Below, piece by piece: positions 1 through 64,000 of a DNA stretch of 64,000 nt. The first letter of the stretch is position 1. Each line of letters begins with the position of its first letter. Below the pieces are notes generated by a model. The model was not told the DNA's origin, did no database searches, and was given only the letters and a program-made list of their open reading frames with translations. The stretch comes from Methanosarcina horonobensis HB-1 = JCM 15518 (GTDB taxonomy: Archaea; Halobacteriota; Methanosarcinia; Methanosarcinales; Methanosarcinaceae), in NCBI RefSeq assembly GCF_000970285.1, contig NZ_CP009516.1, positions 434,001 to 498,000 on the forward strand. The letters are read 5' to 3'. Position numbers and translations under genes: made by a program.

Positions 1-235
1 CAATAGGGCCAAGCCAGGCAGAAGCCAGGGGATTGGCGGAAAGTTCTGTGATGAATTCCTGCCAATCCGGCATTGCTCCTATAAAGGAAAGTTGCCCGGC
101 AAAAATTAGCAGAGGAAGCAAGACCCAGATGGGCATTACAAGGCGGTCACGTCGAAATAATATACTGAGAATGACCCCTGTACCGGTGAAATTTCCTCCT
201 TTTACTTTACTTCCTTTTACCTTGCCTTCTTTCAC
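1..235 (-). CDS. ABC-2 permease, exporter of polyketide-antibiotics type (5' part only)
   Basis: The first 78 residues are visible before the window edge. The GTG start at 235 lies one base after the stop of the ATPase gene and is preceded by a strong GGAGG ribosome site inside the ATPase tail. A Lys/Gly-rich leader is followed by SILFRRDRLVMPIWVL and a first membrane helix, the usual opening of large TnrB3/COG3559 exporter permeases. It should form the membrane half of an efflux pump with the ATPase just upstream. The family call rests only on the N-terminus and on operon context. Confidence 0.6.
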   Translation of the reverse strand, partial: MKEGKVKGSKVKGGNFTGTGVILSILFRRDRLVMPIWVLLPLLIFAGQLSFIGAMPDWQEFITELSANPLASAWLGPI

Positions 236-236
236 C

Positions 237-1133
237 TTAAAGCGCCTCCTTTAATCCATCGCCGTAATGACGCATGAATAATTCTTCCAGGGTCGCCGGT
301 TCCGCTTTCAAGGATTTCAGTCCAAGAGGGGCCAGGATGCGCATAACTCCTTCCATGGCACTGGCGTCTACTGAAAATCGCCATTTTTCTCCTTCTTGGC
401 TTGTATCGTATACACCGGGCAGCTGATGTAAATCGATATTTAAATTAGCAAATTCTGCAGTAACCGTAGTTCGGGTTAAATGCCGTAAATCTTCCAGTGT
501 TCCCGATTCCACAATCTTGCCCTGCCGGATGATGCCCACGCGGTCACAGACAGCTTCGACCTCTGCCAGAATATGGCTCGATAAAAATACGGTTTTTCCG
601 GCTTTCTTTGCTTTAAGAATATACTCCTGAAAAATGAGCTCCATAAGAGGGTCCAGGCCGGAAGTCGGTTCATCCAGAATCAACAATTCAGCGTTTGAAG
701 ATAATGCAGTTATCAAAGCTACTTTCTGGCGGTTACCTTTTGAATAGGCTTTAGATTTTTTTCTGAGGTCCAGTTGAAATCTCTCTACCAGTTCTCTGCG
801 GAAGGACGAATCAAAGCCTCCGTTTAAGCGCCCTAAAAAGTCAATCACTTCGCCGCCTGTCAGGTCTGGCCACAATGTAAAATCACCGGGCACATAGGCA
901 ATGCGGCGGTGTAATTCTACCGCATCATGCCAGGGGTCGCCTCCCAGCAGTATAACTTCACCTGAGTCTTTGCGAAGCATGCCTAGAAGTATACGAATTG
1001 TGGTAGATTTACCTGCACCATTTGGTCCGATAAATCCATACACTTCTCCCTGTTTTACACTCAGGTCCACACCTTTTAACGCTTCCTGTTTGCCAAATGA
1101 CTTTTTCAGGCCCCTGATCTCGATAACATTCAT
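237..1133 (-). CDS. ABC transporter ATPase, multidrug-export type
   Basis: This is an ATP-binding subunit of about 298 residues. Walker A (GPNGAGKST) is near residues 36-44, a degenerate signature (YSKGNRQK) follows, and Walker B reads [13 protein letters not shown]. The C-terminal extension of about 80 residues is typical of drug and antibiotic exporters. An open frame runs upstream to 1193, but that would overlap the TetR gene by 44 bases. I chose the ATG at 1133 because homologues begin right before the first beta strand (NVIEIRGL). It is transcribed after the TetR gene and before the permease, so a self-regulated efflux operon is the simplest reading. The substrate is unknown. Confidence 0.85.
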
Positions 1134-1149
1134 TCCGGCAGCTCCATTT

Positions 1150-1773
1150 TTATTTATAGAAACTTTTTCTAAGTTCGTCCAGGTAACTGTCAAATTCTAT
1201 CTGTATCTCTTCAAAATCCAGGTCATTGATTTCTAAATTCCGGATTTCTTCCAACCGATAAGTCGAATAACCCATAATGGCCCAGAAAATAAGCTTTTTA
1301 CATTTTTCAACGTCCAGCCCTTCTCTGAATTTAGAATCATCAATATTTTCAAACATTATTTCATAACCTGATGATTGCCCCGTTTTTTTTCTTTCTTCCA
1401 GCTCTTTTTTTACTTCATTGGTTTCCGTTAATAGAGCAACCTTGATAAATTCAAAAATCCGCGGATATTTATGGATCACATCAACTTTCAGAAGGTATGT
1501 TTGGCGGAATCTTTCAAGTATATCTCTTTCATTAAAATTAATTAGGTCAAAATACTCCTCTTTTAAAACCTGATTGCAGTAATCGAACAGAAACAGAAAC
1601 AGATCCTTTTTGGTATTGATGTAATGGAACAATAAACCCTTAGAAATTCCGGATTCTTTTGCAATTACATTAGTTGATGCATCATCATAACCCTTGGATG
1701 CAAATTCCTTTAATGCAGCATTTATTATTGCATCTCTTCGTTTGGGTTCTAGATGTAACAATTTTGTAAACAT
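1150..1773 (-). CDS. TetR/AcrR family transcriptional regulator
   Basis: The protein has 207 residues. The N-terminal helix-turn-helix spans roughly residues 10-55 ([19 protein letters not shown], then [18 protein letters not shown]), which is the TetR DNA-binding signature. The rest is the all-helical ligand and dimerisation domain. It is the first gene of the minus-strand operon, followed 16 bases later by the exporter ATPase. By analogy with TetR-family regulators it probably represses this operon until a toxic ligand binds. Repeated GGTCAAT sites just upstream are candidate operators. Confidence 0.88.
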
Positions 1774-1825
1774 TTTGTTCCCTTCTTTAAAATTTCTTTA
1801 ACTGCCAAAAATAATTTGCCTGGCC

Positions 1826-1911
1826 GGTCAATGCTATCGGTCAACACTATAATACTGCTATTTATCTGATTGGTCAATACTATCATATCAGCATTTATCT
1901 GATAGGTCAAT
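1826..1911. promoter_or_regulatory. Repeated GGTCAAY operator-like sites upstream of the TetR gene
   Basis: GGTCAAT or GGTCAAC occurs at 1826, 1839, 1872 and 1905. Positions 1860-1879 and 1893-1912 are a 20-base direct repeat with one mismatch, exactly 33 bases apart. The third copy reads ATTGGTCAAT, whose outer arms are inverted repeats. The sites start 53 bases before the regulator start codon, a normal place for autoregulation. That TetR binds here is an inference. Confidence 0.5.
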
Positions 1912-2159
1912 ATTGATTGGAAGTGTTTACTCATAAAATTTTCGATATAAATGATCGCCGATCAAAATGCGCTAAGCATCTAATCGATGGTCGTTTTTCA
2001 CCTGATTACATTAAATACTGTTTCTGCAAAAAAATTCAGGTTAACAGGCTGGAGCATCTCGAAGTTAGGGGTGTGCTGGATGGTTGGCCCGAAGAGGTCC
2101 TTGACTCGCAACCGTCGCCATAGAGGGGGATGGGGGGCGTGCTCCAATGGGACAAAAAT

Positions 2160-2284
2160 AACAGCATGAACCCGCGGGCCAGATCAGGAGCAAGTTTTCG
2201 CTCCTGGACAACGACGGTATCTGGCGAGACAGGATCTGGCGATATCGTGTCCAGGTGTGTTCGAATGTTCTGTCGCTCTGTCAC
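2160..2284 (-). pseudogene. N-terminal remnant of a DUF418-like membrane protein
   Basis: On the minus strand a short frame reads LAPDLARGFMLLFLSHWS about 30 residues after its Met. This resembles the N-terminal start of DUF418-family membrane proteins (typically ...DLARG..LL...). The frame then loses any membrane-protein character. The segment is GC-rich compared with its surroundings and abuts the transposase remnant, so it is probably debris from transferred DNA. The match is only about 15 residues long, so the call is tentative. Confidence 0.3.
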
Positions 2285-2315
2285 CCCTCTGTCATGCTTA
2301 TGGCTCCGATCAATC

Positions 2316-2747
2316 TGATGGTCATAAAGGAATACAAAAAGCAGTTAGAAAATCCTTTATTGGATCAAGCTGGCAGATGTGTCACGTTCATCTGATAAGA
2401 CAAACTCTGAAAAGGGTTCCAAAAAAGAAACAAAAAGAAGTAGCAGACAAAATAAAAGAAGCATTGGTAGACCGCCAGAAATTCAATGATCTGATAAGGG
2501 AACTGGATAGTATGGGATATAAAAGTGCAGCAGATACTCTTGAGAATTTTCAGTATGATGTAATGAATTATATGCAGTTCCCGGAAAGTCACTGGAGGAA
2601 AATAAGAACAACAAATATGATGGAAAGAACTAACAAGGAGATCAAAAGAAGAAGCAAAGTTGTGGGAGCATTCCCGAACCAGAAATCAGTATTGATATAA
2701 ATGAAGAATGGATCACAGGAAACAGGTATATACTAATCGAACAATAA
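2316..2747 (+). pseudogene. IS256-family (mutator type) transposase, C-terminal remnant
   Basis: The frame carries SDGHKGIQKAV, MCHVHLIRQTLKRVPKK and NMMERTNKEIKRRSKVVGAF, which are the second Asp, the following conserved block and the Glu region of IS256 DDE transposases. The N-terminal half with the first catalytic Asp is absent. The main frame stops at 2700. The usual C-terminal peptide (IDINEEWITGNRY) appears in another frame at 2691-2747, so there is also an internal deletion or frameshift. It cannot encode an active transposase. No terminal inverted repeats were seen. Confidence 0.85.
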
Positions 2748-2850
2748 TCAAAAAAGAGGAGAAAAAGGGTATAGAGCAAACTTTACAGAAAATTAGGCAC
2801 ACTGCCAATTTAGGTTAAATAGAAGATTTGCTAAAATAAGAGTAACGATT

Positions 2851-3336
2851 ATGAAATCAAAAAAATCTGCACTACTACGAATGGACAATGTCGGCATTGT
2901 TGTCGACGACCTCAAAACTGCTATCGCGTTCTTTACAGAACTTGGTCTGGAGCTAGAAGGCGAAACGACAGTTGAAGGACGATGGGTCGACCGAGTCGTC
3001 GGGCTCGATGGTGTCCGAAGCGACATTGTGATGATGCGGACCCCCGACGGCCATAGCAGACTTGAACTGAGCAAGTTCCGGACGCCTCTGGCGCAGAGCG
3101 CCGAGCCAAACGCGCCGGTGAACACACTCGGTATACGTCGAATCATGTTCGCCGTCACGGACATCGACGACGTTGTTGCTCGCCTGCAGAAGCGCGGGGC
3201 CGAACTCGTTGGCGAGGTGGTACAGTACGAGGACATGTACCGACTCTGCTACCTCCGCGGTCCCGAGGGCATTCTCGTCGCGCTGGCCGAACAACTCGGC
3301 AATAAATCGGTAGCGGATGTTTTAGGAAATTTTTAA
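2851..3336 (+). CDS. VOC (glyoxalase/dioxygenase fold) family protein, probably transferred
   Basis: The 161-residue protein contains two vicinal-oxygen-chelate half modules. The first begins LLRMDNVGIVVDDLKTAIAFF and the second IRRIMFAVTDIDDVVARLQKRG. Acidic residues sit at the usual ligand positions (RLELSKF, LVALAEQ), but the His common in the first strand is Asn here. Family members act as lyases, dioxygenases or drug-binding proteins; no substrate can be assigned. The gene is visibly GC-rich at third positions, with Arg CGN codons, unlike flanking AT-rich DNA. It sits between two transposase remnants, which points to horizontal transfer. Confidence 0.8.
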   Translation: MKSKKSALLRMDNVGIVVDDLKTAIAFFTELGLELEGETTVEGRWVDRVVGLDGVRSDIVMMRTPDGHSRLELSKFRTPLAQSAEPNAPVNTLGIRRIMFAVTDIDDVVARLQKRGAELVGEVVQYEDMYRLCYLRGPEGILVALAEQLGNKSVADVLGNF

Positions 3337-3365
3337 CGAAGAAGTTGCTGCCAGAGAATTAACAA

Positions 3366-3548
3366 TTAAATGAAGACATTCTGATCAAATCTAACCATCT
3401 TATTCTCTCCTAACTCTAAATTAACTCCTGCTCTTCCAGAAGGAACTTTATCAGTAGTAGAATGATTTTCTATAAAGTTATGCTGAATGACTATTGCCGT
3501 CATTAGAATGGGGACAGACCATAGAGCTTTCAATCCTCTAAATTGGTC
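3366..3548 (-). pseudogene. DDE transposase C-terminal remnant
   Basis: About 60 residues on the minus strand read FRGLKALWSVPILMTAIV, then IQHNFIENHSTTDKVPSGRAG, then LELGENKM. This is the end of many DDE transposases, where a conserved Trp/Phe-rich helix is followed by HNFIRPH..L...TPA..AG. Nothing upstream continues the protein, and the fragment meets the HsdS remnant at about 3545. I read it as the tail of an insertion that broke the restriction gene. The exact IS family is not certain. Confidence 0.6.
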
Positions 3549-3934
3549 GCGTAGCATATATCACCAAAATGCATGATGGAGCAGTATTGAGTGACGATAT
3601 GATTCGCTTAAGGATTCCAGATAAAAAAACTCGTTTATACGTATATCATTTCTTACAAACTATGTATGCACAAGATCAAATGAAAATTAATGAGTATGGA
3701 GCTGTACAACAGCATTTAGAGCCTGAGCATTTAAGAGACTTACAAATACCGATTCCTGAAGACTGGAATACTGTTGGAAGTTTAATTAACGATATGAAAC
3801 AACCGGTTGAGGTTAAAAATACATATTATGACTTGAAAACTCAAATTGAAAACGATTTAGATTCTAAGCTTAAAGAATTAATATCCGTAAACTCGAAAAA
3901 TTTTGAAACCGATACCGAATCCGGTACCGAGTAG
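3542..3934 (+). pseudogene. Type I restriction-modification specificity subunit (HsdS-like), C-terminal fragment
   Basis: The frame opens at 3542 without a start codon and reads IGRVAYITKMHDGAVLSDDM, then HFLQTMYAQDQMKINEYGAVQQ and HLRDLQIPIP. This is the pattern of a target-recognition domain in HsdS or related S subunits (strand-rich region, helix, then an L..IPIP motif). It finishes with a coiled C-terminal tail. An internal Met at 3569 could allow a 121-residue product, but the upstream half and partner HsdM/HsdR genes are absent. It is best treated as a decayed fragment. Confidence 0.55.
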
Positions 3935-4052
3935 TCTATTGGAGATAAAATTTTTTTCAGCTATTGTCAGCTTATAAATAGTCTATCTTTGTATTCAATC
4001 TCTTGTTTCTGTTTTTCTCTTTTTCATTAACTTCTCTTCCGGATTTCGGGCA

Positions 4053-4568
4053 TTACCTGACGCTATCTTCCTGGGGCATGATTATTGCCAGAATAATATA
4101 TATGACAATTCCTATCCCGTCTATCAGGGCAAGAAGAGCAAAGGCAAGCCTTACAAGAGTAGGATCGACCCCGAAATATTTTCCAAGCCCGCCGCAGACT
4201 CCAAAGAGCATACGGTCAGTTTTACTTCTTGTCAGGCGCTTTTCCTTTGTATAACCCGTACTTTTCTCTTCTCGGGTTTCTTCCCCTGTCCCTATTCTGG
4301 CTCTCTCCCCTGTTCCTTCCATTGTTTTCTCGGGTTTTTCCCATGATTTCTCTGTGTAGCCAGTTTCAAGTTCCCCCGGAGGCTTGAACTCGCTTGCTTC
4401 TGGTTCTTTTCTTTCCTGGTAGGTGGACTCACCGGCTACTCCTGTTTCCATCGTCTTTTCAGGTTTTTCCCATGACTTCTCTATATAGCCAGTTTCAAGT
4501 TCCCCTGGAGCTTTGAAATCACTTTCTTTCGGTTCCTTTTTTTCCTGGAATTCGGGATTTTCCTGCAT
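4053..4568 (-). CDS. PspC-domain membrane protein with a duplicated charged linker
   Basis: The protein has 171 residues. Residues from about 108 carry the PspC domain (RSKTDRMLFGVCGGLGKYFG, then a transmembrane helix and IIMPQED). The N-terminal 100 residues are two copies of a roughly 45-residue charged module containing PGELETGY and EKSWEKPEKTM. PspC domains are small membrane sensors linked to envelope stress in bacteria; the role in archaea is unknown. The linker repeat looks disordered and may space or bind a partner. It is monocistronic as far as can be seen. Confidence 0.82.
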   Translation of the reverse strand: MQENPEFQEKKEPKESDFKAPGELETGYIEKSWEKPEKTMETGVAGESTYQERKEPEASEFKPPGELETGYTEKSWEKPEKTMEGTGERARIGTGEETREEKSTGYTKEKRLTRSKTDRMLFGVCGGLGKYFGVDPTLVRLAFALLALIDGIGIVIYIILAIIMPQEDSVR

Positions 4569-4669
4569 ATTGATTATTTGGTCTATAAGGATTTATATTA
4601 TTCTGGTATTTATCCCACTTTTTTTATTATTTTTCCACTTCCGTTTTTCTCTGCTCTCCCTGTTCTCCT

Positions 4670-5935
4670 TCAGTGGCATTCCGTACAGCTACACTCCTGT
4701 TCCCTGCGGAAGGCTCCGTAGGTCATTAGAGGGAGCAGGATGGCCGCAAATCCTAACTTCATGCTTTCGGGAAGTAGTTCTCCTGCACTTCCGAGAGTTG
4801 CAGTCACACTTATCCCCAGTTTTAAGTAAAGCCAGTCAAGAAGAAGTCCTGCCTCAAGTGCGCACAGGGAGATTACTCCCAGGTAGAGGGCTGCTGAACG
4901 CTTTCCAAGAAATCGGGCAACCATAGTAATGGTTGCCGCATTGGTTGCTGGCCCTGCAAGCAGGAAAACAAAAGCTGTGCCAGGGCTCATTCCTTTAGCT
5001 ACAAGGCTTGCGGCAAGAGGAGTTGAAGCAGTAGCACAGATGTAAAGCGGGATACCCACTATGAGCATAACCAGCATTGACGCGATCCCGCCGCCGAGGT
5101 ACTCCTGGATCAGGGTCTCGGGAACAGCATAGGAAATTATCCCTGCAAGCAGAATTCCAATAAGCATCCACTTCGAAATCTCTCCCGGAAGTTCTATGAA
5201 AGCATATTTCAGGCCTTTCAAAAACTCTTCTTTTACGGACTTTTTAATTCTTTCATCCGGAAATGGTTCGTTTTTCTCCTGCCCGCAGTGACCGCAACCG
5301 CATGAGGAAGCACTGTTTTCATAAACACATTCGTGTACATAAATTCCAGGTAAGAGTGTAAGAGGTCGGGTTTTTTCTCCTGATCCGTTCTTTAACTCCA
5401 GAGGTCTGGCTTTTGAGGGCACCATATTCAGGGTAGTATGTTCCCTTTTTCCGGGTTTTTCCTCTCTTCTTCTTTCTTTTTCTGGCTCTTCCCCTATCAG
5501 CAGGTTATCGGCAAGCCCTGCAAGAAGTGCGGTTGCAAGAGTTGCAAGAGGACGAAAAACAGTCATCAGGGGGTCAAGGAGAGCATAGGTAATTGCAATA
5601 GAATCCACTCCTGTCTGGGGAGTCGAAATCAGGAAGGACAGGGTTGCACCCCGGTTTGCCCCTCTTTTCCTTATAGACATGGCTGTTGGGATCACTCCGC
5701 AGGAGCACAGGGGAAGGGGAAGTCCTGCCAGTGATGCGTTAATTACAGAACGAATTTTTCCTGCTGACGTGCCAAGATAATCCACGATCTTCTGATCAGG
5801 TACAAGGACATTGAGGATACCTGCAACAGCAAACCCGAAAATCAGGTAAGGAGAAGCTTCTACAAAGATTTGCCATGAAGAAAGCAGGATTCCCGAAAGC
5901 AGGTCCGGGACAGAGCTGAGTATATCAGGGCTCAT
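4670..5935 (-). CDS. SO_0444/DUF318-type permease, probable Cu/Zn or arsenical efflux
   Basis: The protein has 421 residues in two membrane halves, each with about four helices. The first half contains PLPLCSCGVIPTA near residues 73-85, the second a matching LYICATASTPLAASLV. A hydrophilic loop between them carries a CGCGHCG cluster near residue 212, and the C-terminus is CSCTECH. This architecture fits COG0701 permeases of the SO_0444 Cu/Zn efflux type. The start overlaps the ArsR-family gene by four bases (ATGA), so the two are one operon. The extra Cys clusters suggest metal capture, but which metal is not shown by the sequence. Confidence 0.82.
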   Translation of the reverse strand: MSPDILSSVPDLLSGILLSSWQIFVEASPYLIFGFAVAGILNVLVPDQKIVDYLGTSAGKIRSVINASLAGLPLPLCSCGVIPTAMSIRKRGANRGATLSFLISTPQTGVDSIAITYALLDPLMTVFRPLATLATALLAGLADNLLIGEEPEKERRREEKPGKREHTTLNMVPSKARPLELKNGSGEKTRPLTLLPGIYVHECVYENSASSCGCGHCGQEKNEPFPDERIKKSVKEEFLKGLKYAFIELPGEISKWMLIGILLAGIISYAVPETLIQEYLGGGIASMLVMLIVGIPLYICATASTPLAASLVAKGMSPGTAFVFLLAGPATNAATITMVARFLGKRSAALYLGVISLCALEAGLLLDWLYLKLGISVTATLGSAGELLPESMKLGFAAILLPLMTYGAFRREQECSCTECH

Positions 5936-6279
5936 GCTTTTTCCTCCACGTGTTCAAGGCACATCTCTATGAGTGTGCGTACATGTTCGTCTGCAATATA
6001 GTAAACCGTAAATTTTCCTTCCCGCCTGACCCTTACAAGGTCAAGCTGCCTGAGGGTCCGAAGCCCGTGAGATATTGCTGATTGCGTGACTTCAAGCGCC
6101 TGCTCGAGTTCACATACACACATCTCTTTCTGCCTGAGTAAAAAAAGGATTTTCAGGCGGGTATCTGATTGAAGCGCCTGAAAGACCGCAGACATCCGTG
6201 TAATAATTTCTGCATCAGGAATCTTCTGCAATAGGGTTTTTGTCTGCTCAGGGTTTACTCGTTCGCACTTATCTTGCAT
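5932..6279 (-). CDS. ArsR/SmtB family metal-sensing repressor
   Basis: The 115-residue protein has a winged helix in the middle (FQALQSDTRLKILFLL, then ELEQALEVTQSAISHGLRTL). A CVC motif (MCVCEL) at the alpha-3 metal site is typical of ArsR, CadC and SmtB repressors. It is co-transcribed with the permease downstream, with a four-base overlap. The start codon lies one base from a perfect 12-2-12 palindrome that overlaps the TATA box. No other in-frame Met occurs near the N-terminus, so the transcript may be leaderless or nearly so. Confidence 0.9.
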   Translation of the reverse strand: MQDKCERVNPEQTKTLLQKIPDAEIITRMSAVFQALQSDTRLKILFLLRQKEMCVCELEQALEVTQSAISHGLRTLRQLDLVRVRREGKFTVYYIADEHVRTLIEMCLEHVEEKA

Positions 6280-6280
6280 G

Positions 6281-6306
6281 AATATATGAACAGTTGTTCA
6301 TATATT
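6281..6306. promoter_or_regulatory. Perfect 12-2-12 ArsR-type operator overlapping the TATA box
   Basis: AATATATGAACA, GT, TGTTCATATATT is a perfect inverted repeat and matches the ArsR/SmtB operator format (TGAACA...TGTTCA). Read on the minus strand, TTAATATAT at about 6300-6308 makes a good archaeal TATA box roughly 25 bases before the repressor start codon. Repressor binding would therefore block TBP. The function is inferred from this fit and the adjacent ArsR-family gene. Confidence 0.85.
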
Positions 6307-6457
6307 AATCTATTTCTAAGAACTTCTCCGGCCTGAGATTACAAGATAAGAAGAATAGGACGGAAGAGAAGAGCAAAAGAAGAAATTAAGATTTATTATA
6401 CGGGTATCTTCAGATAAACAGAGTTTACAAACACAGATTGCCTGTTCAAGTATTTCT

Positions 6458-7231
6458 TTAAAATCTTAGCATAAAAGCTGTAAGCAATCCCAGAACTAAA
6501 AGAGATATCCAGTCTCTTCTTTGCATTAAAAGCTCATGCATCGAGGTTCTGCGGGTTCCCTGATACCCTCTGTTTTCCATTGCGAGGGAAAGTTCTTCAG
6601 CGTCCCTAATCACACCTCTTATAAGGGGAACGGTAAGGGCAGGAACCGAATTGAAAGGGTTTTTCCCGAAATACATGCCCCTTGAAGCTTGGGCTGCTTT
6701 TGTCCGCTCAACCCTATCAAAGAGAAGGGGAAGAAATGCTATCGAGAGGTTCATCATTGTCGCAAGTTCATGGGAGTTCACACCCAGCCAGCGAAGGGGC
6801 AGCGGGCGCAGCATTCTCTCTATCCCGCATGTGATCGCGGACGGGTCAGTACTGGCTGTCATAAGGGCTGCAAAAAGCAGGAGAAGTATAAACCGTGCAG
6901 AAAGCCTGAACCCGTTCTGAAGCCCTTCCAGGCTTGGGCGCAGGATCCAAAAAGAAGCCAGCACCCGTCCTTCAGTGAAAAACAACTGCGCGAGGAAAAT
7001 GAATATAATAAATAGTACCATGGGCCTAACTGCCCGAAAAAACACATTTGCTGGTAGCCCGGAGAATAAGGTAAGGGCAATAAAAAAGGTGAAGAGAATC
7101 CCTATTCCGAAAAAACTTTCAGTCCTGAAAGTCAGAATGCCCAGCAGCATTACAGCTGCAAGTTTTGTCCTTGGGTCAAGTGTATGCAGAAAGGATATCC
7201 CGGGCACGTAACTGAAAACAGGTTGTTGCAT
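6458..7231 (-). CDS. ecfT: ECF transporter T component (EcfT, CbiQ family)
   Basis: The protein has 257 residues with five or six membrane helices. The two coupling motifs that touch the ATPases are visible as QASRGMYFG near residue 185 and AMENRGYQG near residue 220. The N-terminal FLHTLDPRTKLAAV is the usual family start. It is the last gene of the bioY-ecfA-ecfA-ecfT operon, with GGAAAGAG before the ATG. EcfT links the substrate-binding BioY to the ATPase pair for vitamin uptake. Confidence 0.9.
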   Translation of the reverse strand: MQQPVFSYVPGISFLHTLDPRTKLAAVMLLGILTFRTESFFGIGILFTFFIALTLFSGLPANVFFRAVRPMVLFIIFIFLAQLFFTEGRVLASFWILRPSLEGLQNGFRLSARFILLLLFAALMTASTDPSAITCGIERMLRPLPLRWLGVNSHELATMMNLSIAFLPLLFDRVERTKAAQASRGMYFGKNPFNSVPALTVPLIRGVIRDAEELSLAMENRGYQGTRRTSMHELLMQRRDWISLLVLGLLTAFMLRF

Positions 7232-7289
7232 TCTCTTTCCTTGTCTCCTTACTTCTCACTTTTTACACTTTTTCTACTTTTTATAATTT

Positions 7290-8144
7290 TTAGACTCTCT
7301 TTTTGGGCTGTTTTTCAGCCTCTTCTTTTTCAATCGCTGCTTTCACTCTCAATATCTCTTCAAGGGCTTCCTCAACAGTAAAGACAGCAGGGTTTACCGG
7401 CACTCCTCTGGACTTAAGTTCTCTCATCATTGATGCCACTGGGGGAAGAGGCATATTTTCGGTTTCCAGGTACTCTTTTCTGCTTCCCTGAAAATTTATC
7501 CTTCCTTCCCGAACGAGCACTATCCTTTCCAGCAGGGGGAAGAACCCTTTAAGGTTATGAGTTATAGTAATAACTGCAGTTCCCTGATCCTTTACTTTTT
7601 TGAGAGTATCCAGAATTTCTTTTTTTCCGGCAGGGTCTAGCCCTGTTATGGGTTCGTCCAGCACAAGGTAGTCCGGCCTGAGGGCAAGGGCGCCTGCAAG
7701 GGCAACCCTCTGCATCTCTCCCCCGCTCAGGCTAAAAGGATCTCTGGACAGCATTGCGCGATCAAGAGAGACAGCTTCAACGGCTTCAAAGACCCTTTCT
7801 TCAGTTTCTTTTCTGGAATATCCAAAATTTAGCGGCCCGAATGCGATTTCCTCGTATACAGTCCTGCAAAAGAGCTGGTCTGCAGCCTGTTGAAAGACCA
7901 TCCCTACCCTGCTTTTAACCTTTTTCGAGGAAGGGTCAAGTCCATCAACGGTTACTTTTCCCGAATCCGGATGCAAAAGTCCGTTAAACAGCTTTATGAG
8001 GGTGGATTTTCCTGCACCTTTTTCTCCCAGGATCCCTACGAATTCCCCTTTTTCTATGCGCAGATTAACATCCTTTAAGGCTGCAATTTCAAGAGGGGTA
8101 TTCCTTGAATAGAAAACACTTACGTTTTCAAGAATAATCGGCAT
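7290..8144 (-). CDS. ecfA2: ECF transporter ATPase (second copy)
   Basis: This ABC ATPase has 284 residues. Walker A reads GEKGAGKST, the Q-loop MVFQQAADQLF, the signature LSGGEMQ and Walker B YLVLDEPITGLDP. The C-terminal 60 residues are the ECF-specific extension. Its start overlaps the end of the first ATPase gene by 25 bases, with GGAGGAAAT as ribosome site inside that gene, which implies tight coupling and a heterodimeric ATPase. It powers the biotin ECF transporter encoded by the operon. Confidence 0.9.
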   Translation of the reverse strand: MPIILENVSVFYSRNTPLEIAALKDVNLRIEKGEFVGILGEKGAGKSTLIKLFNGLLHPDSGKVTVDGLDPSSKKVKSRVGMVFQQAADQLFCRTVYEEIAFGPLNFGYSRKETEERVFEAVEAVSLDRAMLSRDPFSLSGGEMQRVALAGALALRPDYLVLDEPITGLDPAGKKEILDTLKKVKDQGTAVITITHNLKGFFPLLERIVLVREGRINFQGSRKEYLETENMPLPPVASMMRELKSRGVPVNPAVFTVEEALEEILRVKAAIEKEEAEKQPKKRV

Positions 8145-8944
8145 ATTTCCTCCGCAAAGCTGGAAGGGGAAGAGGTCTTTTCCCAGGGGATAGGGACTCC
8201 GTGATTTTTCAGCTGCTCTGCAAGTTCTATAAGGGAAGGCGGAATAAGTCCGAGACTCCGGAGAGAAGGATCTGATAGCACATTTTCGGTTTCTCCCTCA
8301 AGCACTATTCTGCCTCTGTCCATTACTATAATTCTGTCTGCTGTATGAAGCTCTTCAAGATTATGTGTGGTGTATACTATGGTTTTTCCTTTTTCATGCA
8401 GCCTTTTTACGCGCTTAAGGACTGCTTCTCCGGAAGCAGGGTCAAGCATGGAGGTTACTTCATCAAAAACAAGGCACTCTGGCTCCATGGCAAGGATTCC
8501 TGCAAGAGCAATGCACTGTCCCTGTCCGCCACTCAGGGTTTTTGGAGAATGATATCTGTATTTCTCAAGTTTTATTTCAGCAAGGGCTCTCTCCACCCGC
8601 CTCCGTATCTCCGCAGGAGGAAGGCAAAGGTTTTCAGGTCCGAAGGCAAGGTCTTCTTCTACGGTCCTGCCAATAAATTGAGTTTCAGGGTTCTGAAATA
8701 CGATGCCAACAATTTTCCTGATCTCCTGGAGCTTTGAAAAATCTCCTGTATCCATTCCCTTTACCATGACCTTTCCTTTCTGGGGTCTAAGGAGTCCGTT
8801 AAGATGGAGAGCAAGAGTGGATTTTCCGCTCCCGTTTCTGCCTATTATCCCCAGATACTCCCCCTTTCTTATTGCAAGATTTATGTTTCTGAGAGCAGGG
8901 GTTCCACCAGGATAATTGTAACTTACGTTTTCGAGCCTGATCAT
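8120..8944 (-). CDS. ecfA1: ECF transporter ATPase (first copy)
   Basis: This ABC ATPase has 274 residues with Walker A GRNGSGKST, the ECF-type Q-loop IVFQNPETQFIG, signature LSGGQGQ and Walker B CLVFDEVTSMLDP. The family usually carries a Glu right after the Walker B Asp, and that is kept (DE). It lies 94 bases after bioY and overlaps the second ATPase. The pair with EcfT and BioY makes a complete dedicated biotin transporter. Confidence 0.9.
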   Translation of the reverse strand: MIRLENVSYNYPGGTPALRNINLAIRKGEYLGIIGRNGSGKSTLALHLNGLLRPQKGKVMVKGMDTGDFSKLQEIRKIVGIVFQNPETQFIGRTVEEDLAFGPENLCLPPAEIRRRVERALAEIKLEKYRYHSPKTLSGGQGQCIALAGILAMEPECLVFDEVTSMLDPASGEAVLKRVKRLHEKGKTIVYTTHNLEELHTADRIIVMDRGRIVLEGETENVLSDPSLRSLGLIPPSLIELAEQLKNHGVPIPWEKTSSPSSFAEEICRLFLKT

Positions 8945-9038
8945 GCGGAATCGGGTTTAATTCTTTTTTTGGTTTAATTCTTCTTTATCAGTTAAATGAA
9001 ATCACGGGACTCATTTCTTAGATACTGAGTCCCGAATT

Positions 9039-9602
9039 TTAGAGCTCATAGGTCGAAGCTATATATGCTGCAACTGAGGTTTTTACTATTTCTCCAGGAA
9101 TGAAGGGAATGGCTCCAAGGGTAAGGGCTGTCCCAAGTCCTATTTCAGCTACCAGCATTAACTGGAAAACCCCCAGGGCATATATAATCAAAATTCCTGT
9201 GCTCATATTAAGGGCATTGATTGCAAGTCCGGATTTTTCGGTATCCTCTGCTTTCTCGGCAAGCTTGCCTGTAAGGAAGGCAGCCAGTATAAATCCGAAG
9301 ATATATCCTCCTGTAGGTCCGAGGAGCACTCCTAACCCTGAACTGCCTCCTGCAAAAACCGGAAGCCCTGCAATACCAAGAAGGGTATATACAACCATGC
9401 TCAGGCTTCCCCATTTACTCTTCAACATGCTTCCTGCAAGCAGGACAAAGAAAACCTGCAGTGTAACAGGAACAGGTGAAAAGGGTATAGGGATCTGTAT
9501 GTAAGCTCCTGCGGCAGTCAGGGCTGCAAAAAGAGATGCAAAAACCATTTTCCTGAGTTCTGGGGTATGGACGGAGTAAGAATGATTCTTTCTTATATGC
9601 AT
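9039..9602 (-). CDS. bioY: Biotin transporter S component BioY
   Basis: The protein has 187 residues and six predicted helices. Family motifs include AAGAYIQIPIPFSPVPVTLQ near the N-terminus and LLGPTGGYIFGFILAA in the middle. BioY binds biotin in the membrane and delivers it through the ECF module encoded by the next three genes. Start at the ATG with AGGAAA upstream. Biotin-repressor-like half sites lie 170-290 bases upstream and suggest biotin control. Confidence 0.93.
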   Translation of the reverse strand: MHIRKNHSYSVHTPELRKMVFASLFAALTAAGAYIQIPIPFSPVPVTLQVFFVLLAGSMLKSKWGSLSMVVYTLLGIAGLPVFAGGSSGLGVLLGPTGGYIFGFILAAFLTGKLAEKAEDTEKSGLAINALNMSTGILIIYALGVFQLMLVAEIGLGTALTLGAIPFIPGEIVKTSVAAYIASTYEL

Positions 9603-9777
9603 GCTTTTTCCTTTCTTGTTAATTTATTTCTTTACCCGGCTTTCTGTCAGGTTTTTCTTGTTTTTATTATTTGTTTGGATTTTTCTACCTGAAAAATGTC
9701 AGGTAAGTATTTTTTAAATATAGGTTAGATTGAAATTCAACAGTTTTAAGATATATTCGGAATAATAATTCAGCATA

Positions 9778-9895
9778 TTGTTAACCATATTTTCCGTTAA
9801 TCTCTGCCAGATAATTCTCTGTAATCCGAAACTCTTTGTTAACCTTACTGTAATCTAAAATTTATTGTTAACCTAGTGGTGTTACATGGTTTACA
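9778..9895. promoter_or_regulatory. BirA-type biotin operator and TTGTTAACC repeats upstream of bioY
   Basis: TTGTTAACC occurs three times (9778, 9836, 9865). The last is followed after 14 bases by GGTTTACA at 9888, giving TTGTTAACC-N14-GGTTTACAT, close to the BirA operator (TTGTAAACC-N14-16-GGTTTACAA). Positions 9820-9848 and 9849-9877 are a 29-base imperfect direct repeat. The sites are 176-294 bases from bioY on its upstream side, so a long leader or an unseen promoter must be assumed. Binding by BirA is inferred. Confidence 0.6.
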
Positions 9896-10071
9896 TTGGA
9901 TTTAAAACTTTCCAGAGGTATTCTCTGTAAGATATTCATCATAATGATAATGGCAGACTTTCTATGCTTCGGAGCGATAATTAAATATATATCTTATGCC
10001 GGTATTATGGATACTTCACTTGAAATACAGTTTTACTATACTGTTGTATCTGTGTTCAGGGAGTATACCGT

Positions 10072-10146
10072 GGGCGCGTGGCCTAGCCCGGATATGGCGG
10101 CAGCCTCCTAAGCTGTAAATCGGGGGTTCAAATCCCTTCGCGCCCG
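10072..10146 (+). tRNA. tRNA-Arg (CCT anticodon)
   Basis: The 75-base sequence folds as a cloverleaf. The acceptor arms GGGCGCG and CGCGCCC pair fully, with discriminator G. The anticodon stem GCAGC/GCTGT encloses loop CTCCTAA, giving anticodon CCT for AGG. The T arm has GGGGG-TTCAAAT-CCCTT. No CCA is encoded, as is common in archaea. A TATA-like ACTATACTG stretch lies about 35 bases upstream. No intron is visible. Confidence 0.93.
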
Positions 10147-10399
10147 CTAAATTTCATCTTTTTATTAAATTTCGTCTTTTTATTTGTTGTCTGTTTTACC
10201 TGTTTTATCTCGTTTTTGTTCCACTTTTCTGTTTCACTTTATCTATTTTGTTTTCTGCTTTTGCAGGTATGTCCTGTAAATTATGGAAAAATTTCTTATT
10301 CAGAAATACAGTTATCTCCTATCTGCAGTACAGTAAATGTTTGTGAAGTAGAATAATTTCTATTAAAAAACACAATTACCGCCTCAGAGGAAACAGGAA

Positions 10400-10855
10400 T
10401 TGATCAGAAAAGCCAGGATAAGTGATGTTGTTGAGATGAAACAGATCATCAACACTTACTCCAAGGACGAGCTTATGCTTGCTCGTTCCCTGAGTGAGAT
10501 GTACGAAAACATAAGGGACTATTACGTATGTGAGATCGAAGGTGAAGTTATTGGATGCTGTGCCCTCCATGTTGTCTGGGAAGACCTTGCTGAAATCCTT
10601 GCTCTCGCAGTTAGACCTGACTGTTCAAGAAAAGGAGTGGGCACAAAGCTTGTCTCAGCCTGTCTTGAGGACGCAAAAAGCCTCGGCATGAAAGAAGTCT
10701 TTGCCCTTACTTACGTGCCTGGTTTTTTTGAAACCCTGGGCTTTAATATCGTTGACAAAAACAGCCTTCCCAGGAAAATCTGGTCTGGTTGTATCAGGTG
10801 CCCCAAATTTCCGGACTGCAATGAGATTGCGGTTCTTAAATCTATTGAAGTCTGA
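10400..10855 (+). CDS. GNAT N-acetyltransferase, ArgA-like
   Basis: The 151-residue protein is a single GNAT domain. The acetyl-CoA site is visible as AVRPDCSRKGVGTKLV near residues 72-87, followed by EVFALTYVPGFFETLGF. A C-terminal CIRCPKFPDCNE motif with three Cys is typical of the short N-acetylglutamate synthase-like group that serves arginine synthesis. The start is TTG at 10400 with GAGG ten bases before it; the next Met lies 12 residues in and would cut the first strand. No arginine genes are adjacent, so substrate is inferred from family only. Confidence 0.8.
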   Translation: MIRKARISDVVEMKQIINTYSKDELMLARSLSEMYENIRDYYVCEIEGEVIGCCALHVVWEDLAEILALAVRPDCSRKGVGTKLVSACLEDAKSLGMKEVFALTYVPGFFETLGFNIVDKNSLPRKIWSGCIRCPKFPDCNEIAVLKSIEV

Positions 10856-11026
10856 AAACATTTACAGTAGCTCTAAGAGAGTTTATGCTTCAAGGCTAAG
10901 GAAGCCTTTTGTTTTTTTCCTTTTCTTGCTGAGCTCAGGTGATAAAATCAGGTTTTAAAGTCTTTTTAGCCAGTGTTCATCTTAACAGGCAAAAAACAAA
11001 AACTATTTATTCAGTAATTATGTTTT

Positions 11027-11040
11027 TTAGGTTGTCCTAA
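11027..11040. promoter_or_regulatory. TTAGG-N4-CCTAA palindrome, candidate DtxR operator
   Basis: TTAGGTTGTCCTAA is a perfect 5-4-5 inverted repeat that resembles DtxR/IdeR-type operators (TTAGG...CCTAA). It lies about 25 bases after a TATA-like ACTATTTAT (11002-11010), hence near the transcription start, and 55 bases before the DtxR-FeoA regulator gene. This is the expected place for iron-dependent autorepression of the regulator and feoB. Confidence 0.6.
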
Positions 11041-11095
11041 TTATCTGGCCTGAAGCGTTTCGGGTGTGCGCTGGTGCGCTTGTGGGATGGTGTTA

Positions 11096-11761
11096 ATGCA
11101 TACAGATCGACTTGAAGAGTATCTTGAAACTATTCTTTACCTTATTACAAAAAACCGGAGCCCTGCAAAAACCAAACAAATTGCAGAAGAACTTAATGTA
11201 TCTTCACCCAGTGTGACGGAAATGATAAAAAAGTTGCATTCGATGGGGTTTGTCGAATATAAGCCCTATCAAGGGGTTGAATTGACTGAAAAAGGGACTG
11301 AAGAAGCCGTCCGGATCAAAAGGAAACACCAGGTGCTTGAAACTTTCCTGGCTGATGTCCTTGATTTTGACAGAAAGGAAGCTCACAGGGAAGCCTGCGA
11401 GCTTGAGCATGCGGTATCGGACTCGGTGCTTGAGAGACTTTACGATTTCCTTGGAAACCCTGAGTACTGCCCTGACGGGCACCCGATAAATATCGATAAA
11501 AGCAATTTGCAGCGAGAAGAAGGATTCATCCCCCTCGATGAGATGAGAGAGGGAAGTTCAGGCACGATTGTCAGGGTAACCCTTCCAAGAGAAACAAAAG
11601 AGCGTTTAACCTCTCTTGGCATCATAACCGGAGAGGATATTGAAGTCAGACGCAAGCAGAAACAGGGCTGTATTTCGGTGATGGCTGTCGGGTCTGAAAT
11701 TGCTCTTGGAAGAGATATAGCAAAAAAAATTTTCATCACTCCTAAAGGCAAAAGCCTGTAA
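11096..11761 (+). CDS. DtxR-family metal-dependent regulator with C-terminal FeoA domain
   Basis: From MHTDRLEEYLETILYL the protein has about 222 residues. The winged helix covers roughly residues 1-65 (SSPSVTEMIKKLHSMGFV), the metal/dimer domain 65-140 with HQVLETFL and CELEHAVSD, and an SH3-like FeoA domain from about 142 (LDEMREGSSGTIVRVTLP). The frame extends upstream to 11066, but the DtxR family begins near HTDRLEEYL; ATG 11087 is an alternative. It lies 49 bases before feoB, and there is no separate feoA. It probably represses iron uptake when Fe(II) is plentiful. Confidence 0.87.
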   Translation: MHTDRLEEYLETILYLITKNRSPAKTKQIAEELNVSSPSVTEMIKKLHSMGFVEYKPYQGVELTEKGTEEAVRIKRKHQVLETFLADVLDFDRKEAHREACELEHAVSDSVLERLYDFLGNPEYCPDGHPINIDKSNLQREEGFIPLDEMREGSSGTIVRVTLPRETKERLTSLGIITGEDIEVRRKQKQGCISVMAVGSEIALGRDIAKKIFITPKGKSL

Positions 11762-11810
11762 AAAATGGATAAATAAGCCATAATTTGCATGGAGCACATT
11801 TAACGGAGAC

Positions 11811-13808
11811 GTGATAGAGATTTCCAGCTCATGCTGTAATTCAGGCGATAGAGGTAAAAAGAATTCTCCTTATGAAAAAAATCCTCCTTATGATTTGACA
11901 CTTGCTTTTATAGGTAACCCCAGCGTTGGAAAAAGTGTTTTCTTCAGCAGGCTTACAGGAGTCGGAGTCGAGGTATCCAACTATCCGGGAACCACCGTTT
12001 CGCTTAAAACAGGAAATGTGAAAGTAAAAGACAGGACTATTGAAGTAGTTGATCTTCCTGGAATATATTCTCTTGGGGTTGCGAACGAAGATGAAAAAGT
12101 AACCAAAAGATTTCTTATTGAAGATTCACCGGATGTTATTATCAATGTCCTTGACGCAAGCAGGCTTGAGAGAAACCTGTATCTGACCCTTCAGTTGCTT
12201 GAACTTGATATCCCCATGGTTATTGCCTTAAATCAGGTAGACCTGGCCGCAGAGCTGGGGATTCTTATTGATACGGACAAACTTTCAGAACTCCTGGGCC
12301 TGCCTGTAGTTCCAACTGTTGCAACCTGGGGAGTAGGGCTTGATGAGGTAGTGCTTGTGGCTCTTGAAGAGGCAGGAAAAGTCCAGAAGCACCACAGGGT
12401 AAGATACAGCCAGTGGATTCGCCAGGCTTTATCCGGGATTGACCATGCTTTTCCGAATACGTCTCAAAGTGTTAAGATCGCAGCCCTATTAAACGATGCC
12501 GAATTTGTTGAACTCTGCTGCATGCCGCCTGAAGCCAACGCAATTCTCTCTTCTGCCAGGCGATTCAGGCAGAACCTTGAAATCGATCATGGAATTTCAG
12601 TTCCTGATACCGTTGCAAGGGATCTGTATGGAGAATCCGGGTTTATAGTCGACAGCGTGGTCTCAAGTTTTGAGCCAAAAAAAAGATTTCGCGACAGGAT
12701 AGATAGAGTTCTTACCTCTCCTAACTTCGGGATTGCAGTCCTGATATCCGCGCTGCTCCTTACGTTTCTTCTCGTCTTCAGGATAGGGGGCTTTCTTGAA
12801 ACCTGGATTGTGAACGACCTTTTTGAGCCTTACATAATCCAGCCCATCGAAGAAATGACTCTTGGCATGGCACCTGTCCTTAGAAACCTGATTCTCTATT
12901 CCTTGAGGGGTGTAGAGGCAGGATTTGCAATTGCAATCCCCTATATTGCAGTTTTCTATGCTATCCTTTCCATATTCGAGGACTCAGGCTATCTGACAAG
13001 GGCAGCTTTTATCCTGGACAACCTGACCCATAAACTCGGGCTTCATGGGAGAGCTGTTATCCCTCTGGTCCTGGGTTTTGGCTGCAATGTCCCTGCAATA
13101 ATGGCTGTACATGCCCTTGGCACAAGAAGGGAAAAGCGGATAGCTTCGCTTCTCATCTCTCTTGTTCCCTGCTCTGCAAGGACAGTTATTATACTGGGGC
13201 TTGTAGGAACTTTTGTTGGTTTCTGGCCTGCTGTTTCTATTTATGTACTGGAGATCGTCATCATTGCTGCAATGGGCTGGATTCTCGGAAGAACCCTGCC
13301 GGGCCAGAAAAGCGGTTTCATTATGGAAATGACCCCCCTCAGGAAACCTGAACTTAAATCAACCCTCAGGAAAACCTGGATGAAAAGTCGTGAGTTTTTA
13401 TACATCGCTTTTCCGTTGCTGCTTGCAGGAAGCGCAGCCCTTGGAATTGCCGATGCCCTGGGACTTCTTTCTATCTTCCAGGACTTCGTAGAACCCATAT
13501 CTGTAGGACTTCTAGGGCTTCCGGCTTTTGCCGCAACAGCGCTTGTTTTTGGAATTCTCAGAAAAGAAATGGCACTTCAGATCCTGGCAGTGCTTGCAGG
13601 GACAGCCAATTTTGCAGCTGTAATGACCCCTCTTCAGATGTACCAGTTTGCGGTTATAACAACCATTTATGTCCCGTGCGTGGCAACGATTGCAGTCCTG
13701 AAGCATGAGCTTGGTACAAAGGATACGGCTATGATTGTCACCTTCACTATAGGTCTCGCTCTTGTAGCGGGTGTTTTAATCCGGATTTTCGGGCCCCTTT
13801 TCCTTTAA
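11811..13808 (+). CDS. feoB: Ferrous iron transporter FeoB
   Basis: The protein has 665 residues. The N-terminal G domain holds G1 GNPSVGKS near residues 35-42, the switch region SNYPGTTV, G3 DLPGIYSL and G4 NQVDLA. A helical GDI-like region follows. The C-terminal half has the two gate repeats, including LVLGFGCNVPAIMAVHAL and VPCSART, and ends in membrane helices. The start is GTG with GGAG upstream. It follows the DtxR-FeoA gene, so the pair forms a compact iron-uptake operon acting at the cell membrane. Confidence 0.95.
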   Translation: MIEISSSCCNSGDRGKKNSPYEKNPPYDLTLAFIGNPSVGKSVFFSRLTGVGVEVSNYPGTTVSLKTGNVKVKDRTIEVVDLPGIYSLGVANEDEKVTKRFLIEDSPDVIINVLDASRLERNLYLTLQLLELDIPMVIALNQVDLAAELGILIDTDKLSELLGLPVVPTVATWGVGLDEVVLVALEEAGKVQKHHRVRYSQWIRQALSGIDHAFPNTSQSVKIAALLNDAEFVELCCMPPEANAILSSARRFRQNLEIDHGISVPDTVARDLYGESGFIVDSVVSSFEPKKRFRDRIDRVLTSPNFGIAVLISALLLTFLLVFRIGGFLETWIVNDLFEPYIIQPIEEMTLGMAPVLRNLILYSLRGVEAGFAIAIPYIAVFYAILSIFEDSGYLTRAAFILDNLTHKLGLHGRAVIPLVLGFGCNVPAIMAVHALGTRREKRIASLLISLVPCSARTVIILGLVGTFVGFWPAVSIYVLEIVIIAAMGWILGRTLPGQKSGFIMEMTPLRKPELKSTLRKTWMKSREFLYIAFPLLLAGSAALGIADALGLLSIFQDFVEPISVGLLGLPAFAATALVFGILRKEMALQILAVLAGTANFAAVMTPLQMYQFAVITTIYVPCVATIAVLKHELGTKDTAMIVTFTIGLALVAGVLIRIFGPLFL

Positions 13809-13846
13809 CTTTTTTCCTTTTTTTAATTTTTCTTTTTTCCTTATCT
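13806..13846 (+). terminator. T-rich terminator after feoB
   Basis: Directly after the feoB stop come several runs of T (up to seven in a row) separated by single bases, with no strong hairpin. Archaeal RNA polymerase terminates at such U-rich tracts. Confidence 0.6.
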
Positions 13847-13997
13847 CTCTTCTTTTTCCCCCTCGGACTTATTTCATGGAATAAACATCTGTACATCAGG
13901 CACAATATTTATATATTAAGAAACTTGTTTACCTCTTTTTCTTTTGTTCTCTTTTTATCGTAAATTATTAATACTTCATAGATCGTGTTTACTTCCG

Positions 13998-14240
13998 ATG
14001 ACTCGGATTACCGATCACTTACACAAAAACGTGTTCAGTGTTATTATGGATATCTTCGAAATGGACCATTTCCGAGAGCCAGAAGTTGAAGAGGTTCAAC
14101 TTTTCCTCGAAAGCACCGGGACTCACGGTTCTATTGTTAACGAGAGTGCTCTTGAGATGGACTGCAGTACGTCCCCCAAAATTCAGGCGAGGCAGAGTGT
14201 ACTTCTCAATTTCGATGAATCTATTCCATCCATTCAGTAA
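13998..14240 (+). CDS. Small hypothetical protein (80 aa)
   Basis: A frame from ATG 13998 encodes 80 acidic residues beginning MTRITDHLHKNVFSVIMD and containing EPEVEEVQLFLE. No domain is recognised. Supporting points are Glu/Asp-rich, coding-like codon choice and a good TATA box (TTTATATATTA, 13909-13919) that would start an RNA near 13940. Against it, there is no clear ribosome site, and the frame opens further upstream. It may be a real small protein or a decayed gene. Downstream there is an AT-rich spacer of about 800 bases. Confidence 0.4.
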   Translation: MTRITDHLHKNVFSVIMDIFEMDHFREPEVEEVQLFLESTGTHGSIVNESALEMDCSTSPKIQARQSVLLNFDESIPSIQ

Positions 14241-15037
14241 CACTTTCCTCTAAAAAGTTTCCGACCCCTATTGAAATCCAACTCTTTAACTCCTTTTGTT
14301 TTAGAGTTAATTTTGGGTTTCATTCTCTATTTTGTAAATTTTCGGTTTGGATCTCTATTTTGTTTACATTAACTATCAGTCGTATCCTGCTTTCTGGGTT
14401 TTGTCGTGAATCTTATTTTCAATATATGGCCTTTATCATCTGCCTTTTATCCGTTTTTCCTAAAACCTAAACCTAACCTGAACACCTATTTAATATCTTT
14501 CATACAGACTTCATCGAAAAATATTTATTCTATTTTTCGGTTCCTTTCTTTCCTGAAAAATTATTTTTCTAGGGAATTCCCTGACCCTGGCCTGCAGTAT
14601 TAAATACATCCTGAGGTGAGATATTTTATTATGCATATAATTATTCTAAGAAAAACTTAAGGAAATATATTTATTCTTTTTCAGAACATTTCCGAGCTGC
14701 CTCTCCTGTTTTTAATCATTTCCCTGATTCAAATCTTCTTTCTTCGGAAATTTAATGCTTTATGCTCTTTCTTCTGTTTTACTGTTGGTCTCTGTAATCG
14801 GTTTCAGAAAAGTTAATAAAGTTATCTTATTATAATATAATTTAAAGTCATTTAGAACCAGCTGAATACTATCGATTACCATATATATATAAAGTAAGAT
14901 TACATCTACTTTATACATATTATTTAAATTTGTCTGACCGTATCAATTTAATTATATTATAATGACGTTTCACGCTAGCAGAAAGCTGCATATATAAAGG
15001 AAACCCGGGACCCGAATCTTTGCTAGAGGTATTTTTC
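14241..15037. other. AT-rich spacer with the promoter of the condensin operon
   Basis: No gene is supported across this stretch. It has many T runs after 14260 and several TATA-like elements. The best placed is CATATATAAAGG at 14990-15000, which would start an RNA about 15 bases before the ribosome site GAGGT (15026-15030) of the next gene. Confidence 0.5.
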
Positions 15038-16012
15038 ATGAGAACTGGACAGAGAGATATGCACAATACACCGCTTAAAAGGCGACTGTCAATTACCTAT
15101 GAGGAGCTCGAAACTCTCAAAAAATCAATCAAGACTTCGGTTCTCAATGAGTTACAGGCCGAAGTAGAAAGTAGTTCCGATCTTGATGCTTTTAAGGATC
15201 AAATTCTTTCCGAAATCAGAACCGAACTGAGGGAGTTTCCTGACTCTGCATCACTCAAGGCTTCAATCCTTGGTGAGCTGAGATCCGAATTAGTTTCCGG
15301 TAAAAAAGACGAATCCGAAGCAATTGACCGACGAGTGAAAGAACTTGCAGGAATTCAGGATGGGCTCGTCAGAGAACTGCTCGATCAGAAAATGCTTATA
15401 AAGAAGCTGGAAGCAGAAATTGAAAGACTTTCAAGAGCATCGGAAGGTACGCAAAGTACTATTGCCCATTCTCCTCCTTCTCCCTCTATTCCAATCCTTG
15501 AAGACCCACTTGACCTTCCTCCTCTTTCCAGAAAACCGAAGCGTAAACTTGAGTTCAGGAAAGAAGGTCCTTCCTCACACGAGCTGACCGATTTCAGAGA
15601 AGCTCCTGCGTCCCTGCCAGGAACAAATGCAAAAGTACAGCTGAAGATCAGAGAGGTTGAGCCAAGAGAGCTTGATGAGCGTGAACCTGTCGAAACAAAG
15701 TGTGAATATATTATCGCCGAAAGTGGAGATAGGAAACGGTTTAGAGGCACTCTGAGGCAGTCAACTCCAATAATAGAGGCTCCTTCGGGACAGCTAGTTC
15801 CACCAGGGCTGCCAGCTTCTAAGAGATCTCGGTCTCCCGTGAAAGCAGAGCCTGTAAGAGCCCGACCTGATGAAGATTATAAATGCGAATACATTATCGC
15901 CGAAAAAGTTCCGAAAAAGCATTTAATTGACGAATCCGTGGACCTCAGAGATAATGAGGACGCGGAAATCATAACCTGCAACCGAAAAGACCCCAGGGTG
16001 AAACGAGACTGA
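15038..16012 (+). CDS. Unrecognised coiled-coil protein encoded before SMC
   Basis: The protein has about 324 residues. Residues 15-125 are heptad-like and strongly helical and hold three related ends (LNELQAEV, LSEIRTEL, LGELRSEL). A Pro/Ser-rich disordered stretch follows. The C-terminal half carries the octapeptide KCEYIIAE twice, near residues 215 and 280. I chose ATG 15038 because GAGGT stands seven bases before it; an upstream TTG at 15020 lacks this. SMC starts 46 bases after the stop, then ScpA and ScpB, so it is probably a condensin partner or regulator. No known family was recognised. Confidence 0.75.
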   Translation: MRTGQRDMHNTPLKRRLSITYEELETLKKSIKTSVLNELQAEVESSSDLDAFKDQILSEIRTELREFPDSASLKASILGELRSELVSGKKDESEAIDRRVKELAGIQDGLVRELLDQKMLIKKLEAEIERLSRASEGTQSTIAHSPPSPSIPILEDPLDLPPLSRKPKRKLEFRKEGPSSHELTDFREAPASLPGTNAKVQLKIREVEPRELDEREPVETKCEYIIAESGDRKRFRGTLRQSTPIIEAPSGQLVPPGLPASKRSRSPVKAEPVRARPDEDYKCEYIIAEKVPKKHLIDESVDLRDNEDAEIITCNRKDPRVKRD

Positions 16013-16058
16013 GAAAAACGAAAATTTCCTCAAAAACGCAAAACCTCAGAGGCATTCT

Positions 16059-19000
16059 GTGTACATAAAAGAGATTGAGTTCGTTAATTTCAAGTCCTTC
16101 GGAAAGAAAGTAAAGATTTCCTTTTATAATGACTTCACCACTATTTCCGGGCCTAACGGGAGTGGAAAGTCAAATATTATAGACGGGATTCTCTTTGCAC
16201 TCGGGCTCACGAGTTCCAGGACACTGAGGGCTGAAAAACTTACGGACCTTATTTATAATGGAGATGAGGCAAAAAAACCTGATTTTGCCCAGGTTACTAT
16301 CCGTTTTGACAATACTGACCGCAAACTGCCTTTAGAGCTTGATGAGGTTGAAGTCTCAAGAAAGGTCCGGCGAACAAAAAATGCCTACTACAGCTACTTT
16401 TACTTTAACGGAAAAGCCGTAAGCCTGGGAGAAATTCATTCCCAGCTTTCAAAGGCAGGGATAACGCCCGAAGGTTACAATGTCGTGATGCAGGGAGATG
16501 TCACACAGATTATTTCCATGACCTCTGTGGAAAGGCGGAAGATTATTGACGAGATTGCCGGAGTTGCGGAGTTTGACGAGCGCAAGCAAAAAGCACTAGG
16601 GGAACTTGAAATTGTCAGGCAGCAAATCGAACGTGTGGACATTATTCTTGAAGAGGTGCGGACGCAGCTTGAAAAGCTCTCTGGTGAACGGGACCAGGCT
16701 CTGAAATATCAATCTCTTAAATCTGAGAAAATTAAATTTGAAGGTTATGTCCTGCTCTCCAAACTCAAGGATGCCAGAACCGAACTGGAAAATGTGGATA
16801 AAGAACTTGCAGGGAAAGAAGAGCACCTTGAAAAAGTACAGGTATTGCTGAACGAAAGGGTTCAGGAACTGGAAGCTCTTGAACAGACTCTGGAAAACCT
16901 CTCCCTCGAAATCCGAAAAAAAGGGGAAGATGAACAGCTGCAGGTCAAAAGGGAAATAGAAGAAACAAAAGGAGAAATCTCCCGCTGTGTTGACAGCATC
17001 GAAGTTTCCGAGTCCGAACTCGAAGAAGCTGATTCAAGGCGCAGAAAAGCATTTGTTGATATTGACTCCACAAAGGGAAAGGTCAGAGAACTCGAAGAGA
17101 AAATAGAAGCTGAAAACGTAAGGAAAGAAAGCATCTCTGCAGAGCTTTCAGAAAGAAAAACCGAGCGCATGCTGCTTCAGAGCAGGATTGCTGATATAGA
17201 TGCAAAGTTTGCGGCAACAAGGGATGAGCTCATGGCTGCCCGCAAAAAGCTTGAGGATATTAAAAACGAAAAGAACGAGCTTATTCGGAACGAGGACAGG
17301 CTTCTCGATGCTCTCAGGAGAAAGTCTTCGGAACTGCGGGAGATCGAAAACCAGATCAAGGATGCACAGGCTGCAGTTACTGCCTCGGACAGCGATACCC
17401 TTTCTGTCCAGTACGAAATCGAAAAACTTACAAATAACCTTGAATCCCTCATAAAAGACCGGGACGACATAGAGAGCAGCCGCTCCAGAATCAAAGAAGA
17501 CATAAAGAAACTTGAGAACAGGCTGCACACCCTCCAGCAGGAATATGCAATTGCCGAAGCGAGGGTCCGGGCTTCGGAACAGGGAGGAGGTTACTCAAGA
17601 GCTGTCGAGATGGTAATCGGGGCATCGAAGCAGGAAGAACTCTTCGGAATTCACGGGACAATTGCCCAGCTCGGAAAAGTAGACCGCAGATATGCGGCAG
17701 CCCTTGAGGTTGCTGCAGGGAACAGGATGCAGGCAATTGTTGTAGATACCGATGCTGATGCAGCAGAAGCGATCGAATTCCTGAAGCGGAGGAAAGGCGG
17801 TAGAGCTACTTTTCTTCCGCTTAATAAAATGAAGGATTCCAGAAGGCTTGAAAATCTCAATTATGAGAACGGAGTAATAGGGTATGCAATCGACCTTATT
17901 GAATTCGATCCAGACTTTGAGCCTGCTTTCTGGTATGTTTTTCAGGACACTCTGGTTATGGAAGACCTTGCCAGTGCCCGCCGCCTTATGGGAAGAGCGA
18001 GAATGGTCACCCTTGAAGGCGAACTCCTTGAAAAGAGCGGGGCAATGGTAGGAGGTTCTCTTTCTTCAAAATCCGGGATTTCTTTTGCGGCAGCGGAAAA
18101 GGACAAACTCCTTGAACTTGCAGAAGAGATAAGATCCCTTGATGCAAGCCGGAATGCTGCTATCAGCAAACAGGACAGCATTGAAAGCCATGTTTTTGAG
18201 CTGAGCAGAAAGATCCGCGACTGTGAGGCTACTATTTCCAGAAAGGAGCTCGAGCTTCAGGAAATCGCTGGCAGGGAAGCAAAACTTGCAGAACTCCTTG
18301 AAGCCAAACAGGCAGACCTGAAGGCAATCGAAGAATCGAGAACCGAACTCAGGGCTGAGATGGACAGGGTAATTGCGGAAAAGGTGGAAAAAGAAGGTAT
18401 TGCGGCTGAACTTGAGAGTCAGGTTGCCGAATTTGAGGCAAAGCTTGCCGATTCTCCCCTTCCCGAGATAAACAAAAAAGCCGACTTTGTAGATGAAGAA
18501 ATCCGCAGGCTTGATGGCAGAATCAGGGATACAGAAGCCAGTCTGAATGCTCTTCAGCTTGAAAAAGAGTATGCTGAGCAGAAAATTGCCGAAGCCAAGG
18601 AGCTTATAAAGGAACTTGATGAAAAGAAAGCTTCAAGGCGGGAAAGAGTAGATTCCCTTAAAGCAAAAATCGCGGAACTTGAAGCTCAGCTTGAAGAAAA
18701 ACAGAAGCGTGAACTTCAACTTTCCGACGAACTTATAAGGCTTCAGAAAGAAAGGGAAAATGTTCAGGCAGAACATAGTGCGGTAAAGCGCAGGGTCAGT
18801 ATAGCTGCAACCACCCTTGAAAAGGCAAAACAGCAGGTACTTACGCTTACAGCTACTAAGAGTGCTCTTTTTGACCAGGAAAAGCAGCTGGTTGAAGAGA
18901 TACAGAGAAGGGGAATTGAGGAGACCTCGGAGGTTCCGAGTTACGAAACCGTTTACATGCGGATTCAGGCAATCGAAGAAGCCATGCGCAGGCTTGAGCC

Positions 19001-19586
19001 TGTAAACATGAGGGCAATAGATGAATATAATGAGGTGGAACTCAGGCTTTCCGACCTGCAGGGCAAACGAGATACTCTCTTTACCGAAAGGGAACAGCTC
19101 CTTGAACGCATTGGCCAGTACGAACAGCTCAAGCGGGACGCCTTTATGGAGGCTTATACAAGCATAAATTCCAATTTCAAAGAGATCTTTTACGAACTTT
19201 CTGACGGTATGGGAGAACTCCTGCTGGAAAACCCGGACGACCCCTTTGCCGGAGGAATGACCTTGAGGGCCCAGCCGAAAGAAAAAACCCTCCAGCGCAT
19301 AGAAGCCATGTCAGGAGGAGAAAAAAGTCTTACCGCACTTGCTTTTATCTTCGCAATCCAGCAGTACCGTCCTGCTCCTTTCTATGCTTTTGACGAGATT
19401 GACATGTTCCTTGACGGCTGGAATGTAGAGAGAGTCTCAAGGCGTGTTAAAACCTCAGGCTCAAAGGTCCAGTTCATAGTTGTTTCCCTGAGAAAACCCA
19501 TGATCCAGGCTGCAAGCCGGACAATCGGGGTTACGATGCAGGAGAATAATATCACGAGTATTACCGGAGTGAAGCTCAATGGCTGA
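16059..19586 (+). CDS. smc: Chromosome segregation ATPase SMC
   Basis: The protein has 1175 residues. The N-terminal head has Walker A GPNGSGKS at residues 31-38 and the Q-loop VVMQGDVTQI. Two long coiled-coil arms flank a hinge near residues 525-680 (GIHGTIAQLGKV, then AMVGGSLSSKSG). The C-terminal head has signature MSGGEKSLTAL near 1084 and Walker B FYAFDEIDMF near 1107. The start is GTG with AGAGG upstream. Its end overlaps scpA by eight bases, so SMC and its kleisin are translationally coupled. It organises and compacts the chromosome. Confidence 0.97.
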   Translation: MYIKEIEFVNFKSFGKKVKISFYNDFTTISGPNGSGKSNIIDGILFALGLTSSRTLRAEKLTDLIYNGDEAKKPDFAQVTIRFDNTDRKLPLELDEVEVSRKVRRTKNAYYSYFYFNGKAVSLGEIHSQLSKAGITPEGYNVVMQGDVTQIISMTSVERRKIIDEIAGVAEFDERKQKALGELEIVRQQIERVDIILEEVRTQLEKLSGERDQALKYQSLKSEKIKFEGYVLLSKLKDARTELENVDKELAGKEEHLEKVQVLLNERVQELEALEQTLENLSLEIRKKGEDEQLQVKREIEETKGEISRCVDSIEVSESELEEADSRRRKAFVDIDSTKGKVRELEEKIEAENVRKESISAELSERKTERMLLQSRIADIDAKFAATRDELMAARKKLEDIKNEKNELIRNEDRLLDALRRKSSELREIENQIKDAQAAVTASDSDTLSVQYEIEKLTNNLESLIKDRDDIESSRSRIKEDIKKLENRLHTLQQEYAIAEARVRASEQGGGYSRAVEMVIGASKQEELFGIHGTIAQLGKVDRRYAAALEVAAGNRMQAIVVDTDADAAEAIEFLKRRKGGRATFLPLNKMKDSRRLENLNYENGVIGYAIDLIEFDPDFEPAFWYVFQDTLVMEDLASARRLMGRARMVTLEGELLEKSGAMVGGSLSSKSGISFAAAEKDKLLELAEEIRSLDASRNAAISKQDSIESHVFELSRKIRDCEATISRKELELQEIAGREAKLAELLEAKQADLKAIEESRTELRAEMDRVIAEKVEKEGIAAELESQVAEFEAKLADSPLPEINKKADFVDEEIRRLDGRIRDTEASLNALQLEKEYAEQKIAEAKELIKELDEKKASRRERVDSLKAKIAELEAQLEEKQKRELQLSDELIRLQKERENVQAEHSAVKRRVSIAATTLEKAKQQVLTLTATKSALFDQEKQLVEEIQRRGIEETSEVPSYETVYMRIQAIEEAMRRLEPVNMRAIDEYNEVELRLSDLQGKRDTLFTEREQLLERIGQYEQLKRDAFMEAYTSINSNFKEIFYELSDGMGELLLENPDDPFAGGMTLRAQPKEKTLQRIEAMSGGEKSLTALAFIFAIQQYRPAPFYAFDEIDMFLDGWNVERVSRRVKTSGSKVQFIVVSLRKPMIQAASRTIGVTMQENNITSITGVKLNG

Positions 19587-20583
19587 AATTATAGATAACT
19601 CAGCACTCGATATTTCCGGGCTCCCTTCTCCAGAGATTTGTGAGCCCGGAGAAAAGGATTCTCTTTTTTCAGACCCTGAAACTTTCGGGCTTCCGACAAC
19701 TCTTTCTTACCTCGGCATTGACTGGGCACTTTTCGACCTCTCGGAATTTAATACCTATGAGCCCCTGGGCATTCTGGTTGAACTTGCAAAGGACGGAAAG
19801 ATCGATCCCTGGGATATCGATGTTGTGCAGTTAACCGATACTTTTCTGCACAGGATAGAAGAGCTCCAGAAAATGGATTTAAGAATTTCTTCGAGGACTC
19901 TCCTTTATTCGGCTATTCTCCTCCGCATGAAATCTTCAATGATTCTCGGACCAGAAGAAGAGGAAGAAGAGGACTTTGACCCTGGCTTTTTCGATGGTGA
20001 AGAGCTGCCTGAGCCTGATGAGTTTCCTGTTCCGAAGCTTCCTGTCCGTCGCCTTTCCACAAGACCTGTCACACTGAATGAACTGATTGTGGAACTTAAA
20101 AAAGCTGAAAAAACACTCTCTAGAAAAAACGAAAAGAAAGCCCGTCTGGCTGCAGAAGAGCCTGATATCCCTGATGCTCCCCTGGCTACCGGAGATGTGC
20201 TCGGGATTGCCCACGATGAAGCCATCAGCTCGAGATTGGCCCTTATCTGGGCAAGGCTTGTTGAACTCTTTATGAAGCAGTCTGTTGTGGAATTCTCTGC
20301 TTTAACTCAACTGAGCGAAGATCGAATCACAGACTATCTTTCTCTCCTTTTTCTTGCTTCGAGCAGGAAAATCTGGCTTTTCCAGAGTGAGCTTTTCGGA
20401 GAATTGTATATTTATCCCGGAGAAGAATCCGGGTTTTCCACGGAAGGCAACCCGCCTCTTTTCCATCAAATAAAACAGGGTTTAACAGGAGATCTTTCAG
20501 AGCCTGGAGAAGCCGGGCATCCTGAAGTTTTTTCCTTTGAATCGGAATATACAAACTCGGACTCTTCTGAAGAAGCAAGTTAA
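19579..20583 (+). CDS. scpA: Condensin kleisin subunit ScpA
   Basis: The protein has 334 residues. The N-terminal helical domain (FNTYEPLGILVELAKDGKID, IDVVQLTDTFL) binds the SMC neck, and a C-terminal winged helix near residues 210-275 (FSALTQLSEDRITDYLSLLFL) binds the other head. The acidic, proline-rich linker in between is where ScpB docks in bacteria. It overlaps the SMC stop by eight bases. An N-terminal extension of about 50 residues and a C-terminal tail of about 50 residues exceed the usual kleisin length. Confidence 0.92.
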   Translation: MAEIIDNSALDISGLPSPEICEPGEKDSLFSDPETFGLPTTLSYLGIDWALFDLSEFNTYEPLGILVELAKDGKIDPWDIDVVQLTDTFLHRIEELQKMDLRISSRTLLYSAILLRMKSSMILGPEEEEEEDFDPGFFDGEELPEPDEFPVPKLPVRRLSTRPVTLNELIVELKKAEKTLSRKNEKKARLAAEEPDIPDAPLATGDVLGIAHDEAISSRLALIWARLVELFMKQSVVEFSALTQLSEDRITDYLSLLFLASSRKIWLFQSELFGELYIYPGEESGFSTEGNPPLFHQIKQGLTGDLSEPGEAGHPEVFSFESEYTNSDSSEEAS

Positions 20584-20628
20584 CTTACCTGATGAATAAC
20601 TTAATCCTTTTTTCTGGTCGTGAAATTT

Positions 20629-21744
20629 ATGAGTGAGCTTGAAATTATCGAAGCGGCTCTTTTTGCTGCGGGCAGGGCAGTAAGCCTTGAGAAACTTATG
20701 AAAATTACCGGAAAGCCGAAAAAGAATGTGTCTTCGGCGGTGCAGGAGCTGATGGAGGCTTACTCTTCACGGAACTCAGGCATCGAAATTCTGGACCTTG
20801 GAGACCGCTACGTCATGCAGGTCAAGCCGGAATACTCCGAACTTATGAGGGATGTTGCCCCAAAAGAACTCTCAGCCCCTAAACTCCGGACTTTATCCAT
20901 GATTGCTTATCATCAGCCCCTGCTCCAGTCCGACCTTATTGAAATGAGGGGCAGCGGAGCCTACGACCATATAAAAGACCTGATTGAGAGAGGTTTTGTC
21001 GATTCCGTGCCCTGCGGGAGGAGCAGACAGCTTTCCACAACCCCGCTATTTGCAGATTATTTCGGGCTTAAAAAGAACGACCCTAAAGCCATAAAGGAAA
21101 AAATTATTGATCTATTAAAGGCACAGGGCGGGCAGAGCGAAATCAACCTCTGGGTAGGGAGAAAAACCATTGCTGTGACTCCGATGTATGAGTCCCTTAT
21201 GGGCATGTGCGGGATTAAAGATTATTTTGTTGCGAATGCTTATTGCCCTTCTAAAGAGGAGATTTCTCGCCTGCTTGAGGCCGATGTGCTTGTGGTCACT
21301 GCAGGTTATCTTGATACTGTGAAGCAGCACTGTGATGGTGAGATCCTTGAGGTGCGCTCAACAACTTTTGAAGACCTTGTTGAGGCGATCTCTTTAATCT
21401 CAGAAGAACTTTCCGATGAAGTGGATCCCAAAGTTGTGGACGAGACTCTCCGGAAGATTCGGGAGACCAGGGAAAGATATGTAGCTTCAGCCCTGCTTAT
21501 TGAGAGGAAGGTAAAGCCTGCAACTGATATGGTCTCAAGGATCGTTAATGATCTTAATATAAGGATTTCTACGGACGGCATCCTTGTGTCTCCTGATTAC
21601 GGGACTTCAGGTGAGGGAGTGAATATAGGGAAAGGGGCTAAAATTCTGGTACCAACTCACCGCAGTGTAGAAGGAGATCTTCTTGAAAGAGTCTGCAAAA
21701 AATATGATTCTATCCTTGAAGGTTTAAAAAATTCTGAAGATTGA
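20629..21744 (+). CDS. scpB: ScpB, condensin accessory protein with long C-terminal extension
   Basis: Residues 1-170 are the tandem winged-helix ScpB domain (LEIIEAALFAAGRAVSLEKL, then KLRTLSMIAYHQPLLQSDLIE, MRGSGAYDHIKDLIERGFV). Normal ScpB is about 180-200 residues. Here another 190 or so follow, with a predicted alpha/beta part (VTPMYESLMGMCGIKDYFV, ADVLVVTAGYLDTVKQHC) and a helical tail. That part matches nothing I recognise. The start could be GTG 20620 or ATG 20629; homologues begin SELEIIE, which favours the ATG. It lies 45 bases after scpA. Confidence 0.88.
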   Translation: MSELEIIEAALFAAGRAVSLEKLMKITGKPKKNVSSAVQELMEAYSSRNSGIEILDLGDRYVMQVKPEYSELMRDVAPKELSAPKLRTLSMIAYHQPLLQSDLIEMRGSGAYDHIKDLIERGFVDSVPCGRSRQLSTTPLFADYFGLKKNDPKAIKEKIIDLLKAQGGQSEINLWVGRKTIAVTPMYESLMGMCGIKDYFVANAYCPSKEEISRLLEADVLVVTAGYLDTVKQHCDGEILEVRSTTFEDLVEAISLISEELSDEVDPKVVDETLRKIRETRERYVASALLIERKVKPATDMVSRIVNDLNIRISTDGILVSPDYGTSGEGVNIGKGAKILVPTHRSVEGDLLERVCKKYDSILEGLKNSED

Positions 21745-21839
21745 CGGTTTTCAAAGCAGATGCGGATGCCTTTGTCTCCTTTAATTTTTTTCATTTAACT
21801 GGCGCCCATAATTTAAGCTTTTCTGTCGCATTTATATTC

Positions 21840-21924
21840 TTTATATATAGTATTTATATACTATGCGAGGCATTTAACTATAGCTTTATATAGTGGTTAG
21901 AGGATATTACTCTTGCTTTATATA
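21840..21924 (+). promoter_or_regulatory. Multiple TATA boxes upstream of the TBP gene
   Basis: TATA-like elements stand at 21840-21849 (TTTATATATA), 21851-21864 (TATTTATATACTAT), 21885-21892 (TTTATATA) and 21917-21924 (TTTATATA). The first two form a near palindrome (ATAGTAT...ATACTAT). Only the third is well spaced to give a short leader before the ATG at 21939. The others may bind TBP without productive initiation, which suggests feedback by TBP on its own gene. Confidence 0.6.
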
Positions 21925-21938
21925 CTGAGGGTTGACTA

Positions 21939-22490
21939 ATGAGCGAATCTAGCATCAAAATTGAAAACGTGGTCGCATCCACCAAACTCGCAGAAGAGTT
22001 TGATTTAACTTTGATCGAATCCCAGTTCGAAGGGGCTGAGTATAACAAACAGAAGTTCCCCGGGCTTGTCTACAGAGTTTCAGACCCTAAAGCTGCTTTT
22101 CTGGTCTTTACTTCCGGAAAGGTTGTCTGTACAGGAGCAAAAAACGTTGCCGACGTGCACACAGTTATTGGCAATATGGCAAAAAAGCTGAACAGCATCG
22201 GGATCAAAACAATAGAAAACCCGCAGATTACTGTCCAGAATATAGTTGCCTCAGCAGACCTGCACACTATCCTTAACCTCAATGCAATTGCAATCGGGCT
22301 TGGACTTGAGAACATCGAATACGAACCCGAGCAGTTTCCGGGTCTTGTTTACAGGATTGATGAACCCAAGGTGGTCGTCCTTATTTTCAGTTCCGGAAAA
22401 CTTGTAGTTACAGGCGGAAAGTCCCCCGAAGACTGTGAAAGGGGTGTAGAAGTAGTCCGTCAACAACTCGATAATATGGGACTTTTATAA
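21939..22490 (+). CDS. tbp: TATA-box-binding protein
   Basis: The 183-residue protein shows the two direct repeats of the TBP saddle. Repeat 1 has [23 protein letters not shown] and [12 protein letters not shown]. Repeat 2 has [23 protein letters not shown] and [12 protein letters not shown]. The Phe residues that kink DNA are in place. It recruits TFB and RNA polymerase at promoters. Unlike many archaeal TBPs it has no long acidic tail. Its promoter contains several TATA-like elements. Confidence 0.98.
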
Positions 22491-22624
22491 GATCCCTTAT
22501 ATCTTTATATCTATTGTATTCATTTTAATCTGCCTCCCTGCGGAAGGGGCATGGATAGAATATTCAGTACAAAAACGGATTCTGCGGTATGCGTAGAGGC
22601 TCCGACGAAGGATATGTGTGAAAC

Positions 22625-23584
22625 GTGAATTACACGGACGTTTGCATTCTCATTCCTACCCTTAACGAAGCTGCAACGATAGGGGATCTCATTAAAGATT
22701 TCAAGAAAGTAGGGTTTTCCAATATTCTTGTAATCGATGGAAACAGCAAAGACGGGACAGCGCAGATTGCAGAGTTGGAAGGTGCAAGAGTTGTCTTGCA
22801 GACCGGAAAGGGCAAGGGTCAGGCAATGATCCAGGCTTTCGAACTCATCGAAAGTCCCTATGTAATAATGGTTGACGGAGATGGGACTTATCTTGCAAAA
22901 GAAGCTCCTTCCCTTCTTGAGCCGATTCTGGTAGGAAAAGCCGACCATGTTATAGGTAACCGGCTGGAGAAATATTCCCCTGGGGCTTTTACAAAGCTAA
23001 ACCTGGTTGGCAACCGCCTGATAAACTTGCTTTTTGATATCGCTTACGGAGTGCAGTTAAGAGATATTCTTTCAGGCTACCGTGCATTCACGCTCGATAG
23101 TATTAGAGAACTGGAACTTAATAAGACCGGTTTTGAAATAGAAACCGAAATCTCTGTTGAGTGCATCCTGAAAAAACAGTTAGTCGAAGAGGTGCCGATT
23201 ACTTACCTCCCCAGAAGTGAAAAAGGAGAAACCAAGCTAAATCCTGTAAAAGATGGAATAAGAATCGGGTCTACCATCTACAGGCTTGCAAAAGTGCATA
23301 ATCCTATGTTCTATTTCGGGATTATTGGTTTTGTCTTTATTATGGCGGGTTTGCTTACGGGAACCTATGTGGTAATCGAGTGGCTAGATGGAACCACCCG
23401 TATTCCCCTTTCGGTTCTCACGGCTCTGTTTATTATATTCGGTCTTCAGATGTTTATCTTCGGGATGCTCAGCGACCTTATAGTAACTCTTCACAGGCAA
23501 ACGGTTAGCTTAATCCAGGAGAAAAACAAGCAGAGAGAAATAACAAACAGGGAAAAAATAATAGATGGAGAAGATGGTAAGTAA
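22625..23584 (+). CDS. aglJ: Glycosyltransferase family 2, AglJ-like
   Basis: The protein has 319 residues. The GT-A domain opens CILIPTLNEAATIGDLI and has the DGD motif in VIMVDGDGTYL near residue 82, followed by GNRLEKYSPGAFTKLNLVGN and ILSGYRAF. Two membrane helices lie near residues 233-255 and 262-290. This layout matches dolichyl-phosphate transferases that add the first sugar in archaeal N-glycosylation (AglJ). GTG start. It stands alone, with no other agl genes near. The sugar donor is unknown. Confidence 0.82.
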   Translation: MNYTDVCILIPTLNEAATIGDLIKDFKKVGFSNILVIDGNSKDGTAQIAELEGARVVLQTGKGKGQAMIQAFELIESPYVIMVDGDGTYLAKEAPSLLEPILVGKADHVIGNRLEKYSPGAFTKLNLVGNRLINLLFDIAYGVQLRDILSGYRAFTLDSIRELELNKTGFEIETEISVECILKKQLVEEVPITYLPRSEKGETKLNPVKDGIRIGSTIYRLAKVHNPMFYFGIIGFVFIMAGLLTGTYVVIEWLDGTTRIPLSVLTALFIIFGLQMFIFGMLSDLIVTLHRQTVSLIQEKNKQREITNREKIIDGEDGK

Positions 23585-23698
23585 AGAAATAATCAGGAAA
23601 TGATCCGGAAATCTCTCAATTTCCTGGTAGCCTGCTAGCAGCCTCCTGGCCGTCTCCCGATTTTTTCAAATTTTTCTCGGACCTCTTTGAAGGATATT

Positions 23699-24223
23699 TT
23701 AAATAGATATCATTTTTGCATTCAATTCATCAAAAAAATCGTTGTGGACATTTTTGAAATTGTATTGTCCATCTATTGTTTTAATTGAAAAATTCCCTTT
23801 GTCCTTGCTAACATCAATTATATTACTTAGATGAATCTTGATATAATCAAAATGCTCGTCTGATGGATAATATTTTGTAAATAATTGTTCGTACTTCAAT
23901 TTTATCAGAAAATCGTTAATAAGCCTGAAAAAGAGAAAGGAAAATAGTAGCAGTAAAAATAAAATAATTAGCATTGAAAAAATAGCCCAACCAAGAAAAT
24001 ATGGAAATTTTTTACCAAATTCATCGTATAATATTGTTATAAAATTGCTCGATGCACCTGTAAGTATCAGTATAATTACATACTCAAAATATCGATAAAC
24101 TCTTTTTATTTCGTGTTTTGAAATAAACAACAAATCATCCATAAGAATGAGAGAAACATCTATACTTGATCCAAGAACAATCATCCGACATCTATAGTAT
24201 TTGACGAATTCTTCAGAACTCAT
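23699..24223 (-). CDS. Hypothetical membrane protein with a C-terminal cytosolic domain
   Basis: From MSSEEFVKYYRCRMIVLG the protein has about 174 residues with two hydrophobic helices in the middle (YVIILILTGASSNF and a second of about 25 residues rich in Leu/Phe). The C-terminal part contains SNIIDVSKDKGNFSIKTIDG, resembling a small PH- or YcxB-like beta fold, but I do not recognise a family. An upstream Met at 24277 is possible; 24223 follows GGGG and is preferred. Its start overlaps the end of the next ORF upstream. The DNA is AT-rich. Confidence 0.5.
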   Translation of the reverse strand: MSSEEFVKYYRCRMIVLGSSIDVSLILMDDLLFISKHEIKRVYRYFEYVIILILTGASSNFITILYDEFGKKFPYFLGWAIFSMLIILFLLLLFSFLFFRLINDFLIKLKYEQLFTKYYPSDEHFDYIKIHLSNIIDVSKDKGNFSIKTIDGQYNFKNVHNDFFDELNAKMISI

Positions 24224-24515
24224 TAAATCCCCATACAAAAAAATAATAGTAGGTAAGGGAGAATAATTCCATCCCAAAGTTTTTCTTACCAGACAATGCT
24301 GAAACTGTATATTTCACATATCCCCAATCATCGAGGTCCCACGGGCCAGCATCACTACATGCATATCCGACCCCATATGTACTCTCTGATCCAGTTACTT
24401 TTAAATAAACTATATATTGATGGCCGTCTTGCAGGTAGTAAGTACCTCCTACACTAAAATTGTTATCCATTCTGTCATATTCGATAAGACCAGCTGAGCC
24501 ATCAAATATTGTCAC
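24213..24515 (-). CDS. Hypothetical protein, possibly the tail of a secreted beta protein
   Basis: This frame of about 100 residues reads IEYDRMDNNFSVGGTYYLQD and GHQYIVYLKVTGSESTYGVG, a pattern of short beta strands with aromatic residues as in extracellular domains. It starts at GTG 24515, but the open frame continues upstream in the same style to about 24575 with no good start. It may be the 3' end of a larger secreted protein. It overlaps the membrane protein gene by 11 bases. No family recognised. Confidence 0.35.
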   Translation of the reverse strand: MTIFDGSAGLIEYDRMDNNFSVGGTYYLQDGHQYIVYLKVTGSESTYGVGYACSDAGPWDLDDWGYVKYTVSALSGKKNFGMELFSLTYYYFFVWGFNEF

Positions 24516-24577
24516 GGAGTTAAGGTAAGTCTTATCTGTAACATAATCCTGCCTTTGGGCGCGTGAGGTTCAAATTG

Positions 24578-24925
24578 ATTTGGTAGGTCCGTTTGAATCC
24601 CATAAAGTTCCTTATAATGTAGCTCACTTATAAGTTCTTCTAGCCAAACCATCAAACTTATCTTATCTCTAAAACAAATTTACTTGTTTACAACTCAACT
24701 TAACTTCAAACTATCTTTATAAAAAACTTATTTTAATCGCAAGCTTTATATTTTCGCTATCAACTGGCACTCAAGTAAAGTAAAATTGATTTAGGTTAAA
24801 GTTAGTTTTTTAAATAGTGTTATATATAATTACTTTCCTTCTATGTTCTAACTCACAATCCCTTTACTTACGTATGAAATCTTCACGATAATCTTACAGA
24901 CAAATGAAAGCTTGAGGTAATAAAT
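24578..24925. other. Spacer with the thiC promoter
   Basis: No gene is supported here. TATATATAAT at 24821-24830 is the likely TATA box of thiC and would give a leader of about 70 bases. GAGGTAAT at about 24911-24918 is the thiC ribosome site. I see no TPP riboswitch fold. Confidence 0.5.
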
Positions 24926-26212
24926 ATGACAATTGTGGAAGATGCACAAAAAGGTATTATCACCGAAGAGATGAAGATCGTCGCAAAGGATGAAGGACTT
25001 GACCCTGAATTCGTCCGCCGCGGTGTTGCAGCCGGAAGAATCGTTATTCCAACCTCCCCTTACAGACAGGTTAAGATCTGCGGTATCGGAGAAGGGCTCA
25101 GGACCAAAGTCAATGCTTCTATCGGTGTATCCTCGGACATTGTGGATCCAGAGATGGAAGTCAAAAAAGCAATCGCTGCAGAAAAAGCAGGTGCTGACAC
25201 TCTCATGGAGCTCGGGACCGGTGGAGACTTCCTTGCAATCAGAAAAAAAGTCATTGACAGCATTTCCCTTTCAGTCGGATCAGTTCCCCTTTACCAAGCT
25301 TTCATTGAAGCTGCCAGAAAGTACGGTTCAATCGTCCACATGACAGAAGACGAGCTCTTCAACGCAACAGAAGCCCAGGCAAAGCTCGGAACCAACTTCA
25401 TGGCAATTCATACCGGGATCAACAACATCACCCTTGACAGGCTTAAAGCCCATGGAAGGTACGGCGGACTCTGTTCCCGTGGCGGCGCCTTCATGAGCTC
25501 CTGGATGCTCCACAACGAAAAGGAAAACCCTCTTTTCGCAAACTTCGATTACCTCGTTGAAATCCTCAAGGAACACGAAGTCGTCCTCTCGACAGGAAAC
25601 GGAATGCGTGCGGGTGCAGTCCATGATGCAACCGACCGTGCCCAGATCCAGGAATTGATCATCAACTCCGAGATGGCTGACAGGGCACATAAGCAGGGCC
25701 TGCAGGTCATTGTAGAAGGTCCTGGCCACGTTCCACTTGACCAGATCGCAACCAACGTGAAGCTCATGAAGGAAATGAGCGGTCACAAACCCTTCTACAT
25801 GCTCGGTCCTCTCGTTACTGACGTTGCTCCAGGCTACGACCACATCGTAACCGCAATCGGTGCATCTGTCTCTGCCTCCTACGGCTGTGACTTCCTCTGC
25901 TACGTAACACCCGCAGAGCACCTTGCACTCCCGAACCTCGAAGACGTCATCACCGGTGTCAAGACCTCCAGGATTGCAGCCCACGTCGGAGACATGATAA
26001 AGTATCCTGACAGGGCAAGACAGTGGGACCTTGATATGGGCAGAGCCAGAAGGGAACTCGATTGGGAAAAGATGTACTCCCTTGCAATCGACCCCGAACA
26101 CGCAAGAGCAGTCAGGAACAGCAGGGCACCCGAAGATACAGATGCATGCACGATGTGCGGAAACTTCTGCGCTCTGAAGATCGTCAACCAGAACTACAAC
26201 CTTGCAAAATAA
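24926..26212 (+). CDS. thiC: Phosphomethylpyrimidine synthase ThiC
   Basis: The protein has 428 residues, the short form usual in archaea. It converts aminoimidazole ribotide to HMP-phosphate for thiamine, using SAM and a 4Fe-4S cluster. Motifs include GADTLMELGTGGDF, HGRYGGLCSRGGAFMSSWML and VEGPGHVPLDQI. The cluster motif near the C-terminus is CTMCGNFC (residues about 408-415), spaced CX2CX3C rather than the bacterial CX2CX4C. Codon choice is strongly biased (GAC, AAC, TTC, ATC), which suggests high expression. Confidence 0.95.
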   Translation: MTIVEDAQKGIITEEMKIVAKDEGLDPEFVRRGVAAGRIVIPTSPYRQVKICGIGEGLRTKVNASIGVSSDIVDPEMEVKKAIAAEKAGADTLMELGTGGDFLAIRKKVIDSISLSVGSVPLYQAFIEAARKYGSIVHMTEDELFNATEAQAKLGTNFMAIHTGINNITLDRLKAHGRYGGLCSRGGAFMSSWMLHNEKENPLFANFDYLVEILKEHEVVLSTGNGMRAGAVHDATDRAQIQELIINSEMADRAHKQGLQVIVEGPGHVPLDQIATNVKLMKEMSGHKPFYMLGPLVTDVAPGYDHIVTAIGASVSASYGCDFLCYVTPAEHLALPNLEDVITGVKTSRIAAHVGDMIKYPDRARQWDLDMGRARRELDWEKMYSLAIDPEHARAVRNSRAPEDTDACTMCGNFCALKIVNQNYNLAK

Positions 26213-26218
26213 GCTTAA

Positions 26219-26251
26219 AAAAGTAAAGTAAGGCCTCAGGGCTTTACTTTT
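26219..26251. terminator. Hairpin terminator between convergent thiC and lipoprotein gene
   Basis: AAAAGTAAAG at 26219-26228 pairs perfectly with CTTTACTTTT at 26242-26251 around a 13-base loop. It sits just after the thiC stop and overlaps the end of the minus-strand lipoprotein gene, so it could end transcripts from both sides. Confidence 0.6.
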
Positions 26252-27363
26252 TCACCTTTTCTTTCATCCTTGCAAATTGATTCTGCAACTTTCAGCAATT
26301 CATCTTTTTCCAGGGAAGCGGTAAGGCTCAGTTCAACATCCCCTATTTTCCACCTCAGGATTTTCATGTTCTCGAAGGCAAGGTATTTTCCATCCTTCCC
26401 GTTAATGGTAATGTCTTCTGCAGTATTCATTATTGCAGCATCTGGGGCCTGGCTTTCGTATACGGTTTCCGTGATCACTATATTTTCTTCTCCTTTTTTG
26501 TAGGTCAGGACGACCTTTTCAGCAGCCTGGCCTTCAGGGGTCGTCTCGCTGGTATTGTAGGCTGTAGCATAGCTGAACTCGCAACCTTCCGGCAGGTACT
26601 CAGGGATCAGGATTTCAAACCCGACACGCTCCTCAGCTTCTTTGAGGCTTAATTCTTCAGGGAGTTCAATCTCTTCGAGGTCCATGGTCTTTATGGTTGC
26701 CCCTTCCGGGATTTTGAACATAAACTCGGAATCCGGAATCCCGGTGTTTACTTTCAGGTCCCGGATTTCTACTTTTGAAATCAGCGTCTTACTGCTTTCA
26801 TTGCTATCGTACATCTCGTACCCGAGGAACATCCAGGTTTCTTTGTCTATCCAGACTTTCATACTGTATTCAGGGGTCTGTTCTCCTGTCTTTTTCGGAA
26901 TCGCCTCGAGCAGGTAGGCTTTCCTTCCTTCAACTTCCTCTGTTCCCAGCAGGGATACGTTCGTATCATTAAAGGTGGTTTTTATGAGTAAGAGGTAGTC
27001 GTTTTCAGTTAATTCCGGGGTCTTGGGAATTTTTGTTTTCATGACCGTATTCGTTCCCTTGGCATAGGTCCACCTGAATTCCCCATCCGATAGCACGAGC
27101 GTCTCTTCTTCTTCTCCCGGCTTTTCTACGAAGTTTTTCATCATGTGTGGTTTTTTGTACATTGTCTTAAATTCGTTTTCCACAACCTTCTCCCCGATGT
27201 AGTAGGTCATGTGCATCGTATACGAGTAATCTTCAATGCTGTTCTGTTTCTCCAGCAACTGGGCTGCAATCTCTTCGGCATTCGGTTCTTTTTCCGTACA
27301 GCCCGATGCGAAAAGGGCCAGAATTACGAGGGCCAGCAGGAATAGCATTTTCTTTGTTGACAT
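26236..27363 (-). CDS. LolA-like/DUF4367 lipoprotein, paralogue 1
   Basis: From MSTKKMLFLLALVI the protein has about 375 residues. The lipobox LFASGC gives a lipid-anchored mature protein. Residues 25-220 resemble LolA/LppX half-barrels (YSYTMHMTYYIGEKVVENEF, KVWIDKETWMFLGYEMYD), and the C-terminal 130 residues resemble DUF4367 (FEILIPEYLPEGCEFSYA). The GTG at 27372 belongs to the ribosome site AGGTGAGG, so ATG 27363 is preferred. Two close paralogues lie in this window. Such proteins may carry or sense a hydrophobic ligand outside the membrane; the archaeal role is unknown. Confidence 0.8.
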   Translation of the reverse strand: MSTKKMLFLLALVILALFASGCTEKEPNAEEIAAQLLEKQNSIEDYSYTMHMTYYIGEKVVENEFKTMYKKPHMMKNFVEKPGEEEETLVLSDGEFRWTYAKGTNTVMKTKIPKTPELTENDYLLLIKTTFNDTNVSLLGTEEVEGRKAYLLEAIPKKTGEQTPEYSMKVWIDKETWMFLGYEMYDSNESSKTLISKVEIRDLKVNTGIPDSEFMFKIPEGATIKTMDLEEIELPEELSLKEAEERVGFEILIPEYLPEGCEFSYATAYNTSETTPEGQAAEKVVLTYKKGEENIVITETVYESQAPDAAIMNTAEDITINGKDGKYLAFENMKILRWKIGDVELSLTASLEKDELLKVAESICKDERKGEKVKP

Positions 27364-27407
27364 ATTCCTCACCTTTTTCCGGCTTTAACTGCCATTAAAT
27401 GAGTTTT

Positions 27408-28514
27408 TCAGGCATTTTCCCGCAAGGATTCCGCAATTCTCAGCATTTCGTCTTTTTCCAGGGAAGAGGCAAGGCTCAGTTCAATATTCCCTATTTCCCA
27501 GTTCAAGATCTTCATATCTCCCAGGGTAAGGTACTTCCCTTCCTTCCCATTGATCGAAACTTCTTCTGCAGAATTCATGATTGGAGCTTCCGGAGTCTCG
27601 GTTTCGTACACGGTTTCCGAAAGGGAAATGATGTCTCCCTCCTCGTTTTCGTATGTCAGGGAAACCGTCTCGAAGGCCTGGTTTTCAGGGGCTATCCAGC
27701 TGTTATTGGAAACCATCGAATAGTTGAAGGCATACCCTTCTGGGAGGTATTCCGGAACCAAGATTTCAAATCCCGCAGATTCTCTGGCTTCTTCTAAGGT
27801 CATTTTTTCGGGAAGTTTAAATGAGTCGAGGTCCACTGTCTTTACGGTTGCCCCTTCCGGCACCTCGAATACAAATTCGGAGTCCTGGATGCCTGTATTA
27901 ATTTCCAGGTCGTGGATCTCGAGTTCCATCACCAGGTCTCCGTCACTGTCATACATTTCATACCTGAGAGGCATCCAGGTCTCTTTGTCCACCCAGATTT
28001 TCATCCCGTCTGCAAGCTTGAATCCCTCTTCCTCTTCTTTTGGGCTGGTCTCAAGCAGGTATGCGGGCCTTCCGTCGATTTCCTCCATACCAAGCAGGGA
28101 GACATCCGTTTCGTTCAGGAACTCATCAATAATTCCTACGTAATCTATCTCCCCCAGTATCGGGGTATCCGGCATTTCCATTTTCGTGACCGTATTTGTT
28201 TTGGGGTCATAGGTCCAGATAAATTCTCCATCCGAAACTACAATGGTGCCTGCTTCTTCTTCAGGTTTTATTGTAATTGTTTTCATCTTATCCGGTTTCT
28301 TCTGCAGGGTCCGAACCTCACTTTCCTGTGTCTGATTTCCAAAGTATGAAGTCATTTGCATCGTATATGAATAATCCTGGATGTTGGCTTCTTTTTCCTG
28401 CATCTGTTTTGCGATTTCTTCTGCACTGAGATCCCCGGTACAGCCCGATATAAAAAGAATCGGAACAAGCAGGGCCAGTAATGTAAGTGTTGTGAGTGTT
28501 TTCCTGTTTGTCAT
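27408..28514 (-). CDS. LolA-like/DUF4367 lipoprotein, paralogue 2
   Basis: The protein has about 368 residues from MTNRKTLTTLTLLALL, with lipobox LFISGC. It aligns along its whole length with the gene 45 bases downstream: AEEIAKQMQEKEANIQDYSY, MKIWVDKETWMPLRYEMYD, FEVPEGATVKTVDL and FEILVPEYLPEGYAF. The ribosome site GGTGA contains the alternative GTG start at 28523, so ATG 28514 is used. The pair is a tandem duplication, probably one operon. The gene is intact. Confidence 0.8.
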   Translation of the reverse strand: MTNRKTLTTLTLLALLVPILFISGCTGDLSAEEIAKQMQEKEANIQDYSYTMQMTSYFGNQTQESEVRTLQKKPDKMKTITIKPEEEAGTIVVSDGEFIWTYDPKTNTVTKMEMPDTPILGEIDYVGIIDEFLNETDVSLLGMEEIDGRPAYLLETSPKEEEEGFKLADGMKIWVDKETWMPLRYEMYDSDGDLVMELEIHDLEINTGIQDSEFVFEVPEGATVKTVDLDSFKLPEKMTLEEARESAGFEILVPEYLPEGYAFNYSMVSNNSWIAPENQAFETVSLTYENEEGDIISLSETVYETETPEAPIMNSAEEVSINGKEGKYLTLGDMKILNWEIGNIELSLASSLEKDEMLRIAESLRENA

Positions 28515-28523
28515 TTTCTTCAC

Positions 28524-29233
28524 CGTTCTATTTCCCGGATTTTTTCCGAACTCTCCGGTTTCTATCGTTACCCCTTCCGGGACCTGAGTTCTCTTTCCAG
28601 GATGTTCTCTTAAAAAAATAAATTAAAGTGTGCATGAATGAGTTCAAGTGTGCTATACATGAGTAATTTTTTGATATGGAAGGAATACAAGTAAACATCT
28701 AAATGTTGACTACTTATAACTTTCTCTTTTCGGAATTTTTTTGGAGCTTCTTTATGAATATTTTCTTCAGATGGAGGGGATCATGAAGTTTTCTCAGGAA
28801 TTGTTTGATGATCTGGCCATAAAAGATATATGTAAGAAGGATAAAATTAGTTCCAATATGAGTATTGATGAAATATTATAAAAATAGATATTATAGTAGG
28901 ATAATAAAAACTAGGAACTGAAGATTAAATGAGGGTCTGATACGAGGACAGAGGATAATTCAGAAAAAAACCTGGAAACTCTGTTTCTTCCGGAAGATTC
29001 CCGAAAATTGACGCAGATTCTTTCCAATGATTCGGTTTCTAAATCTTTCTTAGAAAAATAACCATATGTCTGCCTATATTTTTTAAATTTTTCAATTATT
29101 AAAAATCGGCAGTTTTTTATTATGTTTCTTAAATCTCTACCTAACTTTTATTCTATTTCCTGGAACGTTGGGACCTGTTTTTTTCAGGAAATGGGATTGA
29201 GCCTGCTCATATACAAGTTGAGGTAGAGGTTTT
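28524..29233. other. Spacer with a small ORF and a possible paralogue remnant
   Basis: Directly upstream of paralogue 2, on the minus strand around 28560-28590, the frame reads QVPEGVTIETGEF. This resembles FEVPEGATVKTVDL of the lipoproteins and may be the trace of another copy. A small plus-strand ORF with a strong ribosome site lies at 28771-28881. The rest, to the peptidase at 29234, is AT-rich with nothing I can support. Confidence 0.35.
28771..28881 (+). CDS. Possible 32-36 residue small protein
   Basis: ATG 28783 encodes MKFSQELFDDLAIKDICKKD followed by 12 more residues (ISSNMSIDEIL after K). GGAGGGGA stands four bases upstream. An in-frame ATG at 28771 would add four residues but destroys the ribosome site role. 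The peptide is charged and helical with no known family. It could be a real small protein or the start of a truncated gene. Confidence 0.3.
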   Translation: MEGIMKFSQELFDDLAIKDICKKDKISSNMSIDEIL

Positions 29234-31273
29234 ATGAAAAGGGAAGTTTTTACATGGGTTGCGATTCTCGAGATATCGCTGTTATTTTTTGTTTTTCCGG
29301 GGTCCGGAGTCCAGGTTGGGGCCAAGGCAGGAATCTCCTCTGAAAGTACGATAGAGAAATACGAATTTGAAGAAATCAATCCAGATGAGATTACCACAGT
29401 ATGGAACGACTCATATCTCTTCAGCAACAGAGAAACTGCTCAGGAAGAACTTGAGAGGTTGAAGCAGAGTTCTGCGGAGATCAGCGAAACCTTTCGTCCG
29501 GAATTTGAGGAGCTTTCGGGGCCTGCTTTGCTGGCCTACATTGAAACCGAAAAGGAGTTTTCAAAGTCCCTTGATATTCTGTATATTTATGCATACACAG
29601 GGCTCAGTAAAAACGTAAACGATCAGTTCTTTTCATCCCTTCTTGCGGACACCCAGGATCTGGCTACTGAACATGGAAAAGCCGTTGCATTTGCTGCTGT
29701 AAAGCTGACTTCGCTTTCAACGGAGGAATGGGAACAGTTCTTTTCCGAGGAGCCCGGGCTTGAAAAGTACAGGCACTATCTAGAAGCTTCATATCTCCGG
29801 TTTGCAGAACACAGACCAGAAAACGAGGCTCAGGTCTCATACCTTGCAGATATGGAAAACCAGCGCATGAAACTTCAGACTGAGGCAATTTCACAGATTA
29901 CAAACAATGTCACAAATGCAGGGAATATAACCCTCGATAACGGAGAAGAATATTCCGTCAACTCCCAGTCCTACTATACTCTACTTTCAACGGACTCCAG
30001 CAGAGCTAACAGAAAAAAATGCTATGAGCAGAGGTTTTATCACCTGATTAACGAATCGGACTCAATGGCAGCTCTTTATTCCGAAAAAGTTAGGCTTGAT
30101 GACCTTGCTGCAAAGGAGTTGAACTATACCGATTCTTACGAAGCCTGTTTTTACGGTCTCTATCTCACCGATTCTCAGGTTGATGAGATGAATTCGGTCT
30201 TCAAGGAACGAAAAGATGTGTTTGAAGGCTATAACGACTTCAGGAAAACAAAGTTAGGGCTTGAAACCCTGAAACCCTATGACCTCTTACTGGAGTTAAC
30301 TGAAGAACTGGGAGAAGAGTATGCTTATGCGGATGCTCTGAAAGACATTCAGAAGTCCTATTCCGGAATGGACCTCCTTTTCAACGATATCTTTCTGGAG
30401 ATGGCTACAGGGAATTTCATAGACGTATACCCTGACCCCGAAAATGGAAAGCAGCCCGGCGGCTACTGTTACGGACTCGAGGCCCTGCAGGCCCCAGCCC
30501 TGATCTTTATGAATTATAATGGCCTGATTTCGGACCAGAAGGGTCTCACGCATGAACTGGGGCATGGAATCCATTTCTATCTGATGGGTAATTCCGTGGA
30601 TTACCTCTACTGCTCCGGCCCAACTTACGAAATGGAGGTCCCTTCCACTTTCAACGAAGAGCTCTTTGTCGATTATGCGGTCGAGAACTCCGATCGTGAT
30701 ACCGCTGTTGCGGTACTTTCCCAGCACATAGGAGAGTATCAGAACTATTTCTCCTTCCAGCCCATGATTACGGAATTCGAATATAAGGCACACAGCTTAT
30801 GCGCTGAAAAATATGCTGAAAACGGAACTGTCAGCGGAGCTGAACTCAATGCCCTCTGGACAGATCTCTCTAAAGAATACAGGAGCAACTCTATCGAATA
30901 CTATCCCGAAGACTCTGCGGAATGGACCTACATCAACCACATCTATTTGACAAATAACTACTACACCTTCAACTATGCGGTTTCGAAAGCAATAACTCTG
31001 GCCCTGTTCAAGCAATATAAGGAGGATCCTGAAACCTTCAACAAAAACTATATCGCCTATCTCTCTGCAGGCTCGGCACTGACTCCCGAGGAAAAACTGA
31101 AAAAATACTTCGGGATCGAAATCAACAGGCAGCTTTTTGAAGATGCCATGAATGTCGTGGAGTTGAGGATCCAGCAGCTCGAGGAGCTGGAAAGGGAGAG
31201 GAACAGTCCTAAATTTGAGTCTGCCGCAGAAAGCCTGAACGTCTATTCAGGTTCCTTCTGGAATGCTCCGTAA
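29234..31273 (+). CDS. Secreted M3-family oligoendopeptidase
   Basis: The protein has 679 residues. An N-terminal hydrophobic segment (residues 8-25) looks like a signal or anchor. The zinc motif is HELGH near residue 440 (GLTHELGHGIHFYLM), with the third ligand Glu in a later helix (VPSTFNEELFVDYAV), as in M3B/PepF peptidases. The N-terminal half is the long helical cap. Most PepF enzymes are cytosolic; the leader suggests an extracellular or membrane-facing oligopeptidase here. It starts at ATG after a GAGGT ribosome site. Confidence 0.88.
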   Translation: MKREVFTWVAILEISLLFFVFPGSGVQVGAKAGISSESTIEKYEFEEINPDEITTVWNDSYLFSNRETAQEELERLKQSSAEISETFRPEFEELSGPALLAYIETEKEFSKSLDILYIYAYTGLSKNVNDQFFSSLLADTQDLATEHGKAVAFAAVKLTSLSTEEWEQFFSEEPGLEKYRHYLEASYLRFAEHRPENEAQVSYLADMENQRMKLQTEAISQITNNVTNAGNITLDNGEEYSVNSQSYYTLLSTDSSRANRKKCYEQRFYHLINESDSMAALYSEKVRLDDLAAKELNYTDSYEACFYGLYLTDSQVDEMNSVFKERKDVFEGYNDFRKTKLGLETLKPYDLLLELTEELGEEYAYADALKDIQKSYSGMDLLFNDIFLEMATGNFIDVYPDPENGKQPGGYCYGLEALQAPALIFMNYNGLISDQKGLTHELGHGIHFYLMGNSVDYLYCSGPTYEMEVPSTFNEELFVDYAVENSDRDTAVAVLSQHIGEYQNYFSFQPMITEFEYKAHSLCAEKYAENGTVSGAELNALWTDLSKEYRSNSIEYYPEDSAEWTYINHIYLTNNYYTFNYAVSKAITLALFKQYKEDPETFNKNYIAYLSAGSALTPEEKLKKYFGIEINRQLFEDAMNVVELRIQQLEELERERNSPKFESAAESLNVYSGSFWNAP

Positions 31274-31493
31274 GAGAATTATCAACTGGAAGGTTTAATG
31301 AATTGAAAGCTCTGGGTCATTTGGATATTTAAGTGCCTTTTGCCTCCGGATTCTTTTCTTTTTCGCCTCTTTTTACCACCTTAAAGATTTTTTCTTCCTT
31401 TGAAGTGCCCTGCACTTTCTGCGGGTCAGGCATTGGATAAGCATTTCTATCATAAACGATAGAACTACCTGTAACCGGCAGGAGAATACAAAA

Positions 31494-31964
31494 ATGTACT
31501 ATCATATAGTCGAATCCCCAATCGGTCCCCTACTCCTTGCAGGAGATGAAGAAGGGCTGAAATATGTAAACTTCGTGAAAGGCAAAAAGAAAATCGAAGT
31601 TCCGGACAGCTGGCAGGAAAACAAAGAGTTTTTCAGGGATATTTCTAGGCAACTTGAAAAATATTTTGCAGGGAAACTCAAATCTTTTGATGTAAAGCTA
31701 GCCCCAGAAGGCACGGAATTTCAGAAATCCGTCTGGAAGGCTTTATGTGAAATCCCTTACGGAGAGACCAGGACTTACGGGCAGATCGCAAAAAACATTG
31801 GAAAGCCGAAGGCTTCCCGGGCTGTGGGGCTTGCAAACAACCGGAACCCAATTGCAATAATCGTGCCCTGCCATAGGGTCATCGGAGCAAATGGGAAACT
31901 TACGGGCTATGCTAGTGGGCTGGATATAAAGGCATTCTTATTAAGGCTTGAAGGTGTTTGTTGA
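31494..31964 (+). CDS. ogt: Methylated-DNA--protein-cysteine methyltransferase
   Basis: The 156-residue protein has a short N-terminal ribonuclease-H-like part and the C-terminal alkyltransferase domain: FQKSVWKALCEIPYGETRTY, ASRAVGLANNRNPIAIIVPC and the active site PCHRVIGANGKLTGYASGL, with acceptor Cys at about residue 126. It repairs O6-alkylguanine by irreversible transfer to this Cys. Single gene with TATA-like elements upstream. Confidence 0.95.
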   Translation: MYYHIVESPIGPLLLAGDEEGLKYVNFVKGKKKIEVPDSWQENKEFFRDISRQLEKYFAGKLKSFDVKLAPEGTEFQKSVWKALCEIPYGETRTYGQIAKNIGKPKASRAVGLANNRNPIAIIVPCHRVIGANGKLTGYASGLDIKAFLLRLEGVC

Positions 31965-32057
31965 GTGAAGGTGTTTGTTGAGAAATGACATTCTTTTTAA
32001 TATCACAAAATAATACCGGAAGGAAACAAATTAATATCAATAACATCTGATACATTT

Positions 32058-32093
32058 ACAGTATATATCGAATATTCTACTGTATATGTCGAA
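32058..32093. promoter_or_regulatory. Direct repeat in the leader of the ABC transporter pair
   Basis: ACAGTATATATCGAA (32058) and ACTGTATATGTCGAA (32079) are 15-base repeats with two differences, 21 bases (two helical turns) apart. They include TATA-like cores and lie about 160 bases before the ATPase gene. They may be a promoter plus a regulator site. Confidence 0.35.
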
Positions 32094-32249
32094 AGAATGA
32101 TGATGGGTTATCTTATAGGGATTCGGGTAAGTTTTGCTCCGTTTTTCTGGATAAGTTCGATGGTCTGACTGTTAGATTATACAAAGCTTCGAAAGTTGAT
32201 ACGGAACGAAGGATATGTATTTCAGTGACGTGAGGCAGCCGGTGGTACT

Positions 32250-33107
32250 CTGGACAAAGCGATAGTTATTGAAAATTTGTCTAAAAAATATGGCAGTTTC
32301 GAAGTTGTGAAAAACATCTCGTTCAGTGTCAAAAAGGGGACAATATTCGGACTTCTGGGCCCTAACGGTGCGGGAAAATCCACTACCATTAAGATTCTCA
32401 CCTGCCAGTCTCCTCCCACTTCAGGCGTTGCATACATTGGGGGATTCAACGCCGCGGTAGATGCAGCAGAGATAAAAAAGAGAATAGGCGTTGTTTTTGA
32501 ATCCCAGAACCTGTATGAAGAGCTGTCTGTCTTTGAAAACCTTAATTTTTTTCGTCAATTGTACGGCGCCCCAGCGGAAAAAATTACTGAGGTTCTGGAA
32601 GTTGTGGGCGTGAAAGGGAATCAAAAGGACAAAATAAAGACTCTCTCAAAAGGTATGAAGCAGAAGATAATGATTGCCAGGGCCTTAATCAATGATCCCG
32701 ACATTTTGTTTCTGGATGAGCCCGGAAGCGGATTGGATCCGCATTCGGCAAGGGAAATAAGGCAAATGATCCTTGGTCTTAAAGGCCGGGGCAAGACAAT
32801 CCTCATAACGACACATAACATGGAGGAAGCGGACTTTTTATGTGACTGTCTGGCTATCATACATAAAGGCTCCATAATAGCTATGGACGCGCCCGGAAAT
32901 CTGAAAAAGAAGTATGGGGAAGACGTTCTCAGGATCAAGACCGTAACAGGAGATATTTACGAATCGCCACTGAATACGAAATCAAGTAGTGATATTTTTA
33001 AGAAACTCTCGGACGATAATCAGATATTCCTTGTACATTCAAAAGAGGCTACAATTGAAGATGTTTTTATAAGATTAACCGGGGAGAGGTTGACCGATGA
33101 ATCTTAG
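32250..33107 (+). CDS. ABC transporter ATPase (NatA/CcmA type)
   Basis: The protein has about 285 residues. Walker A is GPNGAGKST, signature LSKGMKQ and Walker B ILFLDEPGSGLDP. An internal TTG at 32277 would remove the first beta strand. The frame is open from 32229 and the natural family start DKAIVIENLSKKYG follows a CTG codon at 32250, which has GGTGG five bases upstream. I therefore propose CTG as start, or a mutated start. It overlaps the permease gene by 11 bases and pairs with it as a two-component exporter. No adjacent regulator. Confidence 0.82.
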   Translation: MDKAIVIENLSKKYGSFEVVKNISFSVKKGTIFGLLGPNGAGKSTTIKILTCQSPPTSGVAYIGGFNAAVDAAEIKKRIGVVFESQNLYEELSVFENLNFFRQLYGAPAEKITEVLEVVGVKGNQKDKIKTLSKGMKQKIMIARALINDPDILFLDEPGSGLDPHSAREIRQMILGLKGRGKTILITTHNMEEADFLCDCLAIIHKGSIIAMDAPGNLKKKYGEDVLRIKTVTGDIYESPLNTKSSSDIFKKLSDDNQIFLVHSKEATIEDVFIRLTGERLTDES

Positions 33108-34140
33108 TGTTATCCTGGCTATTTTCAGAAAGGACCTGATATCGTCGGTAAAAAACAAGAACATATTGATCATATTACTAACTCCGGTCCTTTTGTCTAT
33201 CCTCTTTAACTCTACGGTCTCATTAACTGATGACATCGCCGTACCCATTGCCGTGTATGATGAAGGTTACAGCGGCGATTTTGTTGAGCATCTCGGTTCC
33301 ACGGGCAGTTATGAAGTAACCATTACGGACTCTGCCGGTAGATCAGAAGAATTACTTTACAATGAAAAAGTTGCGGCTGTTGTGATTATTCCGGAAGGCT
33401 TCAGTGCCGATGTTGAAAATGGACTTACTTCTTCCCTGAATATCACGGTCAACCCTTATGATGCGAAATCGGTTGTATTTTTGCAAACTTACAGAGACGT
33501 AATTATGGACTTTGCAGGACAGGAATACCCGGTGCACGTTTCTTTAAATATGCTCCCTGCAGGCTTGCAGTCCAGGTTTTACATCCCGGTATGGCTCATG
33601 TTTACGGTGATATTTGTTGGAATGATGGTTTTGCCCAATACGCTGACTACTGAGAAGGAGAAAAAAACTCTTGATGCAATACTTGTGTCGCCGGCTTCGG
33701 AAAAAGATGTGATTTACGGCAAATCTTTTTTTGGGCTATTCCTGACAGTATTCATATCTCTAGTCATAATTTTTATTAATGGGGGATTTGTCGGGAACTT
33801 CCCTGCGGTCCTGTTTTTCATAGTCCTCGGTTCTACAGCATTCACAGGCCTCGGGCTTCTGATTGCCAGCTATTCTGACAATTATTCTTCGGCGTCTCTG
33901 CTTTCCACTATCTGTATGGCACCCCTGATTTTACCGGCTCTACTGGCCGATTTATCCGGAGAGATCAGGTATATCTCTTATCTCATACCGAGCACCTACA
34001 TGTTTAATGGCATAAAAGATGCTATGTTGAATAATTCCGGAATCTCTGATTTGTATCCTGAGCTTGGAGTCCTTGTTATATTTAATATTGCCGTGTACGT
34101 GCTGACAGCTTATATTCTCAAGAAGAAAAACTATGTATGA
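33097..34140 (+). CDS. ABC-2 type transporter permease
   Basis: The protein has 347 residues. One N-terminal helix (NILIILLTPVLLSILFNS) is followed by an extracellular domain of about 130 residues and five C-terminal helices. The motif TTEKEKKTLDAILVSPASEK is the coupling region of ABC-2/NatB-type permeases. The start lies inside the ATPase gene with GGGGAGAGG upstream. Together they probably export an ion, lipid or drug; the substrate cannot be read from the sequence. Confidence 0.85.
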   Translation: MNLSVILAIFRKDLISSVKNKNILIILLTPVLLSILFNSTVSLTDDIAVPIAVYDEGYSGDFVEHLGSTGSYEVTITDSAGRSEELLYNEKVAAVVIIPEGFSADVENGLTSSLNITVNPYDAKSVVFLQTYRDVIMDFAGQEYPVHVSLNMLPAGLQSRFYIPVWLMFTVIFVGMMVLPNTLTTEKEKKTLDAILVSPASEKDVIYGKSFFGLFLTVFISLVIIFINGGFVGNFPAVLFFIVLGSTAFTGLGLLIASYSDNYSSASLLSTICMAPLILPALLADLSGEIRYISYLIPSTYMFNGIKDAMLNNSGISDLYPELGVLVIFNIAVYVLTAYILKKKNYV

Positions 34141-34250
34141 ACTTTCGATCGGGTTTTGCAGAAAGACTTTTGTAAGACCTGCCTGAAAAGCCGGTTTTGA
34201 ATTTATTTCATTAGCAGGTCTCAAAAGTGTAAGTTCAAGGAGAATGTATT

Positions 34251-34994
34251 ATGGAGCTCAAAAACAAGATTGAGAGCGTTATTAAAACAATGGCCTCAAA
34301 TCCGGGTACTGAAACTCGATACCGTGAACCTCTTGTCGGCTATGCTTCTGCTGACGATCCGATATTTGATGAAATGAAAGAAATCATAGGTCCTCACCAC
34401 CTGCACCCAAAGGAAATCTTCCCAGGGGCAAAAACAGTTGTCTCCTTCTTCCTGCCGTTTGAAAAAGAACTGGTAAAGTTGAACTGGCGGTCTCCTGGCC
34501 CTATAAAGGAATGGATTCAGGCCAAAAGTGAAACCGACTGTCTAATCGAAAAAATCAATGAAAAACTGAAGGCTGAGCTGTCAGAAGAGGGTGTAGAGGC
34601 AGTTGTTCCCGGAATTGTTTTTGATTACAAGAGTAAAGGGTTTGATGTTGTCTGGTCTCATAAGAGTGCCGCTTATGCTGCGGGTCTGGGCACTTTCGGA
34701 GTCCACCACATGCTTATCACGAAAGCCGGGTGTGCGGGCCGCTTCGGGACTCTTCTAATCTCTGCCGAAATTCCTCCCACTCCACGTCCGACCGAAGAAT
34801 TCTGCCGTTACAAAAAAGGAGAAAAATGCCTTGTCTGTGTGGACAGGTGCCCGGCGGGAGCTCTCAGTATAAAAGGGCTCGACAAGGAAAAGTGTTTCAA
34901 ACTGCTCCAGGAAAACGCAAAAGTTTTTCCCGAAATTAGCCAGCTTGCCTGCGGGAAATGTGCAACCGGACCCTGTGCCCTCAGGTCTCGCTGA
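34251..34994 (+). CDS. QueG-like (epoxyqueuosine reductase family) iron-sulfur protein
   Basis: The protein has 247 residues. The N-terminal domain resembles COG1600 (IFPGAKTVVSFFLPF, SHKSAAYAAGLGTFG, LLISAEIPPTP). The C-terminal part has Cys-rich cluster motifs CLVCVDRCPAG and CGKCATGPC. It is shorter than true QueG and lacks the HEAT-like tail, so it is an Fe-S oxidoreductase of unknown substrate; archaea make archaeosine and would not need QueG as such. Its last 30 codons are duplicated at 36367-36459, part of a larger duplicated block. Confidence 0.82.
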   Translation: MELKNKIESVIKTMASNPGTETRYREPLVGYASADDPIFDEMKEIIGPHHLHPKEIFPGAKTVVSFFLPFEKELVKLNWRSPGPIKEWIQAKSETDCLIEKINEKLKAELSEEGVEAVVPGIVFDYKSKGFDVVWSHKSAAYAAGLGTFGVHHMLITKAGCAGRFGTLLISAEIPPTPRPTEEFCRYKKGEKCLVCVDRCPAGALSIKGLDKEKCFKLLQENAKVFPEISQLACGKCATGPCALRSR

Positions 34995-35169
34995 AACCAA
35001 GCAACTTCTCCATTTTTTCGGATGCCGATTTCGTAATTTTAATTATTTCGTTTTTTTCGAGATCGGCAGAGTCCAATGTTAAGGAATAAAGAAGATACAA
35101 TTTCATGATTTTGTTATCGGTATTGTCTTCAGCAATGGCTATGAAGTCACTCCCAAAGTGAATATTTGA
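34984..35169 (-). pseudogene. C-terminal remnant of a LolA-like lipoprotein
   Basis: On the minus strand an open stretch without a start reads HFGSDFIAIAEDNTDNKIMK, then LYLLYSLTLDSADLEKNEII and KITKSASEKMEKL. The second part aligns with the C-termini of the intact paralogues (for example ELEMSLSGSLEKAEILKIAE). It lies between the queG-like gene and the duplicated DUF62 copy, just where paralogue 3 lies in the second copy of the block. The resemblance is weak but positioned as expected. Confidence 0.4.
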
Positions 35170-35211
35170 AATTATACTTTATCATTCCTAAATTTCCTTC
35201 AAGTAGATCGC

Positions 35212-35718
35212 TTATATCGCTGTTATCGAAGTATTCTCCGAGATATTCTGCGATACATTTATCCATAGGAAGACGCCTCTATAAGGCGTACAGAGACCTC
35301 CTTCAACTATATTTTTCTCGCCTTCTTTGTAGAGCGAAAAATCAAGCGCCATGTGCGTTCCCTCAAAGGGAGGAGTTATGGTAACTGCTTTTTCCCAGGT
35401 CTTGTTGTCCTCAAGACTTATATACTCCTGATCAGGGGGTAAAGGTAGAGGTGTGCCTTCAAGCTTAACTTCCAGTGTATAATTGATGGGCTTCTGCTCA
35501 TGGTTTACAATTCCTACTATTACGGTCCCGTTCTCTCCGAGTACGTAATCTGTTGGATAGTTGTCAGCTTTCCCTTCAGGCCCCAGAATATATAATTCGG
35601 TATCAGATTCTTTTAAAGGCTCTCCCATCAGTTCAGCATTCTTTTTTTCTTCGCATCCGGATGCAAGAATAGTCAGGCTTATGAGAATCAATATGAATAA
35701 TATTTTTTTATGTTTCAT
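35212..35718 (-). CDS. DUF1616-domain lipoprotein
   Basis: From MKHKKILFILILISLTILAS the protein has about 168 residues, with lipobox LASGC. The rest carries the DUF1616 pattern LYILGPEGKADNYPTDYVLG, NGTVIVGIVNHEQKPINYTL and LEDNKTWEKAVTITPPFEG, a beta sandwich usually attached to membrane helices. Here it is lipid anchored instead. GGAG stands before ATG 35718; the upstream Met at 35757 has no such site. It sits inside the decayed duplicated block, so it may be a later insertion. Confidence 0.78.
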   Translation of the reverse strand: MKHKKILFILILISLTILASGCEEKKNAELMGEPLKESDTELYILGPEGKADNYPTDYVLGENGTVIVGIVNHEQKPINYTLEVKLEGTPLPLPPDQEYISLEDNKTWEKAVTITPPFEGTHMALDFSLYKEGEKNIVEGGLCTPYRGVFLWINVSQNISENTSITAI

Positions 35719-35839
35719 TTTCTCCACGCTTCTTATATTTCCTTCTATATTTTTCAATTTTGGACCGTATTTCCTTGCTTCCTAATATTTTTTTCCAATT
35801 TAACATACCCTGAAATAGCAAAAAAGCCGAATAATATTC

Positions 35840-36362
35840 ATGTCTATCATTTCTCTTACCAACGATTTCGGAGACCTCTATCCTGCAGCCATGAAAGCCG
35901 TGATTCTTGGAATTAATCCCGAAGTGCGGATATTGATGTGACCCATTCCATCCGGCAGGCAGGAATCAGGGAAGGCGCTTTTGTACTGTATTCACTTGTT
36001 CCTTATTTCCCGGCTAAAAGCGTGCATGTGGGTGTTTTTGTTAGCCCTGATAATGGTTTTATGATTCCTGCAGCCCGTCGTCTGGAAAATATGGAAGTGT
36101 ACGAAATCACAAATAAGGAAATAATGCTCAACTCAGGAATTTCTGCAACCTGCGGTCCTGAAGTTCCGTAATTTCGGCTCGCAGGTGGAAGTAAACGGCA
36201 GGAAAGTTTCTTTTGTTCAGACCTATGGTTTTGTCAGACAGGGAGATGCGCTTGCACTTATAGGTAGCCACGGCTTTCTGGAGCTCGCAGTAAATAAAGG
36301 AAACGCAGCTCTGCAGTTCGGGCTCAGAAACGGGGAACCTTTGGCAATAAAGGTTCCTTAAA
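35840..36362 (+). pseudogene. Broken copy of the DUF62 SAM hydrolase gene
   Basis: This region is a decayed duplicate of the intact gene at 37809-38597, and even 40 bases of upstream sequence match. It starts MSIISLTNDFGDLYPAAMKA, then shifts frame near 35928 and meets an in-frame stop. Two blocks are deleted (about 25 codons around the VDPGVGTSRR segment and about 65 codons in the middle). The end (FRNFGSQVEVNGRKVSFVQT) is in a different frame. It cannot make a working enzyme. Confidence 0.9.
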
Positions 36363-36364
36363 AA

Positions 36365-36459
36365 GGCAGCTTCAGGAAAATGCCAGGTTTTTTCCCGAAC
36401 TTAATCAGTTTGCCTGCGGGAAATGTGCAACCGAACCCTGTGCGTTGAAATCCCGCTGA
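36365..36459 (+). pseudogene. 3' end duplicate of the queG-like gene
   Basis: In frame the sequence reads QLQENARFFPELNQFACGKC and ATEPCALKSR then stop, closely matching the last 30 residues of the queG-like protein at 34994. It follows directly on the broken DUF62 copy. Only this tail remains. Confidence 0.85.
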
Positions 36460-36572
36460 AACAGTTTCTCTTATCTTTTTATTGATTCCTATTATTCCCA
36501 TTATTTTTTCCATCATTTTTCCATTATTTTTCCATTATTTCCCATCTTCGTTATTTTTATTTTCGTTATTTT

Positions 36573-37688
36573 TTAGTTTTTCTCGGAGGCAGGTTCCGGA
36601 ATAGATTCTGCAATTTTCAGTATCTCGGCCTTCTCAAGGGAACCGCTCAGGGACATTTCAAGTTCTCCAAGATTCCACTTCAGGATCTTGAGGTCACCGA
36701 ATGCGTCAATGTATTTTCCTTCCTTTCCGTTAATACTTACATTTTCAGCCATCTGTGTAAGCATAGCGTTTTGTTCTGGCTTACTTTCGTAGATGGTCTG
36801 TGCTATCTGGAAACTTTCATCCCCTCTCTGGTAGTTAAGAATTGCAGTCTCTGAACCCTGACCTCCAGTGGCTGTCTCGTAGTTATCATATACCATTGTG
36901 TGATTAAGTACATAGCCTTCAGGAACGTACTCCGGGACGAGTATTTCAAAACTGGCTCTCTGTCTGGCTTCTTCAAGGCTCAGTTCTTCGGGAGCTTTAA
37001 AATCTTCTTCCAGGTCAAGAACTCTTATCTCTGCTCCTTCCGGAACCTCAAACTCGAATTCGGAATCAGGAATGCCGGTGTTTACTTCCAGGTCGCGCAT
37101 TTCCACTTCAATTACCAGGTTTTCTTTGCTGTCATACATCTCATATCTGAGAGCCATCCAGGTCTCTTTGTCCACCCACATTTTCGTCCGGGAAACAAGT
37201 CTGTAACCTTCTTTCTCAGTTTCGGGCTCAGCTTCAAGGACATATGCGCTCCTTCCGTCCACCTCTTCTACTCCCAGGATGGAAACATTTGTTTCATTCA
37301 GGAAATCCTCTATGAGCCTTACGTAATCACTTCCCTTCAAAAGCGGTTCCTCAGGCAGTTCAATCTTGGTAACTGTATTCGTCCGTGGATCGTAGCTCCA
37401 CACGAACTTCCCGTCCGAAACTGCTGCAACTTCTTCTTCTCCCTGTTCTATTACCAGGTTCTTCATCAGGTTCGGCTTTTTGTACATCATCCTGATTTCG
37501 TTTTCCATAACCTTTTCCCCGTTGACATAGGTTGCCATGTACATTATTCCGGAGTAATCTTCGAGGTTTTCCTGTTTTTCCTGCATCTTTGTTGCGATCT
37601 CTTCTGCACTCAGCTCTTCCTCACACCCTGATGCAAAGAGAGCCAGGCTTATCAAAATTATTAAGGCTAATGCTTTCGTCCTTCTCAT
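36573..37688 (-). CDS. LolA-like/DUF4367 lipoprotein, paralogue 3
   Basis: The protein has 371 residues beginning MRRTKALALIILISLALFAS with lipobox LFASGC. It aligns with paralogues 1 and 2 throughout: AEEIATKMQEKQENLEDYSG, TKMWVDKETWMALRYEMYD, FEVPEGAEIRVLDLEEDF and FEILVPEYVPEGYVL. It lies divergent from the intact DUF62 gene. The family appears expanded by local duplication. The function is unknown; LolA-type folds bind acyl chains in bacteria. Confidence 0.8.
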   Translation of the reverse strand: MRRTKALALIILISLALFASGCEEELSAEEIATKMQEKQENLEDYSGIMYMATYVNGEKVMENEIRMMYKKPNLMKNLVIEQGEEEVAAVSDGKFVWSYDPRTNTVTKIELPEEPLLKGSDYVRLIEDFLNETNVSILGVEEVDGRSAYVLEAEPETEKEGYRLVSRTKMWVDKETWMALRYEMYDSKENLVIEVEMRDLEVNTGIPDSEFEFEVPEGAEIRVLDLEEDFKAPEELSLEEARQRASFEILVPEYVPEGYVLNHTMVYDNYETATGGQGSETAILNYQRGDESFQIAQTIYESKPEQNAMLTQMAENVSINGKEGKYIDAFGDLKILKWNLGELEMSLSGSLEKAEILKIAESIPEPASEKN

Positions 37689-37808
37689 TTCCCTTTCACT
37701 TTCCTGGACTTTTCTATATTTTCTAATGTCAGCCTGTATCTACTCACACCTTAATATTATTTTTCAATCTAACATACTCTGAAATAGCAAAAAAGCCGAA
37801 TAATATTC

Positions 37809-38597
37809 ATGTCTATCATTTCCCTTACCACTGATTTCGGAGACCTCTATCCTGCAGCCATGAAAGCCGTGATTCTTGGAATCAATCCCGGAGTGCAGAT
37901 TGTTGATATAACCCATTCTATCCGGCAGGCAGGAATCAGGGAAGGCGCTTTTGCACTGTATTCACTTGTCCCGTATTTCCCGGCTAAAAGCGTGCATATA
38001 GGAGTTGTCGACCCAGGAGTTGGAACTTCCCGCCGGGCACTTACCCTGAAAGCCGGCCCGGAAGGAGAAGAGCAATTTTTTGTAGGTCCTGATAACGGGC
38101 TCATGATCCCTGCAGCCCGCAGGCTTGGGAATATGGAAGTGTACGAGATCACAAATAAGGAAATAATGCTCAACTCAGGAATTTCTACAACATTTCACGG
38201 CAGGGATATTTTCGCACCTGTGGGGGCAAGGCTCTCAAAGGGTATGTTGATCGAGACTGTCGGGCACAGGATTTCGGATTTCGTAGACCTTGATTTCGGA
38301 AATGTAGGAATTGACGGGCCGTTTCTTGTAGGGGAAGTTGTTTTTGCTGATAGTTTCGGAAACGTGATTACGAATATTCCTGAAGCTGCGGTCCTGAAGT
38401 TCCGTAATTTCGGCTCGCAGGTGGAAGTAAACGGCAGGAAAGTTTCTTTTGTTCAAACATACGGTTTTGTCAGACAGGGAGAGGCACTTGCACTCATAGG
38501 CAGCCACAGCTTTCTGGAAATCGCAGTAAATAAAGGAAGCGCGGCTCTGCAGTTCGGTCTCAAAAGCGGGGATCCTGTGGCAATAAAGGTTCTGTGA
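37809..38597 (+). CDS. SAM hydroxide adenosyltransferase (DUF62, SAM hydrolase)
   Basis: The protein has 262 residues and belongs to the fluorinase/chlorinase/DUF62 family, which hydrolyses S-adenosylmethionine to adenosine and methionine. Motifs are ISLTTDFGDLYPAAMKAVI, VVDPGVGTSRRAL, FVGPDNGLMIPAA, FHGRDIFAPVGARLS and ADSFGNVITNIPE. The VDPGVGT and DSFGN..TN blocks are those of the hydrolase group. A broken older copy lies at 35840-36362. Single gene; no halogenase-type neighbours. Confidence 0.92.
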   Translation: MSIISLTTDFGDLYPAAMKAVILGINPGVQIVDITHSIRQAGIREGAFALYSLVPYFPAKSVHIGVVDPGVGTSRRALTLKAGPEGEEQFFVGPDNGLMIPAARRLGNMEVYEITNKEIMLNSGISTTFHGRDIFAPVGARLSKGMLIETVGHRISDFVDLDFGNVGIDGPFLVGEVVFADSFGNVITNIPEAAVLKFRNFGSQVEVNGRKVSFVQTYGFVRQGEALALIGSHSFLEIAVNKGSAALQFGLKSGDPVAIKVL

Positions 38598-38757
38598 CTA
38601 CTCCTATCACTGACAGACATCTATCGGAATTCTGAAGAGGTATAGCCTTAATCTATAGATTTATAAGATACTTTTCTATCTCTTTTCCAGCTCTCTTCTT
38701 ACCCGATAAACGCCGGAATTATTATATAATTCTTCGAATACAGACTGGCCGTTTAGA

Positions 38758-40260
38758 ATGAGATTTAGTAGCATGAGGACTTACAAACTCGAATTTCTTT
38801 TCCTTTTTGTTCTGGCAATTTTGAGTTTTTTAACGCTTTTCGGGAACGAAAGTACAGGTACTGCCAGTGGAAATTCTTCAAACACTTTCTGGCTCCCTTC
38901 TGCAGTAATGCAGTCTACAGCTGCTTTATATGCGGTATTTATTGCAATTTTCATCCTTTCCCTTCAGAACAACAGAGAAAATATCAATTCCATTGCCAAC
39001 CGCATAAAACCTACCTTGAAGGTCGTATCCTATACGGCAGCAGGCACGATTTATTTTAACGGACTGATACTGATCGTCTTTAGCCTGGGCACTTTTTCTG
39101 AGGGTAAAATGAAAATCCTGCTCCTCTTTTCGCTCTTTTCTATGGTAGCGTCACTAATAGCTATTGTCTATTCCTCGATGAACCTGTTGAGCGATATCTC
39201 AGGTCTGAAGACTTCATCAGAGAAATTAACCTACATTTCAGATCTTGTCAGAGGACTGGAAGGACCTGATTCCGAAAATCTCTTAATGAAAAACAGTAAA
39301 AATATCGATTTCTGTATTCAGTCTCTGGATGACGAAAATCCTGAAGTCAGGGCAATTGCCGCCGAAGCTCTGAGTCAGGTAAGGGAGAAGAAGGCTGAAA
39401 AGGCACTTATCGAAATTCTTGAAGACCGAAGTTCCACTGTAAGGATTGCGGTGATTAAAACTCTTACTTTGATAGGAAGCGAAGACGCCGTAGAACCTCT
39501 GATTAAACAGCTGGCTGACAAAGACCCGGCAATAAGGGCCCGTATTATAGAGACTCTCGGAAACCTGCAGGACAGGAGGGCTACGGGACCTATTATAAAA
39601 AATCTGGATGACAAAGTCCCTGAAGTCAGATTTGCAGCAGCCCGGGCACTTGGAATCCTGGGTGATGAAAGGGCAGAAGAAGCCCTTATAGCAAAGCTTG
39701 ATGAAAGCCCTGTGGAGTTTCGTTGCCAGGTGGTTCAGGCTCTCGGAAAAATAGGAAGTGAAAAGTCAGTTTCTGCGCTTATATCCAGGCTGCAGGATAA
39801 AGATCCTGAGATTCGGAAACACACAGCTGAAGCTCTTGGGAAGCTTGGCAGTCCACAGGCTGTTGAGCCTCTTCTCAGGTGCCTGAAAGACAAAACTGCT
39901 GAAGTAAGAAACGCCGCTGCATATTCTCTTGGAACACTCAGAGCTGAGAAAGCAGCAGCCCCTTTAATAGAAATGCTGCAAGAGAAAGACCCTGAACTGA
40001 GAATCACATCGGTATATGCCCTTGGAGAGATAGGCAGCTGCGAGGCAGTTGAGCCTCTTCTTGAGCTCCTCGATGACAACAACCCCTGGCTTAGACAATA
40101 TGCTGCCGAAGCCCTGGGAAAAATCGGAGACATAAAGGCAACGAGTTCCCTTATTAAAAACCTGGATGACCCGGAACTGAAAGTAAGGTGGGCTGTGGCC
40201 GAAGCTCTAAGGATGCTGAATAAACGGAATCTGGTGAAAGAGCCAGGTGGAGGTATCTAA
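38758..40260 (+). CDS. Membrane-anchored HEAT-repeat (PBS lyase type) protein
   Basis: The protein has 500 residues. Four membrane helices lie in the first 140 residues (FLFLFVLAILSFLTLFG, AALYAVFIAIFILSLQNN and two more). From about residue 185 there are ten or so HEAT repeats of about 31 residues, with repeating units such as DEDPEVRAIAAEALSQ-like and VRFAAARALGILGDERAEEA. Such repeats bind proteins. The partner and role are unknown. ATG 38773 is a possible alternative start. Confidence 0.82.
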   Translation: MRFSSMRTYKLEFLFLFVLAILSFLTLFGNESTGTASGNSSNTFWLPSAVMQSTAALYAVFIAIFILSLQNNRENINSIANRIKPTLKVVSYTAAGTIYFNGLILIVFSLGTFSEGKMKILLLFSLFSMVASLIAIVYSSMNLLSDISGLKTSSEKLTYISDLVRGLEGPDSENLLMKNSKNIDFCIQSLDDENPEVRAIAAEALSQVREKKAEKALIEILEDRSSTVRIAVIKTLTLIGSEDAVEPLIKQLADKDPAIRARIIETLGNLQDRRATGPIIKNLDDKVPEVRFAAARALGILGDERAEEALIAKLDESPVEFRCQVVQALGKIGSEKSVSALISRLQDKDPEIRKHTAEALGKLGSPQAVEPLLRCLKDKTAEVRNAAAYSLGTLRAEKAAAPLIEMLQEKDPELRITSVYALGEIGSCEAVEPLLELLDDNNPWLRQYAAEALGKIGDIKATSSLIKNLDDPELKVRWAVAEALRMLNKRNLVKEPGGGI

Positions 40261-40348
40261 AGGTAAAGAAAAAGCCGTTTTAAAAGCCCTCCATTATGCC
40301 CTGGGTGGACTTCCTGAAATTTTCACTGGCAGGACTGATATCCAGACT

Positions 40349-41320
40349 TCAGGGCAGTCTGGAACTGGCAATTGCTTCTGGGTTTACAATATTCTGAGGT
40401 CTTCCGGCTACGAATCTCTCTACATTTTCCACGCAAACGTGTGTGCACTCTTCAAGGGATTCTTCCGAGAGAAAAGCTATATGCGGCGTAAGTACAACGT
40501 TTTCCAGTTCAGTCAACGGGTCATTTGCTGGCAGCGGCTCTTTTTCAAAAACATCCAGACCGGCTCCACGGATTTCTTTCTTTTTCAGAGCTTCCACAAG
40601 AGCAGCTTCATCTACCACTTTTCCCCTGGCAGTATTTATCAGGATAGCACTTTTTTTCATTTTTGCAAGTTCTCTAGCCCCGATCATTTTTTCCGTGGCA
40701 GGAGTTAAAGGGACGTGAAGGGTAACAATATCCGACTCTGCGAGCAGTGTGTCAAGATCAACAAATTTTACTCTCAGCTTTTTTGCTTTTTCCTCACTGG
40801 GATGGCCGGTTACGGACAGTACGTTCATATTGAATCCATGAGCTATCTGGATTACCCTCCCTCCTATACTGCCAGTACCTACAACTCCTATTATTTTTCC
40901 CATAAGCTGGTTCCCTATGTAGTCCCTCCAGTCGAATTTTCCCTCCCGCAGCCTGCTGTCTGCAACGTGAACTTTTCTCATGAGATTCAGGGTAAGGGCA
41001 AAAACCATCTCAGCAACTGAATCAAAAGCATAGTCAGGGACATTGGACACAACTATACCCTTCTCAGTTGCTGTTTTAATGTCTATGTGGTCATATCCGG
41101 TCTGCCATACCGAAACCATTCTGAGGTTCCGGGATGCATTAAATGCCTCTTTTGAAAAGCCGTATCTTCCTGTTATGACTATGTCCGCATCCTTTACCCT
41201 ATCTATGAACTCCCTCGTTGATGAGGGTATTTTTTCATAGACTTCCAGTTCTCCGAGGTTCTCCAGCCTTTCTCGATACTCTCCGGGCAGGAATATAGGA
41301 TCTGAAACCACTATTTTCAT
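40349..41320 (-). CDS. D-isomer-specific 2-hydroxyacid dehydrogenase
   Basis: The protein has 323 residues. The NAD-binding motif is VVGTGSIGGRV. The catalytic Arg is in ILINTARGKVVDEAALVEAL, the Glu in GLDVFEKEPLP and the His in LTPHIAFLSEES. It resembles phosphoglycerate dehydrogenase without the regulatory C-terminal domains, so the substrate is uncertain (glycerate, hydroxypyruvate or similar). Its ATG overlaps the YHS gene stop by one base (TAATG), implying coupled translation. Confidence 0.88.
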   Translation of the reverse strand: MKIVVSDPIFLPGEYRERLENLGELEVYEKIPSSTREFIDRVKDADIVITGRYGFSKEAFNASRNLRMVSVWQTGYDHIDIKTATEKGIVVSNVPDYAFDSVAEMVFALTLNLMRKVHVADSRLREGKFDWRDYIGNQLMGKIIGVVGTGSIGGRVIQIAHGFNMNVLSVTGHPSEEKAKKLRVKFVDLDTLLAESDIVTLHVPLTPATEKMIGARELAKMKKSAILINTARGKVVDEAALVEALKKKEIRGAGLDVFEKEPLPANDPLTELENVVLTPHIAFLSEESLEECTHVCVENVERFVAGRPQNIVNPEAIASSRLP

Positions 41321-41508
41321 TATACCGCACTTTCCTGACTATGGAAACTAAGGTACTTTTCCGGATTCTCTTCGAACTTTTTCATGCAGTCATACGAACA
41401 GAAATAATATTCTCTACCTCTGTAATTGACTTTGTACTCTACGTCCCTTCCTGTAACATCCATGTTGCATACGGGATCAAGTCTTGTTCCGGTTCCTTTT
41501 ACTGGCAT
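41320..41508 (-). CDS. YHS-domain small metal-binding protein
   Basis: The 62-residue protein has LDPVCNMDV, VNYRGREYYFCSYDCMKKF and NPEKYL, a complete YHS domain with Cys residues suited to bind a metal such as Cu or Zn. These occur alone or attached to copper ATPases. It is translationally coupled to the 2-hydroxyacid dehydrogenase downstream, an unusual partner. AGGAGG-like bases precede the ATG. Confidence 0.9.
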   Translation of the reverse strand: MPVKGTGTRLDPVCNMDVTGRDVEYKVNYRGREYYFCSYDCMKKFEENPEKYLSFHSQESAV

Positions 41509-42147
41509 ATTTTTCCTCCTACAATCAAATCTCGACTTTTAATCCAATGTCGACTAAGGGTTCCAGTCCGCAAAGAGGGAAACTGCAATAGAAGCGAGAG
41601 GAGCTGCGAATTTCACATGGTGAAGAACCAGTTTACAGTTATAATTTTCTCTATATTTCTTCTCCAGTGGGATTTCTTTCTCCTGTAAGATCCCTTTAAT
41701 GGAGATGTTTTTACTTTTATAACGGCAAAGCTATTTTTTAACGGAATTTTAAAAACCGAAGATTGTCGGCAACTTTCCGTTCTCCTATAACTGCACTTCC
41801 CCCAGATAGATTCAGTAAAAACCCCAATAATTGATTATTTTTATAATATTTAGCAATTTTTATACAATTATTTTTTGGAGAGCATATTTACCCTTCCTGT
41901 TTTTTACTTCATGGACTAATTTCTAAATCATACTCATGGTAGTTTTAAGGTTACTTTGTATGAACTTTGGAAAAAGTAGACTTGTTTTATGTTTTCTTAG
42001 TAAATTTCAACAAATTTTTATATCGCTTTCTAATAAACGGTTAAATTACGTTGGTATCCTTCAGGCCTTGTGTTTGAAAAACTTGCTTTTCATTAAGTTT
42101 TCTCTCAATGTTTTATGATATTGAACCAAAAATGGAGCTAAATTCCT
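41509..42147. other. AT-rich spacer without supported genes
   Basis: The stretch between the YHS gene and the KAP gene is AT-rich with many T runs. An open frame at 41936-42118 has no codon bias, no ribosome site and no recognisable product. No RNA fold was evident. Confidence 0.4.
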
Positions 42148-44814
42148 TTGGCAGGCGATAAGTCTAACTCAACTTCTTGCTACATGCATAGTGACACTGC
42201 AACAGGAAAAGATTCACTCGGATTCAAACCTTATGTCGAGGCTATCGCAGAATTTCTTACCGCTGAGGGAACTTTAGCTCCGATTACTCTTTCTATTGAG
42301 GGGCAATGGGGGTGCGGTAAATCTTCTTTCATGAAGCAACTGAAAGAGGAAATTGAAAAGGGAAATATATGCGATATATCTATTAGAGAATTTTTGAAGT
42401 ATCTATTCTTAAATAAGAAAAAAGCAGGTCTTCCTGAATTAAAATCTCTTATTTCAAAACTAGAAATCCTTTTTTCTTCCATTGAAGAAAAATTCTCACA
42501 AAATAATGGAAATGAGCCAAATAATCAAGATGAAAATTTTGATCTATATTCCTTCGAAAATAAAATAAGAGCAATTCTAATATATATCCCTTTAAAAATT
42601 AATAGAAGAAAGTATTTTACAGTATGGTTCAACTGCTGGAGATATGAGAAAGAAGACGAGTTATGGGCTGCTTTTGCACTTAATTTTATGGAAGAGTTAT
42701 CAAAAAAACTTCCTTGGTACTACAAAATAATTTCACAGTTTAGGTTAATTTGGCGAAGATATTATATTAAATTTAGTTACACGTCCGTTATTCTTATTTA
42801 CCTTTTATTGAGAATAATTTCTTTCATAATTATTTTCTTATTCTTATTCTTAGTAATCAGTTATATCTTGAAATTTTTTGGAATAAGTCCTTCAAATGGT
42901 TTAGGCATACTGTCATTGAGTCCAGAAAATATCGTAGAGTTTTCGGGTATTATTACACTTTTAACTTCTTTTATAATTGTTGTAAACCACTTTTTCAGTA
43001 AAGAACCGTTCACAGATCTCTTTACAGATCCCTTGGGTCTGAAAAAACTTGAGTCAAATACTAATTATAAGGAACGCCTTCCTTTCAGAGAGCATTTTTA
43101 TTCTGACTTTAATGAAATAATTAAATCATATGTAAGAAATTCGAAAGTTTATGTTTTTATTGATGATCTTGACCGTGCCGAAGTTCCAAAGGCAGCGGAG
43201 CTGATGCAAGCAATTAACCTCATGATTTCTGAGGATTCCAAGGTGTATTTTTCAATAGGTATGGATAGAAAAATTATCTCTGCAGGACTTGCGGCTAAAC
43301 ACGAAAAAGTTATCGACTACTTGGGTATCGAAGGACTTGAATATGGTTATGATTTCATTGAAAAATTTATCCAGCTTCCGTTTAAAGTGCCCAGTCCAAA
43401 AAGCGTCGATTTTTTAAAATTTTTAGTATCAGCTAATGAAACCGGTAATTCTTTAGGTATATCCGAGCCTATAAGTGAATACAGTATCTTCGAAGATTTT
43501 ACTTCTGATAAACTTCCTGAAGAAGATATCGGATCCTTCCCGAATGAAAATAGCAGACAAGAAATAGGAACAGATACTTCTAACAATGTTGAAATCAAAT
43601 CTAATTACCCAAAAATCCTGAACGATATGGATTGTATCGAAGATTTTGAAACCTCAAAGATGATTTTGGAAATGGTTTCTCCTGCTTTGGATAATAATCC
43701 TCGTAGAATAAAACAATTCATTAATCAGTTTCGTTTTCAGAGAACTATAGGAAAAAGAACAGGTCTATTTTGTTATGATGAGGATACCAATTTTGAAAAC
43801 ATGTGGAATTGTAGAAAGCTTGCAAAATTCGTGGCAATAAACATAAATTGGAACTCTCTCATTTCTGCTCTGAATTCAAACAAGGCACTTCTTACCCTTT
43901 TACAGGAATATGCATTGAATTCGGAAAATGAAGATAAAAATCTGGAAAAATGGACTCGAGATGAAAGATTGATAAGGTTATTGAGATACGGTTGCATAGA
44001 AGAGGACAATCTTTCGCAAACTGTAGATGATTATACTCTTTCAGGTCTTGATTTTTCTAAGTTGTTGCAAATTTCACCTATAGTCTTATATCTTGAAGAC
44101 GAAAATGTACTTAGCCCCTTGCCTGAAGCTATAGGATTTATGGGATTTTTCTTGATCCCTGAAGGGGAATTCATGATGGGGTCCCCTCAGGATGAATTGG
44201 GTAGATCCTCCGAAGAAGGGCCTGTCCACAAAGTAACGATTAAAAATTCCTTTTACCTTAGTAAATATCCTGTGACTCAGAAGCATTGGAAAAAAGTTAT
44301 GGGGAATAATCCTTCTTCTTTCAAGGGTGATTACCTTCCTGTAGAAAATGTTTCATGGGACGATGTTCAGGAATTCCTCAAAAAACTCAATGAAACTGAA
44401 AGTGTTCATAAGTATCGTCTGCCTTCTGAAGCTGAGTGGGAATACGCCTGTAGGGCTAAAACTATTTCAAGATACTCATTTGGTGATGATGAATCGATGC
44501 TCAGGGATTATGCTTGGTACCGTGGTCAATCTGAAGGTAAAACTCATCCAGTTGCACAGAAAAAACCTAATTCATGGGGTCTTTATGATATGCATGGGGA
44601 TGTCTGGGAATGGGTACAGGACAAGTGGCATGATAACTATAATGGTTCTCCTTCCGATGGTAGCGCTTGGGAAGATGGAGATAGTCCTAAACGTGTAATA
44701 CGGGGAGGTGGATGGCATAACAACGCTAGTTACTGTCGATCGGCGAACCGCTCCGGGGACATCCAAAGCAATCGCGACGCCGATATTGGCTTTCGTCTTC
44801 TGATGGAATTATAA
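42148..44814 (+). CDS. KAP-family P-loop NTPase fused to an FGE/SUMF1 domain
   Basis: The protein has 888 residues. The KAP NTPase has Walker A EGQWGCGKSSF near residues 51-60 and Walker B VYVFIDDLDRAEV near 334-345. Between them two pairs of hydrophobic helices (about 205-285) are inserted, the classic KAP layout anchoring it to the membrane. From about 670 an FGE-sulfatase domain begins (IPEGEFMMGSPQDELG, YPVTQKHWKKVMGNNPSSF, RLPSEAEWEYACRA, WGLYDMHGDVWEWV) and ends RGGGWHNNAS...GFRLLMEL. Start codon TTG with GGAG before it. The fusion suggests a conflict or signalling role; no partner gene is adjacent. Confidence 0.85.
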   Translation: MAGDKSNSTSCYMHSDTATGKDSLGFKPYVEAIAEFLTAEGTLAPITLSIEGQWGCGKSSFMKQLKEEIEKGNICDISIREFLKYLFLNKKKAGLPELKSLISKLEILFSSIEEKFSQNNGNEPNNQDENFDLYSFENKIRAILIYIPLKINRRKYFTVWFNCWRYEKEDELWAAFALNFMEELSKKLPWYYKIISQFRLIWRRYYIKFSYTSVILIYLLLRIISFIIIFLFLFLVISYILKFFGISPSNGLGILSLSPENIVEFSGIITLLTSFIIVVNHFFSKEPFTDLFTDPLGLKKLESNTNYKERLPFREHFYSDFNEIIKSYVRNSKVYVFIDDLDRAEVPKAAELMQAINLMISEDSKVYFSIGMDRKIISAGLAAKHEKVIDYLGIEGLEYGYDFIEKFIQLPFKVPSPKSVDFLKFLVSANETGNSLGISEPISEYSIFEDFTSDKLPEEDIGSFPNENSRQEIGTDTSNNVEIKSNYPKILNDMDCIEDFETSKMILEMVSPALDNNPRRIKQFINQFRFQRTIGKRTGLFCYDEDTNFENMWNCRKLAKFVAININWNSLISALNSNKALLTLLQEYALNSENEDKNLEKWTRDERLIRLLRYGCIEEDNLSQTVDDYTLSGLDFSKLLQISPIVLYLEDENVLSPLPEAIGFMGFFLIPEGEFMMGSPQDELGRSSEEGPVHKVTIKNSFYLSKYPVTQKHWKKVMGNNPSSFKGDYLPVENVSWDDVQEFLKKLNETESVHKYRLPSEAEWEYACRAKTISRYSFGDDESMLRDYAWYRGQSEGKTHPVAQKKPNSWGLYDMHGDVWEWVQDKWHDNYNGSPSDGSAWEDGDSPKRVIRGGGWHNNASYCRSANRSGDIQSNRDADIGFRLLMEL

Positions 44815-44875
44815 CCATTTTCTTCTTTACCACTTTATCGCTCCAGTTAGTTATTGAAGTATAGTTGAATTCCAA

Positions 44876-44937
44876 CTGGTGAAGCCCGAAGGCGCAAAGC
44901 GTGCGCAGCCACCGGAGCTTGAGATGTGAGCTCCTTA
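44876..44937. other. Two GC-rich hairpins downstream of the KAP-FGE gene
   Basis: GCGCA-AAGCG-TGCGC (about 44892-44906) and GGAGCT-TGAGATGTG-AGCTCC (about 44915-44935) are perfect stems, and GGTG/CACC may close the first. They lie 70-120 bases after the stop in otherwise AT-rich DNA. They may be a terminator, a structured RNA or a repeat element. Confidence 0.4.
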
Positions 44938-45045
44938 CTTTAAAAATAGTTGTGTTTATTCAGACAATGAAGCTTTTTTGATTTTCTCTAAATATAGTTC
45001 TCATGTAGCGATTTAATGTACTTCTTAAGTGTCATTTTCTGGGTT

Positions 45046-46038
45046 TCACATCCACTCATAATGCATCAAAACTTCAGGATTGAAGCTCTGCATTAAACTG
45101 TTTTCCGTATACCCAAAAAAGAGGCAGCCTTTGCAATTATTTACAATTTCTTCCCTGCGCTGTGTAGAATCTTTCCAGACCTTCTCAAAGCCGTCCTTCA
45201 TAACGTTCCCAAGAGGCTCTTGATGTACTCGGCAGGTTTCGGCATTGCCGTCGTGAGTTATGTTGATAATAATGCCACTTGCCCGGCATTTGTAATCCAT
45301 TTTCCCGTCCCTGACCATTCCCAGGTAAGTCTTGGAGTTTATTATAGGATAGCCCTGTTCCTTCAGTTCGATTATTCGGTTTACAGTGATGTGGAATTTT
45401 TCCTTATCCCGGATACCTATTTCGCTCCAGATCTCCTGACTGATTCCGGGAAATTCATGTACGGGCTCGAAAGAAACTTTTACATCCAGTTTTTCTGCAA
45501 GTAAAATGAGAGTTTCAATGTCATCCAGGTTTTTTCCTGTGAGTACGCAGTTCATCAGGATTGGGTTTTCCTGTTTCTGGAGTTTCCTTACCTCAATAGC
45601 TTTTCTTAAGCCTTTCAACAGGGTTTCGAAATCCATCCTCCGGATTTCTTTGTAGCTTTTTGTTCCGTCTACTGAAACCGACAGGTAGTCCACGTCCTCA
45701 AGCTCTTCCACTCTTTCGTAAAGCAGCTTTCCGTTCGTGACCATGGATGTAACCATCCCGAGTTCCTTTGCATGAGCCATTATCAGGGGCAGGTCTTTCC
45801 TGAGAAGAGGCTCCGTGGTCCAGGCATTATAAACTCCGATCCCGAATTTCTTTGCATTGTCAAGGAGCCTGAAGACTTCGTCTCTTGGAGGTTCTTTTCC
45901 TGTCTCTTTCCAGTATTCGCAGAATTTGCAGCGCATATTGCAGTTGGCATTTACACCGTGAGAAAGGACAAACGGGCGTTTTTTGATTCTTATTTGCCAG
46001 AGGGCTTTTGAAGCCAGGATGGGGTCAAATCGGGACAT
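45046..46038 (-). CDS. Radical SAM protein
   Basis: The protein has 330 residues. CNMRCKFC at residues 33-40 is the CX3CX2C motif binding the 4Fe-4S cluster. WTTEPLLRKDLPLIMAHAKE and SVSVDGTKSYKEIRRMDFE follow in the barrel. The C-terminal part contains four more Cys (CRASGI, ETCRVHQEPLGNV, CKGCLFFG), a SPASM/twitch-like second cluster site. Such enzymes modify peptides or cofactors; the substrate is not evident. It stands alone. Confidence 0.85.
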   Translation of the reverse strand: MSRFDPILASKALWQIRIKKRPFVLSHGVNANCNMRCKFCEYWKETGKEPPRDEVFRLLDNAKKFGIGVYNAWTTEPLLRKDLPLIMAHAKELGMVTSMVTNGKLLYERVEELEDVDYLSVSVDGTKSYKEIRRMDFETLLKGLRKAIEVRKLQKQENPILMNCVLTGKNLDDIETLILLAEKLDVKVSFEPVHEFPGISQEIWSEIGIRDKEKFHITVNRIIELKEQGYPIINSKTYLGMVRDGKMDYKCRASGIIINITHDGNAETCRVHQEPLGNVMKDGFEKVWKDSTQRREEIVNNCKGCLFFGYTENSLMQSFNPEVLMHYEWM

Positions 46039-46092
46039 GGGGATCTCTTTTTGTTTTTCTAAAAAGAAAATTTAATTATAAATGGAAAGGGA

Positions 46093-46313
46093 GCTATTTC
46101 ATTTTTATGTAATCTTCTACTGTCAGTTCAAGGTCACTTATTATTTTATGGATCAAACCTCTTGGCAGTATTTTTCCCGGATGAACTGGTATTGTTGTCG
46201 TCCTCACGTTGGGTGCGGCCATATAGTAGACTTCCTCGTTGCCGAACCATCTCAAAACCCTGTTTGAAGGCAATCTTACACATTTCTTCTCCCAGGGTGA
46301 GTGGCAGTTTCAC
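46093..46313 (-). pseudogene. hicA: Frameshifted HicA toxin remnant
   Basis: The minus strand reads VKLPLTLGEEMCKIAFKQGF, EMVRQRGS, then in another frame YYMAAPNVRTTTIPVHPGKI, LPRGLIHKIISDLELTVEDY. That is a HicA mRNA interferase (GFE.VRQRGSH....TT.PVH..) broken by one frameshift after VRQRGS; the catalytic His after the Ser is lost. GTG start at 46313. The frame 5' of the break runs on to a late stop. Confidence 0.75.
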
Positions 46314-46330
46314 TGGAAATCACTTCAATC

Positions 46331-46554
46331 TTAAGCCTCAATTTCAATTTTTTGAATTCCCTGGAATTTAATGAGTGGCAGATTCGTTTTTCGATTTTAA
46401 GAGCTCTAGATGGGCCAGGATAGCTTCCCGGATTTTTCCATTAACTCGTCAAGCGTATCTCCATAGCTGTAGCATCCTTTTATTTCAGGAACGGTCCTAT
46501 ATAGATCCCATCTTCATCTTTTTCAATTAGAACGACAAACTTTTGTTTTGTCAT
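46331..46554 (-). pseudogene. hicB: Frameshifted HicB antitoxin remnant
   Basis: From ATG 46554 the frame reads MTKQKFVVLIEKDEDGIYI, then in shifted frames TVPEIKGCYSYGDTLDELME, REAILAHLELLKSKNES and NLPLIKFQGIQKIEIEA. This is the order of a HicB antitoxin with at least two frameshifts. It precedes hicA in the same direction, as in intact hicBA modules. Both genes are dead, so no functional system remains. Confidence 0.75.
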
Positions 46555-46861
46555 ATTGACTATTTCATACTCTCTATTTTATTCTATAAATAGGTAGATA
46601 TGGCTTTAAAGGTGGGTTCGGAATCTGCTGGAACTTATAATGCTAACTCTATAGTATTAATTCCACAAGTATTAATGCCACAATTGGACCACAAAAAGAA
46701 CATATAAGCATAAATTGAAAGCATAAATTGAGTCATTTGCTGGTTTAATTACAGCTATTTTGAGAAGATCTGACAGTTAGAAGTTCTTTACCATTGGAAT
46801 TAATCCAAAAATTTACAATAATCAGTAAAAATAGAGAAATATACAACGGGACTGCCAGATA
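46555..46861. other. Spacer without supported genes
   Basis: AT-rich stretch between the hicBA remnant and the small membrane protein. Short direct repeats (gtattaattccacaa and gtattaatgccacaa near 46652-46685) are present. Nothing else is supported. Confidence 0.35.
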
Positions 46862-47062
46862 TCATTTGGGCAGTACTTTCCTTGTTTCCAACAAGAAAAG
46901 CATGGAACCTAAAAATGAAATAATACTCAATAACTCTATCAAGTCCCCGAAAGAAGGTGGTGTGATAGACATCGACCGAAGTAGATAAGATCCTATTAAG
47001 ATCTCGGCCCAAAAAAACATAAAGATAGCAGACATCAATGCCAGTGCGATTTTTATCCTCAT
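46862..47062 (-). CDS. Small membrane protein, two predicted helices
   Basis: The frame encodes 66 residues starting MRIKIALALMSAIFMFFWAE, with two hydrophobic helices separated by RSMSITPPSFGDL and a basic end (TRKVLPK). The pattern is convincing for an integral membrane protein, but no family is recognised. The start overlaps (TGATG) the open frame from the P-domain remnant upstream. The preceding bases carry no strong ribosome site. Confidence 0.45.
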   Translation of the reverse strand: MRIKIALALMSAIFMFFWAEILIGSYLLRSMSITPPSFGDLIELLSIISFLGSMLFLLETRKVLPK

Positions 47063-47102
47063 CAAATCATCGCCATAAAATATAAAATTGGGTAAAAATT
47101 AT

Positions 47103-47262
47103 TCACCCTATCAAGCCATAGAATTCGGTTATTGATCCTTCGTCTCCTGCTGCACCATCTACAACCCTCAGCCACCAGTTGTGTATGTTTTTGTACGCCT
47201 TCCGCATATACTGAAAGCTGGAGGTTATCATCACTTCCTCCCTCATGGTCCCATAACTTCAA
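47103..47262 (-). pseudogene. Remnant of a P-domain (proprotein convertase type) protein
   Basis: The minus strand reads KLWDHEGGSDDNLQLSVYAE, then, one frame over, KNIHNWWLRVVDGAAGDEGS and ITEFYGLIG stop. This resembles the end of P domains (LFDRVGGS..NL, then W.L.V.D.AAGD.G....W). The catalytic or main part of the protein is gone and there is a frameshift. Such domains occur in secreted Methanosarcina proteins. Confidence 0.5.
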
Positions 47263-47510
47263 AACTACAATTTTTTTCTACTGTCTAAAATCAATTCAAT
47301 GGCGAAATAAAAACAAAAGGTTCGTTTCAAAATTTAAGTTTGTATTCTTTTGAAGAGCATACCCCATCAGCTCTCTATTAATTTCTTTGAATATTGGATT
47401 TTAGAATCAACCTTATTTTAGAGTAAGAAAACTACTCAAAAATTTTATTGACTCAATGGACTCAATGAGCAGAAGTGAAATTGCTTTTGGGATAAGCTCA
47501 CTGTTAAATT

Positions 47511-47545
47511 AAATTGAAAAAAAGAAGCCCGCCCTGAGGCGAGCT
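47511..47545 (-). terminator. Terminator of the ribosomal protein operon
   Basis: On the plus strand AGCCCGCC-CTGA-GGCGAGCT forms an eight-pair stem with one mismatch at 47526-47545. On the minus strand it is followed by a T run (TTCTTTTTTT). It lies about 20 bases after the rpl12 stop. Confidence 0.7.
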
Positions 47546-47566
47546 GAGATAAGTTTTTGAATGTAT

Positions 47567-47881
47567 TTATCCGAAGAGGGCGCCGAGACCGGCCATTCCG
47601 TCTTCTTCAGAGGTGTCTTCTTCTTCCTCTTCAGGCTCTTCGGCAGGAGCTTCTGCTGCTGCGGGTGCGGCTGCTGCGGGTGCGGCTGCTGCTGCAGGGG
47701 CTGCGAATGCTGCCTTTGCGATAGCTTCTTCAATGTCTACGCCTTCAAGGGCTGCGACAAGGGCCTTTGCCCTGGCTTCGTTCACTTCGATACCGGCTGC
47801 CTGAAGAACGGCAGTGATTGCTTCTTCGGTAATTGCTTTACCAGCGTTGTGCAATAAGAGAGCTGCATATATGTATTCCAT
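47567..47881 (-). CDS. rpl12: Ribosomal protein L12 (P1)
   Basis: The protein has about 104 residues. The N-terminal dimer domain reads [20 protein letters not shown], an Ala/Pro hinge follows, and the acidic tail ends [13 protein letters not shown], which binds translation factors. The identical tail ends L10/P0 next door. A second ATG three bases earlier exists; the GGTGAT ribosome site fits 47881 better. It is the last gene of the operon and makes the ribosomal stalk with P0. Confidence 0.95.
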
Positions 47882-47923
47882 CATTAATCACCTAACTTTG
47901 TATTAGCGTAAATGTAAGTACGT

Positions 47924-48964
47924 TTATCCGAAAAGGGCACCGAGTCCGGCCATTCCGTCTTCTTCGGCATGGTCCTCTTCTTCCTCTTCAGGTTCTTCTT
48001 CCTTCTTTTCTTCTTCTGCTGCTGCAGGAGCTGCTGCTGCTGCTGCTGCGCTTGCGGCTGCCCCAAGAACTTCTCTCAGGCCTTCATCCACGGCATTTGC
48101 ATCCTTGTCTGCGGCTTCGGATGCAACGGATGTCATCTGGACGTGGGCTTTTGCCAGCAGGGCATCCATAACTCCGGGTTCAAGGATAACAGCATTGACA
48201 CCAAGGTTCTTTGATTCTGCATAGGCTTTTGCCAGCAGGGTGCCGATTGTTGCGCCTGTCGGGAATGCGGTGTTGACTGAGAGGTTGAAAGCGTTCTGAG
48301 CTGCCCTGATAATGTCAGAGAAGTACTTGCTTTCATCAACTGCAAGGAGTTCAGGCTCGTAAATTGTCCCGTCATCGTAGGCTGCTCTAAGGTCAAGCCC
48401 AACAATGAGTGGGTATATCTCCAGCTTTGAGAGCATGGTAGCGAGCTTCTGAGGGACTGCCTCGCCTGCTTTACAGACAACTTTCGTTTCCTTTACTGCC
48501 ACCTTTCCGGCTTCGATTGAAGCGGGAATTCCTGCGCTCTGGAGTTCACCCAGAATCGGGCCAGGCGGGAAACTGGTGGGCCCCTTCTGGACAGTTATGT
48601 CAGCAGGAGCTATTGCGCCTCCTTTGATTGGAGAAGGAGTCTTTGTCTGCTCGAGCAGTTTGTAAAGCTTGAAGGGACTTTCATTGGTGAATATCAGAGC
48701 AGTCTGCTTGTCCAGATATTTGTTCATGTCGGGAATGGTTTCCCCGAGCTGGTCTAAAGCACGCTCTGTGAGGGTGTTCCTGGAGACTTTGAGCACCGCA
48801 ACGTCCTTAAGGTCCCGGCGAATCTTCTGGATCTTGGTTGCGAGGATGCCTTCGATCCCTACCATCCCGAAAACCTTGTGAGACTGGATGAGTTCCTTAA
48901 TGTTTTCGATTTCATCCTTTTTCCACTGCGGGACGTGCTCGGTGTGATGCCTTTCTTCTGCCAT
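47924..48964 (-). CDS. rplP0: Ribosomal protein L10 (P0)
   Basis: The protein has 346 residues. The rRNA-binding domain begins MAEERHHTEHVPQWKKDEIE and includes KVFGMVGIEGILATKIQKIR and NTLTERALDQLGE. The archaeal insert and spine helices that hold L12 dimers follow, then an Ala-rich hinge and the acidic tail. The ATG follows the L1 stop directly. It is the base of the stalk. Confidence 0.96.
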   Translation of the reverse strand: MAEERHHTEHVPQWKKDEIENIKELIQSHKVFGMVGIEGILATKIQKIRRDLKDVAVLKVSRNTLTERALDQLGETIPDMNKYLDKQTALIFTNESPFKLYKLLEQTKTPSPIKGGAIAPADITVQKGPTSFPPGPILGELQSAGIPASIEAGKVAVKETKVVCKAGEAVPQKLATMLSKLEIYPLIVGLDLRAAYDDGTIYEPELLAVDESKYFSDIIRAAQNAFNLSVNTAFPTGATIGTLLAKAYAESKNLGVNAVILEPGVMDALLAKAHVQMTSVASEAADKDANAVDEGLREVLGAAASAAAAAAAPAAAEEEKKEEEPEEEEEDHAEEDGMAGLGALFG

Positions 48965-49606
48965 TTACACCACCCTCTCTGATTTTCCCATGGTTGTCGT
49001 GACATAGACCGTTCTGAGGTTGTGCTTGCCCTTATCGAGGACACGCTCAAGCCTGGCCATAATAGTCTCAATATTCTCGGCAAGGTCATCGGGATTCATA
49101 TCCCTTCTGCCGACAGCCACGTGGAAGGTAAGTCTGTCTTTTGACCTGAGCTTGACCGCATTTTGTTTGCTCTGAATCAGTTCACCGATATCCTTGTTTG
49201 GCATGAGCGGGATAGGCATTTTACCTCTGGGTCCCAGAACAATACCAAGGTTCTTACCGATAATCGGCATGAACTGAGTTTCTGCAATAAAAAGGTCGCA
49301 TTCGTTTGCAAGAACTCTAGCTTTATTTTTGTCAGCTGCCAGTTCCTCGAGCTCAACGTCAGAAATAACATACGCAGCACCGGCAGCCTTTGCCCTCAGG
49401 CCAACGTCACCTTTTGCAAAAACGCCGATCTTTAGCTCTTTTCCGAGCCCGTGCGGAAGAATTACTTCTTCATCGACTCTGTTCTTTGGTTGGTTCATGT
49501 CAAGGTTCTTTAAGTTTATCGCCAGGTCCACGCTTTCCGAGAAATTGCGCTTTGGCGACTCCTCAATAACTTTCTTGACAGCTTCCAGTATAGTTCTTTC
49601 TACCAT
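48965..49606 (-). CDS. rpl1: Ribosomal protein L1
   Basis: The protein has 213 residues with RNFSESVDLAINLKNLDMN, GLGKELKIGVFAKGD, LGPRGKMPIPLMPN and KDRLTFHVAVGRRDM, all L1 landmarks. The start is ATG preceded by GGGGAGGAAC. In archaea L1 binds its own mRNA to control this operon; the 5' leader here is rich in hairpins. The stop abuts the L10 start. Confidence 0.96.
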   Translation of the reverse strand: MVERTILEAVKKVIEESPKRNFSESVDLAINLKNLDMNQPKNRVDEEVILPHGLGKELKIGVFAKGDVGLRAKAAGAAYVISDVELEELAADKNKARVLANECDLFIAETQFMPIIGKNLGIVLGPRGKMPIPLMPNKDIGELIQSKQNAVKLRSKDRLTFHVAVGRRDMNPDDLAENIETIMARLERVLDKGKHNLRTVYVTTTMGKSERVV

Positions 49607-49645
49607 CTTGTTCCTCCCCGTAGTGTTTGAACCGAATGTCCAGAC

Positions 49646-49776
49646 AGCCGTTTCGGCTTACTACGGTGGTCGTAGGGGCTCCCCTTTCCGGGTTCTGTTA
49701 CTCTTAACAGTAAGCCACCAATAACTTCCTTTTAGTTATTCTAATAGAAAACTGTTCAAGGCTCTTGTGCTATTAG
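49646..49776 (-). promoter_or_regulatory. Hairpin-rich leader of the rpl1-rplP0-rpl12 operon
   Basis: Between rpl11 and rpl1 six perfect or near-perfect stems stand in a row: AGCCG/CGGCT (49646-49658), CTACG/CGTAG (49661-49675), AGGGG/CCCCT (49674-49685), CTGTTA/TAACAG (49695-49710), AATAACT/AGTTATT (49720-49740) and CTAATAG/CTATTAG (49741-49776). The second and third share two bases and so exclude each other. TTTAAA boxes near 49786-49820 can serve as a promoter. It may host L1 autoregulation. Confidence 0.55.
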
Positions 49777-49845
49777 TGGTATCCGATTTAAAACTATTGG
49801 TGTGTAGCCAGATCCCGGATTTAAAGGTGGGAGGGGATAAAAGGC

Positions 49846-50331
49846 TTACCACTCCTCGCCTGCAAGCATATCGTCAAATTTGCCTGCATCGAGTGCTTTC
49901 TGGCAGTCTTTTGCCTTCATTCCCTCTACGTTCACGCCCATAGGGACACAGGTACCCATAACCTCTTTCATTGTAGCTTTGAGGTCGTAAGAAAGTACGT
50001 CTTCCTTTTTCATCCGGGCGATCTTTGCAACCTGCGGGATGGTGAGGTTTCCAACAACCTCGCTTCCTGCATTTCCTGATCCTTTCTGGATCCCAAGCTC
50101 TTTCATGACAAGGGATGCAGTTGGGGGAGTGCCTACCTCGATCTCGACATTTTTCTTGTCGTCAACAATTACTTTCACAGGGACCTGCATTCCATTGTAG
50201 TCCCTTGTTTTTTCGTTGATCTTTTCGACCACTTCTTTTATGTTGACCCCGAGCGGACCAAGTGCCGGACCTAATGGAGGTCCGGGATTCGCTTTTCCTC
50301 CGGGGACAAGTGCTTCAACAATACTTGTCAT
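49846..50331 (-). CDS. rpl11: Ribosomal protein L11
   Basis: The protein has 161 residues: VEALVPGGKANPGPPLGPAL, GPLGVNIKEVVEKINEKTRD and the C-terminal rRNA-binding part with KEVMGTCVPMGVNVEG. It binds 23S rRNA at the GTPase centre. It lies between spt5 and rpl1, the standard archaeal order, with a separate leader before rpl1. Confidence 0.96.
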   Translation of the reverse strand: MTSIVEALVPGGKANPGPPLGPALGPLGVNIKEVVEKINEKTRDYNGMQVPVKVIVDDKKNVEIEVGTPPTASLVMKELGIQKGSGNAGSEVVGNLTIPQVAKIARMKKEDVLSYDLKATMKEVMGTCVPMGVNVEGMKAKDCQKALDAGKFDDMLAGEEW

Positions 50332-50450
50332 CTGAGTCTCACCGGTTTTTATAAGTATGAGTTTTGTAGATTTGTTTCAATCCACTCTGAGTACTGGTGA
50401 TTTTGTTTATTAATAAGCTTGAATTTTTGGAATTCCCATCCGATTCTGGC

Positions 50451-50909
50451 TTATTCGTTCTCTTTTTTGAGTATTCTCACGGTGTCACCGCGAATAGTGA
50501 TAGGGATCGGAACCACAGCATCGAAGAGTTCCACAGTAATTTCCTCGTGCCCTTCATCAACCCTTTTAACCCGGGCTTTTTCTCCCTTAAAGGGTCCAGA
50601 GGTGACCTCAATTATAGCCCCTTCTTTGATTCCGGTCACTACTGGTTTGGGCTTAAGGAAATGTTCGATTTCAGAGATCGAAGAACTCCCCTTAACAATG
50701 GCTCTTGCGTGCGGGATCGTCTGGATTGCCAGTTCAACAATTCCGGATTTGGGAGCCTCGACAAGAACATATCCTTTTAGCTCGTCAGGAGCCAGAATTG
50801 CCCTTATGTCCAGTTTCTCCTTTTTTGCGACCCTGGCAAGCGCCATTGCAACTGACCTTTCTTGGTTTGCTGTGGTTTTGATTACGAATATCTGGGAATC
50901 CTCACTCAT
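50451..50909 (-). CDS. spt5: Transcription elongation factor Spt5
   Basis: From [20 protein letters not shown] the protein has 152 residues. The NGN domain covers 1-90, and a KOW domain follows ([20 protein letters not shown]). It binds the RNA polymerase clamp with Spt4. The ATG at 50909 overlaps the secE stop (ATGA), so it is preferred to a further upstream Met at 50921. Confidence 0.95.
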
Positions 50910-51121
50910 CGGGCCACCCACTGGGGCAACATTGTCAGCAGTACGTAGATAATAAATCCGATTGCGCCCACAGCCAGAATACCGGCACCTGCAACTTTGG
51001 CAATGGTCAAGAACTCTTCCCTGGACGGTTTTTTCGTAAGTTTCAGGACCCTCAGGTGTGCCCGGATTGCCTGACCAACGCTTTTTGTGGTTATATTCGG
51101 TTCAAATGTGGAATCTACCAA
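50906..51121 (-). CDS. secE: Preprotein translocase subunit SecE (Sec61 gamma)
   Basis: The 71-residue protein has a cytosolic amphipathic helix ([20 protein letters not shown]) and one membrane helix ([16 protein letters not shown]). Conserved order ftsZ-secE-spt5-rpl11 and the four-base overlap with spt5 support the call. It clamps the SecY channel. A TATA-like TTAAATATG lies about 30 bases upstream. Confidence 0.93.
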
Positions 51122-51547
51122 TTAATTCACATCCAGGTTTTGTATACATATTTAATTTTATCTGGAATTTCGCACACAGCTCTTCCTGTGTATAGTATAT
51201 CCCCGAAGTTTGCTTTTTATCTCGCAGAATATCGGATTTTACTTCCAGGAAGAACGGGCGGATTATATTATTAATTCCTATTATATGAAGATATCACTGG
51301 CACGATCTTTGATACATCCTAAAATTTAGACGCAGGATTATTAATTACATAAAACCCCTAATCATGTCAGCAAAAGCTTTCATTTCTGGTGCCGAATTGT
51401 ATCGGCATCATACTGCATTTACCATAAAAATAGTTTTCGATTGGATTTATATTCCTACGTTCCTTCTTTTTAGTTTAAGAGGAGGAAAACAGTATTTTTC
51501 TCCAACCGAACGTTTTTACCCATTTTTACCGTTTAATTTTCCTCTGA
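51122..51547. other. Spacer between secE and ftsZ
   Basis: The stretch holds the secE promoter near 51150 (TTAAATATG on the minus strand) and the ftsZ 3' region. An open plus-strand frame at 51364-51582 has no ribosome site and runs into ftsZ antisense, so it is not supported. Confidence 0.4.
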
Positions 51548-52690
51548 TCACTCTACGAAGTCAATTCCGTACTTATATGTGATGTTCTTATCGTTTCCGT
51601 GTCCATAAATCTGGGCAGAGGTAACTCCTGTGACCACAATCATGGTACGTACTGTCTTTTCGAGGTCAGGATCAACCTGGGCACCCCAAATCAGGCGGGC
51701 ATTGCTGTCTATGCGGCTGTAGACTTCCTGCACTACACACTCGGCTTCCGAAATGGTCATGTCAGGGCCTCCCACCACGTTAACAAGAGCAGAGGTTGCA
51801 CCTGAGATGTCCACATCAAGGAGCGGGCTGCGCAGTGCTTTCTGGACGGATTCGACAGCTTTGTTCTCGCCGTCTGATTCTCCAAGCCCTATCATAGCAA
51901 CGCCTCCGTTTTGCATAACAGTCCTGATATCTGCAAAGTCAAGGTTGACAAGTCCGGGTTTTGTGATCAGTTCGGTTATACCCTTTACTGCTCTCATAAG
52001 GACTTCATCCGATACCTTAAAAGCGGCCTGAAGCGGAAGCCTTGGGACCACTTCGATCAGTTTATCGTTAGGGACCACAATCACCGTATCGGCAACATCT
52101 CTCAGGCGCTCGAGACCGGCTTCTGCATTTGTTCTTCTTACATGCCCTTCAACACTGAACGGAAGGGTTACGACCGCAATTGTAAGGGCGCCTGCATCTC
52201 TGGCTGCCTCAGCCACTATAGGTGCGGATCCGGTTCCTGTTCCTCCTCCAAGGCCTGCGGTAATAAAGACCATATCCGAGCCCTGGACGATTTTGTTAAT
52301 CTCATCAATACTCTCGATTGCAGCGTCTTCTCCTATCTGGGGGAGGCTACCGGCCCCAAGTCCTCTGGTTTTCTTTCTCCCGATGAGAATCTTTTTGCCG
52401 GAGCGAATATGAAGAAGGTGCTGAGCGTCAGTGTTTATGGCAACAAGGTCTGCTCCCTGAATACCTTCGCCCATCATGCGCTGGATACTGTTTGAACCGC
52501 CGCCTCCACAACCTACTACTTTGATGGTCGTTTTAAGACTTCTCAGTATTTCTTCAAGTTCAGCATCCACTTCTATGTCTTCATTGGAGTAATCTGAGTT
52601 TGAGTTCTCTCCCTGCCCGATACGTCCTTCCAGGGCAGATCGAGCAAGGGCTTCTTCCACAATGGATCTCATGCTACTGTTTTCCTCCAT
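51548..52690 (-). CDS. ftsZ: Cell division GTPase FtsZ
   Basis: The protein has 380 residues. The GTP-binding domain shows [15 protein letters not shown], the tubulin signature [16 protein letters not shown] and the T7 loop [11 protein letters not shown] with the catalytic Asp. An N-terminal extension of about 50 residues is Asp/Glu-rich. A TATA-like TAATATACT lies about 45 bases upstream. It polymerises at the division site. It opens the conserved ftsZ-secE-spt5 block, but the 430-base gap suggests its own transcript. Confidence 0.96.
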
Positions 52691-53160
52691 TCTGCTGGGG
52701 TGATCATTTAACGGATTGTATTAGAAACAAGTATATTACAACAAGGGACAAATTATTTTAACCATCACATATACAGTTTCCAATTTAATAGTTTTCCTTT
52801 TCTAGTTTTTGAATTTACACTATATATGTTTAATAATTTTATTAATGTTACTCTATCTACTGTCTGAAGTTATATTTCTTGCTCTTGGAGACTATCTGGT
52901 ATCTTCTTTTTTCTGCCAGATCTTCTTTAATTTCTTTGTCTCAAATGTATATTTTTTTATTTTTTATATTTTTTTGAGGCTGGTTCCTATATTTTTAGCT
53001 TTCCCTTTTTTCCTGATTTTTTTTACAATGATTCCTCCTAATTTTACATTGAGCTCAGCCTGTTTGCACTCAGTCCTTCACCGGGTTTCTGTTCAGGTTC
53101 CTGTCAGTTCTCCTGCTCGGGTTCTCTCTTTGAACCTGGTAAAACTAATTATATTTCCAG
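52691..53160. other. Spacer with pyrimidine-rich tract and the ftsZ promoter
   Basis: Plus-strand bases 52920-53040 are mostly T and C with T runs of up to nine. The ftsZ promoter region lies at 52691-52800. No gene is supported. Confidence 0.4.
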
Positions 53161-53751
53161 TTATGCTCTTCCTCTCGATTCCCCTAAAATTATCCCAGTT
53201 GCAATCAGATGGGCGACCCTGAGAGGCTCTGGAATACTACTTCTTATTGAAGTAAGACGGATTATCTTTTCTGCACTTTTTGCTCCTATCCCGGTTTTCT
53301 GGATGTATATCGAAGCCTCGTTTCTTCCAGTGAATAGTTTTTCTATTTTACCTGCTTTTTTTATTATGTTCCAGCGCTCCTCACCATCTGAGAAATGCCT
53401 GAGAGCAGATCGAATCTTTTCAAAATCAGGGTAGGAGCGCATGACCACAATAACAGGAAGTCCTGTCTCCCTGTAAAGCTCTTCTATGTCGACAACGTTA
53501 AAGCCTCCATAGGTGATTCCATCAAGCATGATAATCCTTAGCTGGCCGTAGTGCCTGCTATTCTTTATCATCGTGATCATAGTCTCAGTAGCATCAAGCC
53601 CGTCTCTGGTAATCTCCGAGCGCAGGACTCCGTCTATCCAGTCTCCTCCTCTGAAAACAGTCCCTATTATCATTACCTTTTCATTAAGAAGCGCAGAGTC
53701 GTCTATGCCCAGAATTCGGATTTCGGGTTTTACATGAAAATCTGAATTCAC
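53161..53751 (-). CDS. DUF99 family protein (endonuclease V-like fold)
   Basis: The protein has about 196 residues. Motifs are EIRILGIDDSALL with the conserved acidic pair, VMIIGTVFRGGDWIDGVLRS, IMLDGITYGGFNVVDIEELY and PVIVVMRSYPDFEKI. DUF99 resembles endonuclease V, but its reaction is unknown. GTG 53751 with AGGT just before is the chosen start; the frame continues upstream to a TTG at 53811 that has no ribosome site. Confidence 0.85.
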   Translation of the reverse strand: MNSDFHVKPEIRILGIDDSALLNEKVMIIGTVFRGGDWIDGVLRSEITRDGLDATETMITMIKNSRHYGQLRIIMLDGITYGGFNVVDIEELYRETGLPVIVVMRSYPDFEKIRSALRHFSDGEERWNIIKKAGKIEKLFTGRNEASIYIQKTGIGAKSAEKIIRLTSIRSSIPEPLRVAHLIATGIILGESRGRA

Positions 53752-53895
53752 AGCTACCTGTATGTCTGAATTACAAAAATAGTTTGCCGGTTTCCCATGA
53801 AGCCGCTTCAAGCGAAAATCAAAGGGAAACTGGAATTTTTTTTCGGTAAAAAATGGGCGCCTTTGAAAGGCTTCTTTTCTTATTTATCGCATTTC

Positions 53896-55191
53896 TTACA
53901 CGAACATGGTTTCAGGAAGGCTGACAGGCATCATCTTCTGCGTATCCGCAGCCATGGACACCTTTTCCACTGCTTCGAGGAATTCTTCCATCTCAACCAT
54001 TTCCTTATCTTTTCTGACCGCGAACATACCTGCTTCGGTAGCTATAGCCTTCAGGTCTGCTCCGCTCATCCCTTCTGTAGCTTTTGCAAGCTTCTTAAAG
54101 TCGATGTCTTCTGAAAGAGTCATCTTTTCACAATGGATCTCGAGGATTTTTCCTCTAGCTTCCACCCCGGGCATCGGAACATGGACAAGCCTGTCAAAAC
54201 GGCCTGGCCTGAGAATTGCAGGGTCAAGGACATCCGGTCTGTTTGTTGCTGCAATAATCCGAATGTTCTTTCTCTTGTCAAAGCCATCCATTTCTGCAAG
54301 AAGCTGCATCAAAGTTCTCTGAACTTCTCTATCTGCGCCAGTCGTCTCGTTTAAACGCCTTGCAGCTATCGAGTCCAGCTCATCAATAAAGATGATACTG
54401 GGAGCTTTTTTCCGTGCCATCTCGAAGATTTCCCTGACCAGTTTGGAGCCGTCCCCTATGTATTTTTGTACAAGCTCAGAACCCACGACTCTGATGAATG
54501 TCGCATTTGTTCTATGAGCTACGGCTTTTGCAAGCAGAGTTTTGCCCGTTCCCGGAAGCCCGTAGAGTAGTACTCCTTTCGGGGGCTCAATTCCTATCCG
54601 GGCAAAGCGTTCAGGTTCGGTTAGCGGAAGTTCGACTGCTTCCTGAAGTTCCTGAATCTGCTCATCTAGACCGCCTATCTGGTCATAGTCCACTTCCACA
54701 CTTTCGATAACCTCCATTGCAGCGACAAAGGGTTCTTCCGTGGAGGGGATAACCTCTGCAATGGCAAGTGTATGCTGGTTCAAGGCAACCTTTGCCCCTG
54801 GCAGCAGTTTTTTCTCGTCAATATACTGTGAGACGTTAACCAGAAACTGAGGTCCGTTACTGCTACGGACAATTATACGATCATTCTTGATCACATCAAT
54901 AACCGTACCAATGATCAGCGGAGAGGTTTTCATGCGATCGAGCTCTGACTGCAGCTTTCGTATCTCTCTCTCATACTTGATCTTCTGGTTCTCCAAATAG
55001 CGTTTCTCGGACTCTATCTGGCTACACTGCTCTTCCAGAAAACTGTTGCGGCTTTCGAGTTGCCTCACTCGGTCCTGGACGCTTTCAGTTGACTCCCCCA
55101 GCTCTCCAGGCTCGATTCCGTCATACACAGATCCGGGCTTTACAAGGTGACTGCGCATGCTTTCATCCTTACTTTTGGTACTATCCGTCAT
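53896..55191 (-). CDS. pan: Proteasome-activating nucleotidase PAN
   Basis: From [16 protein letters not shown] the protein has about 431 residues: a coiled coil near 35-90 ([20 protein letters not shown]), an OB fold and the AAA+ module with Walker A GLPGTGKT, Walker [13 protein letters not shown] and RPGRFDR. It unfolds substrates for the 20S proteasome. The C-terminus is MFV, a variant of the HbYX motif with Phe in place of Tyr. GGAG before ATG 55191 decides the start over an upstream Met at 55218. Divergent from MBF1. Confidence 0.95.
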
Positions 55192-55248
55192 GGAGCTCCG
55201 AATATTATTTAAGTTCATACCGTATATAGCGTTTTCGAAGTGATCAAT
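55192..55248. promoter_or_regulatory. Compact divergent promoter of pan and the MBF1 gene
   Basis: Only 57 bases separate the two starts. TATTATTTAA (55203-55212) is placed to drive MBF1, and the near-symmetric GTATATA (55222-55228) is placed to drive pan. The two elements overlap each other's initiation zones, so competition is likely. Confidence 0.5.
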
Positions 55249-55734
55249 ATGCAGTGCGAAATATGTGGTGCAGAGATCCGCGGAAAGCCTATATGCATTA
55301 CAATTGATAACAGCGAACTCCAGGTCTGCCAGAAGTGTGCTCCTTACGGGAAGCCCGTTGATAAGCGGACCCCCGTATCAAGGAAAGTCTCTCCGGTGGT
55401 TCGTACGGTACCACGAACTGAAAAGAGGCCAAGAAAGGACTTTTTCGATATTTTAAAAGATGAGCTCCTGGACAATTACGATCAGATTATCCGGGAAGCC
55501 AGAGAATCCAGAGGCTGGTCTCAGGAAGACCTGGCTGAAAATATCAAGGAAAAAGCATCTCTCATCAAAAAGATAGAACGAAGAGAAATCGTACCCGAAG
55601 ATTCCGTTAGAAAGAAACTGGAACATACCCTTAATATCAAACTTACCGAACGCGTGGATGTCGCAGAGCAGGAAGTTTCTCACATGAGAAAAGATACCAC
55701 TCTGGGCGACATAGTAAAAATAAAGCGCAAATAA
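55249..55734 (+). CDS. Multiprotein-bridging factor 1 homologue (MBF1)
   Basis: From [20 protein letters not shown] the protein has about 161 residues. An N-terminal zinc ribbon (CEICG and CQKC) is followed by a basic linker and a Cro-type helix-turn-helix ([33 protein letters not shown]). This is the archaeal MBF1 layout. ATG 55249 has GTGATC as ribosome site, which contains the possible GTG start at 55240. It probably acts in transcription or translation. Confidence 0.92.
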
Positions 55735-56025
55735 GCTGTGAGTTTTGACTGTAAAGCTTTAAATTGAGGTTCTGTTTCCAGCAGCAGCAACTGTTTCCGG
55801 CAGTTTTTCTCCTTCCGAAACAAATAGATGGAGAGAGCTTATGTCCGAAGAGGCTCAAAACAATGCCTCTTCGAATATCCGCTCGAGAGGACTTTTTTAT
55901 CGATACATGCGGTCTTTTCGTGCCTCTCTGTATTTTTCCGTGGTTCATCAGGAACTTTCTGCCTTTTTATATTTTTTTTACGATTTTTATGGCACTCTTT
56001 TCAGAATCGGTTTTTCCAGGGACTG

Positions 56026-56868
56026 TTAAAGTTCGATTTCTATATCGTAAACCTTTTCCGGATTTTCTTTATGGATGGTCCAGAATGGTTCTTCTCCATA
56101 ATTTTCCATCAGTTTCAAGGTCCTTTTCGGGATTGTTTTTGGGCCAAGTACAGCGCCAGGCCTATCAGGGTCATCGATATAGTCCGTTTCCATCATAAAA
56201 CGAGTTCCCTCCTCAATTGCCTGCTCGATTGCCCCTTTAACCGATATTACTCCTGGAAAAATCCCGAGTTCCTCGCAGGCTTTTACAAGAGGCGGAGAGT
56301 AATGTTTGACTACCCTGTACATTTTTATCCCTGTTTTTTTTGCCCTTTCAGCTATGTCCCGAAGCTCGGGTTCCCCCACACTTTCGGTATGAAGCTGGAC
56401 TGCGCAGTCCTGTTCTTTTCCGAGAGAAAAGGCATGTTCCATTATCTCGTTTGAAGCTTCCCAGACATCTGCGGGCACAGGATAATGCGGGCGTCCTGAC
56501 TTTATTCCTACTGCAAGACCCCTTTCTACATATCCAGCAGCAAGTTCAAGCCCTTTTTTCATGGTTTCTCTGGCTTCTGCCAGTTCCATGTACTCCGTAA
56601 GCTTTGAGATCTCAGCAGGATGAACCCCGAGAACCGGAAAAGCACTAACTCCTATATCGCAGATTTTCGATGCAATTTCTACTGTCTCGTCAAATACTGC
56701 AAGGTAGTCTTCGGGTTTTTTGACCGCAATCCCAAGAGACCAGCTTGGTTTGGTGACCAGAATTATATGGGTTCCACCTGAATTCTTAAACTCCTTTACA
56801 GCTTCAAGGCCTCTAGCCCTTGGGTCTATATGCATATGGTTGTCGGTAATCGGAATTTTTGCAGGCAT
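56026..56868 (-). CDS. TatD-related metal-dependent hydrolase (COG1099)
   Basis: From MPAKIPITDNHMHIDPRARG the protein has about 280 residues. The metal-binding HxH sits in the first strand (NHMHID). LGVHPAEI, QLHTESVGEPE, YRVVKHYSPPLVKACE and METDYIDDPDRPG are further ligand strands of the amidohydrolase barrel. Related enzymes are DNases, but the archaeal COG1099 substrate is unknown. GAGG before 56868 decides the start over the upstream Met at 56964. Confidence 0.88.
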   Translation of the reverse strand: MPAKIPITDNHMHIDPRARGLEAVKEFKNSGGTHIILVTKPSWSLGIAVKKPEDYLAVFDETVEIASKICDIGVSAFPVLGVHPAEISKLTEYMELAEARETMKKGLELAAGYVERGLAVGIKSGRPHYPVPADVWEASNEIMEHAFSLGKEQDCAVQLHTESVGEPELRDIAERAKKTGIKMYRVVKHYSPPLVKACEELGIFPGVISVKGAIEQAIEEGTRFMMETDYIDDPDRPGAVLGPKTIPKRTLKLMENYGEEPFWTIHKENPEKVYDIEIEL

Positions 56869-57167
56869 GATTGTTTCCTCGAATGTTTTCTGAGAACTTT
56901 CTTCAAGACTATCTATTATTAAAACCAATTCTATTAGAGTAGAAGGAAGGGTTATATTCTGCAATCCCTTATCTACTTCAAGGAATCCAGTATCTATTTC
57001 CAGGAAGTACTACTCTATATTATTACCCAAAAGTTGAAATATGAGCCTTACATTGAGTACGCGGCAAGATTCAATTATACTTACCAAGTTCTTAGAAAAG
57101 TTCCCCCTTTTTTAGCTTTTCATCGCTACGGTTCTTTTAACACGAACCCTATAGATCTGGTGATAAC

Positions 57168-58196
57168 ATGACTAAAACCGCAGCAGTAATCAAAGGTGAC
57201 GGGGTAGGCCCCGAACTCGTGGACGCAATGCTTAAAGTTGCAGAAGCCGCTGGCACCGATGTCGAATTCATAATGTGTGAAGCAGGAGCCGGCTGGTGGG
57301 AGCAGCACGGAGGCAATTCCCTCATTCCTGAAGAAACCTGGCAGGTCCTTGACAGTTCCGATGCCTGTTTCAAAGGCCCGACAACCACCCCCGGTGGAAT
57401 TGGTTCCCCCCGAAGTGTGGCTGTATCTATCAGGAGAAAGTATGATCTTTATGCAAACGTCAGGCCAATAAAAACCTTCCCTAACTCAAGTGCACCTCTC
57501 GGAGATGTCGAAATGGTCTGTGTTCGTGAAGGGACAGAAGGTCTTTACATCGGAGAGGAAATTCAACTAACAGATGATGTATCCATTGCAATCAGGAAGA
57601 TTACCCGCACAGCTTCCAGCAAGATCGCACGCTATGCCTTTGAAGAAGCTAAAAGAAGAGGCTACGATGCTGTTGTACCCATCCATAAAAGCAATATCCT
57701 GAAACTGACCTGCGGCTCTTTCTTAGAAGAAGTCGAAAAGGTTTCACAGGACTACCCGAACATTGAGGTCTGGCCCTATCATATTGATAACATTGCCCAG
57801 CAGCTTATCAAGAACCCCCAGATTTTCAATAAGAAAGTCCTCCTTTCCACCAACCTCTTCATGGACGTAATCAGCGAGGAATGTTCAGCCCTTGTTGGCA
57901 GTATCGGGCTTATCTACTCCGCAAATATCGGGGACAACTTTGCAATGTTTGAACCGGCTCACGGCTCAGCCCCGAAGTATGCCGGTCAGGACAAAGTAAA
58001 CCCTGTCGCAACCGTGCTTGCAGGCGCCTGGATGCTGGACTACCTTGGAGAAAAGGAAAAGTCCGAGGCCATATTCAGAGCTGCTGAACATGTGATTTCC
58101 GAAGGCAGGTATGTGACCTACGATCTCGGAGGCAGTGCAAAACTCAGTCAGATGGCTGATGAGATCGCAAGGCAGACTGAAAAAATCCTGAAATAA
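57168..58196 (+). CDS. Isocitrate/isopropylmalate-type dehydrogenase, probably isocitrate dehydrogenase
   Basis: The protein has 342 residues. The NAD-binding IKGDGVGPELVDAML and catalytic block YDLYANVRPIKTFPNSSAPL are those of the IMDH/IDH family. SPRSVAVSIRRKYDLYANVRP-type sequence (residues about 83-103) has Ser and three Arg at the substrate site, and GDNFAMFEPAHGSAPKYAGQ is the closing motif. It converges with the Re-citrate-synthase-like gene, so it probably oxidises isocitrate to 2-oxoglutarate. Isopropylmalate remains possible. Confidence 0.78.
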   Translation: MTKTAAVIKGDGVGPELVDAMLKVAEAAGTDVEFIMCEAGAGWWEQHGGNSLIPEETWQVLDSSDACFKGPTTTPGGIGSPRSVAVSIRRKYDLYANVRPIKTFPNSSAPLGDVEMVCVREGTEGLYIGEEIQLTDDVSIAIRKITRTASSKIARYAFEEAKRRGYDAVVPIHKSNILKLTCGSFLEEVEKVSQDYPNIEVWPYHIDNIAQQLIKNPQIFNKKVLLSTNLFMDVISEECSALVGSIGLIYSANIGDNFAMFEPAHGSAPKYAGQDKVNPVATVLAGAWMLDYLGEKEKSEAIFRAAEHVISEGRYVTYDLGGSAKLSQMADEIARQTEKILK

Positions 58197-58367
58197 CAAT
58201 TTTGGAAATTAATAACTTGAAAATCCAAATACGTCGAAGTAAAATAAGTGGTAAAAGCTGCTAATAAGACATTATAGCCAATGTAAGGTTTAAGGCTGAT
58301 ATAAGGTCTGAAGAACCTTATACCACTTAATTTAATGCTTTCTCTTTTTCTTTCTTCTTTTGTGTCT

Positions 58368-59690
58368 TTATTCATTTTCTTCTGCCGGTTCCTGGATTTT
58401 CCCTTTGCTTTTGAGTTTTCCTCCGCCAGTACGTGCCGGATCACAGATTGGCTGATAAAGGAAATATTTTTCAACATAAGCGAGGAGCTCCTCATCTGAG
58501 ATGCAGGAAACTCTCTCTTCTTTATCGTAAAGTTTCTGTATCTCTTTCTGGATTTTAAGCAGTCTCCGGTCATCTTTTTCCACTATTGTTTCGACATCAA
58601 GGAGATTGTTTAAGGTTTCCTGGACCTTGTAACGTATTACTTCAAGTCCTGAAGAGTCACCTATGAGGAGAAGCCTGGTGCCTCCTACCAGCTCGGGCGG
58701 ATAGGGTTCATAATTGAAGGGATTTTTCAGGACACCTGCGGCATGGATACCTGACTCGTGGGCAAAGATATTTTTTCCGACAACAGCTTTATTTCTCGGG
58801 ACCCTGAGCCCAAGCTCTTTTTCCATAAATTCCGCAAAACGGGTCACAGGTTCAAGGTTGTATTTCTCAAAACCTTCAACCCTGTCTGCCAGGAAAAGCA
58901 GGATTTTTTCCATTTCACTGTTTCCTGCACGTTCCCCTATGCCAAGGAAGGTCACACTTGTCCAGTTAGCCCCATGCCAGAAACCTGCAATCGAACTTGC
59001 TGACCCGAATCCGTAATCGTCATGTATGTGAGTTTCTATATTTTTGACTCCTATCTCCTTTTTGAGGTGCTGGACAATTTTCGGAATGCCATAAGGTTCA
59101 TCAATGTTCATGAATGGCATCCCATATCCAACGGTATCGCAGACTCTTATAATGCAGTCAGGGTCGATTTCCATAATCCGTTTTACCAGGGGGAAAACAA
59201 AGCCGTAGTTGTCAGCTCTTGTCATATCTTCCAGATGAGCCCTTGTGCGGAGCCCGTGGTCCACTGCATACTGGAGGGCATCAAGATATTTCTCTTCAGC
59301 CTGTTCCCTGCCTGAAAGCCTCATTTTGGAATAAATGTGCGTATCCGAGACAGACATCAGAATCCCTGTTTCTTCAAGCCCGTCAACTTCCAGAATTTTA
59401 TCTATATCCGCCCTTGAAGCCCTTGCCCATCCTGTAATTTCCGGGCACTCGTATCCCCTGTCAAACATGAGTTCGACAGCATCTCTATCTCTTTTATTGA
59501 ATACAAAGGCCTCAAGTTTCTCAATCCCTATCTCGTGAAGGTATTCGTAAATTTGAACTTTATGTTCTCTGCTCAGGACTATTCCCGGCATCTGGGATCC
59601 ATCGCGGATTGTGCTGTCACTTATGAATACCTCGTTTCCATAAGGTAGCTTTAACTTTGGCAGGTCCTCGTATGATTCATAAATTTTCAT
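58368..59690 (-). CDS. DRE-TIM metallolyase, Re-citrate-synthase-like
   Basis: The protein has 440 residues. The first strand shows ISDSTIRDGSQMPGIVLSRE (metal-binding DxTxRD, catalytic Arg), then the barrel with ETHIHDDYGFGSASSIAGFW (HxH metal ligands) and GKNIFAHESGIHAAGVLKNP. The family covers isopropylmalate, citramalate, homocitrate and Re-citrate synthases. It lacks the LeuA regulatory domain. The pairing with the isocitrate-type dehydrogenase argues for Re-citrate synthase for glutamate synthesis. No aconitase is adjacent. Confidence 0.75.
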   Translation of the reverse strand: MKIYESYEDLPKLKLPYGNEVFISDSTIRDGSQMPGIVLSREHKVQIYEYLHEIGIEKLEAFVFNKRDRDAVELMFDRGYECPEITGWARASRADIDKILEVDGLEETGILMSVSDTHIYSKMRLSGREQAEEKYLDALQYAVDHGLRTRAHLEDMTRADNYGFVFPLVKRIMEIDPDCIIRVCDTVGYGMPFMNIDEPYGIPKIVQHLKKEIGVKNIETHIHDDYGFGSASSIAGFWHGANWTSVTFLGIGERAGNSEMEKILLFLADRVEGFEKYNLEPVTRFAEFMEKELGLRVPRNKAVVGKNIFAHESGIHAAGVLKNPFNYEPYPPELVGGTRLLLIGDSSGLEVIRYKVQETLNNLLDVETIVEKDDRRLLKIQKEIQKLYDKEERVSCISDEELLAYVEKYFLYQPICDPARTGGGKLKSKGKIQEPAEENE

Positions 59691-60502
59691 ATATTATCCT
59701 CCTATCTCTTCCAGGCGGCGGGGCCCTGTATCGAGGAAGTGGGCTTACACTGCTGGTGTGTTTCTGTTAAAAAATACTGTTATTTATGCAAACCAGAAAA
59801 TCAGATATTAAACCGAAGATGTTCCTCTTCTTGTTTAAAAAACATTTAAAGATATTTACTATGGGGAATATCTGTTTTTTTACTTCAAAGAGCACTTGAT
59901 CTTTCTCAAAAAATATTCTGCAAGGTTCCTGAAAATTTAACTATTATATGCTGTAATAGTTAAAATCTCTTTCTTTTGAAATATTTTATACATACTCTTA
60001 AATTTATAATTATAAATATGTTTCTAGAGTGCAGTCAATAGAGAGAAGGTTATATTCTCATCTCTCTTTAAAACTTATTTCTATCACTTTATGAATATTT
60101 GCCTGAGAAAAATGTCACTCTAAGAAGCATAAATACTGATTTTCGAGGAATTCTTGTTCAATTTCGAAGAGTCGTATTTAAGGTTCAGCCTATACGCAGT
60201 ACAGACTTTTTATCAGTTTTCTCCATCTCTTTCTTGAAGTTCATTAAAGTTTACTTTCCTTTATTGCCCTTCTTGCCGATAATAAGGTATATCTATAGCA
60301 AGTTATATTTATAATCGGGTAGATCTGGAATATCTAATTTATAAAAGTCTCTCTATATGCATCTGCATATGGTTTGTACCTGATAAAAGTCGTATCTTTC
60401 AGCTCTAATTGCTGCATCCAAATCTAATATAATTTCCAAATTATATCGCCATATATTTAATTTATATTCGATATCTTTGCTTTACTTTTCCCGAGGTAGA
60501 AC
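59691..60502. other. AT-rich spacer before the cobamide genes
   Basis: No gene is supported. A frame at 60099-60314 has no ribosome site or codon bias. TATA-like elements at 60451-60467 and a GAGGT ribosome site (60493-60497) belong to cbiT. I saw no B12-riboswitch-like fold. Confidence 0.4.
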
Positions 60503-61057
60503 ATGTCCGAAATAGTAAGCGTTAGCGGCGGTCCGACTAAACCGGAAATAATTGCAGTGTCCCTTTCCAAACTCGGACTTAAGGATGGGGACCGGTTCGC
60601 AGATGTGGGCTGTGGTACAGGGTCGGTTTCGATTGAAGCATCCCGGATTGCTCGGAACCTGACTATCTACGCAATCGATGCCCGTAAAGAAGCCCTTCTT
60701 GCCACGGAAACGAACTTTAAGAATTTCAGGATCGAAAATGCCACAATTTTAGCCGGTGAAGCTTCGGATCTCCTTAACTCAGCAGAGCCTATCGATTCAA
60801 TTGACTGCGCATTTGTTGGCGGGACGAAAAACATTGGCTCCATACTTGAGAAACTTGTTGAAAAAAAAGCCCGGAGCATTGTGGTAAACGCGGTCCGAAT
60901 CGAAACCGTTGTCAGGACGATTGAGGCTATGAAGAGGCTGGGGATTTTTGATGAGGTAGTCCATGTAGCAGTCTCGAGAAGTGCCCCGATTGCCGGAGAG
61001 ACTATGTTCAAACCCGAAAATCCCGTGTATATAGTTGTTGGAAAAAAACAAACTTGA
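60503..61057 (+). CDS. cbiT: Cobalt-precorrin decarboxylase/methyltransferase CbiT
   Basis: The 184-residue protein is a SAM methyltransferase: GGPTKPEIIAVSLSKLGLKD, DVGCGTGSVSIEASRI, AIDARKEALLATETNF and DCAFVGGTKNIG. CbiT methylates C15 and decarboxylates the ring side chain in the anaerobic cobamide pathway; its partner CbiE is not in view. It is the first gene of a cbi run toward the window edge. Confidence 0.92.
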   Translation: MSEIVSVSGGPTKPEIIAVSLSKLGLKDGDRFADVGCGTGSVSIEASRIARNLTIYAIDARKEALLATETNFKNFRIENATILAGEASDLLNSAEPIDSIDCAFVGGTKNIGSILEKLVEKKARSIVVNAVRIETVVRTIEAMKRLGIFDEVVHVAVSRSAPIAGETMFKPENPVYIVVGKKQT

Positions 61058-61145
61058 AAAGTTACTCTTAAATCACTATCAGACTAAATCACCATCAAGT
61101 TAATCAAATCACCAATATTTACCTGTAAATTTGTGGAGCGATAGT

Positions 61146-61754
61146 ATGTTAATAGGAGTAGGACTTGGTCCCGGAGACCCCCAGCTTTTAACCCTCAAAG
61201 CAGTGGACGTTTTGAAAAACAGCGATAAGGTATATGTTCCAGGCCGCCTGGCAAAAGACCTTGTAGCTCCTTATGCGGATGCCGAAATTCTTGAATTTCC
61301 CATGATAAGGGATATTGAAGTCCTGAATACTCTCTGGAAAGAGAATGCAGACCGTATCGCAGACGAAGCAAGAAAAGGGACAGTAGCTTTCGGGCTTATA
61401 GGTGACCCTAACTTTTTCTCAACTTTCACTCACCTGAAAAAAGTCATGAGCAGGCATTATCCTGATGTTGAAACCTCAACAGTGCCGGGAATAAGTTCCA
61501 TCACATCTTTTGCCGCAAGGACTGATGTGGCTGTAGAGAGTTCCTTTGAGGTAAGTGACGGTTCTGAGGTCGGGTATAAAATCCACCTTAAAGCCACACA
61601 GCCCAGAAAAATAATGGAACAGCTCGAGACTGAAGGGTACAGGGAGTTTATTTTTGCAGAGAGGCTTTTTTCGGACAATGAACTGATTATCAGCAAAAAA
61701 GAAGAAATCCCGGAAAAAGGGAACTATTTCAGCATCATTTACGGAAAGAAATGA
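61146..61754 (+). CDS. cbiL: Cobalt-factor II C20-methyltransferase CbiL
   Basis: From MLIGVGLGPGDPQLLTLKAV the protein has about 203 residues. GVGLGPG, KVYVPGR, VAFGLIGDPNFFSTF and VPGISSITSFAARTD are the conserved tetrapyrrole methylase blocks. GGAG seven bases before ATG 61146 decides the start. It adds the methyl at C20. It is 88 bases after cbiT. Confidence 0.92.
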   Translation: MLIGVGLGPGDPQLLTLKAVDVLKNSDKVYVPGRLAKDLVAPYADAEILEFPMIRDIEVLNTLWKENADRIADEARKGTVAFGLIGDPNFFSTFTHLKKVMSRHYPDVETSTVPGISSITSFAARTDVAVESSFEVSDGSEVGYKIHLKATQPRKIMEQLETEGYREFIFAERLFSDNELIISKKEEIPEKGNYFSIIYGKK

Positions 61755-61896
61755 AGCCACCTGAAAAGAACTTCTAACAGTCATATATGGTCGAGTATTG
61801 TGTGCAAATTGAATTTCAACACACAACTTAACCCTCTATAGTCAAATTAACTTTCTATAATTTTCGAATAATGTGAAAAGCAAAGGGAATGGTCAG

Positions 61897-62625
61897 ATGG
61901 AAAGAAAAGTGTATTTTGTAGGAGCAGGCCCCGGAAACCCCAAATTGATTACTGTTTTGGGGCGTGAGATGCTTGAGAAAGCAGACCTTGTTATGTATGC
62001 GGGCTCCCTCGTAAACCCGGAAGTCCTTTATTACACAAGAGGAGAGACAGTTGACAGCTACGGGCTTACCCTTGATGAAACCACTAAAATAATTGCCGAC
62101 GCCGTGGATGCAGGAAAGTTCGTGGTACGACTTCACAGTGGAGACCCATCTCTTTACGGGTCTGTTGTGGAGCAGATGGAAGAGCTGAGAAAGTATGACA
62201 TCGAAGTCGAAAGGGTTGCCGGCGTTTCCTCGGTTTTTGCAAGTGCAGCTGCTCTTGGGACCCAGCTTACTCTTAACGGTGTTTCCGATACCCTCATCAT
62301 TACTCGCCCTGCAGGAAAAACCCTGGAAAAAGACCTTATCCCCGAGCTTTCTGCCTATAACACCACCATGGCAATCTTCCTTGGCACCCAGAAGATCAGG
62401 GAAATCATGGAAAAAGTCCGGTGCCCGAAGGATACGCCTGTTGCGGTTATTTTCCATGCGTCCTGGGAAGATGAAGAAGTCATTACAGGGACTGTGGAAG
62501 ATATTGCAGATAAGGTCAAAGATGCAGGAATTATACGCTCGGCAATGATTATCATCGGCGGGGTTGTCGACCCTAAAAACTACAGGAGGTCCTACCTATA
62601 CGGAGTGGCCCAGGAACCGCTGTAA
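61897..62625 (+). CDS. cbiF: Cobalt-precorrin-4 C11-methyltransferase CbiF
   Basis: From [20 protein letters not shown] the protein has about 242 residues. Further blocks: [50 protein letters not shown] and TRPAGKTL. It methylates C11. An upstream GTG at 61873 is possible, but family members begin right before VYFVGAGPG. Its last 27 bases overlap the cbiG frame. Confidence 0.92.
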
Positions 62626-63161
62626 TTACCTTTGAAAGGAACAGGGAAGTTGCATCAAAGATAGCAGAGCATCTTGAAGCTGACCTTCTTCTCTATGAAA
62701 AAGGCATTTTTAGGAAAGCCTTTCAAAAATACGGGGCAATAGTTGCAGTCTTTGCTACGGGTATTGTGGTAAGGGATATCGCCCCTCTTCTCGATAATAA
62801 ATGGTCGGACCCGGCAGTAGTCGTTGTGGACTCAAACCTTAATTTCGCAATTCCTCTTCTCGGAGGACATCACGGGGCAAATGAGATTTCCCGAAAGATT
62901 GCAGAATTGGGGGCAGTTCCCGTGCTCACCACAGCTACTGAGGTTCACGGTAAACCCTCTGTTGAGGGGATTGCTGACAGGTTTGGCTGTGAGGTCTTCA
63001 ATAAGGAATCCACAATTGCTGTAAACTGTGCACTCCTCGACCAGCAGATAGAGGTTCTTGAGGTTAAGGGCCCCAGGATTGTTATTGTGGATGAAGATGT
63101 TTCCGTCCTCGTGAGAAAAAAACAGGCTGAAGCAAAGGACGAAAGTGCCGGAAACAGCTAA
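62598..63161 (+). CDS. cbiG: CbiG, N-terminal and central domains (split gene, apparent ATA start)
   Basis: The frame gives about 187 residues: [60 protein letters not shown] and [10 protein letters not shown]. These are CbiG_N and the central domain that open the lactone ring. No ATG, GTG or TTG precedes the homologous start; in-frame ATA at 62598 has GGAGGT seven bases upstream, so AUA is the likely start. GTG 62766 would cut most of CbiG_N. The C-terminal domain is a separate gene. Confidence 0.85.
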
Positions 63162-63254
63162 TAATGAAACATCTGATAATAAATACTGATTATTAACACT
63201 AACAGTCGATTAATACCGAAACTGCATAAAATAGCAGTGGATAAATGATTACTG

Positions 63255-63608
63255 ATGATTCTCGGAATCGGAACCCGCAGGGGCATTACAAAAGAAGAAG
63301 TTCTTGAAGCCGTAAATCAGGCGCTTGATGAATGCGGCCTGAATCTTCAGGAGATTACGGCTTTTGCTTCTGCGAAACTTAAAGAAAACGAGCGAGGTCT
63401 GCTGGAAGCAGGTGAACTGCTCGGCATTCCGGTAAACTTTTTGCCGGATGAAGTGCTGAACAGCTACAACCCTCCTTCGTCCTCCCAGGCTTCTCGCTTC
63501 GGATTAAAAGGGGTTGCAGAGCCTGCTGCGCTGGCCCTTTCGGAAAAACACGAATTGATTTGCAGGAAGAAAGTCTATGGCAGAGTCACAATCGCAATCG
63601 CAAGATAA
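63255..63608 (+). CDS. cbiG: CbiG C-terminal domain protein
   Basis: The 117-residue protein begins MILGIGTRRGITKEEVLEAV and has FASAKLKENERGLLEAGELL, FLPDEVLNSYNPPSSSQASR and GVAEPAALAL. These match CbiG_C alone, the rest being encoded by the previous gene. Its end overlaps cbiH. Together the two halves reconstitute CbiG. Confidence 0.9.
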   Translation: MILGIGTRRGITKEEVLEAVNQALDECGLNLQEITAFASAKLKENERGLLEAGELLGIPVNFLPDEVLNSYNPPSSSQASRFGLKGVAEPAALALSEKHELICRKKVYGRVTIAIAR

Positions 63609-64000
63609 GGCATCCGGAAAACTCTACGTTGTAGGGATAGGACCGGGCTCCGTGGAACAGTTAACACTCAAAGCCCGGGATGTAATCCTCAATGCCGATT
63701 ATGTTCTCGGGAACAGTACTTACCTGGACCAGATGGAAAGTCTTCTCGGCACCCAGGAGGTAATCCGGAGTTTTATGGGAAAAGAGGTTGAAAGAGCCCG
63801 GAAAGCTGTGGAACTTGCAAAAACCGCAAATGTGGTCATGATCAGTGGTGGAGATACCAATGTCTACGGTATGGCAGGCATCGTGCTTGAGGTTGCTGAA
63901 CACGAGAACCTTGATGTGGACATCGAAATCCTGCCAGGGGTCACAGCAGTCCTCGCCGGAGCAAGCATTCTTGGTGCACCCGTGGTTACGGACTTTGCAG
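63577..64000 (+). CDS. cbiH: Precorrin-3B C17-methyltransferase CbiH (5' part only)
   Basis: The first 141 residues are visible before the window edge: MAESQSQSQDKASGKLYVVG, GIGPGSVEQLTLKARDVILN, VVMISGGDTNVYGMAGIVLE and LPGVTAVLAGASILGAP. These are tetrapyrrole methylase motifs of CbiH, which contracts the ring. It begins inside the CbiG_C gene. Truncated by the window, not broken. Confidence 0.9.
   Translation, partial: MAESQSQSQDKASGKLYVVGIGPGSVEQLTLKARDVILNADYVLGNSTYLDQMESLLGTQEVIRSFMGKEVERARKAVELAKTANVVMISGGDTNVYGMAGIVLEVAEHENLDVDIEILPGVTAVLAGASILGAPVVTDFA

What the first reader, a model, noticed from the sequence alone, without database searches (positions are those of the whole stretch)
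42148..44814. KAP NTPase fused to an FGE/SUMF1 domain: candidate conflict system
KAP NTPases have paired membrane helices and are linked to defence in bacteria. FGE-sulfatase (C-type-lectin-like) domains serve as ligand-binding sensors in several NTPase-based conflict systems and in diversity-generating retroelement targets. A fusion of both, in AT-rich DNA with no housekeeping neighbours, is a plausible membrane-anchored immune sensor.
Basis: partly seen in the sequence, partly recalled or inferred. Interest (0 to 1): 0.7.

Follow-up and report, generated by a model that had tools for sequence, protein, structure and literature searches.

The report
Orphaned hypervariable immune-type sensor in Methanosarcina
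This methane-making archaeon carries a membrane ATPase whose tail is a hypervariable recognition domain once rewritten by a targeted-mutation machine (a diversity-generating retroelement); the machine's fossils and intact forms survive in relatives, so this looks like an archaeal counterpart of an antigen sensor.

Summary
The fusion is real: one 888-aa ORF (42148-44814, +) with a KAP NTPase (aa 26-529), two membrane segments and a C-terminal FGE/C-type-lectin domain (aa 669-885). It is not in a defence island. It is an ancestral Methanosarcina gene at a fixed site beside the L12-L10-L1-L11 ribosomal-protein genes, intact in 6 of 31 sampled species and decayed in others. FGE catalysis is unlikely: the first catalytic Cys is an Asn in a hypervariable column. 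The last ~33 residues are a diversity-generating-retroelement (DGR) variable repeat. Evidence: (i) hypervariable positions interleave with an invariant CRSA-R-GFRL frame; (ii) variable codons follow a template rule (A sites change, non-A sites are kept, third base stays C/T); (iii) a related genus has, at the same chromosomal site, KAP-FGE, caspase-FGE and a template repeat, whose 19 differences from the caspase VR are all at template adenines; (iv) template fossils lie at this site in two Methanosarcina species; (v) two complete DGRs (FGE target-HRDC-Avd-RT-TR) occur in the order. The window's genome has no DGR RT, Avd or template, so this is an orphaned DGR target. Most likely role: a membrane-anchored, NTP-gated sensor of invaders. 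That role is inferred, not shown.

The parts
42148..44814 (+). KAP NTPase-FGE fusion gene, 888 aa, TTG start (GGAG at 42134-42137)
42223..43734 (+). KAP P-loop NTPase domain (aa 26-529)
   Evidence: Pfam PF07693 E 3.5e-28; weak QatA/PifA similarity in PADLOC
42301..42324 (+). Walker A, GQWGCGKS (aa 52-59)
   Evidence: conserved in intact orthologs
42772..43002 (+). two hydrophobic, presumably membrane-spanning segments inserted in the KAP domain (aa ~209-245 and ~261-285)
   Evidence: hydropathy
43147..43176 (+). Walker B, VYVFIDDLDR (aa 334-343)
   Evidence: sequence; conserved
44152..44802 (+). FGE-sulfatase / C-type-lectin domain (aa 669-885)
   Evidence: Pfam PF03781 E 2e-50; PDB relatives PvdO 5hha and the DGR variable protein TvpA 2y3c
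44700..44803 (+). DGR-type variable repeat (VR): hypervariable aa 857-862, 867, 869-879 within invariant RGG..CRSA-R-GFRL; aligns over 104 bp with the template repeat of a related genus

Best explanation
The gene encodes a DGR variable protein now separated from its retroelement. The KAP NTPase is anchored by a two-helix hairpin, with the P-loop core and the C-terminal FGE/C-type-lectin head probably both on the cytoplasmic side. The head's last ~33 residues are a DGR variable repeat that displays a randomised ligand-binding surface. Ligand binding, perhaps a viral or other foreign component, would license ATP-driven assembly or membrane action by KAP, as proposed for bacterial CLec-NTPase conflict proteins. 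SHOWN by sequence: the fusion, the VR anatomy, the adenine-template signature, the template repeat at the syntenic locus of another genus, template fossils in the same genus, complete DGRs in the order, loss of RT/Avd/TR here, and the modular partners (caspase, SEFIR/TIR, phosphorylase) of the same head. INFERRED: topology, ligand binding, effector action and a defence role.
For: (1) Eight syntenic orthologs: mean entropy 0.67 bits in the FGE body against 1.32 in the VR, single columns up to 2.75 of 3.0, interleaved with invariant residues. (2) G115, another genus of the family, has SAM-HAT, HEAT, KAP-FGE (857 aa), caspase-FGE, TR, radical SAM, L12-L10-L1-L11 in the window's order. (3) TR against VR in cis: caspase-FGE 19 differences at A, 0 at non-A of 104 bp (hypergeometric 7e-15); G104 23/0; G116 15/0; G152 14/2; G115 KAP-FGE 9/4. 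(4) Window VR against G115 TR at codon positions 1/2: 12/26 A sites differ, 4/40 non-A (p 0.0012), third base C/T in 10/10 AAC template codons; the MAG ortholog L051 has 16/26 against 0/40. (5) Template fossils at the KAP-FGE site in G025 (L081:8325-8600) and G003 (L072:7253-7386). (6) Complete DGRs, FGE target-HRDC-bAvd-RT (GIPIGNLTSQ, YMDDF)-TR, in G152 and G104. (7) The same FGE head is on caspase, SEFIR/TIR, SEFIR-phosphorylase and DnaJ proteins.
Against: The window's genome has no DGR RT, Avd or TR, so no present diversification is claimed. The window VR carries third-position and some non-A differences from the template, i.e. long drift. Nothing shows ligand binding or defence. The locus is not a defence island and has no recognisable partner gene. 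KAP NTPases also have roles outside defence.
Confidence: 0.76

Rival explanations
1. Ordinary fast-evolving receptor: the C-terminal loop is variable through point mutation, paralog recombination and positive selection, without any DGR.
For: No DGR RT, Avd or TR in the window's genome, and no DGR RT or Avd in any of the 31 Methanosarcina genomes searched; VR third positions have drifted (13/33 against the G115 template).
Against: TR-like non-coding copies with AAC at exactly the variable positions lie at the same locus in G025, G003 and G115; cis TR-VR pairs differ almost only at adenines; variable codons keep C/T third bases.
Confidence: 0.08
2. Working FGE or other metal/thiol enzyme (sulfatase maturation, EgtB/PvdO-like) fused to a KAP ATPase.
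For: The domain scores as FGE-sulfatase and its best PDB relative is PvdO; one catalytic Cys (Cys341 equivalent, C863) is invariant in orthologs.
Against: The other catalytic Cys (Cys336 equivalent) is N858 in a hypervariable column; no sulfatase nearby; the genome's only full-length sulfatase sits beside an anSME-like radical-SAM protein; NCBIfam enzyme models score far below cut-off.
Confidence: 0.03
3. DGR-derived recognition head used for cell-cell, envelope or kin recognition (aggregate formation) rather than defence against mobile elements.
For: Methanosarcina forms multicellular aggregates, and Kaur et al. 2020 (PMC7159879) link related conflict systems to such archaea; DGR targets elsewhere can be surface ligand binders.
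Against: No N-terminal signal-like segment, and the KAP hairpin topology suggests a cytoplasmic head; sister heads are on caspase and SEFIR/TIR domains typical of suicidal immunity.
Confidence: 0.13

Closest known systems
DGR-diversified CLec-NTPase 'antigen sensors' of multicellular bacteria (clade 5/5D DGRs; Dore et al. 2024, PMC10907252)
   Same: Central NTPase plus C-terminal FGE/CLec head bearing the VR; that paper says some clade 5D targets use a KAP NTPase; sister targets carry peptidase or TIR effectors.
   Different: Archaeal (Methanosarcinaceae); here the gene is separated from RT and TR and kept at a fixed chromosomal site beside ribosomal genes; a second target at the G115 locus is a caspase-FGE.
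TvpA, DGR variable protein of Treponema denticola (PDB 2y3c)
   Same: Same FGE/CLec fold and VR position at the C-terminus (phmmer 5.5e-31).
   Different: TvpA has no NTPase; TR and RT are in cis (from memory).
QatA (Qat anti-phage system) and PifA KAP NTPases
   Same: KAP NTPase with weak profile similarity (PADLOC 3e-18 and 7e-15; NCBIfam QatA 1.8e-21).
   Different: Far below the QatA cut-off (76 against 600 bits); no QatB/C/D neighbours; QatA and PifA lack an FGE head (from memory).
RT-less partial DGRs of DUSEL4 Nanoarchaeota (Paul et al. 2015, PMC4372165)
   Same: Target gene and VR without an RT, with adenine-directed variation.
   Different: Those targets had no recognisable homologs; here the target is KAP-FGE in a cultivable genus.
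Metacaspase-FGE fusions and FGS effectors of NTP-dependent conflict systems (PMC3501461; Kaur et al. 2020, PMC7159879)
   Same: The same FGE head on suicide-type effectors, often DGR-linked.
   Different: Different central domain; mostly bacterial.

Membership tests
KAP NTPase family | P-loop KAP domain with Walker A/B and inserted membrane helices | tested here: met
   PF07693 E 3.5e-28; GQWGCGKS and VFIDDLDR; hydrophobic segments 209-245 and 261-285
DGR variable protein | C-terminal VR in a CLec/FGE fold with hypervariable positions in a conserved frame | tested here: met
DGR variable protein | Differences from the template concentrated at template adenines | tested here: met
   orthologous template from G115: 12/26 A against 4/40 non-A, p 0.0012; cis pairs in relatives 19/0, 23/0, 15/0
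Complete DGR (RT + TR + VP, usually Avd) | RT, Avd and TR in the same genome | tested here: not met
   absent from the window's genome; the only RT is CRISPR-adjacent with a QGGIISP motif
Formylglycine-generating enzyme | Two active-site Cys (336/341 human) | tested here: not met
   first Cys = N858, hypervariable; second = C863
Qat anti-phage system | QatA above model cut-off with QatBCD in the operon | tested here: not met
   76 bits against cut-off 600; no such neighbours
Anti-phage / conflict system | Demonstrated protection or toxicity | not testable with these tools
   needs experiment
Anti-phage / conflict system | Location in a defence island | tested here: not met
   conserved housekeeping neighbourhood in the window's genome, nine relatives of the genus and G115

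The most novel reading that the evidence does not exclude
Methanosarcinaceae run a split, trans-acting DGR. RT-less cassettes (KAP-FGE and caspase-FGE targets plus TR with a conserved ~170-nt structured 3' element) stay at fixed chromosomal sites and are re-diversified when a mobile or extrachromosomal RT/Avd arrives. This would explain why single-contig genome G115 has a caspase VR identical to its TR at all 77 non-adenine sites yet no DGR RT or Avd.
Probability: 0.2. Interest if true: 0.8.

Novelty: new variant of a known kind. Interest (0 to 1): 0.64.

Why it matters
What DGR-diversified proteins do in cells is an open question, and most candidates sit in bacteria that are hard to work with. 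This places a DGR-derived sensor family, with KAP, caspase and TIR-like partners, in Methanosarcina, a genus with cultivated, genetically tractable species. It also gives a series of stages: active cis DGR, TR-only loci, template fossils, orphaned target. That makes it testable whether such sensors act against viruses, and what happens to an anticipatory immune receptor once its diversifying machine is lost.

Tried and rejected
FGE catalysis / sulfatase partner: rejected. Defence island or mobile element: rejected by synteny. DGR in the window's own genome: no RT, Avd or TR; the one RT lies beside a CRISPR-like array and has group II-like motifs. A first TR pattern assuming AAY-AAY after CGC gave one hit, later recognised as the fossil in G025. 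Low-complexity A-rich matches were discarded. Viral contigs gave no relative of the RT or the fusion and no TR or TR-flank match. Rfam: no hit near the gene. AlphaFold of the FGE domain from 11 sequences: mean pLDDT 53, second half below 50, so not used. Fold of the TR 3' element: z -1.4 on one sequence, 3 of 42 pairs with compensatory change; suggestive only. A direct own-VR comparison was out of register and was replaced. No paper held describes DGRs or this fusion in Methanosarcina, but most subscription-journal papers are not held.

Full report
OBSERVATION. The window lies in a single-contig 5.02-Mb archaeal genome whose relatives are named Methanosarcina in public records. The ORF 42148-44814 is one intact 888-aa protein with a KAP NTPase domain (aa 26-529, E 3.5e-28) and an FGE-sulfatase domain (aa 669-885, E 2e-50). 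It is the only KAP-family match in the genome. Two other FGE genes exist elsewhere in the genome. Walker A and B are intact and conserved, and two hydrophobic stretches lie inside the KAP domain.

SURROUNDINGS. The neighbours are not a defence island: SAM-hydroxide adenosyltransferase, a HEAT-repeat protein and a 2-hydroxyacid dehydrogenase upstream; a radical-SAM protein and ribosomal proteins L12, L10, L1 and L11 downstream. The same order surrounds the gene in G013, G029, G003, G027, G015 and G028, and surrounds its remains in G019, G014 and G025. The gene is intact in six of the 31 Methanosarcina genomes sampled (G000, G013, G029, G003, G027, G015). It is frame-shifted in G028, split over about 25 kb in G019, and reduced to fragments in G014, G025, G008 and G024. 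It is therefore an old, dispensable, repeatedly lost gene. Where intact it is under purifying selection, for example dN 0.14 and dS 0.56 for KAP against G013.

NOT AN ENZYME OF SULFATASE MATURATION. Against solved FGEs the residue at the first catalytic Cys is N858, in a column reading NFDNDYSY among orthologs; only the second Cys (C863) is kept. The genome's only full-length sulfatase is about 1.5 Mb away, carries CTAGR, and lies beside a protein I read as an anaerobic radical-SAM maturase.

THE C-TERMINUS IS A DGR VARIABLE REPEAT. In eight syntenic orthologs the FGE body has mean entropy 0.67 bits, the last 35 residues 1.32. Near-maximal columns alternate with invariant RGG, CRSA, R and GFRL. 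The variable codons are mostly NNC/NNT, or NGG where the template has AGG. Scanning fetched loci for sequences matching a VR except for A substitutions found a template-like stretch at the KAP-FGE remnant of G025, TGGAACACCAACGCCAGGAACTGCCGGTCAGCTAACCGCAACAAG.... Used as a query over 186 genomes of the order, it recovered template repeats and their 3' flank in other genera, and a second fossil in G003 beside its intact KAP-FGE gene.

THE SYNTENIC TR LOCUS. In G115 (same family, another genus, one 4.2-Mb contig) the same chromosomal site holds SAM-HAT, HEAT, KAP-FGE, caspase-FGE, TR, radical SAM, L12-L10-L1-L11. The TR differs from the caspase VR at 19 of 27 adenines and at none of the 77 other bases, and from the KAP VR at 9 adenines and 4 others. 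G116 (15/0) and G104 (23/0) agree; G152 gives 14/2. Against the G115 template the window's VR differs at 12 of 26 adenines but 4 of 40 non-adenines at codon positions 1 and 2 (p 0.0012), and third bases are C/T in all ten AAC codons; 13 of 33 third positions have drifted. The MAG ortholog L051 differs at 16/26 and 0/40.

COMPLETE DGRS IN THE ORDER. G152 and G104 have FGE target, HRDC protein, bAvd (PF22296 E 2e-19 and 4e-19; PHROG 'Avd protein of DGR'), RT with GIPIGNLTSQ/GVPIGSLTSQ and YMDDF, and TR. Over 186 genomes only these two have this RT (hits elsewhere are at most 32% identical, with QG..SP motifs where read) and only these two have bAvd. The RT is 42-46% identical to DGR-type RTs on Prosthecochloris and cyanobacterial plasmids, so a bacterial-type origin is plausible. 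The window's genome has neither, nor a TR.

MODULAR HEAD. The same VR-bearing FGE head occurs in these archaea on caspases (EACC1-associated type in G115), SEFIR/TIR, SEFIR-phosphorylase and DnaJ proteins. A KAP paralog in G003 carries pentapeptide repeats instead. This is the architecture of effector-plus-sensor conflict proteins.

MECHANISM. Best reading: an ancestral DGR randomised the head; selection kept useful binders. In Methanosarcina the RT, Avd and mostly the TR were lost, in G025 and G003 leaving target fragments joined to the TR 3' flank, as a VR-TR deletion would. The window keeps a frozen but maintained receptor. Ligand binding is proposed to trigger KAP at the membrane. Steps up to 'orphaned DGR target' are shown by sequence; ligand, topology and output are inferred.

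KNOWN OR NEW. Dore et al. 2024 (PMC10907252) report CLec-NTPase DGR targets, some with KAP NTPases, in multicellular bacteria. Paul et al. 2015 (PMC4372165) report RT-less partial DGRs in Nanoarchaeota. Kaur et al. 2020 (PMC7159879) discuss FGS effectors and mention Methanosarcina mazei. I found no description of this locus or of DGR targets in Methanosarcina in the held papers. Hence: new variant of a known kind.

OPEN POINT. G115 shows a VR perfectly matched to its TR outside adenines but no DGR RT or Avd in a single-contig chromosome. Either the RT was lost very recently, or it acts from elsewhere.

Noticed in passing
L188:9160-9335; L081:8427-8602; L189, L190, L191, L194, L195: A conserved ~170-nt non-coding element directly 3' of the DGR template (97% identical between two genera), with a predicted long terminal hairpin; probably part of the template RNA.
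   Followed up: partly
L188 (G115:C1:394000-413000): TR and caspase-FGE VR match perfectly at non-adenines, yet the single-contig genome has no DGR RT or Avd.
   Followed up: partly
L002 / L084 (G000:C1:2391589-2392236): The window genome's only RT (416 aa, QGGIISP) lies beside a CRISPR-like repeat array and a probable CARF-type protein; similar RTs in G012, G013, G029.
   Followed up: no
L077/L078 (G019:C9:395980-423258): KAP-FGE ortholog carries stop codons and is split by ~25 kb of inserted DNA.
   Followed up: no
L081:8748-9935; L072 ~6900-7250: An archaeal AAA ATPase gene (PF01637/AAA_16) adjoins the template fossil in both G025 and G003.
   Followed up: no
L073:2668-5229 (G003): KAP NTPase paralog with C-terminal pentapeptide repeats in place of the FGE head.
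   Followed up: no
window 45046-46038: Radical-SAM neighbour gives a viperin-type PADLOC hit (2.8e-17), but it is conserved at this site in the syntenic genomes and is probably a housekeeping SPASM protein.
   Followed up: partly
NZ_AP026076.1:58683-58762: A cyanobacterial (Acaryochloris) plasmid stretch is 82.5% identical over 80 bp to the archaeal DGR template, ~2 kb from a DGR RT/Avd pair: possible horizontal source.
   Followed up: no
BK063673.1:38327-39307: Caudoviricetes sp. vir525 (host given as Methanosarcinales) carries a reverse transcriptase 36% identical to the G152 DGR RT.
   Followed up: no
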